A DNA stretch of 64,000 nt from Phytoseiulus persimilis (taxonomy: Eukaryota > Arthropoda > Arachnida > Mesostigmata > Phytoseiidae): positions 2,728,001 through 2,792,000 of the forward strand of contig CM075103.1 of the NCBI GenBank assembly GCA_037576195.1, read 5' to 3'. The notes beneath the pieces were generated by a model, which made no database searches, was not told where the DNA came from, and worked only from the letters and a program-made list of their open reading frames with translations. The position numbers and the translations under genes were made by a program. Positions 1 through 64,000 of the stretch are shown here, piece by piece; position 1 is the first letter of the stretch, and each line of letters starts with the position of its first letter.

Positions 1-3000
1 TCCGACAGGACGCCGTATGGCCTTGATAGCAGAGCAGGCTGATTTCAGCAGCGTTGTTTTTGGGGGACACCGATTTGACTCACACCAGAATCTGAGCTCG
101 GCCTAATAGATGTTCAGCCGCCGCTGCGCCGGCAGGAGGCACTGCGTGGAGTGCTGGCCGGTCAACTCGCCCGTGTGTCCCTCTGGCAGCAAGGCCCCCG
201 GTCCACGAGGAGCGCCGGCTGTCCCTCCTCATGAACGGCAGCAGTTCCTCTTCCATGAGCCGGCAGTGCCGTCAATGGTGTTCCAAAAATGGCATCCGCT
301 GTCTCACGCTCCACTAAAGTTTCCGGAGCAGATTCTCCTGGCCGACTCCCCTCGGGTGCCCCGTTTCCCGTCCTCTTTCTTCTTTCGCCATTTCTCTCGT
401 TCAGCCGGTAACAGGCTGGTGCCTGATGCCTCCGCGGCCGTTCAGAGGGGTATCGAGGCGTTGTTCTCTCATTTTTCACGGCTGCCTACCATCGCGGACG
501 GTGCTCCAAGGAGGGGGGGGGGAGGAGCCGAGGCGGCTGCGGCGACGGCAGCAGGGGCGGGCGGGGGGTAGGAGTGGTGGCTGCGGTGGCCGCGGCGGTG
601 CTACTACAAAAATGTCTGCGGCCTGTGAGGTGTCCCTCTTTAGCATGAAAGGGCGCCTCTCGTGCGTCTCCTCTGTGACCTGACAATATAAATGACCGCT
701 CGCCATGCTTGCTCCAGGCTCTCTCTGAAGGCACAGCCGACCAACAAGGCGGCCTGCCTGCCTCCAGGCAGACGATCGATGTCAGTCTGATCTCCTGATA
801 TCAGCCAACGCTGTTTTTATTCCACCCGATCTATCCGACCCTGGCTCCGTCCAACGCTTACCGAGTCTACTGCCCGGGTCTCCGGTCTGTTCGCGAAGTC
901 ACTGAAGTCTAGTGAGGGTCGCGTGCTCGAGCAGCAACATGCAATCCCACGAATGTTGTGATACGTCCTGACATGCTATCCAACCCTGACAAACGTCGAT
1001 GGGATCTCCTGATTTTTTGTCTGGAAATCCTCTGATTTTCTGCTCGATGCCCTTACTCCCCTCCCTTACCCTATTCCACAGGGAGTTCACGAAGAAGGAA
1101 CGAAGAAGTCACTCGACTTGATGTACACGAGGAAAGGAGTTACCTCCAAGTGAAGGGCTCGTTTACTGCATCGGTGTACGCCTCGAGTTTCTTCCGAGGT
1201 GAGACAGTTGACACGCGAACCTTCCCGCGACTTGACAATCGCTGACGCCGTTGTTGAGACTTTCGTTGGTGATCTTGTCGTTGCCGCTTGGCTTCTTCCT
1301 CCCGAGTTCCGCAAAGCGACAACAGGTGACTGCGGTGGTTGCAAATCGCATCGTATTAAAGATCTCTCGTCGCGACGAGCAGTTTCGCATTCCGTCTGAT
1401 CCCACGACCGTTGTGGCTGCTTCCCATTTTCCTACCGGGAATGTCGGGAGCGTAGTCGTGCGAGCTGGAAACGAGGCGGAGCGTTCGTTGGGTCTGGGAT
1501 TCTCATCTGCGCACATTCGCAGCGAGGTCCCCGCAGAATGAGCTCAACCTTGCGCACCGCTTCCGCATTCTTCGTGACGTCCACATCCGGTAGGTTGTCT
1601 CGGACCTCTCGCAACAATCTGAGCGTCGGTTCGAGTCGATGCGTCGGACTCGAACCCAGGATTGCTGCTGTTCAACATCGGTGAACTGCAACGGATCCGA
1701 ACAACGGAGGAAGCTCCGGCGCCGAGCTGAGACGAGATTCAGAGAGGGTTCCCGCTACTTCGCGAGGGAATCCTTGTACCCTTCCTCGGGAGCAACTCTC
1801 GAGAGGGTCGTTAGATCCATTCAGTTTTCTTAAAGTCAGGTGTCAAAGGTGCTCTCGCTCCGACAAAGAGAAATGAGATGGGGAGACATCCATTTCCGTG
1901 GTGGATTGGTGATTTGCTCACGGTCGGTCGTTTCCCCAAGATTCGCCTCAATAGACAGGGATCCCTCTCGTAAGCGAGTCTTCCCGACAACGGGACTTTG
2001 GCTCTCGCATTTAAACCTCTGCTTGTTTTCAAAATGCATGCGTGCTCTCGCTCTCCGAGCCTTCAGAAACTGACGCGAGCCACCGTGGGATCTCGAGTCG
2101 TTCTCGCGAGATCAGTGTTCCGGAGCTCTCGCGCTCGTCGCTCCTAATCTGAAGAGATGAATTTCGCAAGCGGACCGCCGACGTGGCGCCCCAATGCTCT
2201 TGTCACATGTCAGTGTCTCAGTTTCTTTGCTTCTTTTTCATTTGTGCTTCAGCCCTTCGTCCGGGAGAACAGTCCGAGATGTTGTTCCGTTTCGCCTTGC
2301 TTCCCCCGCTCGTTTACGGTCAGGGGACGACGCTTCTGATGATGTTCGCTGCGGGCTCCCGAGCCGACGTGCGGCTCGAATCCGTCCCTCTATCGAGCAC
2401 ATCCTACGTTCTGCATGTCTGTCTGCGTGACACGAATGACTTCACGAGGATTCGGCGTTGGAGAACAAGCCGACGCAATTGCCAAGTGAAGAGGGTGGTC
2501 TGCACCACGTGCGCAGATTTGCCACATCGACATCAGCTCACGTTCTCACTTCGAAAATGGTTTAGAGAGTTCCGATGTGCCGAGGGAGGAAATCGCGGGC
2601 ATCGGAACCAGAGGTCGGCCAGACTCTGGTCGTCCTCGGCTGGACAAGAGTCTCTCGTGGAGCAGCTGCCCAGAGTGTTTGCGGCAAGACAGCAATACAT
2701 CTAGATCCACGCGAAATCGTCAAAGTTCTCGTAACGCTCTTCACGATCGGAAACAGAGTATTTCCGTCGGGGGAGCGCACCGTTGTCCAGGTCATACGCC
2801 CAACCAGTCCCGGCACCATCCCGAAAGTACCACAGTTGCCTGGCTTCTTCCTTGCGAGTCGATTCCAGCGTGTCTAATATTTTTTCAGAAGCCATCAATA
2901 GCATTTGGAGTCGCTCCGGAACTTCTCGACTGGCGCTCTGCCCTTCGCTCATCTTCGAAAACCCAGAGCAGCACTTCCCCTTGAGATAGTGATATTGGGA

Positions 3001-4189
3001 TGTGGAAACTCATTTTTGGAAAAGTTTCTTCGCTGAGTGCTCGTCATCAGAAGCCCTAGTTTCTCTCCCGCTTCGAGTTGAGATACTCCAGCGGCGGTGT
3101 TTCGTAAGAGCCCCTGAACTCTCTCGCGCCCTCAACAACTTTCAACGCATGTTCCGCCGAGTCTTCGCTTTCGTGGGCGCGTAGCCTTCCTCTACGCGTG
3201 TGAATTTTTTTCCACGCTCCCTCTTTTCCCGGTCGCGTTGGATTCTTCGAACCGTGAATGGGTTATTTGAGCATCTCAACGAAATCTATCGCCACCTTCA
3301 AAAGCACGACTTCGCTTCATTTCAACGTCAATCTCTTGTGGACTATGGCTTTGTGTATTTTTCTTGCTCCATTCTCACGACGCCTTCTATTTCTCTGATT
3401 CAGTTTTCATATTGTCTACCCGATGCCTCTGAAGCCCTTGCCGGGGAGGATCCCCATGAAAAGAGAAACCCGCTGGTCCCAACCCGGTCGGGGAAATGAT
3501 CGCTGAGGGTGCTGCGAGTCAGAGACAGCAAGGGCATTACTATACATGAGATACCCCCGACTCATATGAATACACACCTGCAAACTGCATGTGGGGTCTC
3601 AGTTACAACGAGGCCCATTTCAATGTCTTTTGCGAGCGAATTCTCGGGTGAGTTCTTGTGCACTCTCAGTAAACCTCGAAGAATAAAGCCTCGCTGCTCC
3701 AGCAGCACCGGCGATCCGACGAGAACCTGACGAAAATGTCTCGGAATCAGATCGACACACGCGTAATTGGTTGGATGCTCTTTTGGATCGATTGTCGTTT
3801 TCAGCGGTCGACGCTTGCAGACTCATAGCTGAAGATCAGAGTTTTGCTTCATGCGCATCGCTATTTCGCCATCACTGGGCTGTGTAGCAGTGTATCCTCC
3901 CGCAGAACGAATCACCTGAGTCACCGAACGAGCGGAGTGAGCGCAGGCTGAGTTGGCGGAGAAAAGAACACTAACGACGATCTCGAGCTTGCCAAGGAGC
4001 AAGGAAAAACGGGGAAGTGGAGCCGTTTCCCCCGGAGTCGTCGTGATTGTCGGCCGGATGTTCCTGCGCCATTCATTTTGGGTGCGAGTCCCCGCGTGCG
4101 CCCACACAACAACGACTGTCGGATATGAGACCTATGTGACGAGCTCGTTCAGGTGCCCACGACTCCAGAGTTCCAGTTCCTCGCTGATT
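1..4189. other. no supported gene
   Basis: Short overlapping open frames on both strands, none recognised and none with convincing splice sites or codon bias. A short G run near 513-522 and one B-box-like site (about 1,650) are the only signals. Confidence 0.5.
1641..1660 (-). other. tRNA B-box-like site
   Basis: The minus strand reads CTGGGTTCGAGTCCGAC, a good B-box match. No A-box at the right distance and no acceptor stem found, so probably a SINE remnant or chance. Confidence 0.25.
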
Positions 4190-4990
4190 TTCATCCTCCA
4201 AGTGAGGTGTGAGCGTACCTTCTCCTGAGTTCGCCGGATTTGTTCAAAGTTCCTATTTTTGTGAAATAAGTTTGCGGAAGGCTTCTCAGATCACTGTTCC
4301 CGTGGGTTTTTAGCGGGGATGACACGAGCAGATGTTTCCACAAGGCCTGGCAGCACCGATTGTCGCTCTTCCTGTTTTTTGCGGGTTCACGGAAGGATAC
4401 GGAACTCACGGAGAGATCAAGGGGAGAGAGCCCTGGAATTGAAGGAATCGTCCTCCTGCAAAAGTATCTTCAGATTTTTCTGTTCTTTCTCGAGTGGAAA
4501 AATCACATGAGGAGAACTTCGCCTCTCTCAGTCGACAATACTAGACGAACCAGATGGGCGAAGAGGCGAGGCCAATAGGGGGACGAGTTGGTGGGAGCCC
4601 CCTGAGGGCGTTTCCCGCACTTGCTTGTAACTCTGATCCAGTCCAGGCCTCGCTCTGCCAAAAATAACCTTACAAAGAGGGAGAAAACGTGATACACTCG
4701 GGACAAGGATGATCGTGGACAGAAACAATCGAGAATGACAGCCCCCGCGTGAGCCTCTGGACCACATATGGGGCATGAGGAGAGCCGCGATTTTGTCAGC
4801 GAGGTTCATTTACTATGTTCGGCTCCATGTCCTCAGCCGAGGTCCCGGGGACAACGACACGGGTCCAAAAGACAAAATCAGCATTATCAGCCGGACATTC
4901 TTGCGTAGTCCGGAGGAAGGAACTCGAGGGTGCTCCAAAGCGGATGGTGTACCCGCTCCCGGTTCACCATTGCTATTGAGTGTTGACTGG
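4190..4990 (-). repeat. duplicated segment, copy 1
   Basis: Aligns by eye with 8,040-8,720. Shared landmarks include ATTGAAGGAATC, TCACATGAGGAGAACTT, CTCAGTCGAC, TTTTGTCAGCGAGGTTCATT and, further on, AGTGCTCC/GGGTGCTCC. Identity looks roughly 70% with small indels. On the minus strand both copies keep MNLADKI...HM.S.GSR in one frame and a CP.C.TF motif in another, so the ancestor was probably coding and both copies are frame-broken. Confidence 0.75.
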
Positions 4991-6589
4991 TGCGCGCAGA
5001 TGGTAAACGTTCCGGGATGTCGATTCCGCGGGGATGTCGCGGTGATTGATTGTTACACAAGAACCCACGACCTCTTGAAAATCGGATGGATTGTATGGAA
5101 TCGTTGAATTCGACTTCCCAAGATGCGGCCTCGGAGTTCTGTAGTTCTTGGAAAAATGGCGGGCTCAGCGGTCAGCGGCGTCAGCATCCTACGTCGAAAA
5201 GTGTTGCCTCAGAGAAGGATCCAGAAGCGCCCCTTGCTCTCCGTTCCGCCATAACATTTGCTTCCTCCGATATGAAGGGAGCGACTTGGCGAGAGACGAT
5301 CAAAAAAGGCAGTATCGTCTGCATTGAAGATGTTTTGGCGCCCATGAAGGGGCAGGATTGTCCGATTCGAATCCAACCGGACGAGCAGTTGGTCTTGATG
5401 CGCGCAGGCTATGGTATCGAGACCCAGATTGTGTCGTTCCTCCGATTTCTCAATCCAATGACTGGAAGCTCAGAACTCCAAGATATTGAGACCTTCATAG
5501 TCAACACCGCCCCTAGTGGAGGACGTATCCATCCGGCAAACGACAACCATTGCCCCCATTCAGTTTGTCATATACTGCGATGAATTCGGCTCGGTCAGCA
5601 TCATTCGTCGATTCGCGCAGCATTCACATGATTTGACATCACGTCGTCAGGAGACGTTTACACATGTTGCAAAAAACCACGTCCCGAAATCTCCAAGGTC
5701 GTCCGCACCGAGCTCAAAGAGCTAGAGTAGGAAATTCTCGGTTTGTTCATTGTGGGACCCAGCGGCGGAAGACCTCGGAATTCGGAGTAATCCCGTTGTC
5801 TACATACAAATCAGCAGTGAAGTTCGTCTCGGCGGTCGTCGGGCTAGTTCCAAAGTTACCAGTGGAAATCTGCCGTTTGATCCCCCTTCCGAACACACGG
5901 GTTGGAGCCGCCTCCCGAAAGCTGTCTCTACCCCCTCCCTTCGCTCGCGCACGCCCTGGTAGGGTTTTCGCGTACCTCTTGTCGAGGGTTCTTCCTGTCA
6001 GCCGGCGAACTTCGATCTGCGCTAGGATGAGATCTTTGTCCGGGAATCGAGTACCTTTGTAACGAGCGGACTCGAGCGGTTCGGACCGCGAATCACAAGG
6101 GCATAGCTCGTTTGAGCTGGCCGTGCGAGATTGCTCTGGTGTCCTTCGATAGCGATTTCTCCCCACCTGTCGAGGGTCCGCTCCGTTAGTTTCACAGTAT
6201 TTCTCCCCGTCGGCCTCTCCTGTAGACCGCGGTTTCCCCCCAGATCTGAGCCTTCTCCTCCTGACGGCGTGCTCTCAGGGCTCCGCTGGGCTTTGCATTC
6301 GCGGCATTATGTGTGGACCTGTCTGATTCTTGCCCTGAGCTGTCATGGTTGGAAGAACAGGGAACCACTTCTGTTCTAGCCCTCTCCCTCGTATATGATG
6401 ACAAACGAGCTTTCGGTAATAAAGCATGATCATGGATTGATAACGATGCTCTTCGTGGGCAGTCTTCCCATGATATTCTCCGGATTTTCGGTGACCGGAA
6501 GGACTCGCGGATCGGTAAAATACACAACGTGGTATTGAGATGATCCACCATTTCCAACAGAAAGAGAAATCAGAGAAGAAGATAATACT
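4991..6589. other. no recognised gene between duplicated segments
   Basis: A plus-strand 177-residue frame (5,050-5,583) is the longest; part of it (SDMKGATWRETIKKGSIVC) reads acceptably but no family is recognised. A minus frame of 139 residues (5,747-6,166) is low quality. Confidence 0.45.
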
Positions 6590-6800
6590 CGTCGGCTGGG
6601 AGTCTTGAGCCCAAAACTGCTCAATTTTCTAGACCTGGCTCTAAACATCTACTTGATAAATCAGCGGTCACTAATGTTCGGGAGGAAACTGAACCGAAAA
6701 ATATCGATTTCGAACCCTTCAAGTACTTTCGCCGAATCCTCGGGTCGGTTTCTTCTCCCCCTAACACGATCTCGGAGAGGAAAGGATTTAGCGCCCTCGC
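6590..6800 (-). pseudogene. decayed counterpart of the 9,110-9,418 frame
   Basis: The minus strand reads EGFEIDIFRFSFLPN before a stop, comparable to HGFEIYILVCVFDLD in the 9,110-9,418 frame, with similar surrounding DNA. It belongs to the 5' end of copy 2, separated from the rest by about 350 bp of other sequence and the SINE. Confidence 0.4.
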
Positions 6801-7130
6801 CTCCGAATTAGCCCAGCGAGCAAGGTTCTTTTTCTATAATATTTTTTTCCGTGGAGCGGCTCACGAAGCGGGACCCCATGCTTCATGAAAAGAACTTTGC
6901 GTGCGGAAATAAGAAGAAATGACAATGAGAGAGATATAGAAAAGCAACAGAGGAAGGAATGCATTTACTCACTACCCAGAAGAATGAAGAATTCAGCCGG
7001 AGCGTGGTGCTCATACAAATAGTAGCCCTTGAGAAATCTGAGGCTAATTATCCGGAGGATGGGAGAGGATAGAGGTTTCGAAAGAGCTGGGATTGTGAGT
7101 TGGAAAGAGGACATTTGAGGGAAGAGCAAC

Positions 7131-7140
7131 CCAAAAGCGA
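7131..7140. repeat. SINE target-site duplication, left
   Basis: CCAAAAGCGA, repeated exactly after the A tail. Confidence 0.85.
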
Positions 7141-7409
7141 CCAAAAGTGGCATAAACCAACGCCTTGGGTGCCACGCTAAGCTAGCAATCGCGGGTTCGA
7201 TCCCCGGCCGGGACAACAAATTTCTTGAGTGGTAAAAAGAGGATTCAATTTATATCAGAATTGAATCTGAACCATCTTAAGACCCAAGCCCACCGCCCGC
7301 AATGGGATTTGCGAGGCGATAGGGAGTGTTTCTGAAGCAATACCGAAAGGTGATTCCGGGACACTTCTGAGGGCTGGCTGAGAGGTTCAGCCGGAAAAAA
7401 AAAAAAAAA
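7141..7409 (+). mobile_element. tRNA-derived SINE, 269 bp
   Basis: A short retroelement with a tRNA-like head: an A-box-like TGGCATAAACC near 7,148 and a clear B-box GGGTTCGATCCC near 7,193, then a unique body and an A15 tail at 7,395-7,409. The 10-bp direct repeat CCAAAAGCGA flanks it (7,131-7,140 and 7,410-7,419), the mark of target-primed retroposition. The head does not fold into a complete tRNA, since there is no partner for the 3' acceptor strand. The element lies inside one copy of the duplicated segment described for 4.2-9.9 kb, so it inserted after that duplication or is absent from the other copies. Confidence 0.85.
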
Positions 7410-7419
7410 CCAAAAGCGA
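7410..7419. repeat. SINE target-site duplication, right
   Basis: CCAAAAGCGA directly after the A15 tail, identical to 7,131-7,140. Confidence 0.85.
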
Positions 7420-7435
7420 GATGTGCCACGGAAGA

Positions 7436-8720
7436 AGTAGCTCTGCAGACCTTCCCGATCTGCGTCTGATCAGGCTCCCGGATCCCTTTCAGGGATGGGA
7501 GGTCTCATCCATCTCATATCCCCGGCATAGTCCGAACGATACGTGTGCTTGAAATTCTACATAAATGTATGAAATGTTCACCATAAGACGATACCGCCGA
7601 TTCGCAACGTAACAAATGTGTCTGGGTACATCCGGAACTTCGCCTCGAAGCTTCCAGGATGCGAATTATAAATAAGCGAGCCGCCGCTGTCTGTCGTCGA
7701 GCGACGACTGCCGATTTTGAAACCAACATGGAAGGCTCGATCAGATGCTCGATCTTCACCCTCCAAGTGAAGTCATTCCATCAGCCATAGACCTGAAATC
7801 TTAGCCGCGAGCTCTTTCAGTCTGTTCTGCTGAACGGATCAAGATGCCGTTCCGAGTAGGCCTCATTGTCAGTCGAGGCATTTCTCCGTGCGCTTCACTG
7901 CGACTTCGAGGCTTCCGGAAATTTCCGTCGCCCCCGGAGAATGATTCTCAGAAACCTGGAGCAAGCGTCGAAAATCGTCGCTGAATCCCTCCTCCTTAGT
8001 GTGCCGGATTCTGTAGAAGTTCATATTTCTGTCTGATAAGTTTCCCACCACACAGTTGGGCAGAGACACTTGTCGCTCTTCCTCCTTCTTGGCGAGCTCA
8101 CGGGAGAAAGCGAGGACACTGATCGGCACCTCTGCCTTCTTAACGTTTGTCTCTTGGATTGAGAGGAAAGAGCCTGGGATTGAAGGAATCATCGTCTTTC
8201 CAAAAAGGAGTATTCAACTCGTTCTGTCCCTTCCTGGGTGAGGCAGTCACATGAGGAGAACTTTGCCATCTCAGTCGACGATATGCGGGGAACTAGAAGG
8301 GCGAGGGGGCGAGTAGGTGGGTGCGTCCCGAGGGGACGTTTCCAGCGCCTGCCTGTAACTCCGATTCAGTCCGGCTCTCGTTCCGCCGGGAAGAGCCCTC
8401 CGGAGAGGAGAAAAACGTGTCACAAACTGGACAAAAATGATCGTGCAGAGCAGCGATCGGGAGCTAAAGCCTCTGCGTGAGCCTTTGGACCCCATGTGGT
8501 GCATGACAAGATCTGTGATTTTGTCAGCGAGGTTCATTTGCCATGTTCAGCTCGATGTTCTGAGCTGAGGTCACGGAGACTTTGACACGAGTGATCCAGC
8601 TGTAATCCGTCTCTCCAAAGATAATCAGCCAGACCTTTTTGCATAGTCGCCGTGCAGGAACTCAATAGTGCTCCGAACAGGATGGCGTACAAGACCCGCT
8701 CCCGATCGACGATCGCTACC
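7436..8720 (-). repeat. duplicated segment, copy 2
   Basis: The 3' half (8,040-8,720) matches copy 1 and the 5' half (7,436-7,680) matches copy 3 at 9,420-9,660, through shared landmarks such as GACCTTCCCGAT, GGAGGTCTCA, GAACGATACGT and TTCCAGGATGCGA. Minus-strand coding similarity is visible in several frames, with stops and shifts, so it reads as a pseudogene or decayed element. Confidence 0.75.
7869..8192 (-). pseudogene. unrecognised 107-aa fragment within copy 2
   Basis: The minus-strand frame contains VPISVLAFSRELAKKEEER, then QVSLPNCVVGNLSDRNMNF and YRIRHTKEEGFSDDFRRLL. Copy 1 keeps a related FREPAKNRKSD piece in a different frame register. No domain recognised. The frame upstream (DDDSFNPRLFPL) is shifted by one base, so the copy is probably not functional. 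Confidence 0.3.
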
Positions 8721-9109
8721 GACCAGGGAACTTTCAGACACGTCCCGAAACTTCATTCAGCCCACTGAAACCAGAAAACGGGCGTTTTCGGGCGTCCCGC
8801 CTCCGCGTAGGCAATGGTTGCGTCACGAAGGTCGGGTGTTTTCCATTGATCCAAATGGGCGAATGCATTGGATCCTGGCAAAAGTCACTCATGATCAGGG
8901 CCCGAGAGCTCATTCACTGTTTCGAGATTATGCCATAGATTGCATGAGAACCTACTGCAACGGGAGCATGATTTCAAAGAAACGCATAGAAACTTCGGGC
9001 CCGATTCATGATTCCAAAATCGGCAGGATTCTCTTGGAAAGATTACGGAGATTCCGATCCGAGTGAAGCAAAGTCTCCAGCATCCACGGTAAGCCAGAAT
9101 AGGGATTAA

Positions 9110-9418
9110 TCATGATTCCTTGGCCGACGCCTCGGTAAATTTGGGAACTAAGACCTTCAACACCTCGAGCTCGGAGATCTCTCTCACTGCAACCTCCGGG
9201 AGGACTGGATCCGGGAAGTTTCTTAGGGCGTTTTGAGATAAGAGATCCCAGAATCCGATTCTCTCAAGCCTTAAGTCGAGATCGAAGACGCAGACGAGAA
9301 TATAGATTTCAAACCCATGGGTTTCTTTCGTCGAAATTTCCCGTCGATTTCTTCCCCTCAAGCACAGCCTCGGAGAGGATTGGCTTCTGTGTCCTCGTGT
9401 CCGGAGAAACCCGTCCAT
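9110..9418 (-). CDS. unrecognised leucine-rich fragment
   Basis: A 102-residue minus-strand frame, probably the C-terminal end of a gene or pseudogene. The last half (LRLERIGFWDLLSQNALRNF, then PDPVLPEVAVREISELEVLK and VLVPKFTEASAKES) has good codon composition and a leucine-rich helical look. A diverged copy at 6.6-6.8 kb supports past coding. The start methionine is arbitrary; the true exon start may be an acceptor. No family recognised. Confidence 0.3.
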   Translation of the reverse strand: MDGFLRTRGHRSQSSPRLCLRGRNRREISTKETHGFEIYILVCVFDLDLRLERIGFWDLLSQNALRNFPDPVLPEVAVREISELEVLKVLVPKFTEASAKES

Positions 9419-9890
9419 TATGGGGAGCGAGCTCTTGAGACCTTCCCGATGCGGATCTGATCAGATCCCCGAAACCGTTCAGGCATCGGAGGTCTCACCC
9501 ATATTACATTCCCGGTACAGTCGGAACGATACGTATGCTTTACGTTCCACATACATATATGGAATGTTTCAGATCGTACCGTGCCGATACGCAACGGAAT
9601 AAATGTATGCGAGTCCATCTGGAACTTTCCTCAAAGTTTCCAGGATGCGACTGAATTATTGTCGTCACCGTCGGACCAACGAGGCAGTCGAATCGTCTAT
9701 GCCGACGTTTCCTTGAAGAGTGGGCCATCTGCCTGAGGCGCAAGGATCGGGAGCCGTAGGTGGGCCCCTTTCTAGCTCCAGAGTCCTGGAACACCGACTC
9801 TTCCAATAGCGAGTGGGATTGAGGCCACCGCCCACACTCTGGCCTCCTGCTGGCGATAGCGTCATTCTGGCATCAATGCAGATCCGCACG
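9290..9890 (-). repeat. duplicated segment, copy 3
   Basis: 9,420-9,660 matches 7,436-7,680, and 9,290-9,385 matches 6,700-6,790 (shared TTTCAAACC/TTTCGAACC, TCGATTTCTTC/TCGGTTTCTTC and CTCGGAGAGGA). In copy 2 these two blocks are more than 600 bp apart, partly because of the SINE; here they are adjacent. Copy 3 keeps the longest intact minus-strand frames. Confidence 0.72.
9418..9618 (-). CDS. unrecognised exon-like fragment with a paralogous copy
   Basis: The minus-strand frame encodes TFIPLRIGTVRSETFHICM, then WNVKHTYRSDCTGNVIWVR and PPMPERFRGSDQ. Copy 2 (7,470-7,640) encodes a similar peptide, KHTYRSDYAGDMRWMRPPIP, with in-frame stops. Conservation of the peptide between diverged DNA copies argues it was once selected as protein. 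Function unknown. Confidence 0.33.
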   Translation of the reverse strand: MDSHTFIPLRIGTVRSETFHICMWNVKHTYRSDCTGNVIWVRPPMPERFRGSDQIRIGKVSRARSP

Positions 9891-10083
9891 AAAAGTGGGA
9901 CCCTGATACCTACTTGAGCTCACGTATAAGACTGCCACGTCTTCCTTGACTTTCGCTACCAGATTGAGTATCTACACACCACTCGCGACATTGATCTCTC
10001 GAGAAAGATGAGGCAAGAATCCTCAGGAACGTTGTGAGCAATGCTCCAACGGGGCTCATCGTATTCTCTCCCCCAGTTAACGA

Positions 10084-10091
10084 TCTCGGGG
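10084..10091. repeat. target-site duplication, left copy
   Basis: TCTCGGGG directly before the CAGAGAT terminus and repeated exactly after the right terminus at 11,122-11,129. Confidence 0.88.
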
Positions 10092-10490
10092 CAGAGATGG
10101 GCGTAATCATAATCATGATTATGACTATGATTAATAATCATAGTCAAAGTGTGATAACGAAAATAATCATACTCCGACTATGATTATTAATCACATCTTG
10201 ATTATGATTAAAAATCATAGTCAAAGTATGATTATGAATATTCTCATGATTGTGATGACTTTAACCATGTATATGATGACTATTATTTTTATTATTGTGA
10301 TTATTATTGTTCCTGGTATACTCAAGCACCCGGTGGAAGGATGACACGAACACGAGGTGCGTGCAGGACCGGGGTCCATTGACGAGACTCCGGGATCGAT
10401 CTTGACCGTACTTTTTGGAGTCAATGGAAGTGATTCCGAGATCGATCTGACGATACTTTTCCGAGTATGGAGGAGTGATTTGGGGATCGA
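10092..10490 (+). repeat. left inverted arm of the foldback element
   Basis: Reverse complement of the right arm. Order from the outside: terminal 17 bp, TAATCAT-rich palindromic section, a unique section with GTATACTCAAGCACCCGGTG, a section around GGGGTCCATTGACGAGA, then inverted partial copies of the 45-bp unit. Confidence 0.88.
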
Positions 10491-10543
10491 TCTGACCGAG
10501 CTAGCCTTCCTCCAGAATCCGACTGGCTGTTACAGATGGGTCC

Positions 10544-10813
10544 CGGAATCACTCCTCCATACTCAGAAAAGTATCGTCAGATCGATCTCGGAATCACTCC
10601 TCCATACTCAGAAAAGTATCGTCAGATCGATCGCGGAATCACTCCTCCATACTCAGAAAAGTATCGTCAGATCGATCGCGGAATCACTCCTCCATACTCA
10701 GAAAAGTATGGTCAGATCGATCGCGGAATCACTACTCCATACTCGGAAAAGTATGGTCAGATCGATCTCGGAATCACTTCCCTTGACTCCAAAAAGTACG
10801 GTCAAGATCGCTC
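10544..10813 (+). repeat. 45-bp tandem array inside the foldback element
   Basis: Five near-identical 45-bp units beginning CGGAATCACTCCTCCATACT (10,544-10,768), then a sixth diverged unit to 10,813. Units differ by a few substitutions (for example TATCGTC versus TATGGTC). Because 45 is divisible by three, the array creates a long open frame of repeated peptide, which is not evidence of a gene. The left arm holds only about two inverted units. Confidence 0.93.
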
Positions 10814-11121
10814 CCGGAATCTCGTCAATGGACCCCGGTCCCGCACGCACCTCGTGTGCGTGTCATCCTTCCACCGGGTGCTTGAGTATACCAGAAACAA
10901 TAATAATCACAATAATGAAAATAATAGTCATCATATACATGGATATAGTCATCACAATAATGCGAATATTCATAATCATACTTTGACCATGATTTCTAAT
11001 CATAATCATAATCAAGATGTGATTAATAATCATAGTCAAAGTATGATTATTTTCGTAATCACACTTTGACAATGATTATTAATCATAGTCATAATCATGA
11101 TTATGATTACGCCAATCTCTG
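10722..11121 (-). repeat. right inverted arm of the foldback element
   Basis: Mirror of the left arm, in the same order read inward from 11,121. Small differences (for example an extra CATAAT unit near 11,010) show the arms are diverging slowly. Confidence 0.88.
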
Positions 11122-11129
11122 TCTCGGGG
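11122..11129. repeat. target-site duplication, right copy
   Basis: TCTCGGGG directly after the ATCTCTG terminus, identical to 10,084-10,091. Confidence 0.88.
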
Positions 11130-13562
11130 ATACCTCAAATAAGTAACAAACTCGGAACAATGCTGTTTCCCACAAGCTCTGCTTCCTCAGACGGACCAGC
11201 CAGGAATCCAGGATTCATCCTTGCGAGGTCCACCTGAGCACTAAAAATGTTCTCACGGCTCGCTCCCCACGGTAGGGCTCAGTGCGCGACCACAGAAATG
11301 TTAACCACCTCATCTCTTCCGAGGAACACCAAGGATTGGGCACCAATACCCGGATAACGATCGAAGTCTACAATACTCCTACCCTGTCCCTTCGGATATT
11401 CTTGCTGTCTCACGGTGTAGGGCATCGTGCATGGAGACAAGATCTGTGGTGTTCGGGGTTCTCGATCCCACCAACAAGAGTTTTCGCTGATGGTATTGGA
11501 GCACTCGCTCCCATCCCGGCGGAGAAACGTGTCCACGCGGGGACGTCCCGATCAAGGTGAAAAAGGGAATCGGAATCGAACGAGTACGTCACAATCTGCG
11601 TCCATTGTTTGATCAGATCTCAGAGAACAAACTCGGGAGGTTCGATGGCCGCGCCAGTCGTTCCGTTGACTTGCACAGCTCGACATCCGATCGAAACCTA
11701 GCGAAGTGTCCCGCCGAAGAAAACAAAGTATCGGCTCGGCTGCAGCTGTGAGTGAAACGAATCTTCTTCGTCGAGGACCCTTTGATTCGTTCGTTCCACA
11801 CTGCTTCCATACCCGACTCGTCGGCGGCGTTGAAGAGGCGAAGCAACGGTGCGCAACATAGTTTTGCCGGCTCGTAGGACATGGCGTACAGTTTCCAGCT
11901 TTATCGCCTCCGCTCGATCTTCCTATTCGCCTTCTTTCTATGAGACGCGCACTCGGCGAGTCTATCAGTTTCGTCTGTTTCTCTCTTCGGCCGATGGGAC
12001 CGTGGCGGCGTCGCTTTCCCGATCGTCGAGTTTGCCAGCAAACAGCGCCTTCTCTCCCGCTTTCCCGACAAACAGCTCACCGTCCGCTGGATTCCCTCTG
12101 TTCGGATTGCGTCGATATTAGGACCGCGACCAGCACTGGAAGCCGTCCTGGTGCCTGTTTGTCCATCCGTCCGTCTGCCTCCCCATACAGCCGCCGCTGC
12201 CTGCTATCTCGTTCGAGAGCGAGCCCGAATGAAGTGGAATCTCGAATGTGAAAGCGACGCTATCGCCTCGCTGTCTGACGGAACGAAGAGCCTGGGTGAC
12301 TCCCGGCCGGACAACCGATCCGAGGCACACATTCGAAGAAAAACTCTGCGGAGGACACATGATGCGACATCGAACAGTATACAAGACCAGCGACGACTGA
12401 GTCCACCATTGGGAGCAACACCACGATCCCCTTGTGACTCTCGAGCGATTGTTTTCTGCTCGGTTCTCAACGATACTCTCATCCATGGGGAATCGATGCT
12501 CCCCGATTCTGATCGGAATCTCGAGCCGGATATCCTCCGCTCACGATCCGCGCGGCTCCACTCCCGGCATGGTTCCAGTGCGAGCTCCCTGCCTCGGGGT
12601 TCACGAGAGTGCGGATGGCCAAACTCATCTTTGGTGTCATTCTCGAGAATTTGTTTGACGCGCGCGAAAAACCACTGCGAAATGACATCGCGATGGGGTC
12701 CCCAGCGCGGAAAAACGGATCTTGGATTCATCGCCCAGCTCGATCCCGATGAATCAACGAGATGAGTCCGTGGGTCTGTACGAAGCAATACGCCCAGGTC
12801 GGCCCGATAATGCCTGAACGCTGTGTACATTTAGTCAGGTAGTTGTTGCAAGTTGCGAGGAAACAGCTCAAAAGGCCCCGCTCCCGCGGTGGCCTGCAGC
12901 GAGGCCTATTATTTCGTCCAGAGAACGTGATTTCAAGTCGTTTGCGGCCCGTTAGTGCTGTTGCGTGCTCGGTCCGATGTGCTGCCATGCTCTCAGCGAT
13001 GCTCCAGGCCCTCTTGATGCAGTTTGCTCCCCGCGCCCCTGGCACAAAATTGGGGAAAACTCGTCCGTCACTCCTCAGGAGTCCGTTTTTCGAGCTGCGC
13101 CTTCGGCGTCCATGAAGAACAAGAGAGACTCGAATCCGTCCGTTGCTGCATTGGCAGCGGTCCGGCTGGTCCGCTTATTCCTCTCCCGCTCCTTGTCGAA
13201 CGTCTGCCGCCCTGATTAGAAACTGCTTTTTGACTCTCGTTGATGACTATGATTATTCCGTTGTCGTCGACGAAGAATGCTGCGGCTGACGAGCACGAGG
13301 ACGATAATGCCCCTGGTTGTTCAGGAGCAGGCAGCAGGAGAGAGCGGCGCGACCCTTTCAGGCCAACTCGCGTCTCTGCCCGTTAGCAGGCTCGTTCGTT
13401 CGGTTTTCGTTCATCTGTAGGTCTGTTCGCACCCTTCGTGTGTCCGTGCATCGGTCCGTTCGTTCGTATGAGCAACGAGTTGGAGTTACGCGTTAGTTGA
13501 CAAGCCGAGCACGACTGTCAACATTTTCAACCCTCCATATGTGCTTGGTGGGCTCAGTCGAA
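11130..13562. other. no supported gene
   Basis: Both strands are open over much of 12,150-12,830 (204 and 208 residues), which usually reflects base composition, not coding. The minus frame has a plausible piece, WFFARVKQILENDTKDEFG. Nothing recognised. Confidence 0.45.
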
Positions 13563-14114
13563 TCACGAACCGCGGTCCGAGGCGAGCTCTTGCCGGAGCC
13601 TTCTGTCTTCGCCGGAATATTTCTCCATCGCTGATATTGGAAATATATTCAAATCATCAGCGGCTCCCTTGGCGACATTCAGGTCTGTGGTCTGTAGAGC
13701 CAGGGCTCCGCTGATTCGGCTCGACTTTGCGAAGCGGTACGAGTGATGTTCCCTCAACATGTATCCCCGTGCCGTTGACAGCGACACCCCTGAATCGCGG
13801 GGAGGCCTGAACGGAGAGGGGCGAGCAACTTTTCCAGATCTCCAATCGTCGGTCGGGCGGGATGAGCCGAGTGAGTGGGATACCGGCCGAAAGGGTGAAG
13901 ATCCGACATTGTTCAACGACTCTGCCCACTCTGGGATCTGCGACTTCGAGCCATGTGTCACAGAGTAGAGACACGTCTCTCGAATGGTAGCCAGAATGCT
14001 TACATAAATTACTAGACCACCACCGCGCGGTCTCAAAGGCCATACTCGCAGACGCGACTCACGTGCCCACCGTGAGGGGCTCGTGCCATTCAGCCGATTG
14101 CATCCGCAGCTCAC
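13563..14114 (-). CDS. unrecognised 183-aa frame
   Basis: Open minus-strand frame. Parts look coding (for example HHSYRFAKSSRISGALALQT and TDLNVAKGAADDLNIFPIS), but an overlapping minus frame (13,657-14,043, with VNGTGIHVEGTSLVPLRKV) has equal composition, so at most one is real. No domain recognised. Confidence 0.15.
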   Translation of the reverse strand: MSCGCNRLNGTSPSRWARESRLRVWPLRPRGGGLVIYVSILATIRETCLYSVTHGSKSQIPEWAESLNNVGSSPFRPVSHSLGSSRPTDDWRSGKVARPSPFRPPRDSGVSLSTARGYMLREHHSYRFAKSSRISGALALQTTDLNVAKGAADDLNIFPISAMEKYSGEDRRLRQELASDRGS

Positions 14115-14911
14115 AATTAGCCGTTATTCATAGTTCTTTGAGATCAGCGAGAGAACAGTCACATTTTCGACCTCCTCCCCCGCGTGTCCGTCGGCCATGA
14201 GGATGGAGAATATGCTTCCCGAATTACACTTCTCACAATTTTTCATTAAGAAGAGCGGCCCACGGACTTCTTGGAGACTCACCCAGACGGCATCGCGCAA
14301 GTTCCAGATCGATGGTGTAGGAGTCTATCGCGCAGGTTCATGAGGCCACAACTTTTGAGTGGCAGAGGTCTTACATTCGTACACAAAAACGGATCCTCGA
14401 TCTCAGAGATGTTCCCCCGACATCGATTTCCGAAGGAGTTCGGTGAAGACGCGGGGAGTTGCGAGGCTGAACGCTGTTCTCCGTCCCTGATCTTAGTCGA
14501 AGCAATATTGGAGAGCAGTCCCCCGCGAGTGCCCGGAAATCCTCGCGCACTCTTCTTCGGTCGCAACGGATCGACCAAGCGCATCGCTCCCAACTTCCGA
14601 CTCCCCAACCGGGCGGCGTTCTACCTGGTCCTACCCCGGGTCTGAGTGAAGTGCGCGCCACGTGCGAATCACGTGTGTGCGTGGTTCGAAACCGGGGCTC
14701 AATTGTGCGGAGGAGACTGAGATCACAGACTTCAGCCGCGATTCACACCGAGGGCCTACTTTTTCTAAAATGGTTCTCTCTCCAGTATGATTTTTCTGGA
14801 ATTTCCTGTCAAGGTACACAAGACGTGCCAACCACTCGTGGTGTGTGCTGAGCTCAGTGGAGCGTGCACGTTTGGTTGACAAAAAACTATTGACCCAGGG
14901 GTCTGAAACGA

Positions 14912-15850
14912 TTAAACGGCTGTGAGCTCGTGATACTCTTTGATTTTATCTCTGTGAGCGAACAATGTAACGAGCCGGGAAATGAGTGTACGCTCCATGC
15001 ATGCGGTTGCACGCCAGGACACCGTGTGGTGCCAAACACTCTCATCGCACGAAGCCATCATGAGGGAGTTTTGCTCGGGCCATCGTTCGAGTGCCTCCAG
15101 ACTCGCCTGTCTGACCGCCACGGATGGCGAATCACGGCATCCGATGCGGACGCATACGGACTCCGAAGCGTTCCACAGAGAACCGCTCACTCCGAAGCCG
15201 CTGCTTCTGCGGTTCTCCCGCTCTGACCGCCGTATAGAAGGCTGTCGTATGGGGGGAGGGGGGGGGGGAAGGGATTGTTGTTGGTTCCTTCGCTTTTGAA
15301 TCGGATTCACCACGATGAGCCGGTTGGGGCTTTTTGATGGCGCCGGTCGGCGGCAGCGGCGGAGAAATCGACGCGAGCGACTATTGTTTGCGAACTGAGG
15401 AAAACAAAAGGCTATCGCCGCAATTATCTCCAACGTTCGAACAGCGTCGTCGTTGTCGTCGACGACGAGGATGACGACGACGACGACAAGCGTGACCCAG
15501 GAAGGGGAGGAAAGAGAATCGATTCCCGATGAGCTGAGTGAGCGTGCGTGCGTCCTCACAGCAGACAAGACCACCAGCACTGCGCCGGGGAGCAGCATCG
15601 AAATCCTTGCCAAAAGCATCATCACTACTACCAGCGGCGCTCCACGGACAGGCGGGAGGAAATACCAAGCGAGCGACCTCTCAGTGAGCACGAGCTCGAT
15701 CGAACGGGGGCAGCGTCCTCTGTGCCGGCCGCAACGCGGGCCCGAATCCTTGGTATTCCAAGGGTCTGGATTCGCGCTACCGTGATCAGAACCTGCTACC
15801 GTTGTAGTGGCAGCATTTCTTGCATTTCTGGGAGGCTGCTGCGGAGTCAT
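14912..15850 (-). CDS. longest open frame (312 aa), probably not a gene
   Basis: The minus-strand frame includes a hydrophobic run MMLLARISMLLPGAVLVVLS that could be a signal peptide, a valine run over a GTC repeat, and a proline run over a G tract. Its length owes much to low-complexity DNA at 15,250-15,490. It overlaps the better-supported Cys-rich segment in another frame. Listed for completeness. Confidence 0.12.
   Translation of the reverse strand: MTPQQPPRNARNAATTTVAGSDHGSANPDPWNTKDSGPRCGRHRGRCPRSIELVLTERSLAWYFLPPVRGAPLVVVMMLLARISMLLPGAVLVVLSAVRTHARSLSSSGIDSLSSPSWVTLVVVVVILVVDDNDDAVRTLEIIAAIAFCFPQFANNSRSRRFLRRCRRPAPSKSPNRLIVVNPIQKRRNQQQSLPPPPPPIRQPSIRRSERENRRSSGFGVSGSLWNASESVCVRIGCRDSPSVAVRQASLEALERWPEQNSLMMASCDESVWHHTVSWRATACMERTLISRLVTLFAHRDKIKEYHELTAV
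15251..15268 (+). repeat. G-rich tract
   Basis: G6-A-G11 run. It makes the proline run in the minus-strand 312-residue frame. Confidence 0.85.
15435..15492 (+). repeat. GTC/GAC trinucleotide inverted repeat
   Basis: A GTCGTC-type run passes directly into GACGACGACGACGAC, so the two halves can pair as a hairpin. Confidence 0.75.
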
Positions 15851-15930
15851 CGCCGTAGGTAGACTCCACGAGCTCGGCCTCGACTTCTAGCTGGTGGGCC
15901 AGTCGGTTGTGCGGGCGGTCAAAGCCCCTG
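15803..15930 (-). CDS. unrecognised Cys-rich exon-like segment
   Basis: Only one frame is open after a good acceptor (ttttctgcatttcag). It reads FDRPHNRLAHQLEVEAELV, then ESTYGDDSAAASQKCKKCCH and YNG, before a possible GTAGCA donor. About 80% of codons end in G or C. The C..CC motif suggests a disulfide-rich or zinc-binding protein, but no family is recognised. Confidence 0.25.
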
Positions 15931-16384
15931 AAATGCAGAAAATGACCTCTGCACGCCATTGAAAAACCCCGATCTGCTTTGATGGTCGGGCAACGCATGC
16001 AGCTGGACGATTGGAAGGGCTGTGAATTATTTGTCTGAGCTGAAAAAGCCTCCTCGACTACAATAGGATTCAGAAACCGTGTTCCGGCGGCTCCTCCGCC
16101 TCCCCTCCGAAAGTTATCCACTGGACAAGTTAGCGGACCACGGTTCAAGTTCCTGCAGGAAGGAATACGCTCTACTTTGCTCTCTTCCCCGATAGATGTG
16201 TTCGAAGAACAGCTCGGAAACCTTCGTAGCGGTAGGAACTCGCAAAGTCTCCCTTAAAAACAGGTGAGGCTCTTGGAGTGAGGAACTTCTACAAAAACGT
16301 GTGATCCTGCATGGTTACAATAGATCCGGTTTCACGAAAGGCGTCTCCCTCTCATCTGAGGGCAGATGTTGGATTGATGAGTTC

Positions 16385-16600
16385 TCAGCCACAGCTGAAG
16401 AGCACTTTGGAAATGTTCAGATGTAAGTCAATACGAATCTGATCGACGCTGTGGAGGAAGAGGAAAACTTCACCATCCTCCGAGGCTCCTTTGAACACTA
16501 ACGAGGAATCTAGCTCGAAGAGTTTGAAGCTAGAGTCATCCGGAGTTCTGTTTTCGAATCTCAGGCTCGAGCTCCGACGGCAGAGCGGAACACAGGAGGT
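16385..16600 (-). CDS. unrecognised exon-like segment
   Basis: The minus-strand frame reads SLRFENRTPDDSSFKLFEL, then DSSLVFKGASEDGEVFLFL and HSVDQIRIDLHLNISKVLF, ending SCG and a stop. The alternating hydrophobic pattern suggests β-strands, and codon composition is better than background. No clear acceptor: the nearest AG has a weak tract. It could belong to the same gene as the neighbouring minus-strand segments. Confidence 0.2.
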   Translation of the reverse strand, partial: TSCVPLCRRSSSLRFENRTPDDSSFKLFELDSSLVFKGASEDGEVFLFLHSVDQIRIDLHLNISKVLFSCG

Positions 16601-16611
16601 TTCGTGTACGA

Positions 16612-16634
16612 TTATGATGATGATAATGATGAGT
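16612..16634 (+). repeat. ATG/ATA trinucleotide run
   Basis: Short impure microsatellite (GATTATGATGATGATAATG). Confidence 0.75.
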
Positions 16635-17270
16635 CGATCCTTTTCGCGGACGGATATTCGTTTATCTGTCAGAAGCAACGACAGAGAGAATCGTCGTGCT
16701 CGCTCCCGCGAGTCTGTCTGAGAAGATTGTCCAGATGGAAACGAGGCCAAGGAGGCAACTAATTATCCTTTGCTGCGGAGCTTGTCGTCGTCCGCTCGCA
16801 AAAAATCATCCGTCGACGGGCTCGTTCTCCTCCTCTCCTTGAACAGCGGCTCCGGCGGGAAGACTCGCCGATCTTACTTCCATCTGCGCTTTTTACAAAA
16901 GAGCCATTTTTATGCTCTCTTCCTGCTTGAGTCTCCACCCTTCTCCCGGCTACTTCCCTCAGAGTCGACCAGCTGCCAGCGGCGGGAGAAAACGTGCGAT
17001 TGGGGGAACCGGGACCGCCCCCATCGCGAATCCCGCGAATATTATAGAATTCATAGTAATATGTGCGAAGATTGCTGAATGAATCCAAGGCTCCCTCAAT
17101 TTTCCGAGCTCAGGTCTGCCGGGATCCCGAGCCTCGGCAATGTGGTTTTCTTTACATACGAACAGCTGACTTGGGATCTGCTGTGCGAGTCCCTGTTTCT
17201 TGGGCTCCGCAGGAGCATCTTGCACAAGCAGCGGAATGGGCCACTCGATGAAGGTGACTCTGCCCCACCA

Positions 17271-17283
17271 GGGGGGGGGGGGG
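17271..17283 (+). repeat. G13 tract
   Basis: Uninterrupted G run; the read length across it may be inaccurate and shifts any frame that crosses it. Confidence 0.85.
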
Positions 17284-17849
17284 ACCCGGCCGGATCCCGA
17301 GGAAATCCCAGACATGGAAACAAGCTCCATACTCTGAAATACTTCTCCAGTTGCGGTGGAGCTAAGGCCGGGCATTCCTGCATGGTCGGAGGCTCCGTTC
17401 GCGGTCTTCTCACGGCGGACTTGAACGCGAGCCTGTTGCACGGCTCGGTTGCTGCGTGTGCAGCTGTTGCTCGCAGCCTTGCTTGCTCGCTTCTCGTGGG
17501 GGTGTTTAATTTGCAGATGGAATGCGGCCGGCTTGCCAGCCGGCTAGTTACGAATATGCTCCGCCACATTGCAAGGCAACACCTGTTTGGGGTTTGCGCC
17601 TCGGCTGCCGCGAATTCCTCTCTCGCGGGAGAATTTATCGGAAACCTCGCGAGTTGTCTTCCGTCGGCAGCTTCTGTTAACTCATCGCTCGGAGATCCTC
17701 CGTCGAGCTATCCGAGGCCGGGCTCGAAGAGAGACGTTCTTCAGAGATGAGTGGACAGTTGAAATTCTATCTCAGGTCTTGAAGACGATGGTTGTTGAAC
17801 CGTCGATGAGCACGCGGCTCAGAAACATCAAGTGTACCGACTTCCAAGG

Positions 17850-18761
17850 TCAGCCCGAGCGCCCAAACGAGTTTGCGGCCTTTGGCGGGGGCGGGGTATT
17901 CCTTGGGATGGCGTTGACCTTGCAAAGCCTGTTGTTAAGCCTAAAATCTCCCGCGCGGCGGAAGCTGCAGTTATCGTATTTTTCTTGTAGTACATGAAAA
18001 CTTTCTCGCCTTCTGACCGTCTGTTCGATGGCATACCGAACCACCACAGTTACGAAAACAACAAGCGCACTGGCAACGAAAACAGCTGCGGTAGCGGCGA
18101 GCATTACAAGAAGTTGAGCCGGATTCCGTGGTTTCGATCGCGGTTTTCCGAATCTTCTTTGAGTTCGTTCCAGTTCTGTCCGAGCGGTCGACTCCGGTCT
18201 TGTCTGCGGGTAATTACGAATCCGGAGGGAGATACAAGATGTCCTTCTCCCTCGGAAGCTGCATCTGATGCGAGTGGTCGCGCGCCGAGAACGGGAGCAA
18301 GTGCGCGAGGCCGGCTGCGGAGAACATGATCTTCCCCAAGATGGCGAAGGCCGAAATGAGGGATGCGGTTTTCGCTCAGGGGGGATTGAATACTGCCATG
18401 TTTCTCGCTCGCTGCTTCGCTTGATAAGCTCTACGCTCGCGCGGCAGCAGGAATAGTAGAGGCTGCAACACCCGAAAAGTGAATAAGTTCCGGTGTACGC
18501 CAAGACGGAATCGCATCTTTGTCCGCGTGCAGCCCGGAGCTCCAATCTCAAATCATGTCTGACTGTTTGACTCAATAGTTGGTGGCTGCTCGCTCTGACG
18601 GTGTCAGCCCCGGACGCGGCTCGTACCGCTCGCGAGGAACAGACTGACTGCCAGCCTGCGAAAAAATAATCCATTTTTTCGGCGCTGGAAAGGATGGGAT
18701 TAGGAGCAGGTGTCACGCCGTCTCTCATCACTTCATTCATCACAAGCGGGATGGAGAGCAC
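17850..18761 (-). CDS. unrecognised 303-aa frame with membrane helix
   Basis: A long minus-strand frame. Its first 190 residues are basic and low quality. From about residue 200 it looks coding: ELERTQRRFGKPRSKPRNP, then a strong hydrophobic helix LLVMLAATAAVFVASALVVF, TVVVRYAIEQTVRRRESFH and VLQEKYDNC, ending SFGRSG. Positive residues precede the helix, so type II topology is possible. In another frame of the same strand, 18,230-18,400 reads SLISAFAILGKIMFSAAGLA then HLLPFSARDHSHQ with strongly GC-ending codons. Splicing or a frameshift could join them. No family recognised. Confidence 0.25.
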   Translation of the reverse strand: MLSIPLVMNEVMRDGVTPAPNPILSSAEKMDYFFAGWQSVCSSRAVRAASGADTVRASSHQLLSQTVRHDLRLELRAARGQRCDSVLAYTGTYSLFGCCSLYYSCCRASVELIKRSSERETWQYSIPPERKPHPSFRPSPSWGRSCSPQPASRTCSRSRRATTRIRCSFRGRRTSCISLRIRNYPQTRPESTARTELERTQRRFGKPRSKPRNPAQLLVMLAATAAVFVASALVVFVTVVVRYAIEQTVRRRESFHVLQEKYDNCSFRRAGDFRLNNRLCKVNAIPRNTPPPPKAANSFGRSG

Positions 18762-20670
18762 CCGAAATCTTAGCTACGTTGTACCAAAGTTCGGTTGGCA
18801 TCTCGGGGCTCTGAGTCCCTGCACTTATTCATGGGGAGTCGACTTAGGTGTGAACATAGGATTGAAGAAGGGACCTCAAAGGCGAAACGTCCGTCCGGAT
18901 GGTCTAAAAACTCCTCTCGAGAATCGGGGACCGGAGTATCTCGGTTGAAAATCAACCTGATTTGAAATGAGCTCACTCAAGCTATTCACGGGCTCTCTTC
19001 CAGCTCCGAGAGTACCATACCGCTGGGCACGTGGCTCCCCATCCGTCTGGCCCAGTAATCGGAGAGACGGTTCCGAAAATCCGCTCTCCGAGCTGCGAAA
19101 ATTTTTGAATGGTCGAGCAAGGCTCTGATGCATTTGCGGAACTTCAATATCTCCGGTGATAGACTCGAGTTATTTTCAAGGATCCCGAACTTAGAGCCGA
19201 ACGCTCACGCGACCGACAAAAAGCGCTCGCATTAATCCCCGTGAATGGCATGGTGCAAACTCGTCAGCCGAGCGAGCCGCGACGTCATTCGGAAGCCAGA
19301 TTGAGCCCTGTGGAGGCCTCGCTCATAACGACAGTTTCCGCAATGGAAGAGTTTTCAAAAAATGAGGATTGAATGAACGAGAGGAGGTTCGTGCACAGTC
19401 TGGTTAACTACAACAAAGACCACACATCATCTCTGTTCCGAGATTCCTTAATTTTTCTCAAATTCTCAGAAATGTCCCCAACGGACGACAAAAATCCATG
19501 AAGAAGTTCAGCATCATACCGTCCATCGGAAGTGCCAGAGTTATCCAACCGACTTCAGAGAAGTGGGCGGCTCGATTCGACCTTGTCACCTGATGATCCA
19601 GGCGAGGTTGGACTTCGGAAGTCAGCTCCCGTGTTCTGTGGCTGAGAACAGCTCGTTCTCAGCTGCTCCGTCGATACTTCGGAGAGCTATTTTTCTGCTT
19701 TAAGGAGCTCAGATGGACGCAGATCTGAGGGGTCGGGCTGCTGAGCAACCGAGGAGAACCGAAGTCTCAGATAGGACGCCGACACGACGATCTGCCAGTG
19801 AGGAGTACGCTCCACCAGTGAGCATCGGAGTCCCCTCGTTTCTTTCCCGTTGGGGTGGATTCGCATGTCTGGTTCCACTCTCCCGCCCCGAACCCGGCGT
19901 CCGCTTGAGCAGCGTCCGACCATATGAGGTCTCTGAGGATCTCGGAGATCCCTCCGGAAATCAATCAGAGCCACCAACGATGAGACATCGGAATCGAGAG
20001 ATCTTCACCCCGTACCTCTCAAAACCAACGTTACGCTGAGATTTTCTGTTCGGAAATAGTCGGAGGTGCGGACCTGAGCTCGTGAGCCGACTCACTTGGA
20101 CTGTCCTAAAAATCGAGAAGGAGGCCTCCAAGCATCAAGCTCCGAGCGACTGCGTCTCGTTCTGCGCCGGATCAGCGCTTCGTCCTCGAGGCTTCGAGAA
20201 AAATTCGAAAGACGGACCAACCGAGGGTAGCGGCGCAAAGAGGAGCCGAAAACGGACCCGGAGAGTTCTTCTTATTGAACACACGAATTTGAACTGCACT
20301 TCAGCGAACCCAATAAGAGAGTCCTTCGCAATAACTCTTTGGCGGCGCAGCGTTCCAGAGCTCTCCCCGGAACAGCATTCAGCATTCAAATGATTTCCCC
20401 GGGAGAAACGTTTTCCATGATATCTGTCCACTGTAGCGTGGATGGGGGATCAGCGACGGAATTTCCGCCAGTGGAATTCGTAAAATCGACATTTCGTTGC
20501 ATGTTCGCTTCCCGGACGAATCTCGACTTATTACTCTTCTACGGAGAGCACACTTCGACCCTGGGGTCACGATTCGACTTCCCATTCCGAAAATTTTTCC
20601 TCCGAGCAGTTCCTGCGTCGCCTCTCTCGCTGCCGACCGGCGGAAATGGAGTTCCACTGTTTGTATCGCT
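18762..20670. other. no supported gene
   Basis: Short frames on both strands; 19,687-20,039 is open on both. No repeat or RNA gene seen. Confidence 0.45.
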
Positions 20671-20958
20671 TCAAAACCTCCGAATCGTGGTAAGGATCCA
20701 AAACTCCATCCTTAAATCAAAGACGTTTAATTCATACGTGGAGGAGTTCTTGAGAATGCAGCCGAGCGACGACGAAATGTCGACTCCGAGAGCCCGACTC
20801 AAGAGGCTGGCGCTCGCTCCGCCCTGTGAGCCAGGGTTGGGAATCGGGAGAAGTAGTATCCCGCTCCCCCAGAGAATTAAATTCTTCGGGTAATTCTCGG
20901 GCATGTTCGCAACTGGAGCCATCGTCGAGGTCGCCTCTGCAGCGATCCCTCTGTTCAC
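20671..20958 (-). CDS. unrecognised leucine-rich fragment
   Basis: The minus-strand frame reads NMPENYPKNLILWGSGILLL, then PIPNPGSQGGASASLLSRA, LGVDISSSLGCILKNSSTY and ELNVFDLRMEFWILTTIRR before a stop. Codon composition is good. Its leucine-rich character resembles the fragments at 9.1 and 24.1 kb, but no sequence match between them was shown. Confidence 0.25.
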   Translation of the reverse strand: MNRGIAAEATSTMAPVANMPENYPKNLILWGSGILLLPIPNPGSQGGASASLLSRALGVDISSSLGCILKNSSTYELNVFDLRMEFWILTTIRRF

Positions 20959-21980
20959 ATGCTAAACATCCGCAGGGCATGGAATCGTTCCTTTTCCCCT
21001 CAACGTTCCGTATCTCCCTTCTTTGTTTTCTCGTTATCTCCCGCCGAGTTTCTCCCCCGATTTTCCTCCTGCCTCCCCTGCTCCACCTCCCCCTTCGAGC
21101 CCTCTTTTTTTCCAGATCTTAATTTTCCGAGAGATTCCACAGCGCAACGCTCGTTCCTCTTCCCTGCTTCAGTTGCTTTCGGCTCAGCTGCGCGCGCTTT
21201 CCGCCGCCGATCCACTTGTACTCTAAAAGCCTGATCTTGTTCGAGTTCCGAATTAGATTCGTCTTTCTTCACTCTAATTTTCAGTCGACAGTGCCTCCTC
21301 TTCCTTGTAATCCTGTGTCTCTTTTCCTGCGCCCGCCCTTCCCACAGATGATTCCATCTCACGGAAGAACTTCTGGTATCCGCTACCTTCTGGTATGAGC
21401 TGGGGATCGTCTTTCCAGTCACCGGTTTCCGTGCTGGCTCTCGCGTGAGCGAATCTAACCTAGCTGTCTGTTCCATTCTGAAATTTTTTGAGCTTTGGGT
21501 CCAGCTCATAGTACCAGTGCGGCCTTGGATTTTTCAGTCCGGCTCCCACTACCAGGGACTCAGAGACAAGAGCCGACAATCCCAAACGAGATACCGTCCT
21601 AAGCTCACTTAGCCTGAGGAGCAGCTCAGCTCTGCAGTTTTGCCTGAACGAGAAGTTTAGGCAAACATCCCGTTCTACGCTCTGGTGCGTGGGAGTATTG
21701 CTCTTTCCCTGTATCCGAGTCACTCTATTTTTATTCTGTTTGTTTAATGTACGCGATCGATCTTCCTCCAGCAGGTGGTCACGTCTCGAAGGTCAGGAGC
21801 CTCTCCCTTCCTCTGAGAGCTTATTGCTAGACGTTGGCGGCTTGCAGCCTGCCAGGCGGACGAGCTGATGGTCTTCGGACCCTGGCCGATTGTTCCCCCT
21901 TTCGTTCCTTTCCTTCAGAATGGGGTATCTATTATGGTAGCAGAACGACTCTTGTTATGACCGACGTACCCACTGTCGGG

Positions 21981-22000
21981 CGGACGGACGGACGGACGGA
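21981..22000 (+). repeat. CGGA tetranucleotide repeat
   Basis: Five perfect CGGA units. Confidence 0.9.
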
Positions 22001-22855
22001 CTGCGACGGGTCGTTCGGAACGAGGAAACCCTGCCCTCTGAGGACAAGTGGCAACGAACCGTTGGAGTCAATCGGACAGGCAGTCCTGTCGTTCGTAAAT
22101 CATAAATCATCTTGCAGCTCGTTCCTCCATCGTGCTCTTGCGATGTCGTCTCCCTCGTCTTCCTCCTTCTCTCGGAGGAGACGGGCCAGCAGCGTTCTTT
22201 TCAACAGACTCTCCTGTAACACTTGTTCCTCCGGGGCGTATGCTCGGGGCTTCTCCCTTCGCAGCGGGAGATATCGTTTTCTCCACGACCCTACAAATGG
22301 TTAACGTTCGTCGTCGAGTTCTTATTCCCTGTCCGGGCACGATTAGATCGACCGATCCCAGCCGGTCAGAAACCCGAAGGCATTCCCGACTTGGATCACC
22401 TTGGTTCATCCTCTCTCGAGGAGAAGAAGCGTTCAGAAATGCAGTTATTCTTTGTGGCGTTCCCGCATCGAAACGGTCAGATCCGGACTCGGAAAAACTG
22501 CGAGAAAGAAATGTCGCCTCAAAGAATCTCGCGAGCTCCCTCGGCTCCTCGTATTACAGACCTGAGGAATTCCTGAGAAATATGCAACGAAGGTGGCGCT
22601 GTATGTGGGCCCCGCTAAGGACGGTGCTGATTCCCCTGGACGGATTTCCAGCTCGTCGACTGAAATTCTTCTGAAAACTGGTCAAGCTGCGTTGAGTTTT
22701 ACAGAACCAGCGATCATTGATTTTTGCGCCATCCCACGGGTGACTCTTTGACAATTCGGGGACTCCCTGCCGCGGGAAGAAAAGCCGGTCCGCTCTCGTA
22801 CCGCGAAGATATCATTCAGAGTTCTGATCATTTCTTCTCCTTGAGGGTCTGGTCT

Positions 22856-23128
22856 TCATGTCGCCTTCCGGATGATTGCCAAAATCACCGCAGTGACCAG
22901 GGACGGTAAGCGAGTTTTTGAGAATGAATCCAACATGTAAACATATATCACCGCGGTGGAATCTCTTATGCGCACCCCTTGGAATACGGATTTAGACGCC
23001 GGAATCTCAGACGCTCGAAACTCCCCCTCTTCTGACCCTCCGTATATCTTTATGGATTTGATTCTGTAGGTTGATGTTCCCGTCGTCAAACTTGCACGCG
23101 TACTTGAACTTGAACGTAAATGCTGCAC
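22856..23128 (-). CDS. unrecognised fragment, 90 aa
   Basis: The minus-strand frame reads TSTYRIKSIKIYGGSEEGE, then FRASEIPASKSVFQGVRIR, DSTAVIYVYMLDSFSKTRL and PSLVTAVILAIIRKAT. The end is hydrophobic and could be a membrane segment. No family recognised and no splice evidence. Confidence 0.18.
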   Translation of the reverse strand: MQHLRSSSSTRASLTTGTSTYRIKSIKIYGGSEEGEFRASEIPASKSVFQGVRIRDSTAVIYVYMLDSFSKTRLPSLVTAVILAIIRKAT

Positions 23129-24148
23129 GCGTTCGAGGGAGGAATGAGGCTCAAATGAAGCTTGGGAGCGAGCAGTTAAGTATTACTCCCGACCAAGATG
23201 AAATCACAGAAGACGGAAAAGATCACAGCATTCGATGTATCACGAGAAGGATGTTCGCTCACTCAGACTGCCGGCTGCTTTAAGAGGAGTCCACTTAAAA
23301 GAAACTCGTTCTTTCACTAGTGTTAAAAAGGGTGAGATCGATATTCGGGCATATGAGCATTCGGCAGAAGGTGCTCAATCGGGACTGTTGGCTCTGTGCT
23401 CGGGCCTGATACCTAATTTTGTTGGATGCTTCGATGCTTAGAATCACGCCGCAACTGGTGCAATATGTGGGGGAGTGACGAGTAGTTCCCGTCGTTGTTT
23501 TTTCGTGTATGCCTCTCACGACAACTTCTCCTAGAGACTGGGAACGGTGTCTGCGGGGACCCGTAGGCCCCGAAGTAGGAGGGCTTTCAACGGAGAGACA
23601 CAATCGAGCTCGGCAACGAAAAATGGTACAGATATTTCGGAAAGCGTCCCGGAATCAATTCCCAGGTCCCGAAGAGGAGCTTCTCCATTTACTCGGCCTG
23701 ACTCGGCTCACCGAAATCCTGTCCGTGACCTGATCTGATTCAAAAATTACGACTGCTGTGTAATACACATATGATGGCTCGCATTTTTCGAAATCTCAGT
23801 AGAGTGCGGGTTCGGTGTACCCATGCTTATTATTAGAGATTTCAGAGACTCGTTCTCGAAACTCATCAAATGGAGAACGATAGCGAACGCAGCTGGGCTT
23901 CGCGGCCCTGAGGATCTCATGAACCATACAGCTCCGCGACCCGCGACGCCTCGCGTAGCGCATTGATTGTCTATTATCATATGTCGCTTCCTCGGCCCGA
24001 AAAAGAGAATGTTCACTTCCACGAGCGGAACGCAACACGCGTTGTGCGTTCGCACGGATGAAGGACATATTCACATTCGGCTCCATAAGCAGCCTCCAAG
24101 AATCAGCCCACTGTGCTGTTGTACGGGGCAAAATATGGTTCGGAGCTT

Positions 24149-24571
24149 CTAAAGGATTATCTCATGATTTGTCGTCCGACGAGAGGTTCCAGTTTCACGA
24201 GCTCCGGTTTTCTCTGCGAGCTCCCTGAATAGGAGCTCATCTAGTAGAGGAATCAGCTCTGGCAAATCATAATTTATAGAGCTCATAATACCGTTGAGGA
24301 CCATGGGATTTGCAGAGTTCGTCGTTTCTTTTCGGCTTACACGTACACAGGGGTCGCTGCGCCCACAGCTTGTGGATATATTGACAAATGATGAACGGAA
24401 TGCAGTCGAGCGCCAAAGTTCGAGTGGCGACTCGTTAAAAGTAAGTTCAAGGCACGAGGACTTGTCAAGGAATTCTGGAAACAGCCAAAGAACTATCCTG
24501 TTCGGGCAAATTGCCAAGAACCTCTCCAGGTCCTTCAGCTGCTTCGGCTCATCGACGTCCTCAACAGCCAC
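24149..24571 (-). CDS. unrecognised leucine-rich fragment (repeat-like)
   Basis: A 140-residue minus-strand frame: AVEDVDEPKQLKDLERFLA, ICPNRIVLWLFPEFLDKSS, CLELTFNESPLELWRSTAF, with the rest less convincing. The leucine spacing recalls irregular leucine-rich repeat proteins, but no cap or F-box is visible. A GTAAGC donor near 24,345 may end the coding part, leaving the last 60 residues as intron. Upstream, a strong acceptor (cccactctctcctccag, near 24,640) leads into frames that stop, so the model is broken: pseudogene or missed splice. Confidence 0.3.
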   Translation of the reverse strand: MAVEDVDEPKQLKDLERFLAICPNRIVLWLFPEFLDKSSCLELTFNESPLELWRSTAFRSSFVNISTSCGRSDPCVRVSRKETTNSANPMVLNGIMSSINYDLPELIPLLDELLFRELAEKTGARETGTSRRTTNHEIIL

Positions 24572-24894
24572 CGTATCAAAGTAGTCTCAAACAGGGTTGA
24601 CTTTGATCTCCCCTCAGCCGCTGCTTTGGACTTCTGGAGGAGAGAGTGGGAGAAAATACCTAACAAGACCGGCAGCACAGACGAGTGATTCGGAAACTTG
24701 GAGCTGCTCAGACGTTGCTGCGAGCCTCGGTTCCGCTCCAGATGGACGAGTTGACTAACACGACTCCTCTGAAGATGATCAACAGAATAAGATATTATCA
24801 AAGAGGCAAGCATGAGTTCAACATCATCCCGTCGGAGCGACTCCGCGCAGGGATCCATAACATTCTCATCAACTAAGGAACTCGGATTTGACAT
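24535..24894 (-). CDS. unrecognised 119-aa frame upstream of the 24.1-kb fragment
   Basis: Minus-strand frame beginning MSNPSSLVDENVMDPCAES, then LRRDDVELMLASLIISYSV and DHLQRSRVSQLVHLERNRG. It overlaps the 24,149-24,571 frame in a different register. The first 60 residues look more protein-like than the rest. It could be the preceding exon of the same gene. Confidence 0.2.
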   Translation of the reverse strand: MSNPSSLVDENVMDPCAESLRRDDVELMLASLIISYSVDHLQRSRVSQLVHLERNRGSQQRLSSSKFPNHSSVLPVLLGIFSHSLLQKSKAAAEGRSKSTLFETTLIRWLLRTSMSRSS

Positions 24895-27800
24895 TTAACC
24901 ACTCGAGTTGAAGTTTTCAGAGAAGTCAGATGAGAATTCAGCGCACGGCGACCTCTTTAGTGTCGGCTCAGATCAGAAAGGCAACTTCCTACTCAGCAAC
25001 ATCCACATTTGATGAGAGCGACCCGAGTTTGTTGGAACATGCCCTTGCTAGTCACCGTTCGTCGATGGCCACGCTGCGGGAGTATGGATGGAATATGATT
25101 CATGGACCCGTTTCCCGAGCAGGCGACCAGTTGCTTTTGCTCATCCGAGTATACTTGGAGTGGACAGCTTCATACGACCCGTGCCTCTACATGCTTTCAA
25201 GTGTGTTTCTCCCTGCGCCTTCAACTTCGGAACAATGACCCCATTGAAACTTCCGCTGACACCGCTTCTGGGTACCTAGCCGCTTGTTTGCCCCGAGCCG
25301 AGGTGTCAACTTGGAATATTTCTCCCTTGAGAGCTCCGTTTCGGGCCGCGTTGCAGCAGACTTCAGGGAGCGAACCTGTCCCGCTTAACTCCCTCACCTC
25401 TGTACACACTCCCACTTGGTCCCTCCGTGGCTCCTTTGGGTACAACTGCTGCTCCGAGCTGAGAACATCTTGAAATGATCCCCATCCCACGCAGAGCACT
25501 TTGAAGGGATGTATTCTGCCTTCGCAGCAAGTGCATATCCGCGGCAGGCTCTTGTCCGGGATCGGATCATTGAAGTCCTGCTCGTGTCAGGAGGACCAGA
25601 GAAAAGTGTGCAGCTCGGTTCGGAAGATTCAATCCCAGGATGATTTGAAGAAAGCTGGACTCCCACGTTCGAGCGTAACGGAGCAGAAAAAAATACGCGC
25701 GAAACGTCCGGAATCGATGTTTCCAACCTCATCGTCGGAGAGAACTGCGAACCGCCTGTCACTTGTTCGCTTCTTTTGAAAATTACGCCATCCGCGGAAC
25801 GCAGCTCCCGAGTTATTTCTCGGCTACGTAGATTCAGTGGGCGTGGATCATTCAAGCGATGGAAACCAAGCGTTCCCAAGATGGAATCCCGCACGGGTAA
25901 TCGTTCGAGCCTGGTGATTCGAAGAGAAACATTGAGGAGCAGAGGACGCAGAAGTTTCCGTCCAGTCGGGCGGACGCCTCATCGGGAACGCTGTGGATTC
26001 CTACTGTGCGCCATTTCTGCGCCGAGCTCATTGTTGACGACTCGGCTTCTATTCCAACGTGTAGTTTCAGCATCGCTTGCCTAGTACGCCTCTTCGAAGA
26101 CGTCGCCGTTAAAGGAAGCTGGCTGTATTGTATCGGTCTCGACGATGGTCGCGACGGGGCAAGCAGGGCATGCCCGAGCACGTTGAGCCACGCGTTAAGG
26201 CGAACAAGCAGGCACGGCTGAACGCGACGGCTGTCCAAACGGTACCCAAGAGGGTTGTAATTTAAGAGAAGAGAACATCTTGTATTTGCAAGGCGGAAGC
26301 TCCTTTGTGGTGGCCGCGCGCCCGTCGGAGGAGAATAATAAACGTTTAGGAATACGGGACCTTGCTCACATCCGAGACGTCAAAGTGAGCGATGAAGTCA
26401 ACCTCTCGGGCACGGGCCCCTCAACCGGGGTTGGGAAATCCGAATTGCGTCCGCCGAGATTCCAGACCTCCGGAACGGTTCGGCTGTGGACTGGAGGGAG
26501 TTTTCCTCCGGTCGGATGGCGTGGGAGGAGCGGTCGTTGTTCCGGAATCGGAGCCGGCGGACGAATTGAGAACTTTTCCTCTGAGCTCGTCGTAACGAGC
26601 GCCATCCCAGCGACTCCTACGCGCAGTGGTCGCGGGCCAGCTGTGGGATCCGTTAAATCCGCAGTGCAACAACCACCATTCCAGCGTGCAAGCTTGGGTG
26701 TCTCTTCAGATGAGTGGCGATGAGCCCGGAACGGAACTAGAGCTCTGGAGCACGTGCAGCTGAGATCCTCGCTCCCGCTCATGCACTTCGAGCAGCGATA
26801 ATAGTTGTCTTAACTACTTCGTCCGGAACGTGCTTCCAAATGAACTGCGGCGGATGCGGATCCACTTGTTTCATTTACGCGCCTGTTTCATTCACTCATG
26901 TTATGAATACATGAGATGTGATGTACACAGCCACGTTTCATGTTACAGCTAAGTTAGAGCCATATGTATGCGGAAAAAGCGGATGCAGCGTCTGACTAAT
27001 CTGATTGTCTGGCTCACTGGCGAGCGGACAGAGTGTTTGGACTGTTGTGGTTGACCAGCACGCTGAATGTTCGCGAGACTGTTCGCCGGCCTCGGGAATG
27101 AGCCGTTCTCAACTGCTCATACCTCAAGAGTTTCGTAATCGCTCTCTAATTGGCAGAAGAAAAGCTTTCGCTCGTCCCGGATCGTAGGACTCGTTGCCAG
27201 GCGCCTCGTGACGAAAGCCGGCAACAAAAAAGCGAGCTGCCGCTACCGCTAATTTACGTTAATACAATGACCTACATTCGCAGAAAGTTAATGAACTGAG
27301 CTTCAGGGCTCACAAGATATGTGCCGTCTTCACTTTGATAGGAGTCGCACAACAATCCGGTTCTACCCATGCATAGGATGCAGCGCACAGACCCGCCCGC
27401 TCGAATAGATACCGAGCGGTAAGACCAGCACAACGCGGTGTTCAAGCTCGGCGTCTGTATCTGCGTCTGATTGGGAGCACGCGCCGAGGTGCCATTGAAT
27501 ACTTGAGTGGAATCGGAGGAGTCGGTGGAAAATCCCCGAAGTTTAGATGATCCGGGAGTCCGGGCGGACTGGATCACCGGAACCGTGTCCTCAATTAGTC
27601 ACTAAGGTCTTGCGTCAGATCCGCTAAGCCACAAACACTCCCGGTTTGCGCCTACTTTGCAGAGAATCCTCTTATTCAACTTTAAATTGAAGCTTGTAGC
27701 CAATAAAGTGTCGCCGCTGTAGCGTGAAACTGTGAGCACAACAACGCTCAGTACAACGGGATCCTCATTTTCCTCTCGAGTAGATCGCTGCGAGACATGA

Positions 27801-29439
27801 GAACGCTAAGGTTTTCTCACATTATTCATGCTTTGTCTCTCGACGCTAGCTCGAAATAATTCACGAGATCCGCACGCGGTTTGCGAGGAAGCCGAGGCTC
27901 TCGTTTCACTATCGCCTCGTTTTAGCTCTACTCGCTAAGTAATCTCGTTAACTCTAAATCGACGTCGGGCGTCCACTCGGCGAGCTTGAAGGCTCGCAAG
28001 CGACGTCGGCCTGACTGACGGACCGAAAGTCGGGGGCCGGTTGGAACCACCCGGAAGGAGCGTGCACAAAATGAAGTTCATCAATCCTCACATCGGCTGG
28101 TAGGTTCTCCTCCGAGGCTGTCCGCGTCGGGAACAGCTGTCAGAATGACCCGATTGTGTCGAGTCGTCAACAAATTAGAGAGCTGAGCGCCCCGCTGTTT
28201 ACACTGCCTGCGGAAGACGCTTTATTGTCATTGCTTGGCCGTCGTCGAGCAATCAAAGCAAGGAAGTCGAGTCCACTTCCTACTAATATGTTCTCTCGGC
28301 CGCATGCGGCTTCCCTTCTTCTCAGCAGCTTAGAGATTGCACTTTCTCACTGTTGAACAAGCATCAACCCCTCCATTCATTGCCCGTATACTAGCTTCAT
28401 CAAACCGAAGGAGCGAATTTATTAATCTGAGCAGCTCGCTCATAAACGAGTTGGCGGAGCGTCGGCGAGCTCCTGATTTCTGATTTTCTAATTCACTGCT
28501 CTGGCAGTACAGGGTTCACATGACATTGGGATCGATTCCACGGGCTCGAAGCCGTCGGGGCGGAAAGTATCGGGATGTTTGAGCGGCGACACCTCGTAAC
28601 AATGATCGCCCATTCCGTTCGGATTCTGGGAGAAAATTCTTTTCGGGTTCGATATTTTATCAGATGAGCGGGGCTTCACCCGACCGGACGACACAATTCG
28701 CGAAGTCAATTTGAAGAAGCAACATGCCATGCGATGCTCGCGGAGAGGAACGAGGGCACATCGATGCTTTCACGAGTGCTTGTTCTCTGATTGATGTCTG
28801 CTTGTCGATAGAAGTGGCGTCGGCTCCTCCCAAGAAAAATTATTACATGATAACCACTGACGCGAAAGGCTCATTTATGCGAGAGGACGCGCTGGTACGA
28901 TCCCCGACGGCGCAAGATTCTTTCTCAGGAGCGCACCTAGACATGTTCCAACCGATACTTTTCCGTTTTGTTAGGTGGATGATATTTGAGGGACAGTTGG
29001 TTGGTGAAGAGGAATTTATGGCGAACCAACAGCATAGGTACCGCTGGACTTTCGAGTTCATCGTGTTACAGGAACCTGAATGGTTTGACTCACTGTGCTC
29101 ATCCACCCTATTCGTCGCTAGGCTCCGGAGCGATGCCTCCGTGACTATGGGGAAGAAGGACTGCTGGTCGCCAACTCACCGAGCTCCGATTGGAGAGCCC
29201 AAGAACAGAATTCTACGATCGCCTTTTTCGAGGAAACCACGGAATGTGCTCGGAATCCAGTGCGATGGATTTCCACGATATCTGACCACCGATTCGCGCT
29301 AAGGGATTTTCTCCACGGGAATTCGAATGCGGTCCAAGTGTGAATCGAGCGACGAGGAGATGGAGTTGCGTTTTGGATTTGAGAATCTGAAGAAACTCCC
29401 CGGACCGCGATATTCGATGCCGCATCCGATTCCAGCGAG

Positions 29440-29478
29440 AAAGCGACGCCTTGGGTTCGACTCCCAGTGCCAGCCGAT
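29440..29478 (+). other. tRNA T-arm-like site, possible old SINE head
   Basis: TTGGGTTCGACTCCCAG forms a five-pair T-arm with a B-box. An A14 run lies about 350 bp downstream (29,817-29,830), as in a SINE. The intervening body does not resemble the SINE at 7,141 and no flanking duplication was found. Confidence 0.25.
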
Positions 29479-29816
29479 GCCTCGTTCCTCCTCGTTTGAA
29501 TGAACGGTGATGCATGTGACCAGTATAATGGACGAATGGTGTCCGAGTCATTGGGCGAGGAACTACGGGGTCAGCTCGATAGTGATCGTTACCAAGGCTA
29601 ATGAGCATGCGCTGTTGTTTCGGTTGCCTAATTCGTCAATGGGATGTTGCTGAATCAGTTCTTTCCTCCATCGTCGCCGCTATTCGGCTGAAGAGGCTGT
29701 CCTCAAAATAGGGGCTTCGCGGATCATCTGGATCCCATCTCAAACCGCAGTTCGGTGTGGGCGCTTCCGAGAGAAGCCCGGCAAGCGGGCATCGACTTCC
29801 AAAAATAGAACGATTT

Positions 29817-29830
29817 AAAAAAAAAAAAAA
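29817..29830 (+). repeat. A14 tract
   Basis: Uninterrupted run of 14 adenines; possibly a retroelement tail. Confidence 0.8.
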
Positions 29831-32800
29831 TCAGCCATGATCGGCTCGGAAACCTCATCTTCGCCCACTTTTGATCAAAGCGTTGGTTGCAGTTGTTTTA
29901 TCTTGGACCTATGTTGGGAGTGATACATACATACAGTGGTCATATGAATGGGACGTCACGTACATTCCATCCACAGCCATTCGTGGCTCGGATTCTCATT
30001 GAATATGTCACGTTTTCTCCGCGTGGGCCCCACTTATGTCCGACGTTCATGATCCGTAAATATCGTTTAAGCGTCGCGTGAGCGTGGTCTGTAATCAGGC
30101 GTATGTTCTGCGCAACCTCGCTGCTCGGGAAAGCTATCAAAGACACAGAGACTGAATCGGTAAGAGCTCGTAATGACCTCAATCGACGAAGGTTCTCCAT
30201 TATTCAAAGTTCAGCTATGGCCGATTGAGATACGCGAGTCTGGGACAGCGACCACTCGCAATGCCAGTTGGAAACTAGCCGGTCGCTACGTTCCCTGCCC
30301 AGGCAGGTCAGCGGAACACATTGGCTTCCAGGAATCGTGTCACATGGAGAGTAAAGTCGACTGGATCTATGGGAAGGTGATTTGATGACATGGGTCTTCC
30401 GGGGAAATGAGTGGGAACGATATCAATGCCTCGAAAATTCGAGTCCGGCCTCTCAACGGTCGCGTGGCTCAGTCCTGCGATGCAGTAACAGGCAAGGGGA
30501 AATGAGGAAAGGCCGCCGCGCCTCCCTTCTTGTTTTACGGCGAATTCTCGGGGACATCTCTCATATCCACTACTTAACCGAGTCCAGCTACGCGAGTCGG
30601 AATTCTGACACCCACCAACGCAGTCGAATCACGTCTGTGCGCACAGACGGAGTGATAGTTCGTCGGGCGGATCGCTGGTCTCTCGACTCCTACTCTCCGC
30701 ACCGGCTATTGTCCTTCTCTCTCGTCATTCCAGTACTACTGCGTCAGCAAAAGCCACTGCCACGCAATCAGTGTCTGGACGAGAGTCCCGGGAAACGCCC
30801 GTAGCGATGCGCTAAAGACTAAATTTTCATTTTCAGGGAGTACAAGATTTCGAGGGAGAGTCGCACGACTCTTCTCCCAGGCCGTCTCACCTGGGAACGC
30901 ATCTACATCCAGAATCATTCCCGTCATCTGCAGACGTTCTCTGAGCCTTAAGCTCGGCATCGAGATGCCCACTCCGCCGATGATAAACCCAGAATAATTC
31001 TCGAAGTCAGCCCTAGATCACGAGACAGGCTCAGCGATCCGACAGCGAAAATCCGGGGTCGATAATGAGTCTGGATGCGCTGTCAGCGCGCCCGAGTCGT
31101 GAAAACTATCCCGCTCAACAAGGATATATTGGCGGCATTAAAAAGGTCTGTGAGCTGGAGAACGATCCGCACTTCCAGTAAATTATGGACGAAGCCATGA
31201 AAATGAATCACTTTGAATCGAGGGCATGAACGAGCATCGAGACCGTGATGCAATGCGCCCAAAACCAGTACATACTTACCTATCACCGGGCTAACTCGAG
31301 AGCGTTTCGGAGAGTGACTCTGACTCCTGCCGAAGGGGCTCCGAGAGGGTGGAGGTTAACTGCACGCCCGGCTTTCCCGGAATCCCCGGGGCACAAAATT
31401 GCGAGGATTCGAGCAATCGCTGCGAACGTCGCTCGAGAATCCAGTACCATGACGCTCGGGTTCTGTTTTGAATTCTAACAGATGGATCTGCGTTCGAGGA
31501 ACACCGTATGTATCGGCGAGAAACGAACAAACGGAAGAATTAACGAGAGGAAATTAGAATTTCCCGCAGAAGGTCAGCCGTTTGCGAATTCTGTCCGATG
31601 CCATCCGAGCGGAGGGAAACGGAAGCTGCACCAAACTCTGCTGTAATCCCCCCTGGCGAGGGTTAGTTTCCGCCGGCAAGCGTGGATTAATTGGAAGCTT
31701 TTACGACTGCAACCACCGCTGTTTCACACTATTTTCTCAGCGCTCCATCTTCGGTTACTGTGGCACGAGAACTCGATGGAGTTTGTGGCCGCCACTTCCG
31801 CTCGACTCGCCGTTTCCAGTTATGACGGAAACTCGGACCGCTCCGGAAAGTCCCGCGACTCGTACGGAGATTCGTTCTCCGATCTGACGAGGGACGCGCA
31901 CACCCATCGACGAGTTCGTCCGCCAAAAGAAAAAGGACCAAAAAACCTGTGTCGGACAATTCCATCAGCGCCGGGGAAGAATTGACTTTAGTGAAAAATT
32001 AGTGAAAATTCAGAGGAAAAAAAATTGAATTTCCTCCTCCGTCTGCTCAGCCAGATCCGAGCAGAACTTTGGTCTCGGTGACCTGAAACCATGCGCCTCT
32101 CTGAGTTCCGTGAAGTAGCTCGCGGTTCGGGTTCAGCAGCTCCCTTGGAAGGGAACACTCGCCTCGGCCGTCTTGGGCACTTTCATGCGTATCTGAAAAC
32201 TCGTCCCTGAAAGTCATGAAACCAACCCGATAGATTTTGGATGGTCTCCTGCTCGTAACAGCATGTATATCTTCCATCGCGATGACTATTCAAGCCCCGT
32301 TTCGCATGAAGTTTCTTTACAGCTCGTCAATTTCTGAGAGAGACACAATGAGGTCTAAGACGCGCTTTATAGTAGTTCGATGCAGCAGACTCTTGTCGTT
32401 CTCGACGTACTCGTTGATGGCCAAGTTTCAATGGATGCCACTGGCAGTCGGATATCCCATGACTGCTCCGAATGGCTGTTATTGTCTGTGTGTCGCTGGT
32501 CTGTATCTCCGCTCGCCGGCACAACCCGTCCACCGACAACCAGCTGACCAAGTAGCGGCTTGCCGACCGCGCGATAACAATCCCCTCGAGGCACCTAAGC
32601 GCATGATCTAGAACTCTCGAAATCGACTTCCATAGTCAAGTTCTAAAAACCGCCGGCTCGTCCCTCGGCCGCGAGCGACGTTTCTGCGAATCCACTTCGC
32701 GCCTCAAGGTCGACACTCGGAGTCATCTGGAAGCCTTACTCCGAGTTCCAGCCATGTGTAAGAAAACGCGAATGAAATTCGAGGTATCGCAGAAGTGGTG

Positions 32801-34677
32801 AAAGTCGGTTTGCAGCCGCCGCCGCCGCCGCCTCGATCTGTTGACGGGAAGCAGTTGGCGAAAGAATTGATGAGCCCTCAGGCGCCCCCGAATCGAGCCC
32901 GAGAAACGACACGATTGACTCTAATGCGATAAATGAATACGCGGATGGCTCCGCGAACAGCCCCTGGCAAACCCTCCCGAATCGTCTGAAAATTGGCCGG
33001 CGCAGGCAACTCGTAGAGCTTGCTCTCGAATGAACCAAAATTTATGCGAGCACATATTTCTTCAGTCGGTGGCTGGGTCGGGGGAGACATTGCACAGAAG
33101 GACGCCATCGTCGGGCGGATGACAGAAACCGATTCAACTAGCAGCGTAGGGAGAAGCTCATACGAAAGGACGAAGAACGGACGCACGGGAAGGACCCAGC
33201 GGGGGGAAGAGAAAAGCAAACAACATTTTTCCAGCGGCAGAATCGGAAGCCATGAGTAGGTCACGTTATATTAATTTGTCACGTTTACAGGAAGTCGACG
33301 ACAAGGATGTGGACGCCGTCCTGGGTTAGGTTACCCCGGAGCAGTGTTTGCGGAATTCGGACGTTCTCGCTATCTGGAGCGGCCAGGAGTTACAACGCTT
33401 GCGAGTTGATTCGCGCCTCTTTCTGTCGTTATGATTCCTCGCATTCCATGCAGGCACTACTCTTGGACATTCCTCCTCGGCTTCAGAGCTTTTGTGTTTG
33501 TCCGGAAAGTCCTGCGGAATCAAATTCTGGAAAAGCGGTGGGGAATCGACTCGAGGAGTTTCTGACTGGTACTGATTTGATTCATGTTGACGTTGATGAA
33601 ATAGCAACGAAAACGTCCGAAAAGTTCTTGGTCGATTTGTTGTTATTTGCTACGAAATTGGTGAGGAGCCGATGTTACGACGATTCTCTCGAACGATCCG
33701 GCTCAGAGCTCGGGGAAATGTTATTACAAGCGACGCCCGGGCAACAGGGAGGGCGTACATCATCGCGACCTTGACGATTTCGACATCGCCGCGGAGACCC
33801 CTGGTCCTAGCGATTCCGTTGGAGTCATTCGGGGTCAGGATTCTGAGAACCGTCCCCGATATCGAAATAACACAGCTGTCATGCATTCCTCTCAGTTTTC
33901 GTGCCCAGAGGAGTCCTCTAGGACCTCCCTTACAGAAATTCGCGGGTTGGGTCGTGGCGAGAAAGATCGGTCGTGCGACGCAGGGTCGCATCATATTCCG
34001 AACAGTTTCCAAAGTGAAGATCGTCATTCAGCATCGCGAGCTCAAAGTTGACAAGAATCGTTGAAGAGTATGTCTACAAGTTTGCTTCGTCATCAACGAA
34101 CCGGAACTTCGTCGATGAGTGCGGTTTCCGTGGAAGTAGGCTGCTCCACATCCATTGACCACTCCTGATTCATCGATGAAATTCAGATTTCGGGGGATTT
34201 TCGACCGACTCATGAACCGAGGTCGGATCGAAGCAAAACTGCGCGCGCTTCGCGCAGCGTGAGCGTTGTTCTCGTTGTCGAATGTAGCAGACGGACAATA
34301 GGAGATCATTCGGCAAACGACGCGTTGCCAGCAAACAAAAGCTGACCTCATCCGCGTCAAACAACGCGGATAATTTTCCGCATGGTAGACAACAACAGTC
34401 ACCAACCGTGGCAGCAGAACGGAGGCGACGACGGAGGCTTGGCGGTTGCTTACTCCCGTTCCCGCGAGCAGACGCCCGCACAGGCTCCAAAGCGCGCGAT
34501 GCTGTGACATGCGACACGTTTTTTCTTCTTTTCGTCACAATGACAGTAGTTGTTCTACTCGCGGTGTTGTGTCTTCTGCTTCTCCTCCCGGCGTTCGATA
34601 GCACCGCTCGGCCCGACCGACTGTAGACGGGACATTCCCCGTCCAGGCGTTATTGGGAAGCCGGTATCGCTCGCGCG

Positions 34678-35319
34678 ATGGCTTCCTCGCTCGTTTGGCG
34701 TCTCGGAGAGAGATCTCGAAGGAGCGACATCCGAGCGATCCTCTATTCTCTTTCCAACTCGCGCTCCAGGTCGACGAGACCGCCGGTGCTGGGCCCGAGT
34801 CGCAGGGAGGTGACCGACGAAACATCTGAGCAAGTTGGCGGAGAGCCAGCCCACAGGTTGAGGCCCGTTCATTTTTCAAATAAGACGTCGATGACTAACG
34901 CGGACGTGAGAATTACAGACGGGACTGAATGTGGGAAACGAATGATAACATTTTCAATCGGCGCTGTCGACGTGACCGAAATTCTCGACCTTGAGCAGAG
35001 AAAAAATGGATACCTCTCGGTGGTGCCATTTTTAGTGAAACAAAAGGGAGCGTCCCATCGAGAAACTCGTCTCGACTCCCCGAAGTGGATCTCAGGCGAC
35101 GAAGCTGATGGCGACCGTCGAGGGAGCTCGCAGAGCTTGACCTCCGACTCAACGGACCCTGGTCGAGTTCCGGTGGATATCTGTGGAGCGCACCGTGCAC
35201 TGGTAGCGGACTCCGCGGATGAGAAAGCGCGTGCACTGACCTCCGAGGTCTCCGTTGAATGCGCGCTAGGTCCATGCGCACGCGACCGAACGACCGAGTC
35301 GGAGCACGCGCAGAACTGA
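34678..35319 (+). CDS. unrecognised 213-aa frame
   Basis: Plus-strand frame. The central part (NADVRITDGTECGKRMITF, SIGAVDVTEILDLEQRKNG) looks plausible, but both strands are open here and no splice or promoter signal supports it. Confidence 0.13.
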   Translation: MASSLVWRLGERSRRSDIRAILYSLSNSRSRSTRPPVLGPSRREVTDETSEQVGGEPAHRLRPVHFSNKTSMTNADVRITDGTECGKRMITFSIGAVDVTEILDLEQRKNGYLSVVPFLVKQKGASHRETRLDSPKWISGDEADGDRRGSSQSLTSDSTDPGRVPVDICGAHRALVADSADEKARALTSEVSVECALGPCARDRTTESEHAQN

Positions 35320-38300
35320 TCACACGGCTACGTTCTCGCTCGCCCGAGATCTGTCGTGGGCGCATTTCATCATCAGCTGGTCATTGGTGACAGTGATGGA
35401 GAGAAGGGTTGCGGCATCGAACGACGACCTTCCCAAGGGCTCTACGCTCCTCCACGATTCCGCTTCTGTTTCCGTTGCGAAGAGGTGCAAGCATGCTTCA
35501 AATCTGGCGCTCCCACTTTTCCTCATGGGCAGAATATTTACAACGATGGCAGTTCCTGTCGTGTCGACTCGAGTCTCGACATTTCATTGCGTTTCGAAGC
35601 TTCTTGGTTTCCCCTCGCGAGTGGATCATCTGATAATCTGTGGTAAGCCGGGATTGCCGAACCACGTCGTCCTGTGTGATCGAAACGCGATTTGCGATTG
35701 AGTAATTCTGTCGACTCCATGTCAATTCCAACCGCGAATCCCTGAGCTGGTTGGATAAGAGGATCCCCAGCTGTTGATCAACATCGCTCGACGTCGGGTG
35801 GTCTGTAGCTGCGTATCGGTTGGGGCGCGCGTGTGGTCGGAGGCTCTCGATTTCGTTGCGAGCGAGCCAGCGATCTCGGTATCGCATCGACACTTCGATG
35901 CGAACAGAGCCGAGAGGGGGAATCCATTAGCGTGACGACCGTTGTCCTCCGCTCCCTTCCTCCAGTAGATTCTCCCCGTATCTGACGGTGTCCCTCAGTG
36001 TTCCAGGTTGATTCCTCTCTTGCTGAACTGCTTTGAGAGCAGCCGTCATACATTCGCGTATTCGTTGTTCCGCCGGCAGAGACTCCGTTAGGTACGGTTT
36101 CGTCCGACCGAACGTTCGCTGCATTATCATGAACTAACCAGTCGGATCACAGCTGGCCTCTATCATCATCGACCGGCTGGTTGAATCATTGCCGTGGCCG
36201 ATGGGGCGCCGTCGCCGTTGTCCTCACTCGTAAAACTCGTTTTCACGTTAAGGAAAGCGAACACTCTCACAGCCGACGCGCAAAACGTGTTCTCTAAGCC
36301 TCGTCGTCGTTGTGCTCCTCTTCCTCCCCGATTCGCTCCGCGAATACTCCCCCGCAGATCCGTCCGCGCAACCGGCTGAAAGTCAGACAGACAACTCGAG
36401 CCGCAGATGGACCGGCGGACGCGCGGACCGAAAAACTCACTCACTGACTGACAATGTTGGCGGGCTTCGTTCCGATGGAGCCATTGTTCGTTTTGAAAGG
36501 ATTTTTTGGAAACCGTTCGATTCAGTGGGGCAATACACACTCACAAACACTCAAACACGCTCGCTCGCTCATCCGCTCTCAAGTACACACTCTACCCGGA
36601 TTTGCCGGTGCCCCGCATCGAGCCATTGGCACCCTCGAGGCAAGCGCACTATTACCTCGATTCGAATCCGTTTCTGACCCGATCGGACTCGCGCGACAGC
36701 GGAACCCGTGGCTGGGGGCGAGCGATAGCTCCGCGGTCGAGGCCTCTGCCCGCCGAGGCCTCTCTGAAAGAACAGAAAGGCGCCCGAGGATGTTTTTCGA
36801 GGTCCTTCCCGGCTTCTGGGATGATCGAACGATCCCGCCCCGGGAAGCGTCTTTCGAAGGTTCACAGAGAAGTCTCGTTGTGGAATGCATTCGAGTGACA
36901 GCTGCTCGTGCTCACCACCGCAACGGCCGGCCACCCGGATTCGAAATCCATTCCCAAGAGTAGAGCGTTCAGTCCAAAGTCGTCGAAGCCAGCGTCATTT
37001 TCCTGGTCGTTTTCCCCGAACTCCGACTCTCTCTCTCCCCTGTTCTCCTCCGAGTCCGCTGACCTTGCTCGACCTCATTCGCTCGAACTGTCAGCGAAAT
37101 ACCTTCCAGCGCCTCTAGCTGACTTATTTGCCTCTCACAAGCCACTGTGGCCACCGATTTCCTCAGTTTTCGGAACAGGCGAGTAAATATATGTATGGAG
37201 TTGCTTTCCACTGCCCGAGCTCTCTGAGGAAATTCGTTTTTGAATGCCTCGAGTTTTCCGAGTGAAGGCTCCGAAGCGTCGAATTCATTCCTCCTGCCGA
37301 ACTTCATTTTTCCTGTTCCCTGGTGGTGACTGGCCCGACCTCGGAGTACGTGCGGGCGCGGTTGAAAAATTCACACGCTCGGAATATCGAGCGGATGTTA
37401 CATACCAACGAGACGAATGATCCGTATCACTGGAACAGGACGCCTCATGTATGCTAGGGTTCGCGATCGTCTTGTCAGCGAAGAAGAAGACGACGACGAC
37501 GAGCGAGCTCTTCTGTTATTGTTTGTCTGCTCTGAACCTCCCGCCGCTCGCTCACATTGTCTCAGAGATGTCGCACCCGACACGAAAGTAATGAGAGCCG
37601 TGAACTTTTCTTGCAGCTGCTCAACTATTCCTCGCGATGGTGGATTACGTGTGGCACGTCGGCCGTGTTGGCATTCTGTGATCTGGATCGGAATATTTAC
37701 TCTCGTCCCAGATCTCGACCGACCTGAGAACCTGCCTTGGCTCGTGTTCGTCGGGCGCACTCTTCGATCCTCTCAGGGACCGCTATCAAGATGTTCCCGT
37801 TACTGATTCGTTCTCCCTGTGTGTGGTAGAACGATTGTTCCCAGAGTTTGAAGGTTCCAACAATCGTTTGCTCGTGCTGATGGAAACAAAGAAAATTCCA
37901 GTGGGGGCGGCACGGCGGAACAGACAGCAGAGATACAACATCTTCGACGTGCCCGTAATTAGCTACTCTCTCGGGAACTTCCTTTCCTCCCGGAACCGTA
38001 TGGAATTACTTCGCGTAACGTTTTCACGCGAACTCTCATCCGAACTCACGCGTTCGGCAGCGATTCCGCCTCGTCGTGTGTCGAAGTTTCTGTTCCCAGG
38101 AGCCTTTTGTGCCGGTCAGCTCTTCCTGCAAGGAGAGCGCCGAAATCGGCAACTTCGTTTTCGGTTTTCCGTTCCTCTCCTCCACGTTGAGCCTCGACGT
38201 TTTTGGGATCGCTGAGCGAAGTTTCCTCGAGGAACCTCCGCGCGATCCCGGAACTAATGATACCTAGCAACCGTTCTTGAGAAGTTCACATCCGATCGGG

Positions 38301-41300
38301 CGCAACTTTGTTGCTCAAAAACACTAGCCTCGTGCCGGTCAACCGACGGCCAGGAATCCGAGTCCTCGTTCCACGAGATTCCGCCGGATCAATAACGGGA
38401 ATGGAAGCCGTGCATTGCGAAAAAAACGGGGGCGCTTGGAGGTACTTCAGGACTAGTTTGAGACTGTTCTCATTTTCCCGTGAGCGGAACCAATATTATT
38501 TCACGGACGCATGGTCGAGAACGTGCCCGGTTCAAGACCGTTCCTCGGAGAACCATCGCTTCGAGTGCGCTCTTGGATCCTCCGGCTGGATACCGCTTCC
38601 GAAAATTGCCTCCTTCTCTGTGGAACACTGGACTCCCGATTCCAGGGAACCCCTATTCAGGACTGACGGACGTCTCTCGCCAATTCAGCTGACGTTTTAC
38701 GCTGCCAGAACCCGAAAACTCAATGCATGGACTAAAGAGGCAACGATGAACTTACGCCCCAAAGATTGGTTCCGGGTGGGCACTGCCGTGGCATGTGATT
38801 GAAAAAACTTCGGCTGTGGTAGTTGGGGACCAGTTTCCATCCTCCTCGAGTTCCTCTGCCTCAGATCTCGACTTGGATCACCGGAAAATTGCCTCAGCCG
38901 TCGTCGATTCCGGATCGGATGGCAAGAGGCGCTCTGAGCTGCCTCAAGTGGAGCGCACGACTCAGGGGCGTAAGCTCTCTCAGCCGTCTGCTTCCGAGGA
39001 ACCACTTTTCAGAGGAGCTCTTCAAGGCATACCCAGCCCTCACCGTTGTCAAGCGCCGGATCAGAAAACCTGTGATCAGCCGCCGGAATCGGATCAGGGC
39101 CCTGTTCCGAGCTCGATGCCTACTTCGATGGGTGCCGCAGAGGAGTCGAGAACTTTGGGATGATGAACGCCACGATCCAATCGAGGAGTATTCCTAGACG
39201 CTCGTTCTGAAATCCCCTCGCGGAAAGTGGCCGCTTCGGAACGAATCAGGTCGTGTTGGGCGTTTCCCGAGAGAATCCTTGGCCACGATGAGGTGGTCGT
39301 ATGAGAGGACCAAAGGAAAAGCGGAAGGAGCAGAGCTGCGCTAATATTCCTCCTGGCATCATCGAGTTCAGCGCCGGCTGTGGACTGTGGCCCGGGGTTC
39401 GGCCACCGTTTCTGCGCCCGAGGGGGCCGGGATGAGGGTTATCTCGTGGAAGCAAGAGGGCATTATTCTGCCGAGCGGGCGTGCGCGTTGTTTCCCGCTC
39501 GGTTCGTTCACCCGCTCGCCCACTTTTCCGCCTTCCCGTTTGGCCGTAGATGGGCGAGGAGCACAAATCACGAGCATTTAGCGAGCACGTTATGCGTCAG
39601 CTCTCGAGAAGACCGAGCTGCCTCATCATGCAACCGAAACCGGCGAGCGCTCATGTTGAGTCGACTCGGAACGCTCCGCTAGATCTTTTGTACTTCGTCC
39701 TTATTCCTCGCGCCTCAGATTGAGTACGCGTCGCTGACACTGCTGTCGCGGCCCCCAATCTGCAAGCCTAATCAGTGCGACAGTCCTCGTTGTCGGCACA
39801 TGATCCTCGTAGCGCACATTTCGCAAAGCCGTCGGTTTCCCGCGAACGTGTCTTCCGCCGAGTCCGCTGGAAGCCCCGCGATCGAACCCCACGGCGGCGG
39901 CTGCTCATGCCGACTTGAACTATGTTTCAAATCGGCGGGAGCTCAAGCGTGGAGGGATCTCACTCAAAATTTCGAAATGTCCTCAACGACAGACGGAGGG
40001 CCCACGGACGAGCGAGCAGTTGGGTTCGGGCGCCGAAGTTAATCTCGGAAACGAAATTGATTCCCGCGACCGCGAGTGCCTCGGTGGGGCTGTCAAGTTG
40101 CGGAACGGATGATTGGTCGGCGATTGGTCCAAGGTGAGCGGAACCGAGGTCGCGTAGGGTGCGCCGAAGGATTGCTCGGGATCGGTCGTGAAAAATTGCC
40201 AAAAATGTGGCGAGCGAATCATCAGGATCCAGAGACGCCAAAGCCGCTGCTGGTCGATGGCGACGACGACTCCGAACAACAGGCTGTTTCATGATTGACC
40301 CTAATCAAGCATTCAAAGGTCAGAAACTCGAACTCCATAATGGAGGTGCGGGCCGAGAGAAGGTCGCAGTTCCTTCGCTCTCTGGAGGTAGTCGTTCGAG
40401 GACGCGCCGTTTTCCCCAGTGCTCGTTGGGCCTTCGGATCCGTTCCTCGAACTCCGAGCTGAACAGCGGAGTCCTCCGACTCCATGGGCGACGATTCAAT
40501 GAACGAAGTTGTGGAGGTGGAGCGCAGAAAGAAGCGGCATGGGCGGAGGCCATGAGACCAAGGAGCGCAGGTCCCGCGAGGTAATGTAAGTTTAATGTCA
40601 GATGTCTTATGACATTTTGATTGAGGTCGGACCCGGTAGCGGCAGCTTCGGCGACCATCTCATCACAGACGACACGACATTAGCTATCGTCCTTTCCCAG
40701 CAAGAAGCTGATTCTTGTCGCAAGTCGGTGAAGGCGGCCGGAGGAGAGAAAAGGGAGGAATCGGTGGCGGAAGTTTGAGAGGAAACGGCTGAGCTCGCGA
40801 CACAGCTTCGCTGGAATATGTAAATGATGCCCTATTGGCGTTCCGAGAGCGCGTGGAGCCACCAAGAACAGGAAAGTCATCGAAAATCATTGTATCGAGC
40901 AGAAGAGACGGAATTCCGCGCGTCATCGAAGAGTTGCAGTGTCCGGGTGCTCCTCTGCTCGGTGCACCAACTGGAAACACGCGGTGGGGAGCGGAGGGCT
41001 GACGTGGTGCTCCGACGTTTCCTGAAACTCGTACATAATGACAGCCGTTGGCTCCTTGCTCGACACCTTGAAGGCTGTTTCTCCTTATCTACAGCCGAGC
41101 TTCCTTCTGCTTGCTTTCGTTTGTTCATCACCAGCACCCCTGTATTCCTCGCGATCTCTCTTCCTCCGTCCTCTTTATGTGTTTCATAAATTTTTGGCAA
41201 ACTTTTAAAACAGCAGCAGCGGTGGCGGCGGCGACGACAACGACGACTGAGTGTTTCCTCTGGCGGGAATCTGGTTCGCTCACCGTTCTTTTCTTGCTTC

Positions 41301-41593
41301 GTTCCCAAGTCGAGCCCTTCCGTTCCATTCCATTATGTTCTTCACCTTTCGCAGCGGAACGGCACAGCAACGCTCCCGACGATTGCGCGACACTATGCGG
41401 TGCCCATCAAATCGGGACATTGAACTGAAAATGTCGACGTCTCTTCATTTACAGCTGGCGCATATTTCTGCCGAAACTGTTTCCGGTGACACTTTCAGGA
41501 GGAAATAACTCGTCGGTCAGGAGCGAATTGTTTGGCGTACTGAGAAATTCGGGACGAGACAAGGCGTACGAGAGGTACGGCCGTTTCATACGT

Positions 41594-41989
41594 TCAGGAT
41601 TGCTCATGGATCGGACGAGAAACTCCGGGAGCGAGGCCTTGTGCTGTAGAAGCTTTCGTCTGCGGGTTTTTTCGCTGGATTTGCGATGAGCGCGGTAGTC
41701 GGAGATGGGAATTATTCGATGATATCCCCAAAATGTCGTCGTCGTCCCCGATACCCACGCCTCGATCCACGAGCCAATCTCTGGATTTCGCGAATCGGAA
41801 GATTTTTGCTACATCGAACCGGCCCGATGTTTTGCGTCTGGGTATCCTCAGGAGATCCAGAAACATCAAAATAGTCGCGATTTTTGAGTTTAAGACGGAA
41901 AACCATTCCCGTCGGACTCGATAATACTCTTTTACATTTTCCCGCTGCACTAGAGCGGCACTCACGTCGCATTCCCTTCGATCCGCCAT
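41594..41989 (-). CDS. unrecognised 131-aa frame
   Basis: Minus-strand frame starting MADRRECDVSAALVQRENV, then KEYYRVRREWFSVLNSKIA and TILMFLDLLRIPRRKTSGR. It reads like protein at the start, but codon bias is weak and a second minus frame (41,712-42,098) overlaps it. No domain recognised. Confidence 0.15.
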   Translation of the reverse strand: MADRRECDVSAALVQRENVKEYYRVRREWFSVLNSKIATILMFLDLLRIPRRKTSGRFDVAKIFRFAKSRDWLVDRGVGIGDDDDILGISSNNSHLRLPRSSQIQRKNPQTKASTAQGLAPGVSRPIHEQS

Positions 41990-43165
41990 TCCGAACGTCG
42001 CATTGTCTCCTGACGTTCTCAGGACAAAATATCCAGGATGAACCCGCGGACTCCCGATTCCTTAATTCGACGGTTACCCACCTATACCGGCATCTCACCC
42101 TCTTCTATGAGGCCCTCTTTATCATATTGATACCAGAACCACAATCTCTGGGGTGTGCAGGAAAGAAAGATTTAAACGTAGCGTGAGAATATCACTCAAA
42201 TCCGTCCGGGGGTCCAGCATAGCCTCGATGTTGCCTAATTTTCCTGCTATCCCATAACTCAAAGGTCAGCTTAGACATTCTTAACAGCTTAGTCAAATGA
42301 CAGAAACTCGAGGCAACTTTTGGCTCCTAGTACCTGTGTCAGACCTTTGGGGGCCGATGACAAGCGTTTTGATGAGTTCCAAGCTATACCCTCTGATGGA
42401 CCGACGATCCAGACAGTGTGCCATACCGAGGGTCACGTATTTGAGGATTCATCGTTCAATGCTTTTCTGGTCTCGACGAGGTGGACAGCAGTCTCGAATC
42501 GTACGACGACTTCAACTCCACATGCGACTCGTTGGAGAAAGTTATAACTAACGACGGACTCAGAAAACCGTGATTGAGTTTCGATTTCATGGTTGGGAAA
42601 ATAGACTCAGTTGTGACCTGTTAGCCAAATCACTACAGTCTAAATCTATTCTGATCCGAACCCCTGATGCAAGCTGATCAGACAGGAGTGATGCTTCTTG
42701 GGATGCTCTGAAAAACTGAGAATTGAGCAACCGAATCGAACGTTCCAGTGAACGCCATTCTCCGACGCGCGGTCAAGGTCGAAACAGTGGTGATCAAGAA
42801 GGGTCTAACATTATTCCATCTCTCCCTCGGATCGATTCGCGATCCAAGAGAAGAACTCACAGTCAGTATTCGAGTGGTTCTGTTCTTTGGAGAGAATATT
42901 CCAAAACTCTCCCGTTGGTAACGTGGAGGTCAACTATGTCGTCACTTCACGCTCCGTATGCACAGCGGACAGCCGCTGGGACAGTCGCCTGGTTTGGCCT
43001 CGGGCTGGTTTGAGCAAGACGGAAGGAAGTTTGAACGAGCCGAATTAACTCGTGCCAGAACGCGAGACGAAGATTCCTGCGACAAGAGCCCACTGAAACA
43101 TTCGGACAGCGGAACTGGGTTGTCGCCGAACAGAAGGAACCCCATCCAACGCGTGTCCCGTCTAG

Positions 43166-43207
43166 TATAAATCTCGCCCGAGGCCGAATCGCGCCGCTGT
43201 CGAAATG
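43166..43207 (+). promoter_or_regulatory. possible TATA-box core promoter
   Basis: TATAAAT at 43,166 lies about 39 bp before an ATG (43,205-43,207). The frame from that ATG, MSQRDMINAAASLNQRTGR, stops after 19 codons unless spliced. Weak; could be chance. Confidence 0.15.
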
Positions 43208-45192
43208 TCGCAGCGTGACATGATCAATGCGGCTGCTTCTCTGAACCAGCGCACGGGTCGTTGACGGAGCTTTCCGAGCATTTGAATTTCCCCTCGCCCG
43301 GCCAACTAATTGACTGACGTTGCCATGCAGGAACCGCTCTAGCAGACAACTGAATTCGAAACCGTGGATTCTCAGCGCGAGCAGATTCGAACTCCGAATG
43401 TCAGCATTGTGTGATCCTGTAGAAGTTCAAATGTTGGAACGCGAAAGGGCCGCATCGTCAGCGAACGGGCTCAATTCCGCGAGAGAACTTTTCTGGCCGG
43501 TGCGATACGAGCCTCGTCGCGGAACGGAGTGTTCGGCTCGGAAAGCGAAAGCAAAATCTATGCAAATGCACGACCGAGTGGAGAAGACGTGTGCAATGCG
43601 AGAAACCGCAGTCGATTCACTGACACCGACGAAAATTGGCACTCGGAACACGATATCGTCTCGTCGCTTCTCCTTTGCCTCCAATTGTAGTCTACGGGGA
43701 AGAAAGGTAGTCGGAGAAGGACGGCAACTCGAAAGGTTGGCGAAACTTCCCGTCAGCGAGCCACTCGCTCCGAACAAACCGAAAAATCAAAGCAGCCTCG
43801 ACGGCAAACTACGACTCGGGCGGCGAATTCCCTCGCCCCACCGCCACTGTTCACCTCGATGCACAGGCGGGCGGCGTCATCCCGCCTGTCTGTTGTGTTG
43901 TTGTTGCTGTCCCCGCTGCTGTAGACAATTTGTGCGGAAGCGCCTTCTCCGCCCTGTCTCGAATAACGGATCTCCGAGTCTCGCAGCGTCCTCCCCACCT
44001 CGCACTCCCGCATTCGCGGTCCCTGCATCCGTTGTGCTCGGGAGGGACGCGGGAGCAAGTGCGCGAAAAGAGGAAACGTGACGCAATCGAGTTACGGAAG
44101 GAGTCCGTTCGTACGCTGCGAGTCGGCGAGCCCGCACCTGAGCAGTAGCGATGTTGCACTCACTGCGGAGGCAGAAAGGGAGAGGAAACATCATTGTTTG
44201 CGTCAATGTGGCTGCTGGTAGTGGATGTAGTTCGTTGGCCAGATAAAGAAAGAGATGTCAGCAGCAGTCGTTTCGATGGCGGAGAAACGCTCGTCGAGCG
44301 AGCCAATCGTATTACCTTGTGTATCAGCAGGTGAATCCCCGACCGCGTCGCGGCTTGATTCGATGCTCGCCGTCCTCCTTTTGTTCCTCATCCCGACCCC
44401 GGTCATTGTTCGATGAGGGGGAGACGCTTGGAATCCTCCCGGAGACTAGACAAGTGGTGACAAGTTTTTCCAACGGAACCCTCACGAGTGAGCCATCAGA
44501 TCGTTGACTGACTCCGCTGTCCTGGAAATTCCGCCGTGAGACTTCCTCGAGGGCGACTCGGTGGAAACACGGTCCGACCGATGCAACCGAGGCTGGTTGC
44601 GACATGAGCTCAGCTCGGGTCAATGCCCGTCGCGAGTTCGACATCGTCTGTCTGCTCATTGCCTTTCTGTTGCCAAAGAAGAGACAGCGAAGTCGAATCA
44701 ATTCCATGTTTCAATCAGACTCGTCTTTTCGGATGAGATTGTCTACCTGTGCCTAGTCCTTTGTGCGGGTGTTTTGCATCATTAGATGGGAAGAACGAGG
44801 TTTGTTAGCGTGCCGCCGGCTTCGTGGAGTTTGCTGCAGCAGGGCTGATGTGGGGTGGGGAGAACGCAGCGATCGGTGGGAAACCGGAGGAATCGGAAGA
44901 GCCAGCGGATGAAAGGAACGGGACGAAAGTGGGTCCGGGGGAAAGGCAGGTGGAGGGGCGAGCGGGCGGGCAGACCGACCGCCCACCCAACCTCGCTCGT
45001 ATGAGGCCAGCAAGTCAGGCAAGCTTCAGTTTTTTTTCCGTTAGCCCGGGGAGAAATTGAACTCCGGTTGCGGTTCTTCCTCGCACCGGACGAAACAATC
45101 ACATCAGAGACGACGAGGTTTCTGCTGCTACGGCGCCACTTCTCCCCAATTTCACGCTTAGTTTCGGTTTTGACACCGGCTTGTTCGGAGAT

Positions 45193-45214
45193 GGGGGGAG
45201 CGGGGGGGGGGGGA
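45193..45214 (+). repeat. G-rich tract
   Basis: Two G runs (6 and about 12) separated by AGC. Confidence 0.8.
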
Positions 45215-45426
45215 GAGAAAACAGAGCAGAGAATCGAAGGCGGAGGAAATCAGGAGGGAAGAGGCGGCGGCCGCAGTAGCAGCAGAGAAGCGTCTCCACT
45301 CCCCAAAGACTCTCGGAAGGGCGGAAAACTAACCAGGACGACAGACACCCGATGTCACCGTCTGGCCGGCTGGCGAAAAGTCAGACAACGGGAGCAACAA
45401 TCGCGACAACGAAATGAAATATTTGC

Positions 45427-45764
45427 CTACGCCCCGCAGTTGGGCTCCGGGTCAGCCCGGAGCCTCCGCGTCCCTCTGAGAGGCACGGCTCGCCTGTTGG
45501 AACTCAACGGGCCGGCCTTCCACGTCTCCGAGAAAACTTTGTCCATGAAACTCGCCGTTCCATCCTTGAAGTTATGGGAGCTCAGGCGGATCTCTTTTTC
45601 GTTGCCGAAGACCTCGTATCCTGAACTTCCACACGGTATTAATACCACGAGCAGCCGATGGCCGAATCTTAGAGTGGAGAGATGGAATCCGATGGAGGGC
45701 GAGCCCTCCGACGGCTGTCCACGCCTATGATGGTGATGGTCTTTATGCTGATGAGGCCTTCTCG
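45427..45764 (-). CDS. tentative neuroligin last exon M
   Basis: Candidate terminal exon: acceptor tgtcaagattagccgcag, phase 1 in as required by exon L, open to TAG at 45,427-45,429 (112 codons). It would encode ARRPHQHKDHHHHRRGQPS, then a well-formed stretch including GYEVFGNEKEIRLSSHN and ASFMDKVFSETWKAGPL, and end ADPEPNCGA. It lacks the C-terminal PDZ-binding motif common in neuroligins, which argues for caution. It could instead belong to an unrelated gene; the plus strand is also open here. Confidence 0.3.
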
Positions 45765-46424
45765 CTGCGGCTAATCTTGACAATGATAATGATGATTTCT
45801 GGAAGCCCGTCGCATCGCCGACGTTGGGCATTATCTGCTTGGAACGGATCGCGGGCATATTGCTTCCCTTCAATAAATCGCAATGAATGCCCTCGTTGCG
45901 GCTGAGCGCAAAAATGTTGATTGCATTGAGAAAATGCAGCTGGCCACGATGACGCATTGCATCACTTTGACCTCATCGCTCAGCTCATCGAGTGCTCTGT
46001 CGGTGGGTGGGTCGCTCGGTCTCCCACTCGTCTATTTACCGACATGCCCTACGCACTTTCTCGTCGCCCTTGCTCGTTCTTGGCAGGAGCTATGGTTATT
46101 CGATCGGAAGACTCATTCCACTAATTACTGCATTTCTCAAGGAATATGTCCTTGACGCCTGCACTCATAATGTCCTCACGCGAGTCCACCTTGAGCTCGG
46201 TGGCTGGCTGGATGAGGAGACGTCTACGTGAGGAAATGCGCGCTCCTCATCAGTGATCTGTTCCGAGCCGGCCTGTCCATCATCGCGACCAAGGTTGCGA
46301 ACGCTTCGATGATACTCCATCAGGCTCCCGATGGTCCCGCAGCCGCGTGTTCCTCTGGGTCGAATATCCGCTGTTATTTCGAGGTAATCTTGGGAGAGGA
46401 GACTGTTTTTACGGTTCCTCTCAC

Positions 46425-46617
46425 CTGATTTGAAAGCCACAGGAACGTGATCTGACCCGTTGAAAGTTCTATTCGACTGTGTAGACGATCCCCTCAGCAA
46501 ATCCGGTGGTTCCAGCGACCACCTGGGACTTCGCGCGGAGGTCTGCGTAAGCCTGTTTTGTAGGTCGCTGACGAAAACCGAGCATCTTGGTGAACTCGGC
46601 CTCGATTCTCCCGCTCG
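46425..46617 (-). CDS. tentative neuroligin tail exon L
   Basis: Candidate next exon after a 4.3-kb intron. The acceptor is ccgctaccttgttcggcag and the donor TCAG|GTGAGAGG; 193 nt, phase 0 in and 1 out, as required by the preceding exon. It would encode a Ser/Arg-rich tail starting RAGESRPSSPRCSVFVSD and ending NGSDHVPVAFKS. There is no family similarity to lean on, because neuroligin tails diverge quickly. An overlapping open frame in the same strand (46,469-46,984) has comparable codon composition, so the frame is not certain. Confidence 0.32.
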
Positions 46618-49434
46618 CTGCCGAACAAGGTAGCGGTCGAACTTCCCCGCTGGTCAGCGAGGTGGAGGCTTTTCCAGGTATCCAACGTCCCCTGGGAGCA
46701 GTGGCCACCCGCAACGCTCCGGATCGCCGTGGGGCTCGATTCAGCCGCCGGGCGAGCCCCTCTTGCGCCACGGGCGCAGCGCTGGGCTGCCGTTCGGAGT
46801 GAGAAGTTCTCTCGACGACACTTTCCGTCGCCGGTTCACGTCTGACAAAATTCTCGGGCGAACGTGATGTTCGACGAGCCAGCTGTACCAAACAAGTGAG
46901 GAAATTGACGGCGTTGACATGCAGGCGGGAACCAGTAGGACGCCCCTCGAGCGTGTTCGGGCACGCTCTATTTAGTCCATTCACTCATTCACGTAGACAC
47001 GCACCCATAGCCGTGAGACTTATTTTTTTCCGCAGCAAGCGGCCGACTCTTCTCTTCCGCCCCACGGATCCCACCCCATCCAACACGGACGCACGGAAGC
47101 CCTTTAATCGAAGTCGCTGAAGCTGCGCAGAGGCTACGCGGAGGTTGCGACAAGGCCGTGATTAATTTAGGCGGTATGCTGGCGTTGTAAAATATTAAAA
47201 CACATGTTGCCGCTTGTAGATCCAGCTAACGAATGGATGAACGAACGTAGAGCTCGGTTCTGCCCTGCCCACCCTCCTCGGCGGCCCTTTCGGAGACGAG
47301 ATTCGCGCAGGTTTCTCTGATGTCTCCCCGATCGTCAGCACACGATTTGAGGCGGAAAATATCTTGCACCGAGGAACTAGACGAGCTCCGGAACAATTAG
47401 CGAGTCCTATGGGGAAATGCAGCCTCGATCGGATACGGAGTTTGATCTGATTGTGGTATTCAAAGGAGCTGGAAAACCCCTCTGTTATTTTTTGCCCGTT
47501 TTCTCCGAGCTATCAAGCTTCCCCGCTTGAGACACGGGTCCTGAGGGGAGAACGTCGCTGTTAGCGTCAATCAGCAGCCGTCATGCTCAACGCCCCTTGT
47601 ATTTCATGTGGATTTTCAAGCTAGCTTCCGATTGACCTGCATGATTTGTTCCGAGACGGCTGATTATTCACGCTCATGAATGTTCGAGTCCTCTAAGCAG
47701 GTGTGATATGCATGCTTACAACGAATATTCATGCATCGGGGAGTTTTCAGACTTACACGCGTGGTGGAAGCCTATTCAAGTATGAAGCGATACGGAAGAT
47801 TATTAGTTGAATGGCAGAACCCGGTAAAGATGGGCAGGTCGTCGGAAAGCTTCCCGACTGTTTCAACCCTCGGACGCACCCCCTCGCGTTTGCGCGTTCC
47901 CACCCAGGAACGCAGGTCAGAGATTCTGAGCTCTTCGGCGCAGTAAGCTAACGAGCGGAACGAACTTGACCATTTCGACTGCTCGCTAGAATTTCGCCAA
48001 TGAAGGATCCGAATTCACACGTGATCAAGAGGAAGGAGAATTCGGATTCCATTTGCTAAGAAAATAAGAAGTCGATAATTTATTCTTGTTGTTGTTGTCA
48101 GTGAGTAGGTCATCGTTGTCAGTAGTCGACATCGACAGTATGGTTCTCAATCATGTACACTTTACAGCAGAAACATACAACGAGGTTCGGATTAGAACGC
48201 CGAGTTCTCGCGAGCTCCGACGAATCCAGACGTTCGGTGAGCATTTCGCTCCCATTTTCTTTCGTTTCCTATCCGTTCACAAACAGACGGGGAAGGTCAG
48301 CGAACAGCCAGACCAAGCTTCCGTTCGGAGAAGCTCTGGATTTTAGACGAGGGAAACAGAGAGGGTCCGATCGATGTTAGCCGTCATGCGTTCAAAGAAA
48401 TTGTGCATACCGCTAGGTCCGAATCGACGAACGTTCAAACGGCCGACGGCGGAGCGCGCGAGGAACGCCAAACCTCTTTTTCTCAACCTCTCTTTCGCTT
48501 TGAGCCTCCTCGAGGAGGTTACCTATCCCGTTGAGGGCTGCTTCTTCCGGCATTGTCAGACACGAGCCTGGCCCATCACCGGGACTACGGGAGTTTGTTT
48601 GTTACAAATTGAGCATATACAGGTATATATATTTATAGCGTCTAGGTATGAACAACCTACAGCCTGGTCTGTTTCTTCCGTAGACCTATTCCCGGCATCC
48701 TCTCATTCCTCGGGGGAGGTAGTTCAAGTAATATTCAGCCGCTCCACGCTACATCAGAAATATTCCTCTCCGATCCTACTAGCCGGTATCGGTTCCGCTA
48801 GTTCATCCGTCCCGCCCTATTCGAACGAAATTCCTCACTTTCTCCCACCATATTTCCTTTATAGCCGCCATTTTCCAACTTCCCAACGCCAAATCGATTA
48901 TTTCCCGCTGTTTCACTTCGCCCCATTTTGATTTTTGCCCGTGAACGTCATCATTTCGGAAAAAATACAGGAAATGACATCCGGATTCTCTTAGATCAGG
49001 TCTACCCTGCTTCTTCGCGTGTTCCCCCTTACTACTGCCGCGTTGCGGGACTGGATATCGTCATCGACGTCATCTTCGTTGTTGTTGTTGCTTCGGAGTC
49101 CTGAAATTTTTGCGCATACAACAAGTTGTTTGTCTTGTATTTTTTTTGTTTCCCACGTCGTCCTTCTACTCGCTCGCTATATTGACTTTGCTGGTGGCAT
49201 CAGAGAACATTCCCAGTAGACCGAGCTGAATTGATTCCCTAACACGAAAACAGTTGGGATGTTTCGACGGTCGCTGAACTCACATGGGTAAACTAGACGA
49301 CCAGATCCCCAAACCGTTCAGCTCGGTTTTTCGAACCTGCGATTCTCTCGTGTTTTCCGTAGCCTGGTCGCCCGGCCATCCCGCTCGTCTCCTCGTCTAC
49401 CTCTTCTTCCTATTCTTCAAGTAAACAGATCACA

Positions 49435-49515
49435 ATACTCTTTTATTCTCTCTTTCTCGCTCTCCCTCTTTTTCTCCCCCTCGCCTCCCTCTCTCTCCCT
49501 CAATTCATCGGTTTT
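49435..49515 (+). repeat. CT-rich low-complexity tract
   Basis: About 80 bp of C and T with few purines (CTCTCTTTCTCGCTCTCCC and similar). Confidence 0.75.
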
Positions 49516-50028
49516 CTTCCGTGCTGTCTCCTTTCCCTCGTATCCTGCTTTGTCGTTCCATCCTTTTCTCTAATAATGGTAGTTTATTCTGAAACGAAAG
49601 TAACAATCGATTCAGGAGGCGGAATAGCTCTCACTCCATCATTTCTCATCATTGTCTGGGACCGAATAGAGTCGGCGAGCGAGCGAGCGCGCTCGCCGGA
49701 GGCCGGTTGTCGGCGGAAGAGTCGCGTGTAGGAAGAACAGAAACTTCGACATCGGCGATTACTTACACACAGACTTCGTTGGAATTGGGTTGCTGGACGT
49801 GTGCAGGAAGTACACGAGAAGCATGGTCTGAAGCCACAGAGTGCTGAATAATGGCCGCCAACGAAGAACTAGGATCGGTGGTTGAGCCCTGCAAATACGG
49901 TCCCTGTTAGCGCACGTTTCGTCCCAAGAGCTCTGTCTCCCGTAGCGATACCCGGATTCTGTTCCGAAGAGAGACAGAAGCAATCCGGGAAGGGAACAAC
50001 CGCTTCACAATGTGCATGACACAGCGCT

Positions 50029-50047
50029 CCCCCCCCCCCCCCCCCCC
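50029..50047 (+). repeat. C19 tract
   Basis: Uninterrupted run of 19 cytosines, the longest homopolymer in the window; the length is likely variable between reads. Confidence 0.88.
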
Positions 50048-50940
50048 GTCTCCGTCCACCGTTCGGCGACATTATGGCGCCGTATGTATCGCGGAGAACG
50101 TCTCGACGCAAATGGAAAGCGGCAAAGTGTCTGCTGGGGGTTAGAGAAGCGGGAACGAGGCCACCGAGCAGGAGCCGGGCCGGCCGAGGGCTAAAGCAAA
50201 GGACGCCCAGGAAAGCGTTGCTCCTGCAAACTGAGCTGGGACAACGGGACGCGAAGCAGCTCAGGAGAACGTGGCACGCAGGCGAAGATAGCTGTTTTAA
50301 GGAGAAGGCGATGCAGGCGGCACTAGTTCTGGTGGTTTCGCCGCTCTGCCGAGTTGTTCATGCGGGAAGTGCTGCAGTTGGACGACCGTTGAACGTTGTG
50401 CGCATCGCAACCGGCGAGCGCTGAGAGTCAAGCACTAGCCGGTCGTTGAACGCCGTTGCCGCCGTTGCATGAACGGAAGAGTACCGGAAGAATACAGCCA
50501 AGTACCCAGTCAGCCACCGAGCAGAAGCGTGCGACAAATGGAACTCTTCTCCCTGCGAGGCGAGAGCCGTTAAATGGCTGTTGGTGCTACAACTCGCTTT
50601 CACAATATAATGCCCGTTGTCGCCATCGTCGGCGCCGTTTCTGTTGTCGCTGCTTTCGCCGCCGTTATCTGCGGTCGGTGCCGAGAACGACTTCAAACGA
50701 CAAGACAATGAGAGCGAACGCAAACCCGTCCAAGTGCGATGCTCATTCGACGTGCACGACAGTGGCGGCAAGCGCACAATCAGCAGCAGGAAAAGCGGCA
50801 CAGGCGGCGGGGAGCAGGAAAAACCCAACTCGATACAGGAAGAGTGACGCGCAGCAGGATGTCGATGATTGATGGGCTGCTCAATATCGGTGCGGCAGAG
50901 GAGGAGGAAAACCCCGCGTGACCCCATCGACGCCACTTAC

Positions 50941-51312
50941 CTTAAGTTGCTGCGGAGCCGTGTGGCCAGTTGCTGCCGCCGACGCCAACAAAGAGCGCGG
51001 AGGATGGGGCAGAGTTTGAAACTCGCTGTAACTCAAGCAGATCTGGCTGCAGCACTCCGCCGCCGACGCCGCCTGCTGTTGTTGCTGCTGTTGTTGCAGA
51101 TGATGGTTGTGATGCGTTCTGGAGATGGTGTTGGAGTTGACGATGGTGGCTGAGCTGGTGTTGGTGGTGATGATGTCGTTGGAGTTGCAGTTGCCGCTGG
51201 AGGGTGCCGCCTGCGAGGACGAGGCCGAGCCCTGGCTCGCCATTGACGCCCCCGCTCGTTGAAGTGTAATCGCTTGGTATTGCTGCGCAGATGCTGTCGT
51301 CGTACAGTTGCG
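50941..51312 (-). CDS. Nlg: neuroligin exon K: poly-Q cytoplasmic tail
   Basis: This 372-nt exon (acceptor ttgttcgttgtcgagcag, donor CTTAAG|GTAAGT, phase 0 both ends) encodes a low-complexity tail: RNCTTTASAQQYQ, a run SGNCNSNDIITTNTSSATI made almost entirely of C-ending codons, HHNHHL, eight glutamines, then AASAAECCSQICLSYSEFQ and TAPQQLK. The C-ending codon run is the best evidence for this frame. Another minus frame is also open from the acceptor to a TAA at 50,942-50,944 and would end the protein here if the alternative acceptor of the previous exon were used. Confidence 0.72.
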
Positions 51313-54300
51313 CTGCTCGACAACGAACAAACAAACAAACAGCAGTCAGTGCGAGGTTCGCTCGATCCATTCATCGATCGCTCGCTTCGCTCGGGAGTTT
51401 GCTCGAGAACGCGACTTACTTGTTGGTGTCTCGGTAAAGTGGACACTTTTTTGAGAGGCAGGGTGGCTGTTCCTTGCCGTGGGAGCTGGGCTGGCGTTGA
51501 GGCTTCTCTGCTGCTGGCTTTGCGTGAGGGCGTTGTGCTGTTTGGAACTGTCGTGTCTCTGATTGAATTCGAGTTGGCGGGCTGCAATGTAGCGCACTTT
51601 GTTCAAACAAGAAAAAACAAGTTTCCCAGCCAGCCAGCCGGTCAGCCAGCCGGGCGGCCGGTCCCAACTCGCCGCTCCCAACTCGTACCTGTACTTTGTG
51701 GCTCTCTTTGCCCTTGCCGCTGCTACCTCGGCCTTTGTCTCTCTGGTAGTACACCCCAGCGAATATAAGGATGTTCAGGATGAGAAGCGAGCAGCCGACC
51801 GCTATCGTCACCCCCAGGGCAGTCGAGTACGTGCCCTGGGGGAATCCGGCTAAGCCAGACATGAACTGGGACTCGCTTCGATTTTGTAGTTCGCCCCCTC
51901 CTCCATCCAGATGGTTCGGAAGGAGCGGACGTCCCTCTGCAAAAAGAACAACAGCTTCGGTGAGCTCTTGAAAAACGTCCATGAGCGAGAGCCGGCTGAG
52001 CTGAGAGAGTTTTCTTTCTCCGTTCGTCGAGTATCCTGGCTACTTGGCTCCGGGCACTCCTCAAGAAAACTTCGTCTGCTTCTCAGTTATCAATTTGAGC
52101 AGATGGTTTTACGCGACAGTGAGTGACTGTCCTTCAAGCCGGGAAATCCGAGTTCTCCGGCTCCGAAACCTACGAGACAGAAGAAATCCATCCATCCATC
52201 CGAGCTGACATGCCCGTTATACCGATGTTCTAAATATCACGGCCATAAGAGCAGCGGTCGCAAACGAGTTGAGCATACGCGAACGCGACGCTCCTCCACG
52301 CAGTGGACTCCGAGTAACCCTAAGTGGGTGAGAAGTTGTGTCACTGCTCCCACCAGCTTTCCCCGCTCTCTCTATGTATCTATTTGTTCGCTTCTGTGCT
52401 TTTCTTTCTCGGCGCTCCGCTTCGCAGGCAGTCAGGCGGCCTGCCTGCCGTCGGAGCGACGGTCTGTTCGATGGTTGGCTGGCTGAGTTGCGGTATTGAT
52501 GAGCTGTATCAGACATCTTGCCGACCGATGGGGAGCAACGAAGCAATTCAGCTGCCAAGCACGGCAGACCAATGGTCCTTCGGCTGCCAAAACGTACCAA
52601 TATCGGGCTGCTGCGCTTGCACATGCGAGGGATTGCCGCCCGACGGACCCAGCGACACCGGTGAAGACGTCGAAGTAGTCGTCAATGTGATGTTCCGGAC
52701 CACGCCTGCGTACGTTGCCTGCAATACGGGGGAGGAGAAGACCAATGAAAGTGTTCCTTTCCCTCATAATCGAGCGAGTCGTGATCTGAGAGGGTGGATC
52801 GTCCCTTGGCGCGGGGCAGCCGTCCGTTGAAATGTCTCCCGACTCGTTTTGCTTCCGAGTGGAACGAAACTACGAAAACTTGTCGGCGACCGAAAGAACG
52901 CAGGAGATCAAAGGACCGGGACCAACGAGGCAGACGACAGGACCGCGGTATCTCCCGCCGCTAGCCGGAGCCGAAATTTAGCGTTTCCGCCCTTATCTTG
53001 AGTCATGACGATCACATATGGGCTAGGTTCATGGAGCGATATTTTGCTGGAGCAATCCAGCGAGACCATGGGGGTGCCCCGATCAGGAGATTCTCAGGGC
53101 CCTCGGAATGCCCTGATCGGCGGGAGATGCGGATCACAGTTCCCTCAAATCGCTTACCTGATTATCGAAGTCCTCGAGCAGATGATGGTCACGGGAGAGA
53201 GCGGCTCCTCCGGCGCGATGCAGTTTCGGTATCAACCGGTTCCAGATCGACAGTCGATGTGCGTGATAGTGGTCACGAATTTTCGGTTTCAGACCTGGAA
53301 GCAGAGGACCGACGATCAGATTTGAGTCGTGCAACGGGTTCGATTCCCGGAGGCAGCAACGATTCCCATGCTGTAGGCGAGGTCCCATCCGTGAATGACC
53401 ACAACGCGCCGGGTCCGGGCTCTCCGGAGGAGACTCGAATCCTCGGTTTGCGGAGGAAGAAGCCGCGAGGTTTGCGCGCTGCGCGGCGTGTTTCGAATAG
53501 AGGATTAACCTGGGCGCAACATCTGCATGACTTCGATCGTCTCTCCCTTTGCGAGCTGCTCAAAACCGAGACGGAAGTGGGAAGAGCCGGGAGCTATTCC
53601 CACGCAAACAGAGAGCACTGAAGATGGGGGAACGATGGTTGAACGTCCGAGAACGAAGCAATGTTCCTCCGCCCCTCCGCTGTTTTGGAACCGGGCGGCG
53701 TCCACGTTCCAGCGAGCTCGCCACTCGAGCCCCGCTGATACGTTGGTTCCGGCGGCGCCCCTCCTGATCCCCGTTCTCCTCAGTTTTAGCGATTCGCATC
53801 TGTTTCCAGCCGTTTGTTACTCTCCCCTCCGCGCGGTAATCGTCGTCACTCTGGCCGTGGCTCCTGTTCTGCGGAGGGCGCGACGCGCATCTCGCTTCAA
53901 TGGCTGCCTCTCAAACAACCACATCCATAAACACCCGGATCGCACGTCCAGTCAGTTGTGGAGCAATAATAGCGTGTGCGGCGTACCCGCCTCCAGGAAA
54001 CGTTCGGGCTGCGTTGTCAGCTCCGATTCCGCTGGGTTCTGGTAAACTCACCGATTGTGAAGAACTTCTGGTGCAGGGGCTCGTAGTCGGGCCAACCAGG
54101 TCGCTCAGAACGGAGTTTGTTCTTCGATTCCATGTCCGCGTCCGAAACATTCGGTGACCTGGAAACAAAAGACGACTGTGAGTCGGTCCGGACGGCACAA
54201 AGAGCCGTTCGGAATCGGTCTCGTCGCGACGGACATGCAAACCTCCGCCGAGCGAAAAGACATCCCAAACACAAAAGGTCGAGGGAAAAACTGTTTGCTC

Positions 54301-57300
54301 AGCATGAAAACTCCGCAACAATGACTTCCTCCTGCTCGGCGTCCCCGTGGCCCGCCGTTATTGCATTAGCTGAGAGAGAGAGAGAGAGAGCATGGAACAG
54401 AGACGAGATGTTCGAGTGAGCCTAATGATCGGGTAGTTCGCTGTACTCCACAATTTCTTTTCGAAACGGAGTGACCAGACACTTTGAGCTGGAGACTCCG
54501 TTTTATTCACGAAGCCGAGTGAATGGGAGCTCTTGGCCGATGTCCAAGGCTCAATCGGCCACCCCGAACGACGGTCCCGTGACCGCCATTCTTATGAACC
54601 TATTTCCGAGAGGCCCCCTTATGTTCTTGCTCATATCCAGGTTCTCATACATCTAAGACGACGACGACGACGTCGTCTGACCTCTCGACAGCAGCGGCTG
54701 CCGTCGGAGCGGGAACCGCCGCCAGACACCGACGAGCGCGCACAGCGAAACGAGGAAAGACAAGCCAGGGAAGGTCGAGACATGGCGAGTCCAGCCACGC
54801 GGGCTGGCGGCACCTACCCAGAACGGAAGAAGTTGGCCCAGTAATTGATAACCATCTCGGACAGCTGTGCCTCTTGTCTCGAGTAGTTGCCGAAAAGGGC
54901 GTTTGGAGTGCCTAACAGAGGAGCACCTAACACGTATGAAAGATCCTCGCCGTTTACGCAGCCCGTCTTCTGAGCGTACAAGCTGTCTTCGGAGTGGTAG
55001 CCGAATACGTAAAAATTTGTTGTTGAATGGGTCCGTCTGCAAAGGGTTGGGCGCGTTAGCTCGAGCTCGATCGCGGATTCGTTCCGCTCCCGGGCATCGA
55101 TACTGACCGGTAGGCGACGGCCTGCGCGTGCAGTGTTCCCGTTTCGACGATTGGTCCAACGACAAGAGCATCGCTCAGAGCCTCTGCGGTCTCTTCGAGA
55201 ACACTAATCGGATGCTGCATGGAACGAGTCCAATCGGTGTACTCGTTAATGATGGTAAGGAAAATCTCCTGTTGATGAAACGAGTAGAGATTGCGCACTA
55301 GGGTCCGGATAATCCGATCACGTCGCTCGGCCTGAAATAGACAAACAAAAGCTCTGCGATAAGACATCAGCATCGACTGATTCTGCGAGCCTCCAGCGGC
55401 TGAGTGACGAACAGAGCGGTTGGCTGGCTTCCGAATGGATCGGAAGACGGCAGGAAACTGCGGCCGTCCCACGATTCGCGATACAGCTGTGGAAGTTGCT
55501 TGGAGAGACAGGCCGGGGTGGTCCAGGTGGAAACTCTTCCGAAGACGTCTACTCCAACTCGGCCCGAACTGGTGAACAGACTCACCTCGAAGCCGTGCTT
55601 CTCTTCATGACTCGAAAATCCGAAGTAGCTTTCAAACTTCACCACTCCAAATAGAAGGTCGTGCTGCGCGAACGGGGACGTGAGAGAAGCCATCTCCTGT
55701 CGAGGCTCGCCGGCAACGACGCTGCCATCAATAGTTGGTCCGAATGCCGTTAGGTAGTCGGGCACGTCCAACGGAATCCCTATGAGATCCTGCACTGGCC
55801 GATGCCGTAGACATTCGACGAACGCGGAGGCTTCGCTGACGGGGCAGCCGAGATGTCGGCCAACTTGGCGGGCGTACAATGCCGCGTCACGGGCAACCGC
55901 CCAAGGACTCAAGGCCGATCCCGACATCATGACGCCTCGCTTGAACAGATCTGCAATGGAGATTAATGGTCAACTTAATGGCAGACCGAGCGGCCGTCCG
56001 GCCCGCGTGTACGATGTTAGCTTTTCCTTCTCGCACTGCAGTTCATGATGACCGTCCACTGCAGTCTAAACTCGGCACCTGCTGCAGACTACTCGGATTC
56101 CCTATTCCTCTCTGTCCGCTCTTATTCCTATCTAGACCCTCTCATTCCTCTCTCTCCGCCCCCTTATTCCTCTCTCTCCTCCCTCACCGCTCTCAACTCT
56201 CTCTCTTGCTGTTGCTCTCTCTCTACCACCCTCTCTCGACGTCTTTGAAAAGTGAACTTGGTGGAGTTTCTGGAGTGTTTCGCGTCGGTGCGCAGCTACC
56301 TCCAGAGTGCCCAACTGATTTGTTTAGTAGCGCGTGAGTTTCTGCCCCAGAGAGGAGAGTCGGGAGAGTGAGTGTGAGCTTTGGCAGACAGATTGGGTGT
56401 CCTAACACTGACAAGTTGAGGCTTTGATGGTCTACCCGGACTGGTGTAGGCTGATCGAATAAAAAGCACCTGTGATCGGGGACAGAGGTCTTGCAGTGTT
56501 TTTGCGTCGTTGGCTCACGGGAAGGACCTTCGTAGCTGAATTTCCGCCGTTGTCGTTGCCACTACTGCAACGTACATGGAACGTCGTCCAAGAGCTACAC
56601 ACATTAATATTGCTTACAGCGTCCGATAGCTTCGGAAACGGGACGAGAAGAACAGGAGGTTATAAGCAGCGAGCCAGCCGGTCTCTGTGCCACCCAAAAC
56701 AGCGGCGGGACGATGGACATGGCGTGCGATTCCTCGAGCGACGGAGACAAGGAGCTACTGGAAACAGGAAAAACTCATGGAAAAGTCGGCGTTCGCGCGT
56801 CAAGTGGAACAAAGGGAGAGATGCAATGTTGGGGGCACAAGACGAAACGCATCGTCGCCTCCCCATTGGTATCGCCAGTCGAAGACTCCGTTCCGAAGAA
56901 TCCCGATGAAAGCTTCTGATGCACGCGCTCTCCTAGGCACGTTCGGCCGCACCACTTTCCGAACGACTGCAGCAGCCGAGGGAGATTCTACCGCCCAAAA
57001 CTCCAACTGAATCTTCCCCTAGTGATCCTTCTCGCTTCTTGCCCTTCCTTTTCGTTGATGTTATCGGCTTCGAGAACCGTTTCGTCAGCCGTTTTCATGC
57101 CGCCGGCCAAAACCTGTTGTCGAGTTCAGTCGGAAACCCAGAGGCTATCGAAGCATTCCGGTCAACGCCGTTCTTCGAGCATTTAGGGAAGGCGGAGCGA
57201 ACTCCGGGAGAAACTCAAAGCGGTTGAAGGATGGATTTGATCACATTTTGTGATAGAGATTTAACTTGCGACGACGATGAACGGAACGACAAAAACTCCA

Positions 57301-59148
57301 TCTCAAGCTTCAGCTTCACTGATCCGGGAGTCTTTTCTCACCGAGACACGTCGTCATCTCCAACCGAACATTGTTCTGTTCGCTCTCATCTTTTTCTCTC
57401 TCCTTCCCCTCGATCGCTCACAAGCCCACTCTCTTCTTCGAACTATCCATATTAAACTCATCAATTGTCTCGGCTCATTGAATCCCAGCTATGCAATGAA
57501 ACGGAGCAGTCAGCCGCCGGAATGGTACGCCCCGCTCGTTCAACTGCTTCACAAGAATACCAATCCGAACAGTTGGAACGGAGAATCCACCCCAAAAATG
57601 GAGGTGCTCCGGGAACAATTAGAGGAAGAGAGATCCGGAGCGAGGGTGCAACAGAGGAACTCCCGGTGCCCAAGTGAGCCGCGGAGCAGAGCATTTCAGC
57701 AGCAAGAACCGAGTGGGGCCATCGGGTGACACTTGTCCCGAACTCCGAGCCTACTTGATCAGAGCAAGAGCAGCATGACGTCAGCATTAGCAACAAAATT
57801 TAAGCGGCATGGCAGCGGCTCGCGGCTCCCCGTCGTAGTCGTGACAGAAATGAAGGAAACGGGACGCTTGTCCCGACCTAACTGGAGTGGAGGGTGGGTA
57901 GATGGATGGCTCAATCGATCGGTGGCTGAAAACCAAGAGGCCGGGGTTCGATCGATAGGACATGGTAGCGTCAGGGAAAAAGGTTCGTTCCGTTATCTCT
58001 CAATCCCCTCGTAGGAACAGCTCTATTGAAATTACAACGCGGCCGAGCCGGGCCGTCTCCAAGCTGCCGTTTAGCTATCTTGACTTTTTTTCGGCCGTTG
58101 GGGTGGGGCGGGGTTGCTGGGGGAATAAAGAGCGGAGGTCTTGAATATTTAGATTACTCCGCTGCTGATCAATGGCTGCTGTCGGTTCGCCATGGGTGCA
58201 TAGGGAAGCAGGACCCGAGTCCAAATTTTGTCACCCTTTCGGCCATTGGGCCTGAGAGGAGGGATGGTCTGGTTCCGCGTCTCTTCGATCGGGCGGACCG
58301 GGGTGGGATTGAATTTGCGATTTTTCACGTCTGAAACACCCCATTTGTCATCACGGCGCTCTGATCGATGCCACTCTGGGGATCCCGTTTCCTGATTCCG
58401 CGGCAGCCTCGAACTTCTGACACTTTTGATCCTACTGCAGTTGCTACACATATTAGTGCTCTGAAAGCTTCATTGAGGATGGAGCTCTCAGTCGAGTGCA
58501 GCCTGGGAGTTCAGGCATTTTTTCCAACCAGCTTCCGACAATCCACGGACGCATGGGCACCAAACAATCATCCATCCATCCATCTTTCTCTTCGGGTGGT
58601 GCGAAACGGTCGATACTCGAGCTTGCTTGCCTGCTGATGATCGTCGCTGGTGCTCACCTTTCGCCATTGGGTACATCATGAGGAAGTTGACACAAGCGGC
58701 TCCGGTGCCGTGACCGAAAATAGTGACGTCATCCGGATCGCCGCCGAAAGCTTCGATATTCCGATGAATCCAGTGGAGTGCGGCCACTTGATCGAGAAGT
58801 CCGTTATTCGCTCTCGATGCGTGCTCCATGGCCGGGAAAAACCCTGCGTCGAGGAGAGAAAAATTCCTGTTCGTTTGGAGTGTTTGTACATCATAGCGTC
58901 GCCCGGAGTGTTTGTTCATCGCCTTGTTGGATAGAAAAGTTTGGACTCGGAGCCGACTCTGTGAATTTCGAAGCATATGTCTAGGAACGGCCACTCACCC
59001 AAAATGCCGAGGCGGAAATTGATGGTGACGAAGACGACGTTTGCGTACGAAGATATGAGGGTTCCATCGTAAGCGTTCCCGCTCCCCCAGTCGTATCCTC
59101 CTCCGTGAATGAACACCACTACAGGAAGTTTCTGATTGGTGCGAGCAA
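50941..59148 (-). CDS. Nlg: neuroligin gene (partial, 11 exons joined)
   Basis: This is a neuroligin: a type I membrane, catalytically dead cholinesterase-like adhesion protein of the postsynaptic membrane that binds presynaptic neurexin. Eleven exons joined on the minus strand (59148-58999, 58843-58658, 55950-55586, 55331-55108, 55036-54818, 54158-54052, 53294-53158, 52718-52598, 51936-51689, 51581-51420, 51312-50941) give 2,291 nt and 763 codons with no stop. Every junction is GT-AG and the phases agree throughout. Family hallmarks seen: HGGGYDWGSGN, TINFRLGILG, FGGDPDDVTIFGHGTG, MMSGSALSPWAVARD, NEYTDW, RSERPGWPDYEP, and a membrane helix followed by YYQRDK. The nucleophile elbow reads G-H-G-T-G, so the esterase serine is glycine, as is usual in neuroligins. 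The signal peptide and N-terminal esterase exons were not found between 59,149 and 64,000. The tail after 50,941 is tentative. The family call is near certain; the exact paralogue is not. Confidence 0.94.
51420..51581 (-). CDS. Nlg: neuroligin exon J: cytoplasmic tail
   Basis: This 162-nt phase 0-0 exon (acceptor gctacattgcag, donor CAACAA|GTAAGT) encodes a Ser/Thr-rich, basic tail beginning PANSNSIRDTTVPNSTTPS and ending TLPLKKVSTLPRHQQ. A weaker internal acceptor at 51,558 (ttcaatcag) would put the same DNA in another frame, containing SVHFTETPT, and lead to a different last exon frame. The phase 0 reading is preferred because it opens directly into the composition-supported frame of the next exon. 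Confidence 0.75.
51689..51936 (-). CDS. Nlg: neuroligin exon I: membrane helix
   Basis: This 248-nt exon (acceptor ttctttttgcag, donor GTACAG|GTACGA, phase 0 out) encodes a short linker EGRPLLPNHLDGGGGELQN, then RSESQFMSGLAGFPQGTYST, a hydrophobic helix of about 22 residues (ALGVTIAVGCSLLILNILIF), and a positively charged cytoplasmic start, AGVYYQRDKGRGSSGKGKES. Ending a membrane helix with YYQRDK is characteristic of arthropod neuroligins. NRS is a potential N-glycosylation site. The orientation is type I (outside to inside). Confidence 0.93.
51937..52597 (-). other. neuroligin intron (exons H-I)
   Basis: 661-bp GT-AG intron. It contains a short ATCC tetranucleotide run at about 52,186-52,200. 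No other feature seen. Confidence 0.8.
52186..52200 (+). repeat. ATCC tetranucleotide repeat
   Basis: Nearly four ATCC units inside a neuroligin intron. Confidence 0.8.
52598..52718 (-). CDS. Nlg: neuroligin exon H: Ser/Thr-rich stalk
   Basis: This 121-nt exon was found by phase matching. The acceptor ccccgtattgcag takes phase 0 and the donor ATTG|GTACGT gives phase 1, exactly what the flanking exons need. It encodes ATYAGVVRNITLTTTSTSS, then PVSLGPSGGNPSHVQAQQPD. NIT is a potential N-glycosylation site, and the Ser/Thr/Pro content suits an O-glycosylated stalk just outside the membrane. Stalk sequences vary widely between neuroligins, so this exon rests on splice sites and phase, not on homology. 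Confidence 0.78.
53158..53294 (-). CDS. Nlg: neuroligin exon G: end of globular domain
   Basis: This 137-nt exon (acceptor ctctgcttccag, donor CAG|GTAAGC, phase 0 out) encodes GLKPKIRDHYHAHRLSIWN, RLIPKLHRAGGAALSRDHH and LLEDFDNQ. KPKxRDHYxAxxxxxWxxLIPxLH is the last conserved piece of the neuroligin ectodomain. A tRNA-like B-box in the opposite orientation sits about 43 bp upstream, inside the intron. Confidence 0.94.
53295..54051 (-). other. neuroligin intron (exons F-G) with a B-box-like remnant
   Basis: 757-bp GT-AG intron. A plus-strand GGGTTCGATTCCC at about 53,337-53,349 matches the tRNA B-box, but no matching A-box or acceptor stem was found, so it is at most a SINE remnant. Confidence 0.75.
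54052..54158 (-). CDS. Nlg: neuroligin exon F: RPGWPDYEP
   Basis: This short exon (107 nt; acceptor tttgtttccag, donor ATCG|GTGAGT, phase 1 out) encodes SPNVSDADMESKNKLRSER, then PGWPDYEPLHQKFFTI. This is the neuroligin segment after WTNFAKTGDPN, with the W-P-x-Y/D motif conserved. NVS is a potential N-glycosylation site. It lies between introns of 659 and 757 bp. Confidence 0.92.
54372..54390 (+). repeat. GA dinucleotide microsatellite
   Basis: About nine and a half GA units in a neuroligin intron. Confidence 0.9.
54657..54677 (+). repeat. GAC/GTC hairpin repeat
   Basis: GAC repeats followed directly by GTCGTC; self-complementary. Confidence 0.75.
54818..55036 (-). CDS. Nlg: neuroligin exon E: YVFGYHSE and WANFFRSG region
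   Basis: This 219-nt exon (acceptor accctttgcag, donor TCTGG|GTAGGT) completes the esterase-like core. It encodes THSTTNFYVFGYHSEDSLY, then AQKTGCVNGEDLSYVLGAPL, then a loop LGTPNALFGNYSRQEAQ and LSEMVINYWANFFRSG. The GEDLSYVLGAPL segment matches the neuroligin region where active cholinesterases place their histidine. NYS is a potential N-glycosylation site. The correct frame is not the longest open frame here; splice phase and family similarity select it. Confidence 0.93.
55108..55331 (-). CDS. Nlg: neuroligin exon D: esterase-like domain, NEYTDW motif
   Basis: This 224-nt exon has acceptor tgtctatttcag and donor CG|GTCAGT (a C at +3, less common but acceptable). It encodes AERRDRIIRTLVRNLYSFHQ, QEIFLTIINEYTDWTRSMQ and HPISVLEETAEALSDALVVG, then PIVETGTLHAQAVAYR. 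RDRIIRTLVRN and NEYTDW are highly conserved in neuroligins. It joins in phase to the short 71-bp intron downstream. Confidence 0.95.
55586..55950 (-). CDS. Nlg: neuroligin exon C: central esterase-like domain
   Basis: This is the largest globular-domain exon (365 nt). The acceptor is attgcag and the donor GAG|GTGAGT, in phase 0. It begins DLFKRGVMMSGSALSPWAVARD, equivalent to the neuroligin helix after the elbow, continues with a cholinesterase-like helical stretch containing LRHRPVQDLIGIPLD, a surface segment GPTIDGSVVAGEP, and LLFGVVKFESYFGFSSHEE, and ends KHGFE. An open frame runs on into the intron, but alignment to the family and the following acceptor fix the end at the GTGAGT donor. 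Confidence 0.95.
56090..56240 (+). repeat. pyrimidine-rich CT tract in neuroligin intron
   Basis: An irregular run of CTCTCTCC and ATTCCTCTCTC-like units, about 150 bp and nearly free of A and G. Low-complexity DNA; read along the gene it is a purine tract. Confidence 0.8.
57277..57729 (+). CDS. unrecognised 150-aa frame inside neuroligin intron
   Basis: Plus-strand open frame in the long neuroligin intron, opposite to the host gene. It starts MNGTTKTPSQASASLIRES, has a hydrophobic stretch NIVLFALIFFSLLPLDRSQA about residues 30-50, a possible late signal or anchor, then a hydrophilic C-terminal half starting MKRSSQPPEWYAPLVQLLH with a Glu/Arg-rich segment. No family is recognised and no promoter or splice site supports it. 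A chance frame is quite possible. Confidence 0.15.
   Translation: MNGTTKTPSQASASLIRESFLTETRRHLQPNIVLFALIFFSLLPLDRSQAHSLLRTIHIKLINCLGSLNPSYAMKRSSQPPEWYAPLVQLLHKNTNPNSWNGESTPKMEVLREQLEEERSGARVQQRNSRCPSEPRSRAFQQQEPSGAIG
58568..58584 (+). repeat. CATC tetranucleotide repeat
   Basis: About four CATC units in the long neuroligin intron. Confidence 0.8.
58658..58843 (-). CDS. Nlg: neuroligin exon B: dead nucleophile elbow
   Basis: This 186-nt exon (phase 1 in, phase 1 out) follows a 155-bp intron. It encodes GFFPAMEHASRANNGLLDQ, then IHRNIEAFGGDPDDVTIFG, then HGTGAACVNFLMMYPMAKG. In active carboxylesterases the elbow reads GxSxG; here it is G-H-G-T-G, so the catalytic serine is absent, the diagnostic feature of neuroligins and related adhesion proteins. 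The donor is AAAG|GTGAGC. The next intron, 55,951-58,657, is 2.7 kb and the longest in the gene. Confidence 0.95.
58999..59148 (-). CDS. Nlg: neuroligin exon A: oxyanion-hole region
   Basis: First neuroligin exon found in the window. The acceptor is a pyrimidine-rich tract ending ttctcttgcag and the donor is GTGAGT. It starts with two bases of a split codon and ends in phase 1. The translation includes LPVVVFIHGGGYDWGSGN, the conserved segment that forms the oxyanion hole in cholinesterases, then a DGT..SYANVVFVTINFRLGILG stretch, the standard neuroligin β-strand and turn. The upstream exon, expected to carry a motif like EDCLYLNIY, was not found in the remaining 4.85 kb, so a long intron or an off-window start is inferred. 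Confidence 0.93.
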
Positions 59149-60440
59149 CTGCAAGAGAACGATATCCAGTTGAGATTTGTCTCCGAATCCTCGATATCCG
59201 AAAATACGTCGGTCCCCTCCACATAAGTGCTGGAAGACTTCTCAGCTTGAGAAATTCCGGATACAAGAGAAGGGAACATGAAGTGTTTAGCCGGAAAGGA
59301 TAAGACGAGTGATGCGATGCTCTGGATCCGAACTGCATTCGTCGTCTGCGAGCCGCAAACTTCCTTTCGAGGCAAGTTGTTCCCCGAGCAGCTGTTCGTT
59401 CTCTCATTGAGAACTCGTCCTCAGCTTTTTCCGTTGAGACACAAACAGCGAAACCGGGCGCAAAGGTCTATTGGAAAGAGAAGAAGTGTCGAAAGCGCCG
59501 GACCGGGCTCCTGAGCAATAGAACCCCAGGGGTGGGTGAGAACAATGAGCCGAAAAGTTGTGTTGGAAGCTGAATTTGTTTCCATGCCCGGAAGTCAAGG
59601 GAACAGATGGGGGGAATGATCATTCCGAGCCATGAAGAACACGGTATCGGACATCACAGAGTGGAAACGGAATGTTATGAACGGATCGCTCGAAAGAATT
59701 CGTTTGGATTCCAATATGGGAATAATTGTGCGAGCGACCGAAAATCACCGTTTGGGCACAGCTTCAGGAGTTCGTGGAACATTGCTCAATATAAAATTGA
59801 GTCGCATAGGTGTTGTCATTATTGTTGATCGCGGGTCGCGTCGCTTTGATGAGTGGTTGAAGGAGTGAGTTACGCCCGCGTGAGCAGGGGTGATGTTCGC
59901 TGCAGCGGCCAGTGGATCCCACTCAATTACGTTGGAACGCGTATCGTGTTATTAATTCAACGTTTGAGTCCCTTGTTCGGGTCGCACCATCCGTAGTATT
60001 GGCCGTCGCCACTGCACCTGCAGCGACCTCTGCACGGTAATGTATTCTTTGTCATCCACTGGTTGGTTTCATAGCTGGTTTTGTTCGCCTATTCGGTTTC
60101 TTCGAGCGAGGAGAGCCGTTTCGATGGCCCGGGAGACCAAAGGAGATCAGAGAGGAACTTGAGGACCCTCGACATGGCTGTTATTGTATTCCGCCAGCCC
60201 CCCAACGGCGCGTTCCGTCCACGAGGCTCTGACACGATTCGTTCGATTGCTCGAGACCTCATCCTTGCGAATGGATCTTGGGACGGTTGAGAGTTTCTTC
60301 TGCTTGTCGCCGTCTGATTGCATGAGGAGCTTCGAGGTTCAGCCGCCGCTGCCGCCGTCGCTGGCTTGACGTTACCGAGCGTGCAAGTAAGCGGGTGGGC
60401 GCCCGGGCAACCCGGCCAGGGGCCATATATCACTGGCGAG

Positions 60441-60448
60441 CTTATATA
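60441..60448 (-). promoter_or_regulatory. possible TATA box
   Basis: The minus strand reads TATATAAG, a near-ideal TATA box, followed within 60 bp by a very GC-rich stretch (GCCCGGGCGCCCACCC). It is upstream of the first neuroligin exon found and on the same strand, but no neuroligin start codon or signal peptide follows it. Confidence 0.2.
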
Positions 60449-61479
60449 ACGACGCGGCCTGCACGAAGCTTATAGTCAAGAGTATTAGCTCTCCGGCCCG
60501 CCCGATGTCGTTGCTGCTGCGCTACTGATGTCGCCCGTGTACAATGGCAGGTGGCCCCCGTCGGGTGAACCACTCCGGGTAGTGTTGCGCTGCAAACAGC
60601 TAATGCTCCTGACGACGCCTCAGTATAGGTACAAGACGGCAGAGGAGGTCAGCTCTGCAGACTATCGTCTCGGCGAAGTGAGCTCCATGAGCTGCTTGTC
60701 AACGCCAGCCGAATGAGGTCGAGTTGTAATGGAACGACTCAAAGGGAATGATTGATAATCCTCGATCTGCTCGTCAGTGACTCCGGGATAGTTTATTCAT
60801 TCCCGCATTCATCAGACCCGCTAGCTCCTCCTGCCCTTCTTGGCTGATGCGGCGGCGGCAGCACCACCACCGAAGGATAGTATCAACCGGGCTCGCCTTA
60901 ATTAATCTCACACAAACTGCATGAGAATGAAATGGCGGGCGACGATTTCGGGGCGGGAACGATGTCGGATCTTGAACCCAATGGGCATGAGCCACCAGCC
61001 GGGAGTTTGCGTTCGGAACTAATCAACTGCATTCGGATTCTTTGATCCTGACACTCGAGCTGTCCACAGGCCCTTCGCTGTGGTATAGTGGAGTCTGGAA
61101 ACTCATAACTATGCTCGGTGATACCGAGGGTATCAACTCGAGTGGGGTGACCGCCTTCAATTGAATTGAAATGAATTGTGAAATAACTTTGTTTCGGTCT
61201 CGAGCGTTATGGGTGCGTGGTACTCCGCGACATCTCTGAAGGCGTATTCGATCGATTTCCCGTTACTTTGTGCGACCGTTCCTAGGCAAGTGGAGAATTT
61301 CCCCGATGCACATCCTTCGAGATTGTCTCGGCCGAGCTGGACTCAAAGATTTCAGTCGATCGCGGAACCCGCTTTATCGAAGCACCCGTCGATGAGTGGC
61401 GATACCTTGCGGATTCAGCGCGTAACCGTTGGTCGAGAATGCTCCCACTCGAACATTCCGGAAACGCGGTCGGAACCAG

Positions 61480-61500
61480 AGTTCGAACCCTCGGCGCCAT
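61480..61500 (-). other. tRNA B-box-like site
   Basis: The minus strand reads GAGGGTTCGAACTCTG, close to the B-box consensus. No complete tRNA or SINE around it. Confidence 0.2.
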
Positions 61501-64000
61501 TTTCTCACTGTGGCGGCCATCCAATGGCGCAGGCTCATATGCCTGGATACGCGGTTTCTTAGATCTCGAACCTCTTGAGATGCTCCTTGAGTGGAGTCTC
61601 GACCGGGTTGCCGAAGGTTGTTACGTTGCTGTTCGCTCACTCAGTGGTCTGAACGACTGGGTGGTCTATAGTGAGTTCCCGTGGACTCCCGGAACACACT
61701 TCCGCAACGACTACTAGATTGTTACGACATTTCCGGAATGCCGCCGCCGTCGTTGGCAACGACGTTATTTTCCGTCGCCAAGAAACTGAGGCCGGACCCC
61801 GGACGGCAATGTGCCTTGCAACCCTCAGTAGAGCTTTTAGTGGCGCACTTTTATTCCCGCTCGAGCAGACAGTTTGTGCGACAAGCCTCGGCCGTTGAAC
61901 AGTTGTGGAACGCAGCGGAACTGTGCGGGATTCGTGGTGGTTCTTGAGTTAATTATTCTCAACGTTCTCGAGGTGGACCTCGTGCCGTGCCGCACGTCTC
62001 AGTGCACGACCGGATCCGGTTCACTCTGTTTCCTCGTTGTTCCCTCGTTTGCCGTTCTCCCGACTCGGACCTTGAAAGCGGTGTCCATCAGAGGAAGCAG
62101 CTGTTCAGCTGCCAAGAGTCATTCATCATAATTACAGCCGAAGAAGTGCCGAACCGCGAACTTGGATCCGCTGCGATCCAAACTCTGACCGGCCAGCCGT
62201 TCCGATGCGGTGCGCCGGGACTGCCCGATGTTCCGGGAAACGTTTTCGAGGATGACGTATCCCGTTTTCCGAGCTCATCCTCATTTGTCTTCCCCACTCC
62301 GTACGGCAATACATCTTCCTCCGCAACGATCTTCCGGAGCACTGATCATCACTCTTTCATCGGTCCGGCTACACTTTTCGCTCCGCGCCGAATCCCTATT
62401 CCCGTGTTTCCCTTCCTGTTTTGAGCCGCACCCAATATTTCCAACAGAATCCGCTCCGTGCGGATTCCGTGTCCGCGAATCGGATCGCGTTCGGAGTTCT
62501 TACCCGCGTGCGAGATCCAGGCATCGGGTCTCCCGCACGCGGGAACTTGACCGCGAGGTTCCCCACCGTTGGGGGCATCGGCGAACGCGGGTCAGGGTCG
62601 CCGCCTGTTTCCCGATTTCGTCCACTTGCTCAACTGATTTTCGGTTCCTTCGTCCGACCGTTGGTTTCGCGACAATCGGCCGGGCCGGCGCGGACTCGTA
62701 TCGCACTGCCAAATGAAAGCCTCGTCACCACTAAGAGCGTCCGGGCTCCGAGTTCGGCCGCAGCGATACAATAGAGAGAATTAATGAAATCCGATCCTGA
62801 GGCGGCCAGCGACAGCGTCGGTTAATAAAGGAAGACTTGCAAACATGACGGGCTGTAGGACGTAGTGAATTTAGATATGCGGACAGATAGATACCCGTCG
62901 AATACCCAGACGTATTACCATCCGAACGGCCGGCTGGCCGGGGCTCCAGACGACCGGTCAATCAGACTTGTTGTCAAATAAATCCAAGCGATGGGCTCTA
63001 GGCAACGACCTGACCTTGATCAACAACGTGTTCGATGCGAGAAAGTTGCAAGCTCTCTTGCTTGGTGAACCCGCTTCATTGTTTTCAGTGCGCACCCAAT
63101 TAAGCAGCAGTCGCGCTTCGAAAAGAACGAAGCGCGGCACAGGAAAGCCTGTAGCTCTTTGAGACGAGCTGCTTCAATAGAACAGCCAATTGCCACGGGC
63201 TAGTTATAGACGTTAGCAACGACGGCGGCTGCAGCAACAAAGTCCGCTATTGACGCCTGAAGATAATGCGCTTTGGGGGACAGAAGTCGACGAGGAGGCG
63301 CCGTCGGGATTGTGGGCGAACCATGTGGGGCTCACCACGCAGCTAACCGAGCGACCACCGAACCAGTCAAGCAGTTGGGCAAGTGAAGGAGCCCGAGCGG
63401 CGGGCCAGTCTACCACTGCCCGCCCTGTGGCGGGAGAGAGTGAAAAGGGGTAGGGCGGCCTTCGAATGGCGGGATTGAGCCGAGTCGAGCTCCCATGTGA
63501 TGTAAATGAAGCTCGCTAATTAGAACTGCTTCTCACTGTGCGCAAGCCCGCCGGGGCGAGCGGGCGGGTAGCCGCGCGCCCTCTTGCCCGCCCTCTGCGC
63601 AGACGAGGAAAACGAGAGAGACTTTGTAGAAAGGCCTCGGCTGTTGAGACCGACTGTTGGAGTGAAGCAGTGACTGAATGACACAGACCATTGTGTGTTC
63701 GCCAGGCGTGAGTCCGACCGCCTGCCCGTCCTTTCCAGATCTCTGACAGGCCGACAGAGCGAACCGCTGCCCACCTGACAAGAGAAGTCCGAAAGGGGTT
63801 CGCGTTCGAATCGGAGGTTTTTTCGCTCAGATCTCTCGGCCGGGTGATAGATTCGACGACTGCTTCGCCAAATATTGGGCTCGATGGGGAGAGGGAGGAC
63901 TCTCTCGGCCGCCGAGGAGGTGAAGTCACTCCCTTCAGACGAGGCTTTCCACATTGAACAGTTGGTTCACTATGGTGCACGAATCTCCCTCGCAGTCCAG

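Follow-up and report, generated by a model that had tools for sequence, protein, structure and literature searches.

The inverted-repeat element found in the window, the whole stretch of 64,000 nucleotides of Phytoseiulus persimilis DNA that was analyzed here, very probably belongs, as a non-autonomous copy, to a hAT-type family of cut-and-paste transposons that are built as foldbacks. A sequence-only reading of the window had described a complete, non-autonomous hAT-like foldback flanked by a perfect 8-bp target duplication, and when the sequence was re-read the ends, coordinates and duplication were as claimed. The termini are CAGAGAT...ATCTCTG, CAGAGATGGGCGTAATC opens the element and the inverse of CAGAGATTGGCGTAATC closes it, the flanking duplication TCTCGGGG is perfect, and the terminal 17 bp of the left and right ends have a single difference. 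Alignment of the two arms gave 384 identical columns of 412 (93.2%, or 94.6% of ungapped columns), close to the arms of about 400 bp and about 94% similarity that had been judged by eye. Not noted in the earlier reading were the 45-bp tandem repeats that make up the inner arms and the centre. Long inverted arms with tandem repeats, a short or missing middle and the lack of a transposase characterize foldback elements, and the window copy has all of these features (Table 1).

Table 1. Features of the foldback element and its flanks, in window positions
Feature	Position	Strand	Remarks
Whole foldback element, 1,030 bp	10092..11121	.	Ends recur in other copies
Left copy of 8-bp target duplication TCTCGGGG	10084..10091	.	
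Right copy of 8-bp target duplication TCTCGGGG	11122..11129	.	
Left arm, 406 nt	10092..10497	+	From arm alignment; AT-rich on the outside, followed by a short GC-rich part and the 45-bp repeats
Right arm, 412 nt, inverted	10710..11121	-	From arm alignment
GC-rich arm-specific motif	10321..10348	+	Inverted partner at 10859-10886
45-bp tandem repeats, 2.4 copies, left arm	10389..10497	+	From repeat search
Spacer separating both repeat blocks	10498..10532	.	
45-bp tandem repeats, 6.4 copies, centre and right arm, opposite orientation	10533..10821	-	

To place the element in a family, the genome was searched (181 Mb in 127 contigs, of which C1 to C4 are 55, 52, 39 and 28 Mb). A 22-base end motif occurred at 87 sites with up to two mismatches (29 exact, 12 with one), and a 28-base arm-specific motif at 66 sites with up to three; the reversed control of each motif gave 0. 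Twenty-six regions around end-motif sites were fetched and, together with the window copy, yielded 21 two-ended family copies. Second copies sharing the ends, whose absence would have refuted the sequence-only reading, are thus present, and 19 of the 21 lie between 8-bp duplications, of which 13 are perfect and 6 differ at a single position. When the comparison was moved outward by 8, 16, 24, 32 and 40 bp, 0 of the 21 copies were equally good at each offset, and shifting the register from -4 to +4 produced a single match, at -1. The duplication was absent in two of the 21 copies, L072 (3 mismatches) and L085 (8 mismatches). The 19 duplicated copies comprise two of 138 and 221 bp, 14 of 672-1,110 bp, and three of 2,974, 3,805 and 8,721 bp. 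The 8,721-bp copy, which lies in L086 (C3:32587100-32597000) and has a perfect duplication, contains an 853-aa frame in which an endonuclease domain exceeds the cut-off and a reverse transcriptase match falls slightly short of it; these domain matches point to a nested LINE-like element.

Terminal inverted repeats of hAT elements start with CAG, as do 38 of the 42 copy ends in this family; the remaining four start with CAT, TAG, CAC/AAG or CAA. Subgroups of hAT elements prefer targets of the form nTnnnnAn or nnnTAnnn. Neither preference was seen when the 19 family duplications were read on both strands, with T at position 2 in 16/38 and T at position 4 in 7/38; C occupied position 1 in 24/38. 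Other arrangements of the ends also occur in the genome. Four places have one end (L070, L074, L077 and L084), and L100 has two variant ends, both on one strand. L095 (C2:24229965-24230930), a family relative outside the 21 with variant ends and 24-bp arm repeats, has two ends whose flanks are inverse complements, without a direct repeat; since the flanking 8 bp are inverse complements, the palindrome extends past the ends.

We searched for unoccupied targets by joining 60 bp of left flank, including one duplication, to 60 bp of right flank beyond the other duplication for 12 elements; 11 of the 12 joined flanks were searched as one query, with 40 of 251 candidates scored. Junction-spanning matches elsewhere in the genome were recovered for at least 6 of these 11 copies (L069, L075, L079, L080, L081 and L088). 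The letters of three such sites were read: that of L080 at C3:10163851 is 99% identical and contains CTTCCACG once, that of L075 at C3:32988359 is 95% identical, and that of L081 at C1:14062087 is 87% identical. The window copy matched its own flank only, without an empty site among the matches listed. Family members thus sit between 8-bp duplications, and for some of them the unoccupied target is present elsewhere in the genome, which demonstrates insertion. That no transposon is involved, and that the palindrome arose by chance or through rearrangement of a satellite array, is next to inconceivable. Its inner part is a tandem repeat common to arrays elsewhere, and repair can produce long palindromes, but neither fits a duplication in 19/21 copies against 0/21 at each control offset, or three empty sites that align across the junction. 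The duplication census and the empty sites together refute a palindrome or satellite artefact for the family.

The earlier reading had also looked toward a hAT transposase element with the same ends, and a transposase-bearing copy with those ends exists, its transposase being frame-broken as assembled. This copy, L080 (C3:10192957-10196761, 3,805 bp), has the exact family ends, a perfect duplication, arms that are 91-92% identical to those of the window element, and 45-bp repeats on both sides. Its coding content consists of three overlapping minus-strand frames of 432, 198 and 225 aa; by eye, one of the two breaks between them looks intron-like, with GT-AG borders, and the other is a frame break. 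A second copy, L099 (C1:15394733-15397706, 2,974 bp; duplication with one mismatch), carries a transposase decayed by stops that is 77% identical over 375 residues and flanked by 45-bp repeat blocks, and a third, partial transposase copy runs from C2:6799786. The 432-aa frame had at least 99 matches in the genome at E ≤0.001, with 97 of 121 candidates scored. At the level of sequence, the ends, arms and inner 45-bp repeats are common to the window copy and the transposase-bearing copies, and these gene-bearing relatives probably moved the window element. We consider it unlikely that the hairpin family was moved by a different hAT lineage with similar ends, with L080 a passenger or relic. Variant ends such as CAGAGTTGGGCATAATC exist, the genome has many other hAT genes (at least 145 PF05699 matches, with 150 of 444 candidates scored), and the L080 frame is broken as assembled. 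However, L080 shares whole arms with the window element, not ends alone, and it has itself moved, because it combines a perfect duplication with a 99% identical empty site. A separate 722-aa open frame (L101:807-2972; C1:9073706-9075871) has 46% identity to the family transposase. In the alignment two of its catalytic positions, the second D and the E, are changed, no inverted repeats were found in L101, and the frame may be a domesticated transposase gene.

Transposases of the hAT superfamily share a list of catalytic motifs in a fixed order, and an N-terminal BED zinc finger is common among them, if not universal. By eye, the L080 frames contain TTADIW, TTDNASN, CAAH, RW and AEVERLFS in hAT order, so that the catalytic D, D and E and the C..H and RW motifs follow one another as expected. 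In a Pfam scan of the three L080 frames no hAT or BED match exceeded its cut-off; the C-terminal hAT dimerization domain scored 12.2 bits (cut-off 21.4) over residues 372-414 of 432 and the BED domain 16.0 bits (cut-off 20.6), and these sub-threshold matches sit at the expected ends of the protein. A profile of the family aligned to other hAT frames of the genome on the dimerization motif with a score of 29.2, where the reversed profile reached 15.6 and ten shuffles 11.8-19.8. When a profile of the single 432-aa sequence was compared, one of three comparisons was no better than its reversed control (19.5 vs 19.6), and phmmer found no match between the three transposase pieces and 25 hAT frames of the genome. 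With 150 of 444 candidates scored, the listed PF05699 matches include no L080 place. The related 722-aa protein matched no Pfam family. Hermes is a hAT transposase of known structure, and four Hermes entries were the sole matches in a PDB search with a related protein (E 0.29-0.39); the likeness lies in these weak matches and in the order of the catalytic motifs, whereas no significant sequence match links Hermes to the family itself. Neither the 432-aa frame nor the family profile, which misses Hermes, returned anything useful from PDB. We take the family to be a divergent hAT lineage, an assignment short of certainty.

The partial hAT resemblance could instead belong to a foldback from outside hAT, whether Mutator-like, as suggested for Tetris, or P-like, the case of Galileo, or to an unnamed hAT-like group, a reading we hold to be quite improbable. 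The authors who described Tetris hold that most foldbacks seem to be Mutator elements (PMC4079207), and no hAT model passed its cut-off here. Against this, the duplications are 8 bp, not the 9 bp or so that accompany a MULE transposase in Mutator elements, the ninth base beside them agreeing in only 3 of the 21 copies, and neither THAP nor Mutator families were found up to E 1 in the Pfam scan of the three frames. The hAT motifs occur in order, and the profile alignment peaks on the dimerization motif. A Mutator or P origin was accordingly disfavoured on the length of the duplications and the lack of a Mutator or THAP match in the three frames.

For the hAT-type family, we infer movement in trans, origin of the window copy by loss of the centre, and growth of the arms by unequal exchange. 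A transposase supplied in trans would recognize the ends of about 20 bp (CAGAGATGGGCGTAATC) and perhaps also contact repeated sites inside the arms, as experiments showed for Galileo (PMC3688188). Loss of the coding centre would leave two arms back to back, the form of the window copy, and the 45-bp tandem repeats would allow arms and centre to lengthen or shorten by unequal exchange, while intrastrand repair may homogenize the inverted arms. Any transcript spanning the element would, by prediction, form a single long hairpin, which in the sequence-only reading could feed small-RNA pathways; the predicted folding energy is -706.9 kcal/mol for the RNA of the window element, a value that stands without shuffled controls at that length.

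The sequence-only reading had taken the similarity of the arms as a sign of a recent or gene-converted element, and this claim fared less well than the others. Among 13 copies, mean arm identity within a copy was 94.5%, and between copies it was 93.9% for arms of the same side and 94.1% for arms of opposite sides. Arm conversion as a general rule is therefore not supported, identity within copies being about that between copies. A tree of 34 arms, in which 15 of the 17 copies were listed, placed the left and right arm of one copy next to each other in 2 of these 15; support for the arm pair was 88/73 for the window copy and 99/93 for L080, which hints at arm conversion in these two copies only. 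Five copies of 766-841 bp (L069, L071, L078, L079 and L081) are 98.1-99.2% identical to one another, and identity of the window copy to the 11 copies set beside it is 92.0-94.9%. Because of this difference, the term recent fits the five-copy subgroup better than the window copy.

The 45-bp unit is also found in satellite-type arrays. Positions 10-13 of the units in 13 family copies read ATCG in 69 of 85 and ACCC in 12, and in L085 and the arrays L090-L094 most units have ACCN there. The genome holds 217 occurrences of an exact GATC-type 21-mer (control 0) and 5,977 of one of the GACC, or satellite, type (reversed control 0). No family ends were found within 6 mismatches in the fetched stretches L090-L094. 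The array units of L092 and the family units were mutual nearest neighbours (62/85 and 35/41, with L086 left out), and family and array units are clearly related by their sequence. It seems to us doubtful that the relationship goes as far as a coupled evolution, with the 45-bp unit serving as a transposase-binding module that a divergent hAT lineage carries as arrays in its arms, the insertion and unequal exchange of these arms seeding a genome-wide satellite of thousands of copies or still trading units with it, and the satellite acting as a transposase decoy.

Several further occurrences of the unit were recorded. Satellite-type arrays lie at C1:4-24, C1:428778-441022 and C3:16439-16459 kb (L090, L091), and among the places listed contig C1 opens with a 45-bp array, and another, long one lies near 0.43 Mb. 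GATC-type inverted pairs with a spacing of 1,025-1,027 bp occur at C1:43232557/43233582, C1:43312427/43313453, C1:45363808/45364833 and C2:7149539/7150566. They run minus then plus, the order opposite to that of the window element, and perhaps represent a second transposon family with the 45-bp unit. Another hAT gene (L040, near C4:6960016) adjoins 45-bp units at 11 places (2727-3177). The minus strand of L085:5092-8010 holds a 973-codon stop-free frame within a 45-bp array of about 154 units; as the 45-bp period is a multiple of three, this frame may mean nothing.

Ordinary hAT elements have short inverted ends. By description, the present family resembles the TU elements of the sea urchin, foldback transposons that make 8-bp duplications and whose outer arms contain short tandem repeats. 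No hAT foldback was found in the open-licence literature. Galileo, a Drosophila element of the P superfamily, has a P-type transposase with a THAP domain, terminal inverted repeats of 0.5-1.2 kb and binding sites in tandem repeats that were demonstrated by experiment (PMC3688188). The present family resembles it in having coding and non-coding copies, but differs in that the DNA-binding domain is BED-like, below the cut-off, and in that binding to the repeats is putative. The foldback Tetris of Drosophila virilis has repeats of about 220 bp and duplications of 8-10 bp and is described as feeding a satellite; its authors, who found no copy with a transposase, suggest that it belongs to the Mutator superfamily (PMC4079207). 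Shared with Tetris (PMC4079207) are the foldback layout, the tandem repeats in the arms, the presence of the same repeats in longer satellite-like arrays, and the occurrence of rearranged forms and a short relative, which for Tetris is DAIBAM. Compared with Tetris by description, the present family differs in its 45-bp unit, its 8-bp duplication and its transposase-bearing copies with hAT-type motifs. The family is built like Tetris and Galileo but apparently comes from another superfamily.

Side by side in one chromosome-scale genome are a non-autonomous foldback, relatives that have its arms and also a transposase, unoccupied target sites, and a satellite that matches. This combination opens two questions to direct tests: what leads some cut-and-paste transposons to acquire arms of such length and internal repetition, and whether repeats pass from transposons to satellites or the other way. 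Should the hAT assignment be true, another superfamily joins those that take the foldback form.

Two observations fall outside the family itself. Variant ends CAGAGATGGGTATAATCATAAT recur at even intervals of about 2,055 and 9,084 bp at C3:24.21-24.55 Mb and on C112 and C125 (L100), which suggests a tandem array; Rfam gave no match in L100 or L001, and so no sign that the regular arrays on C3 are rDNA. On the minus strand of the window, positions 55367-55969 contain an exon from a gene resembling neuroligin, whose best match in PDB has E 8.4e-18.
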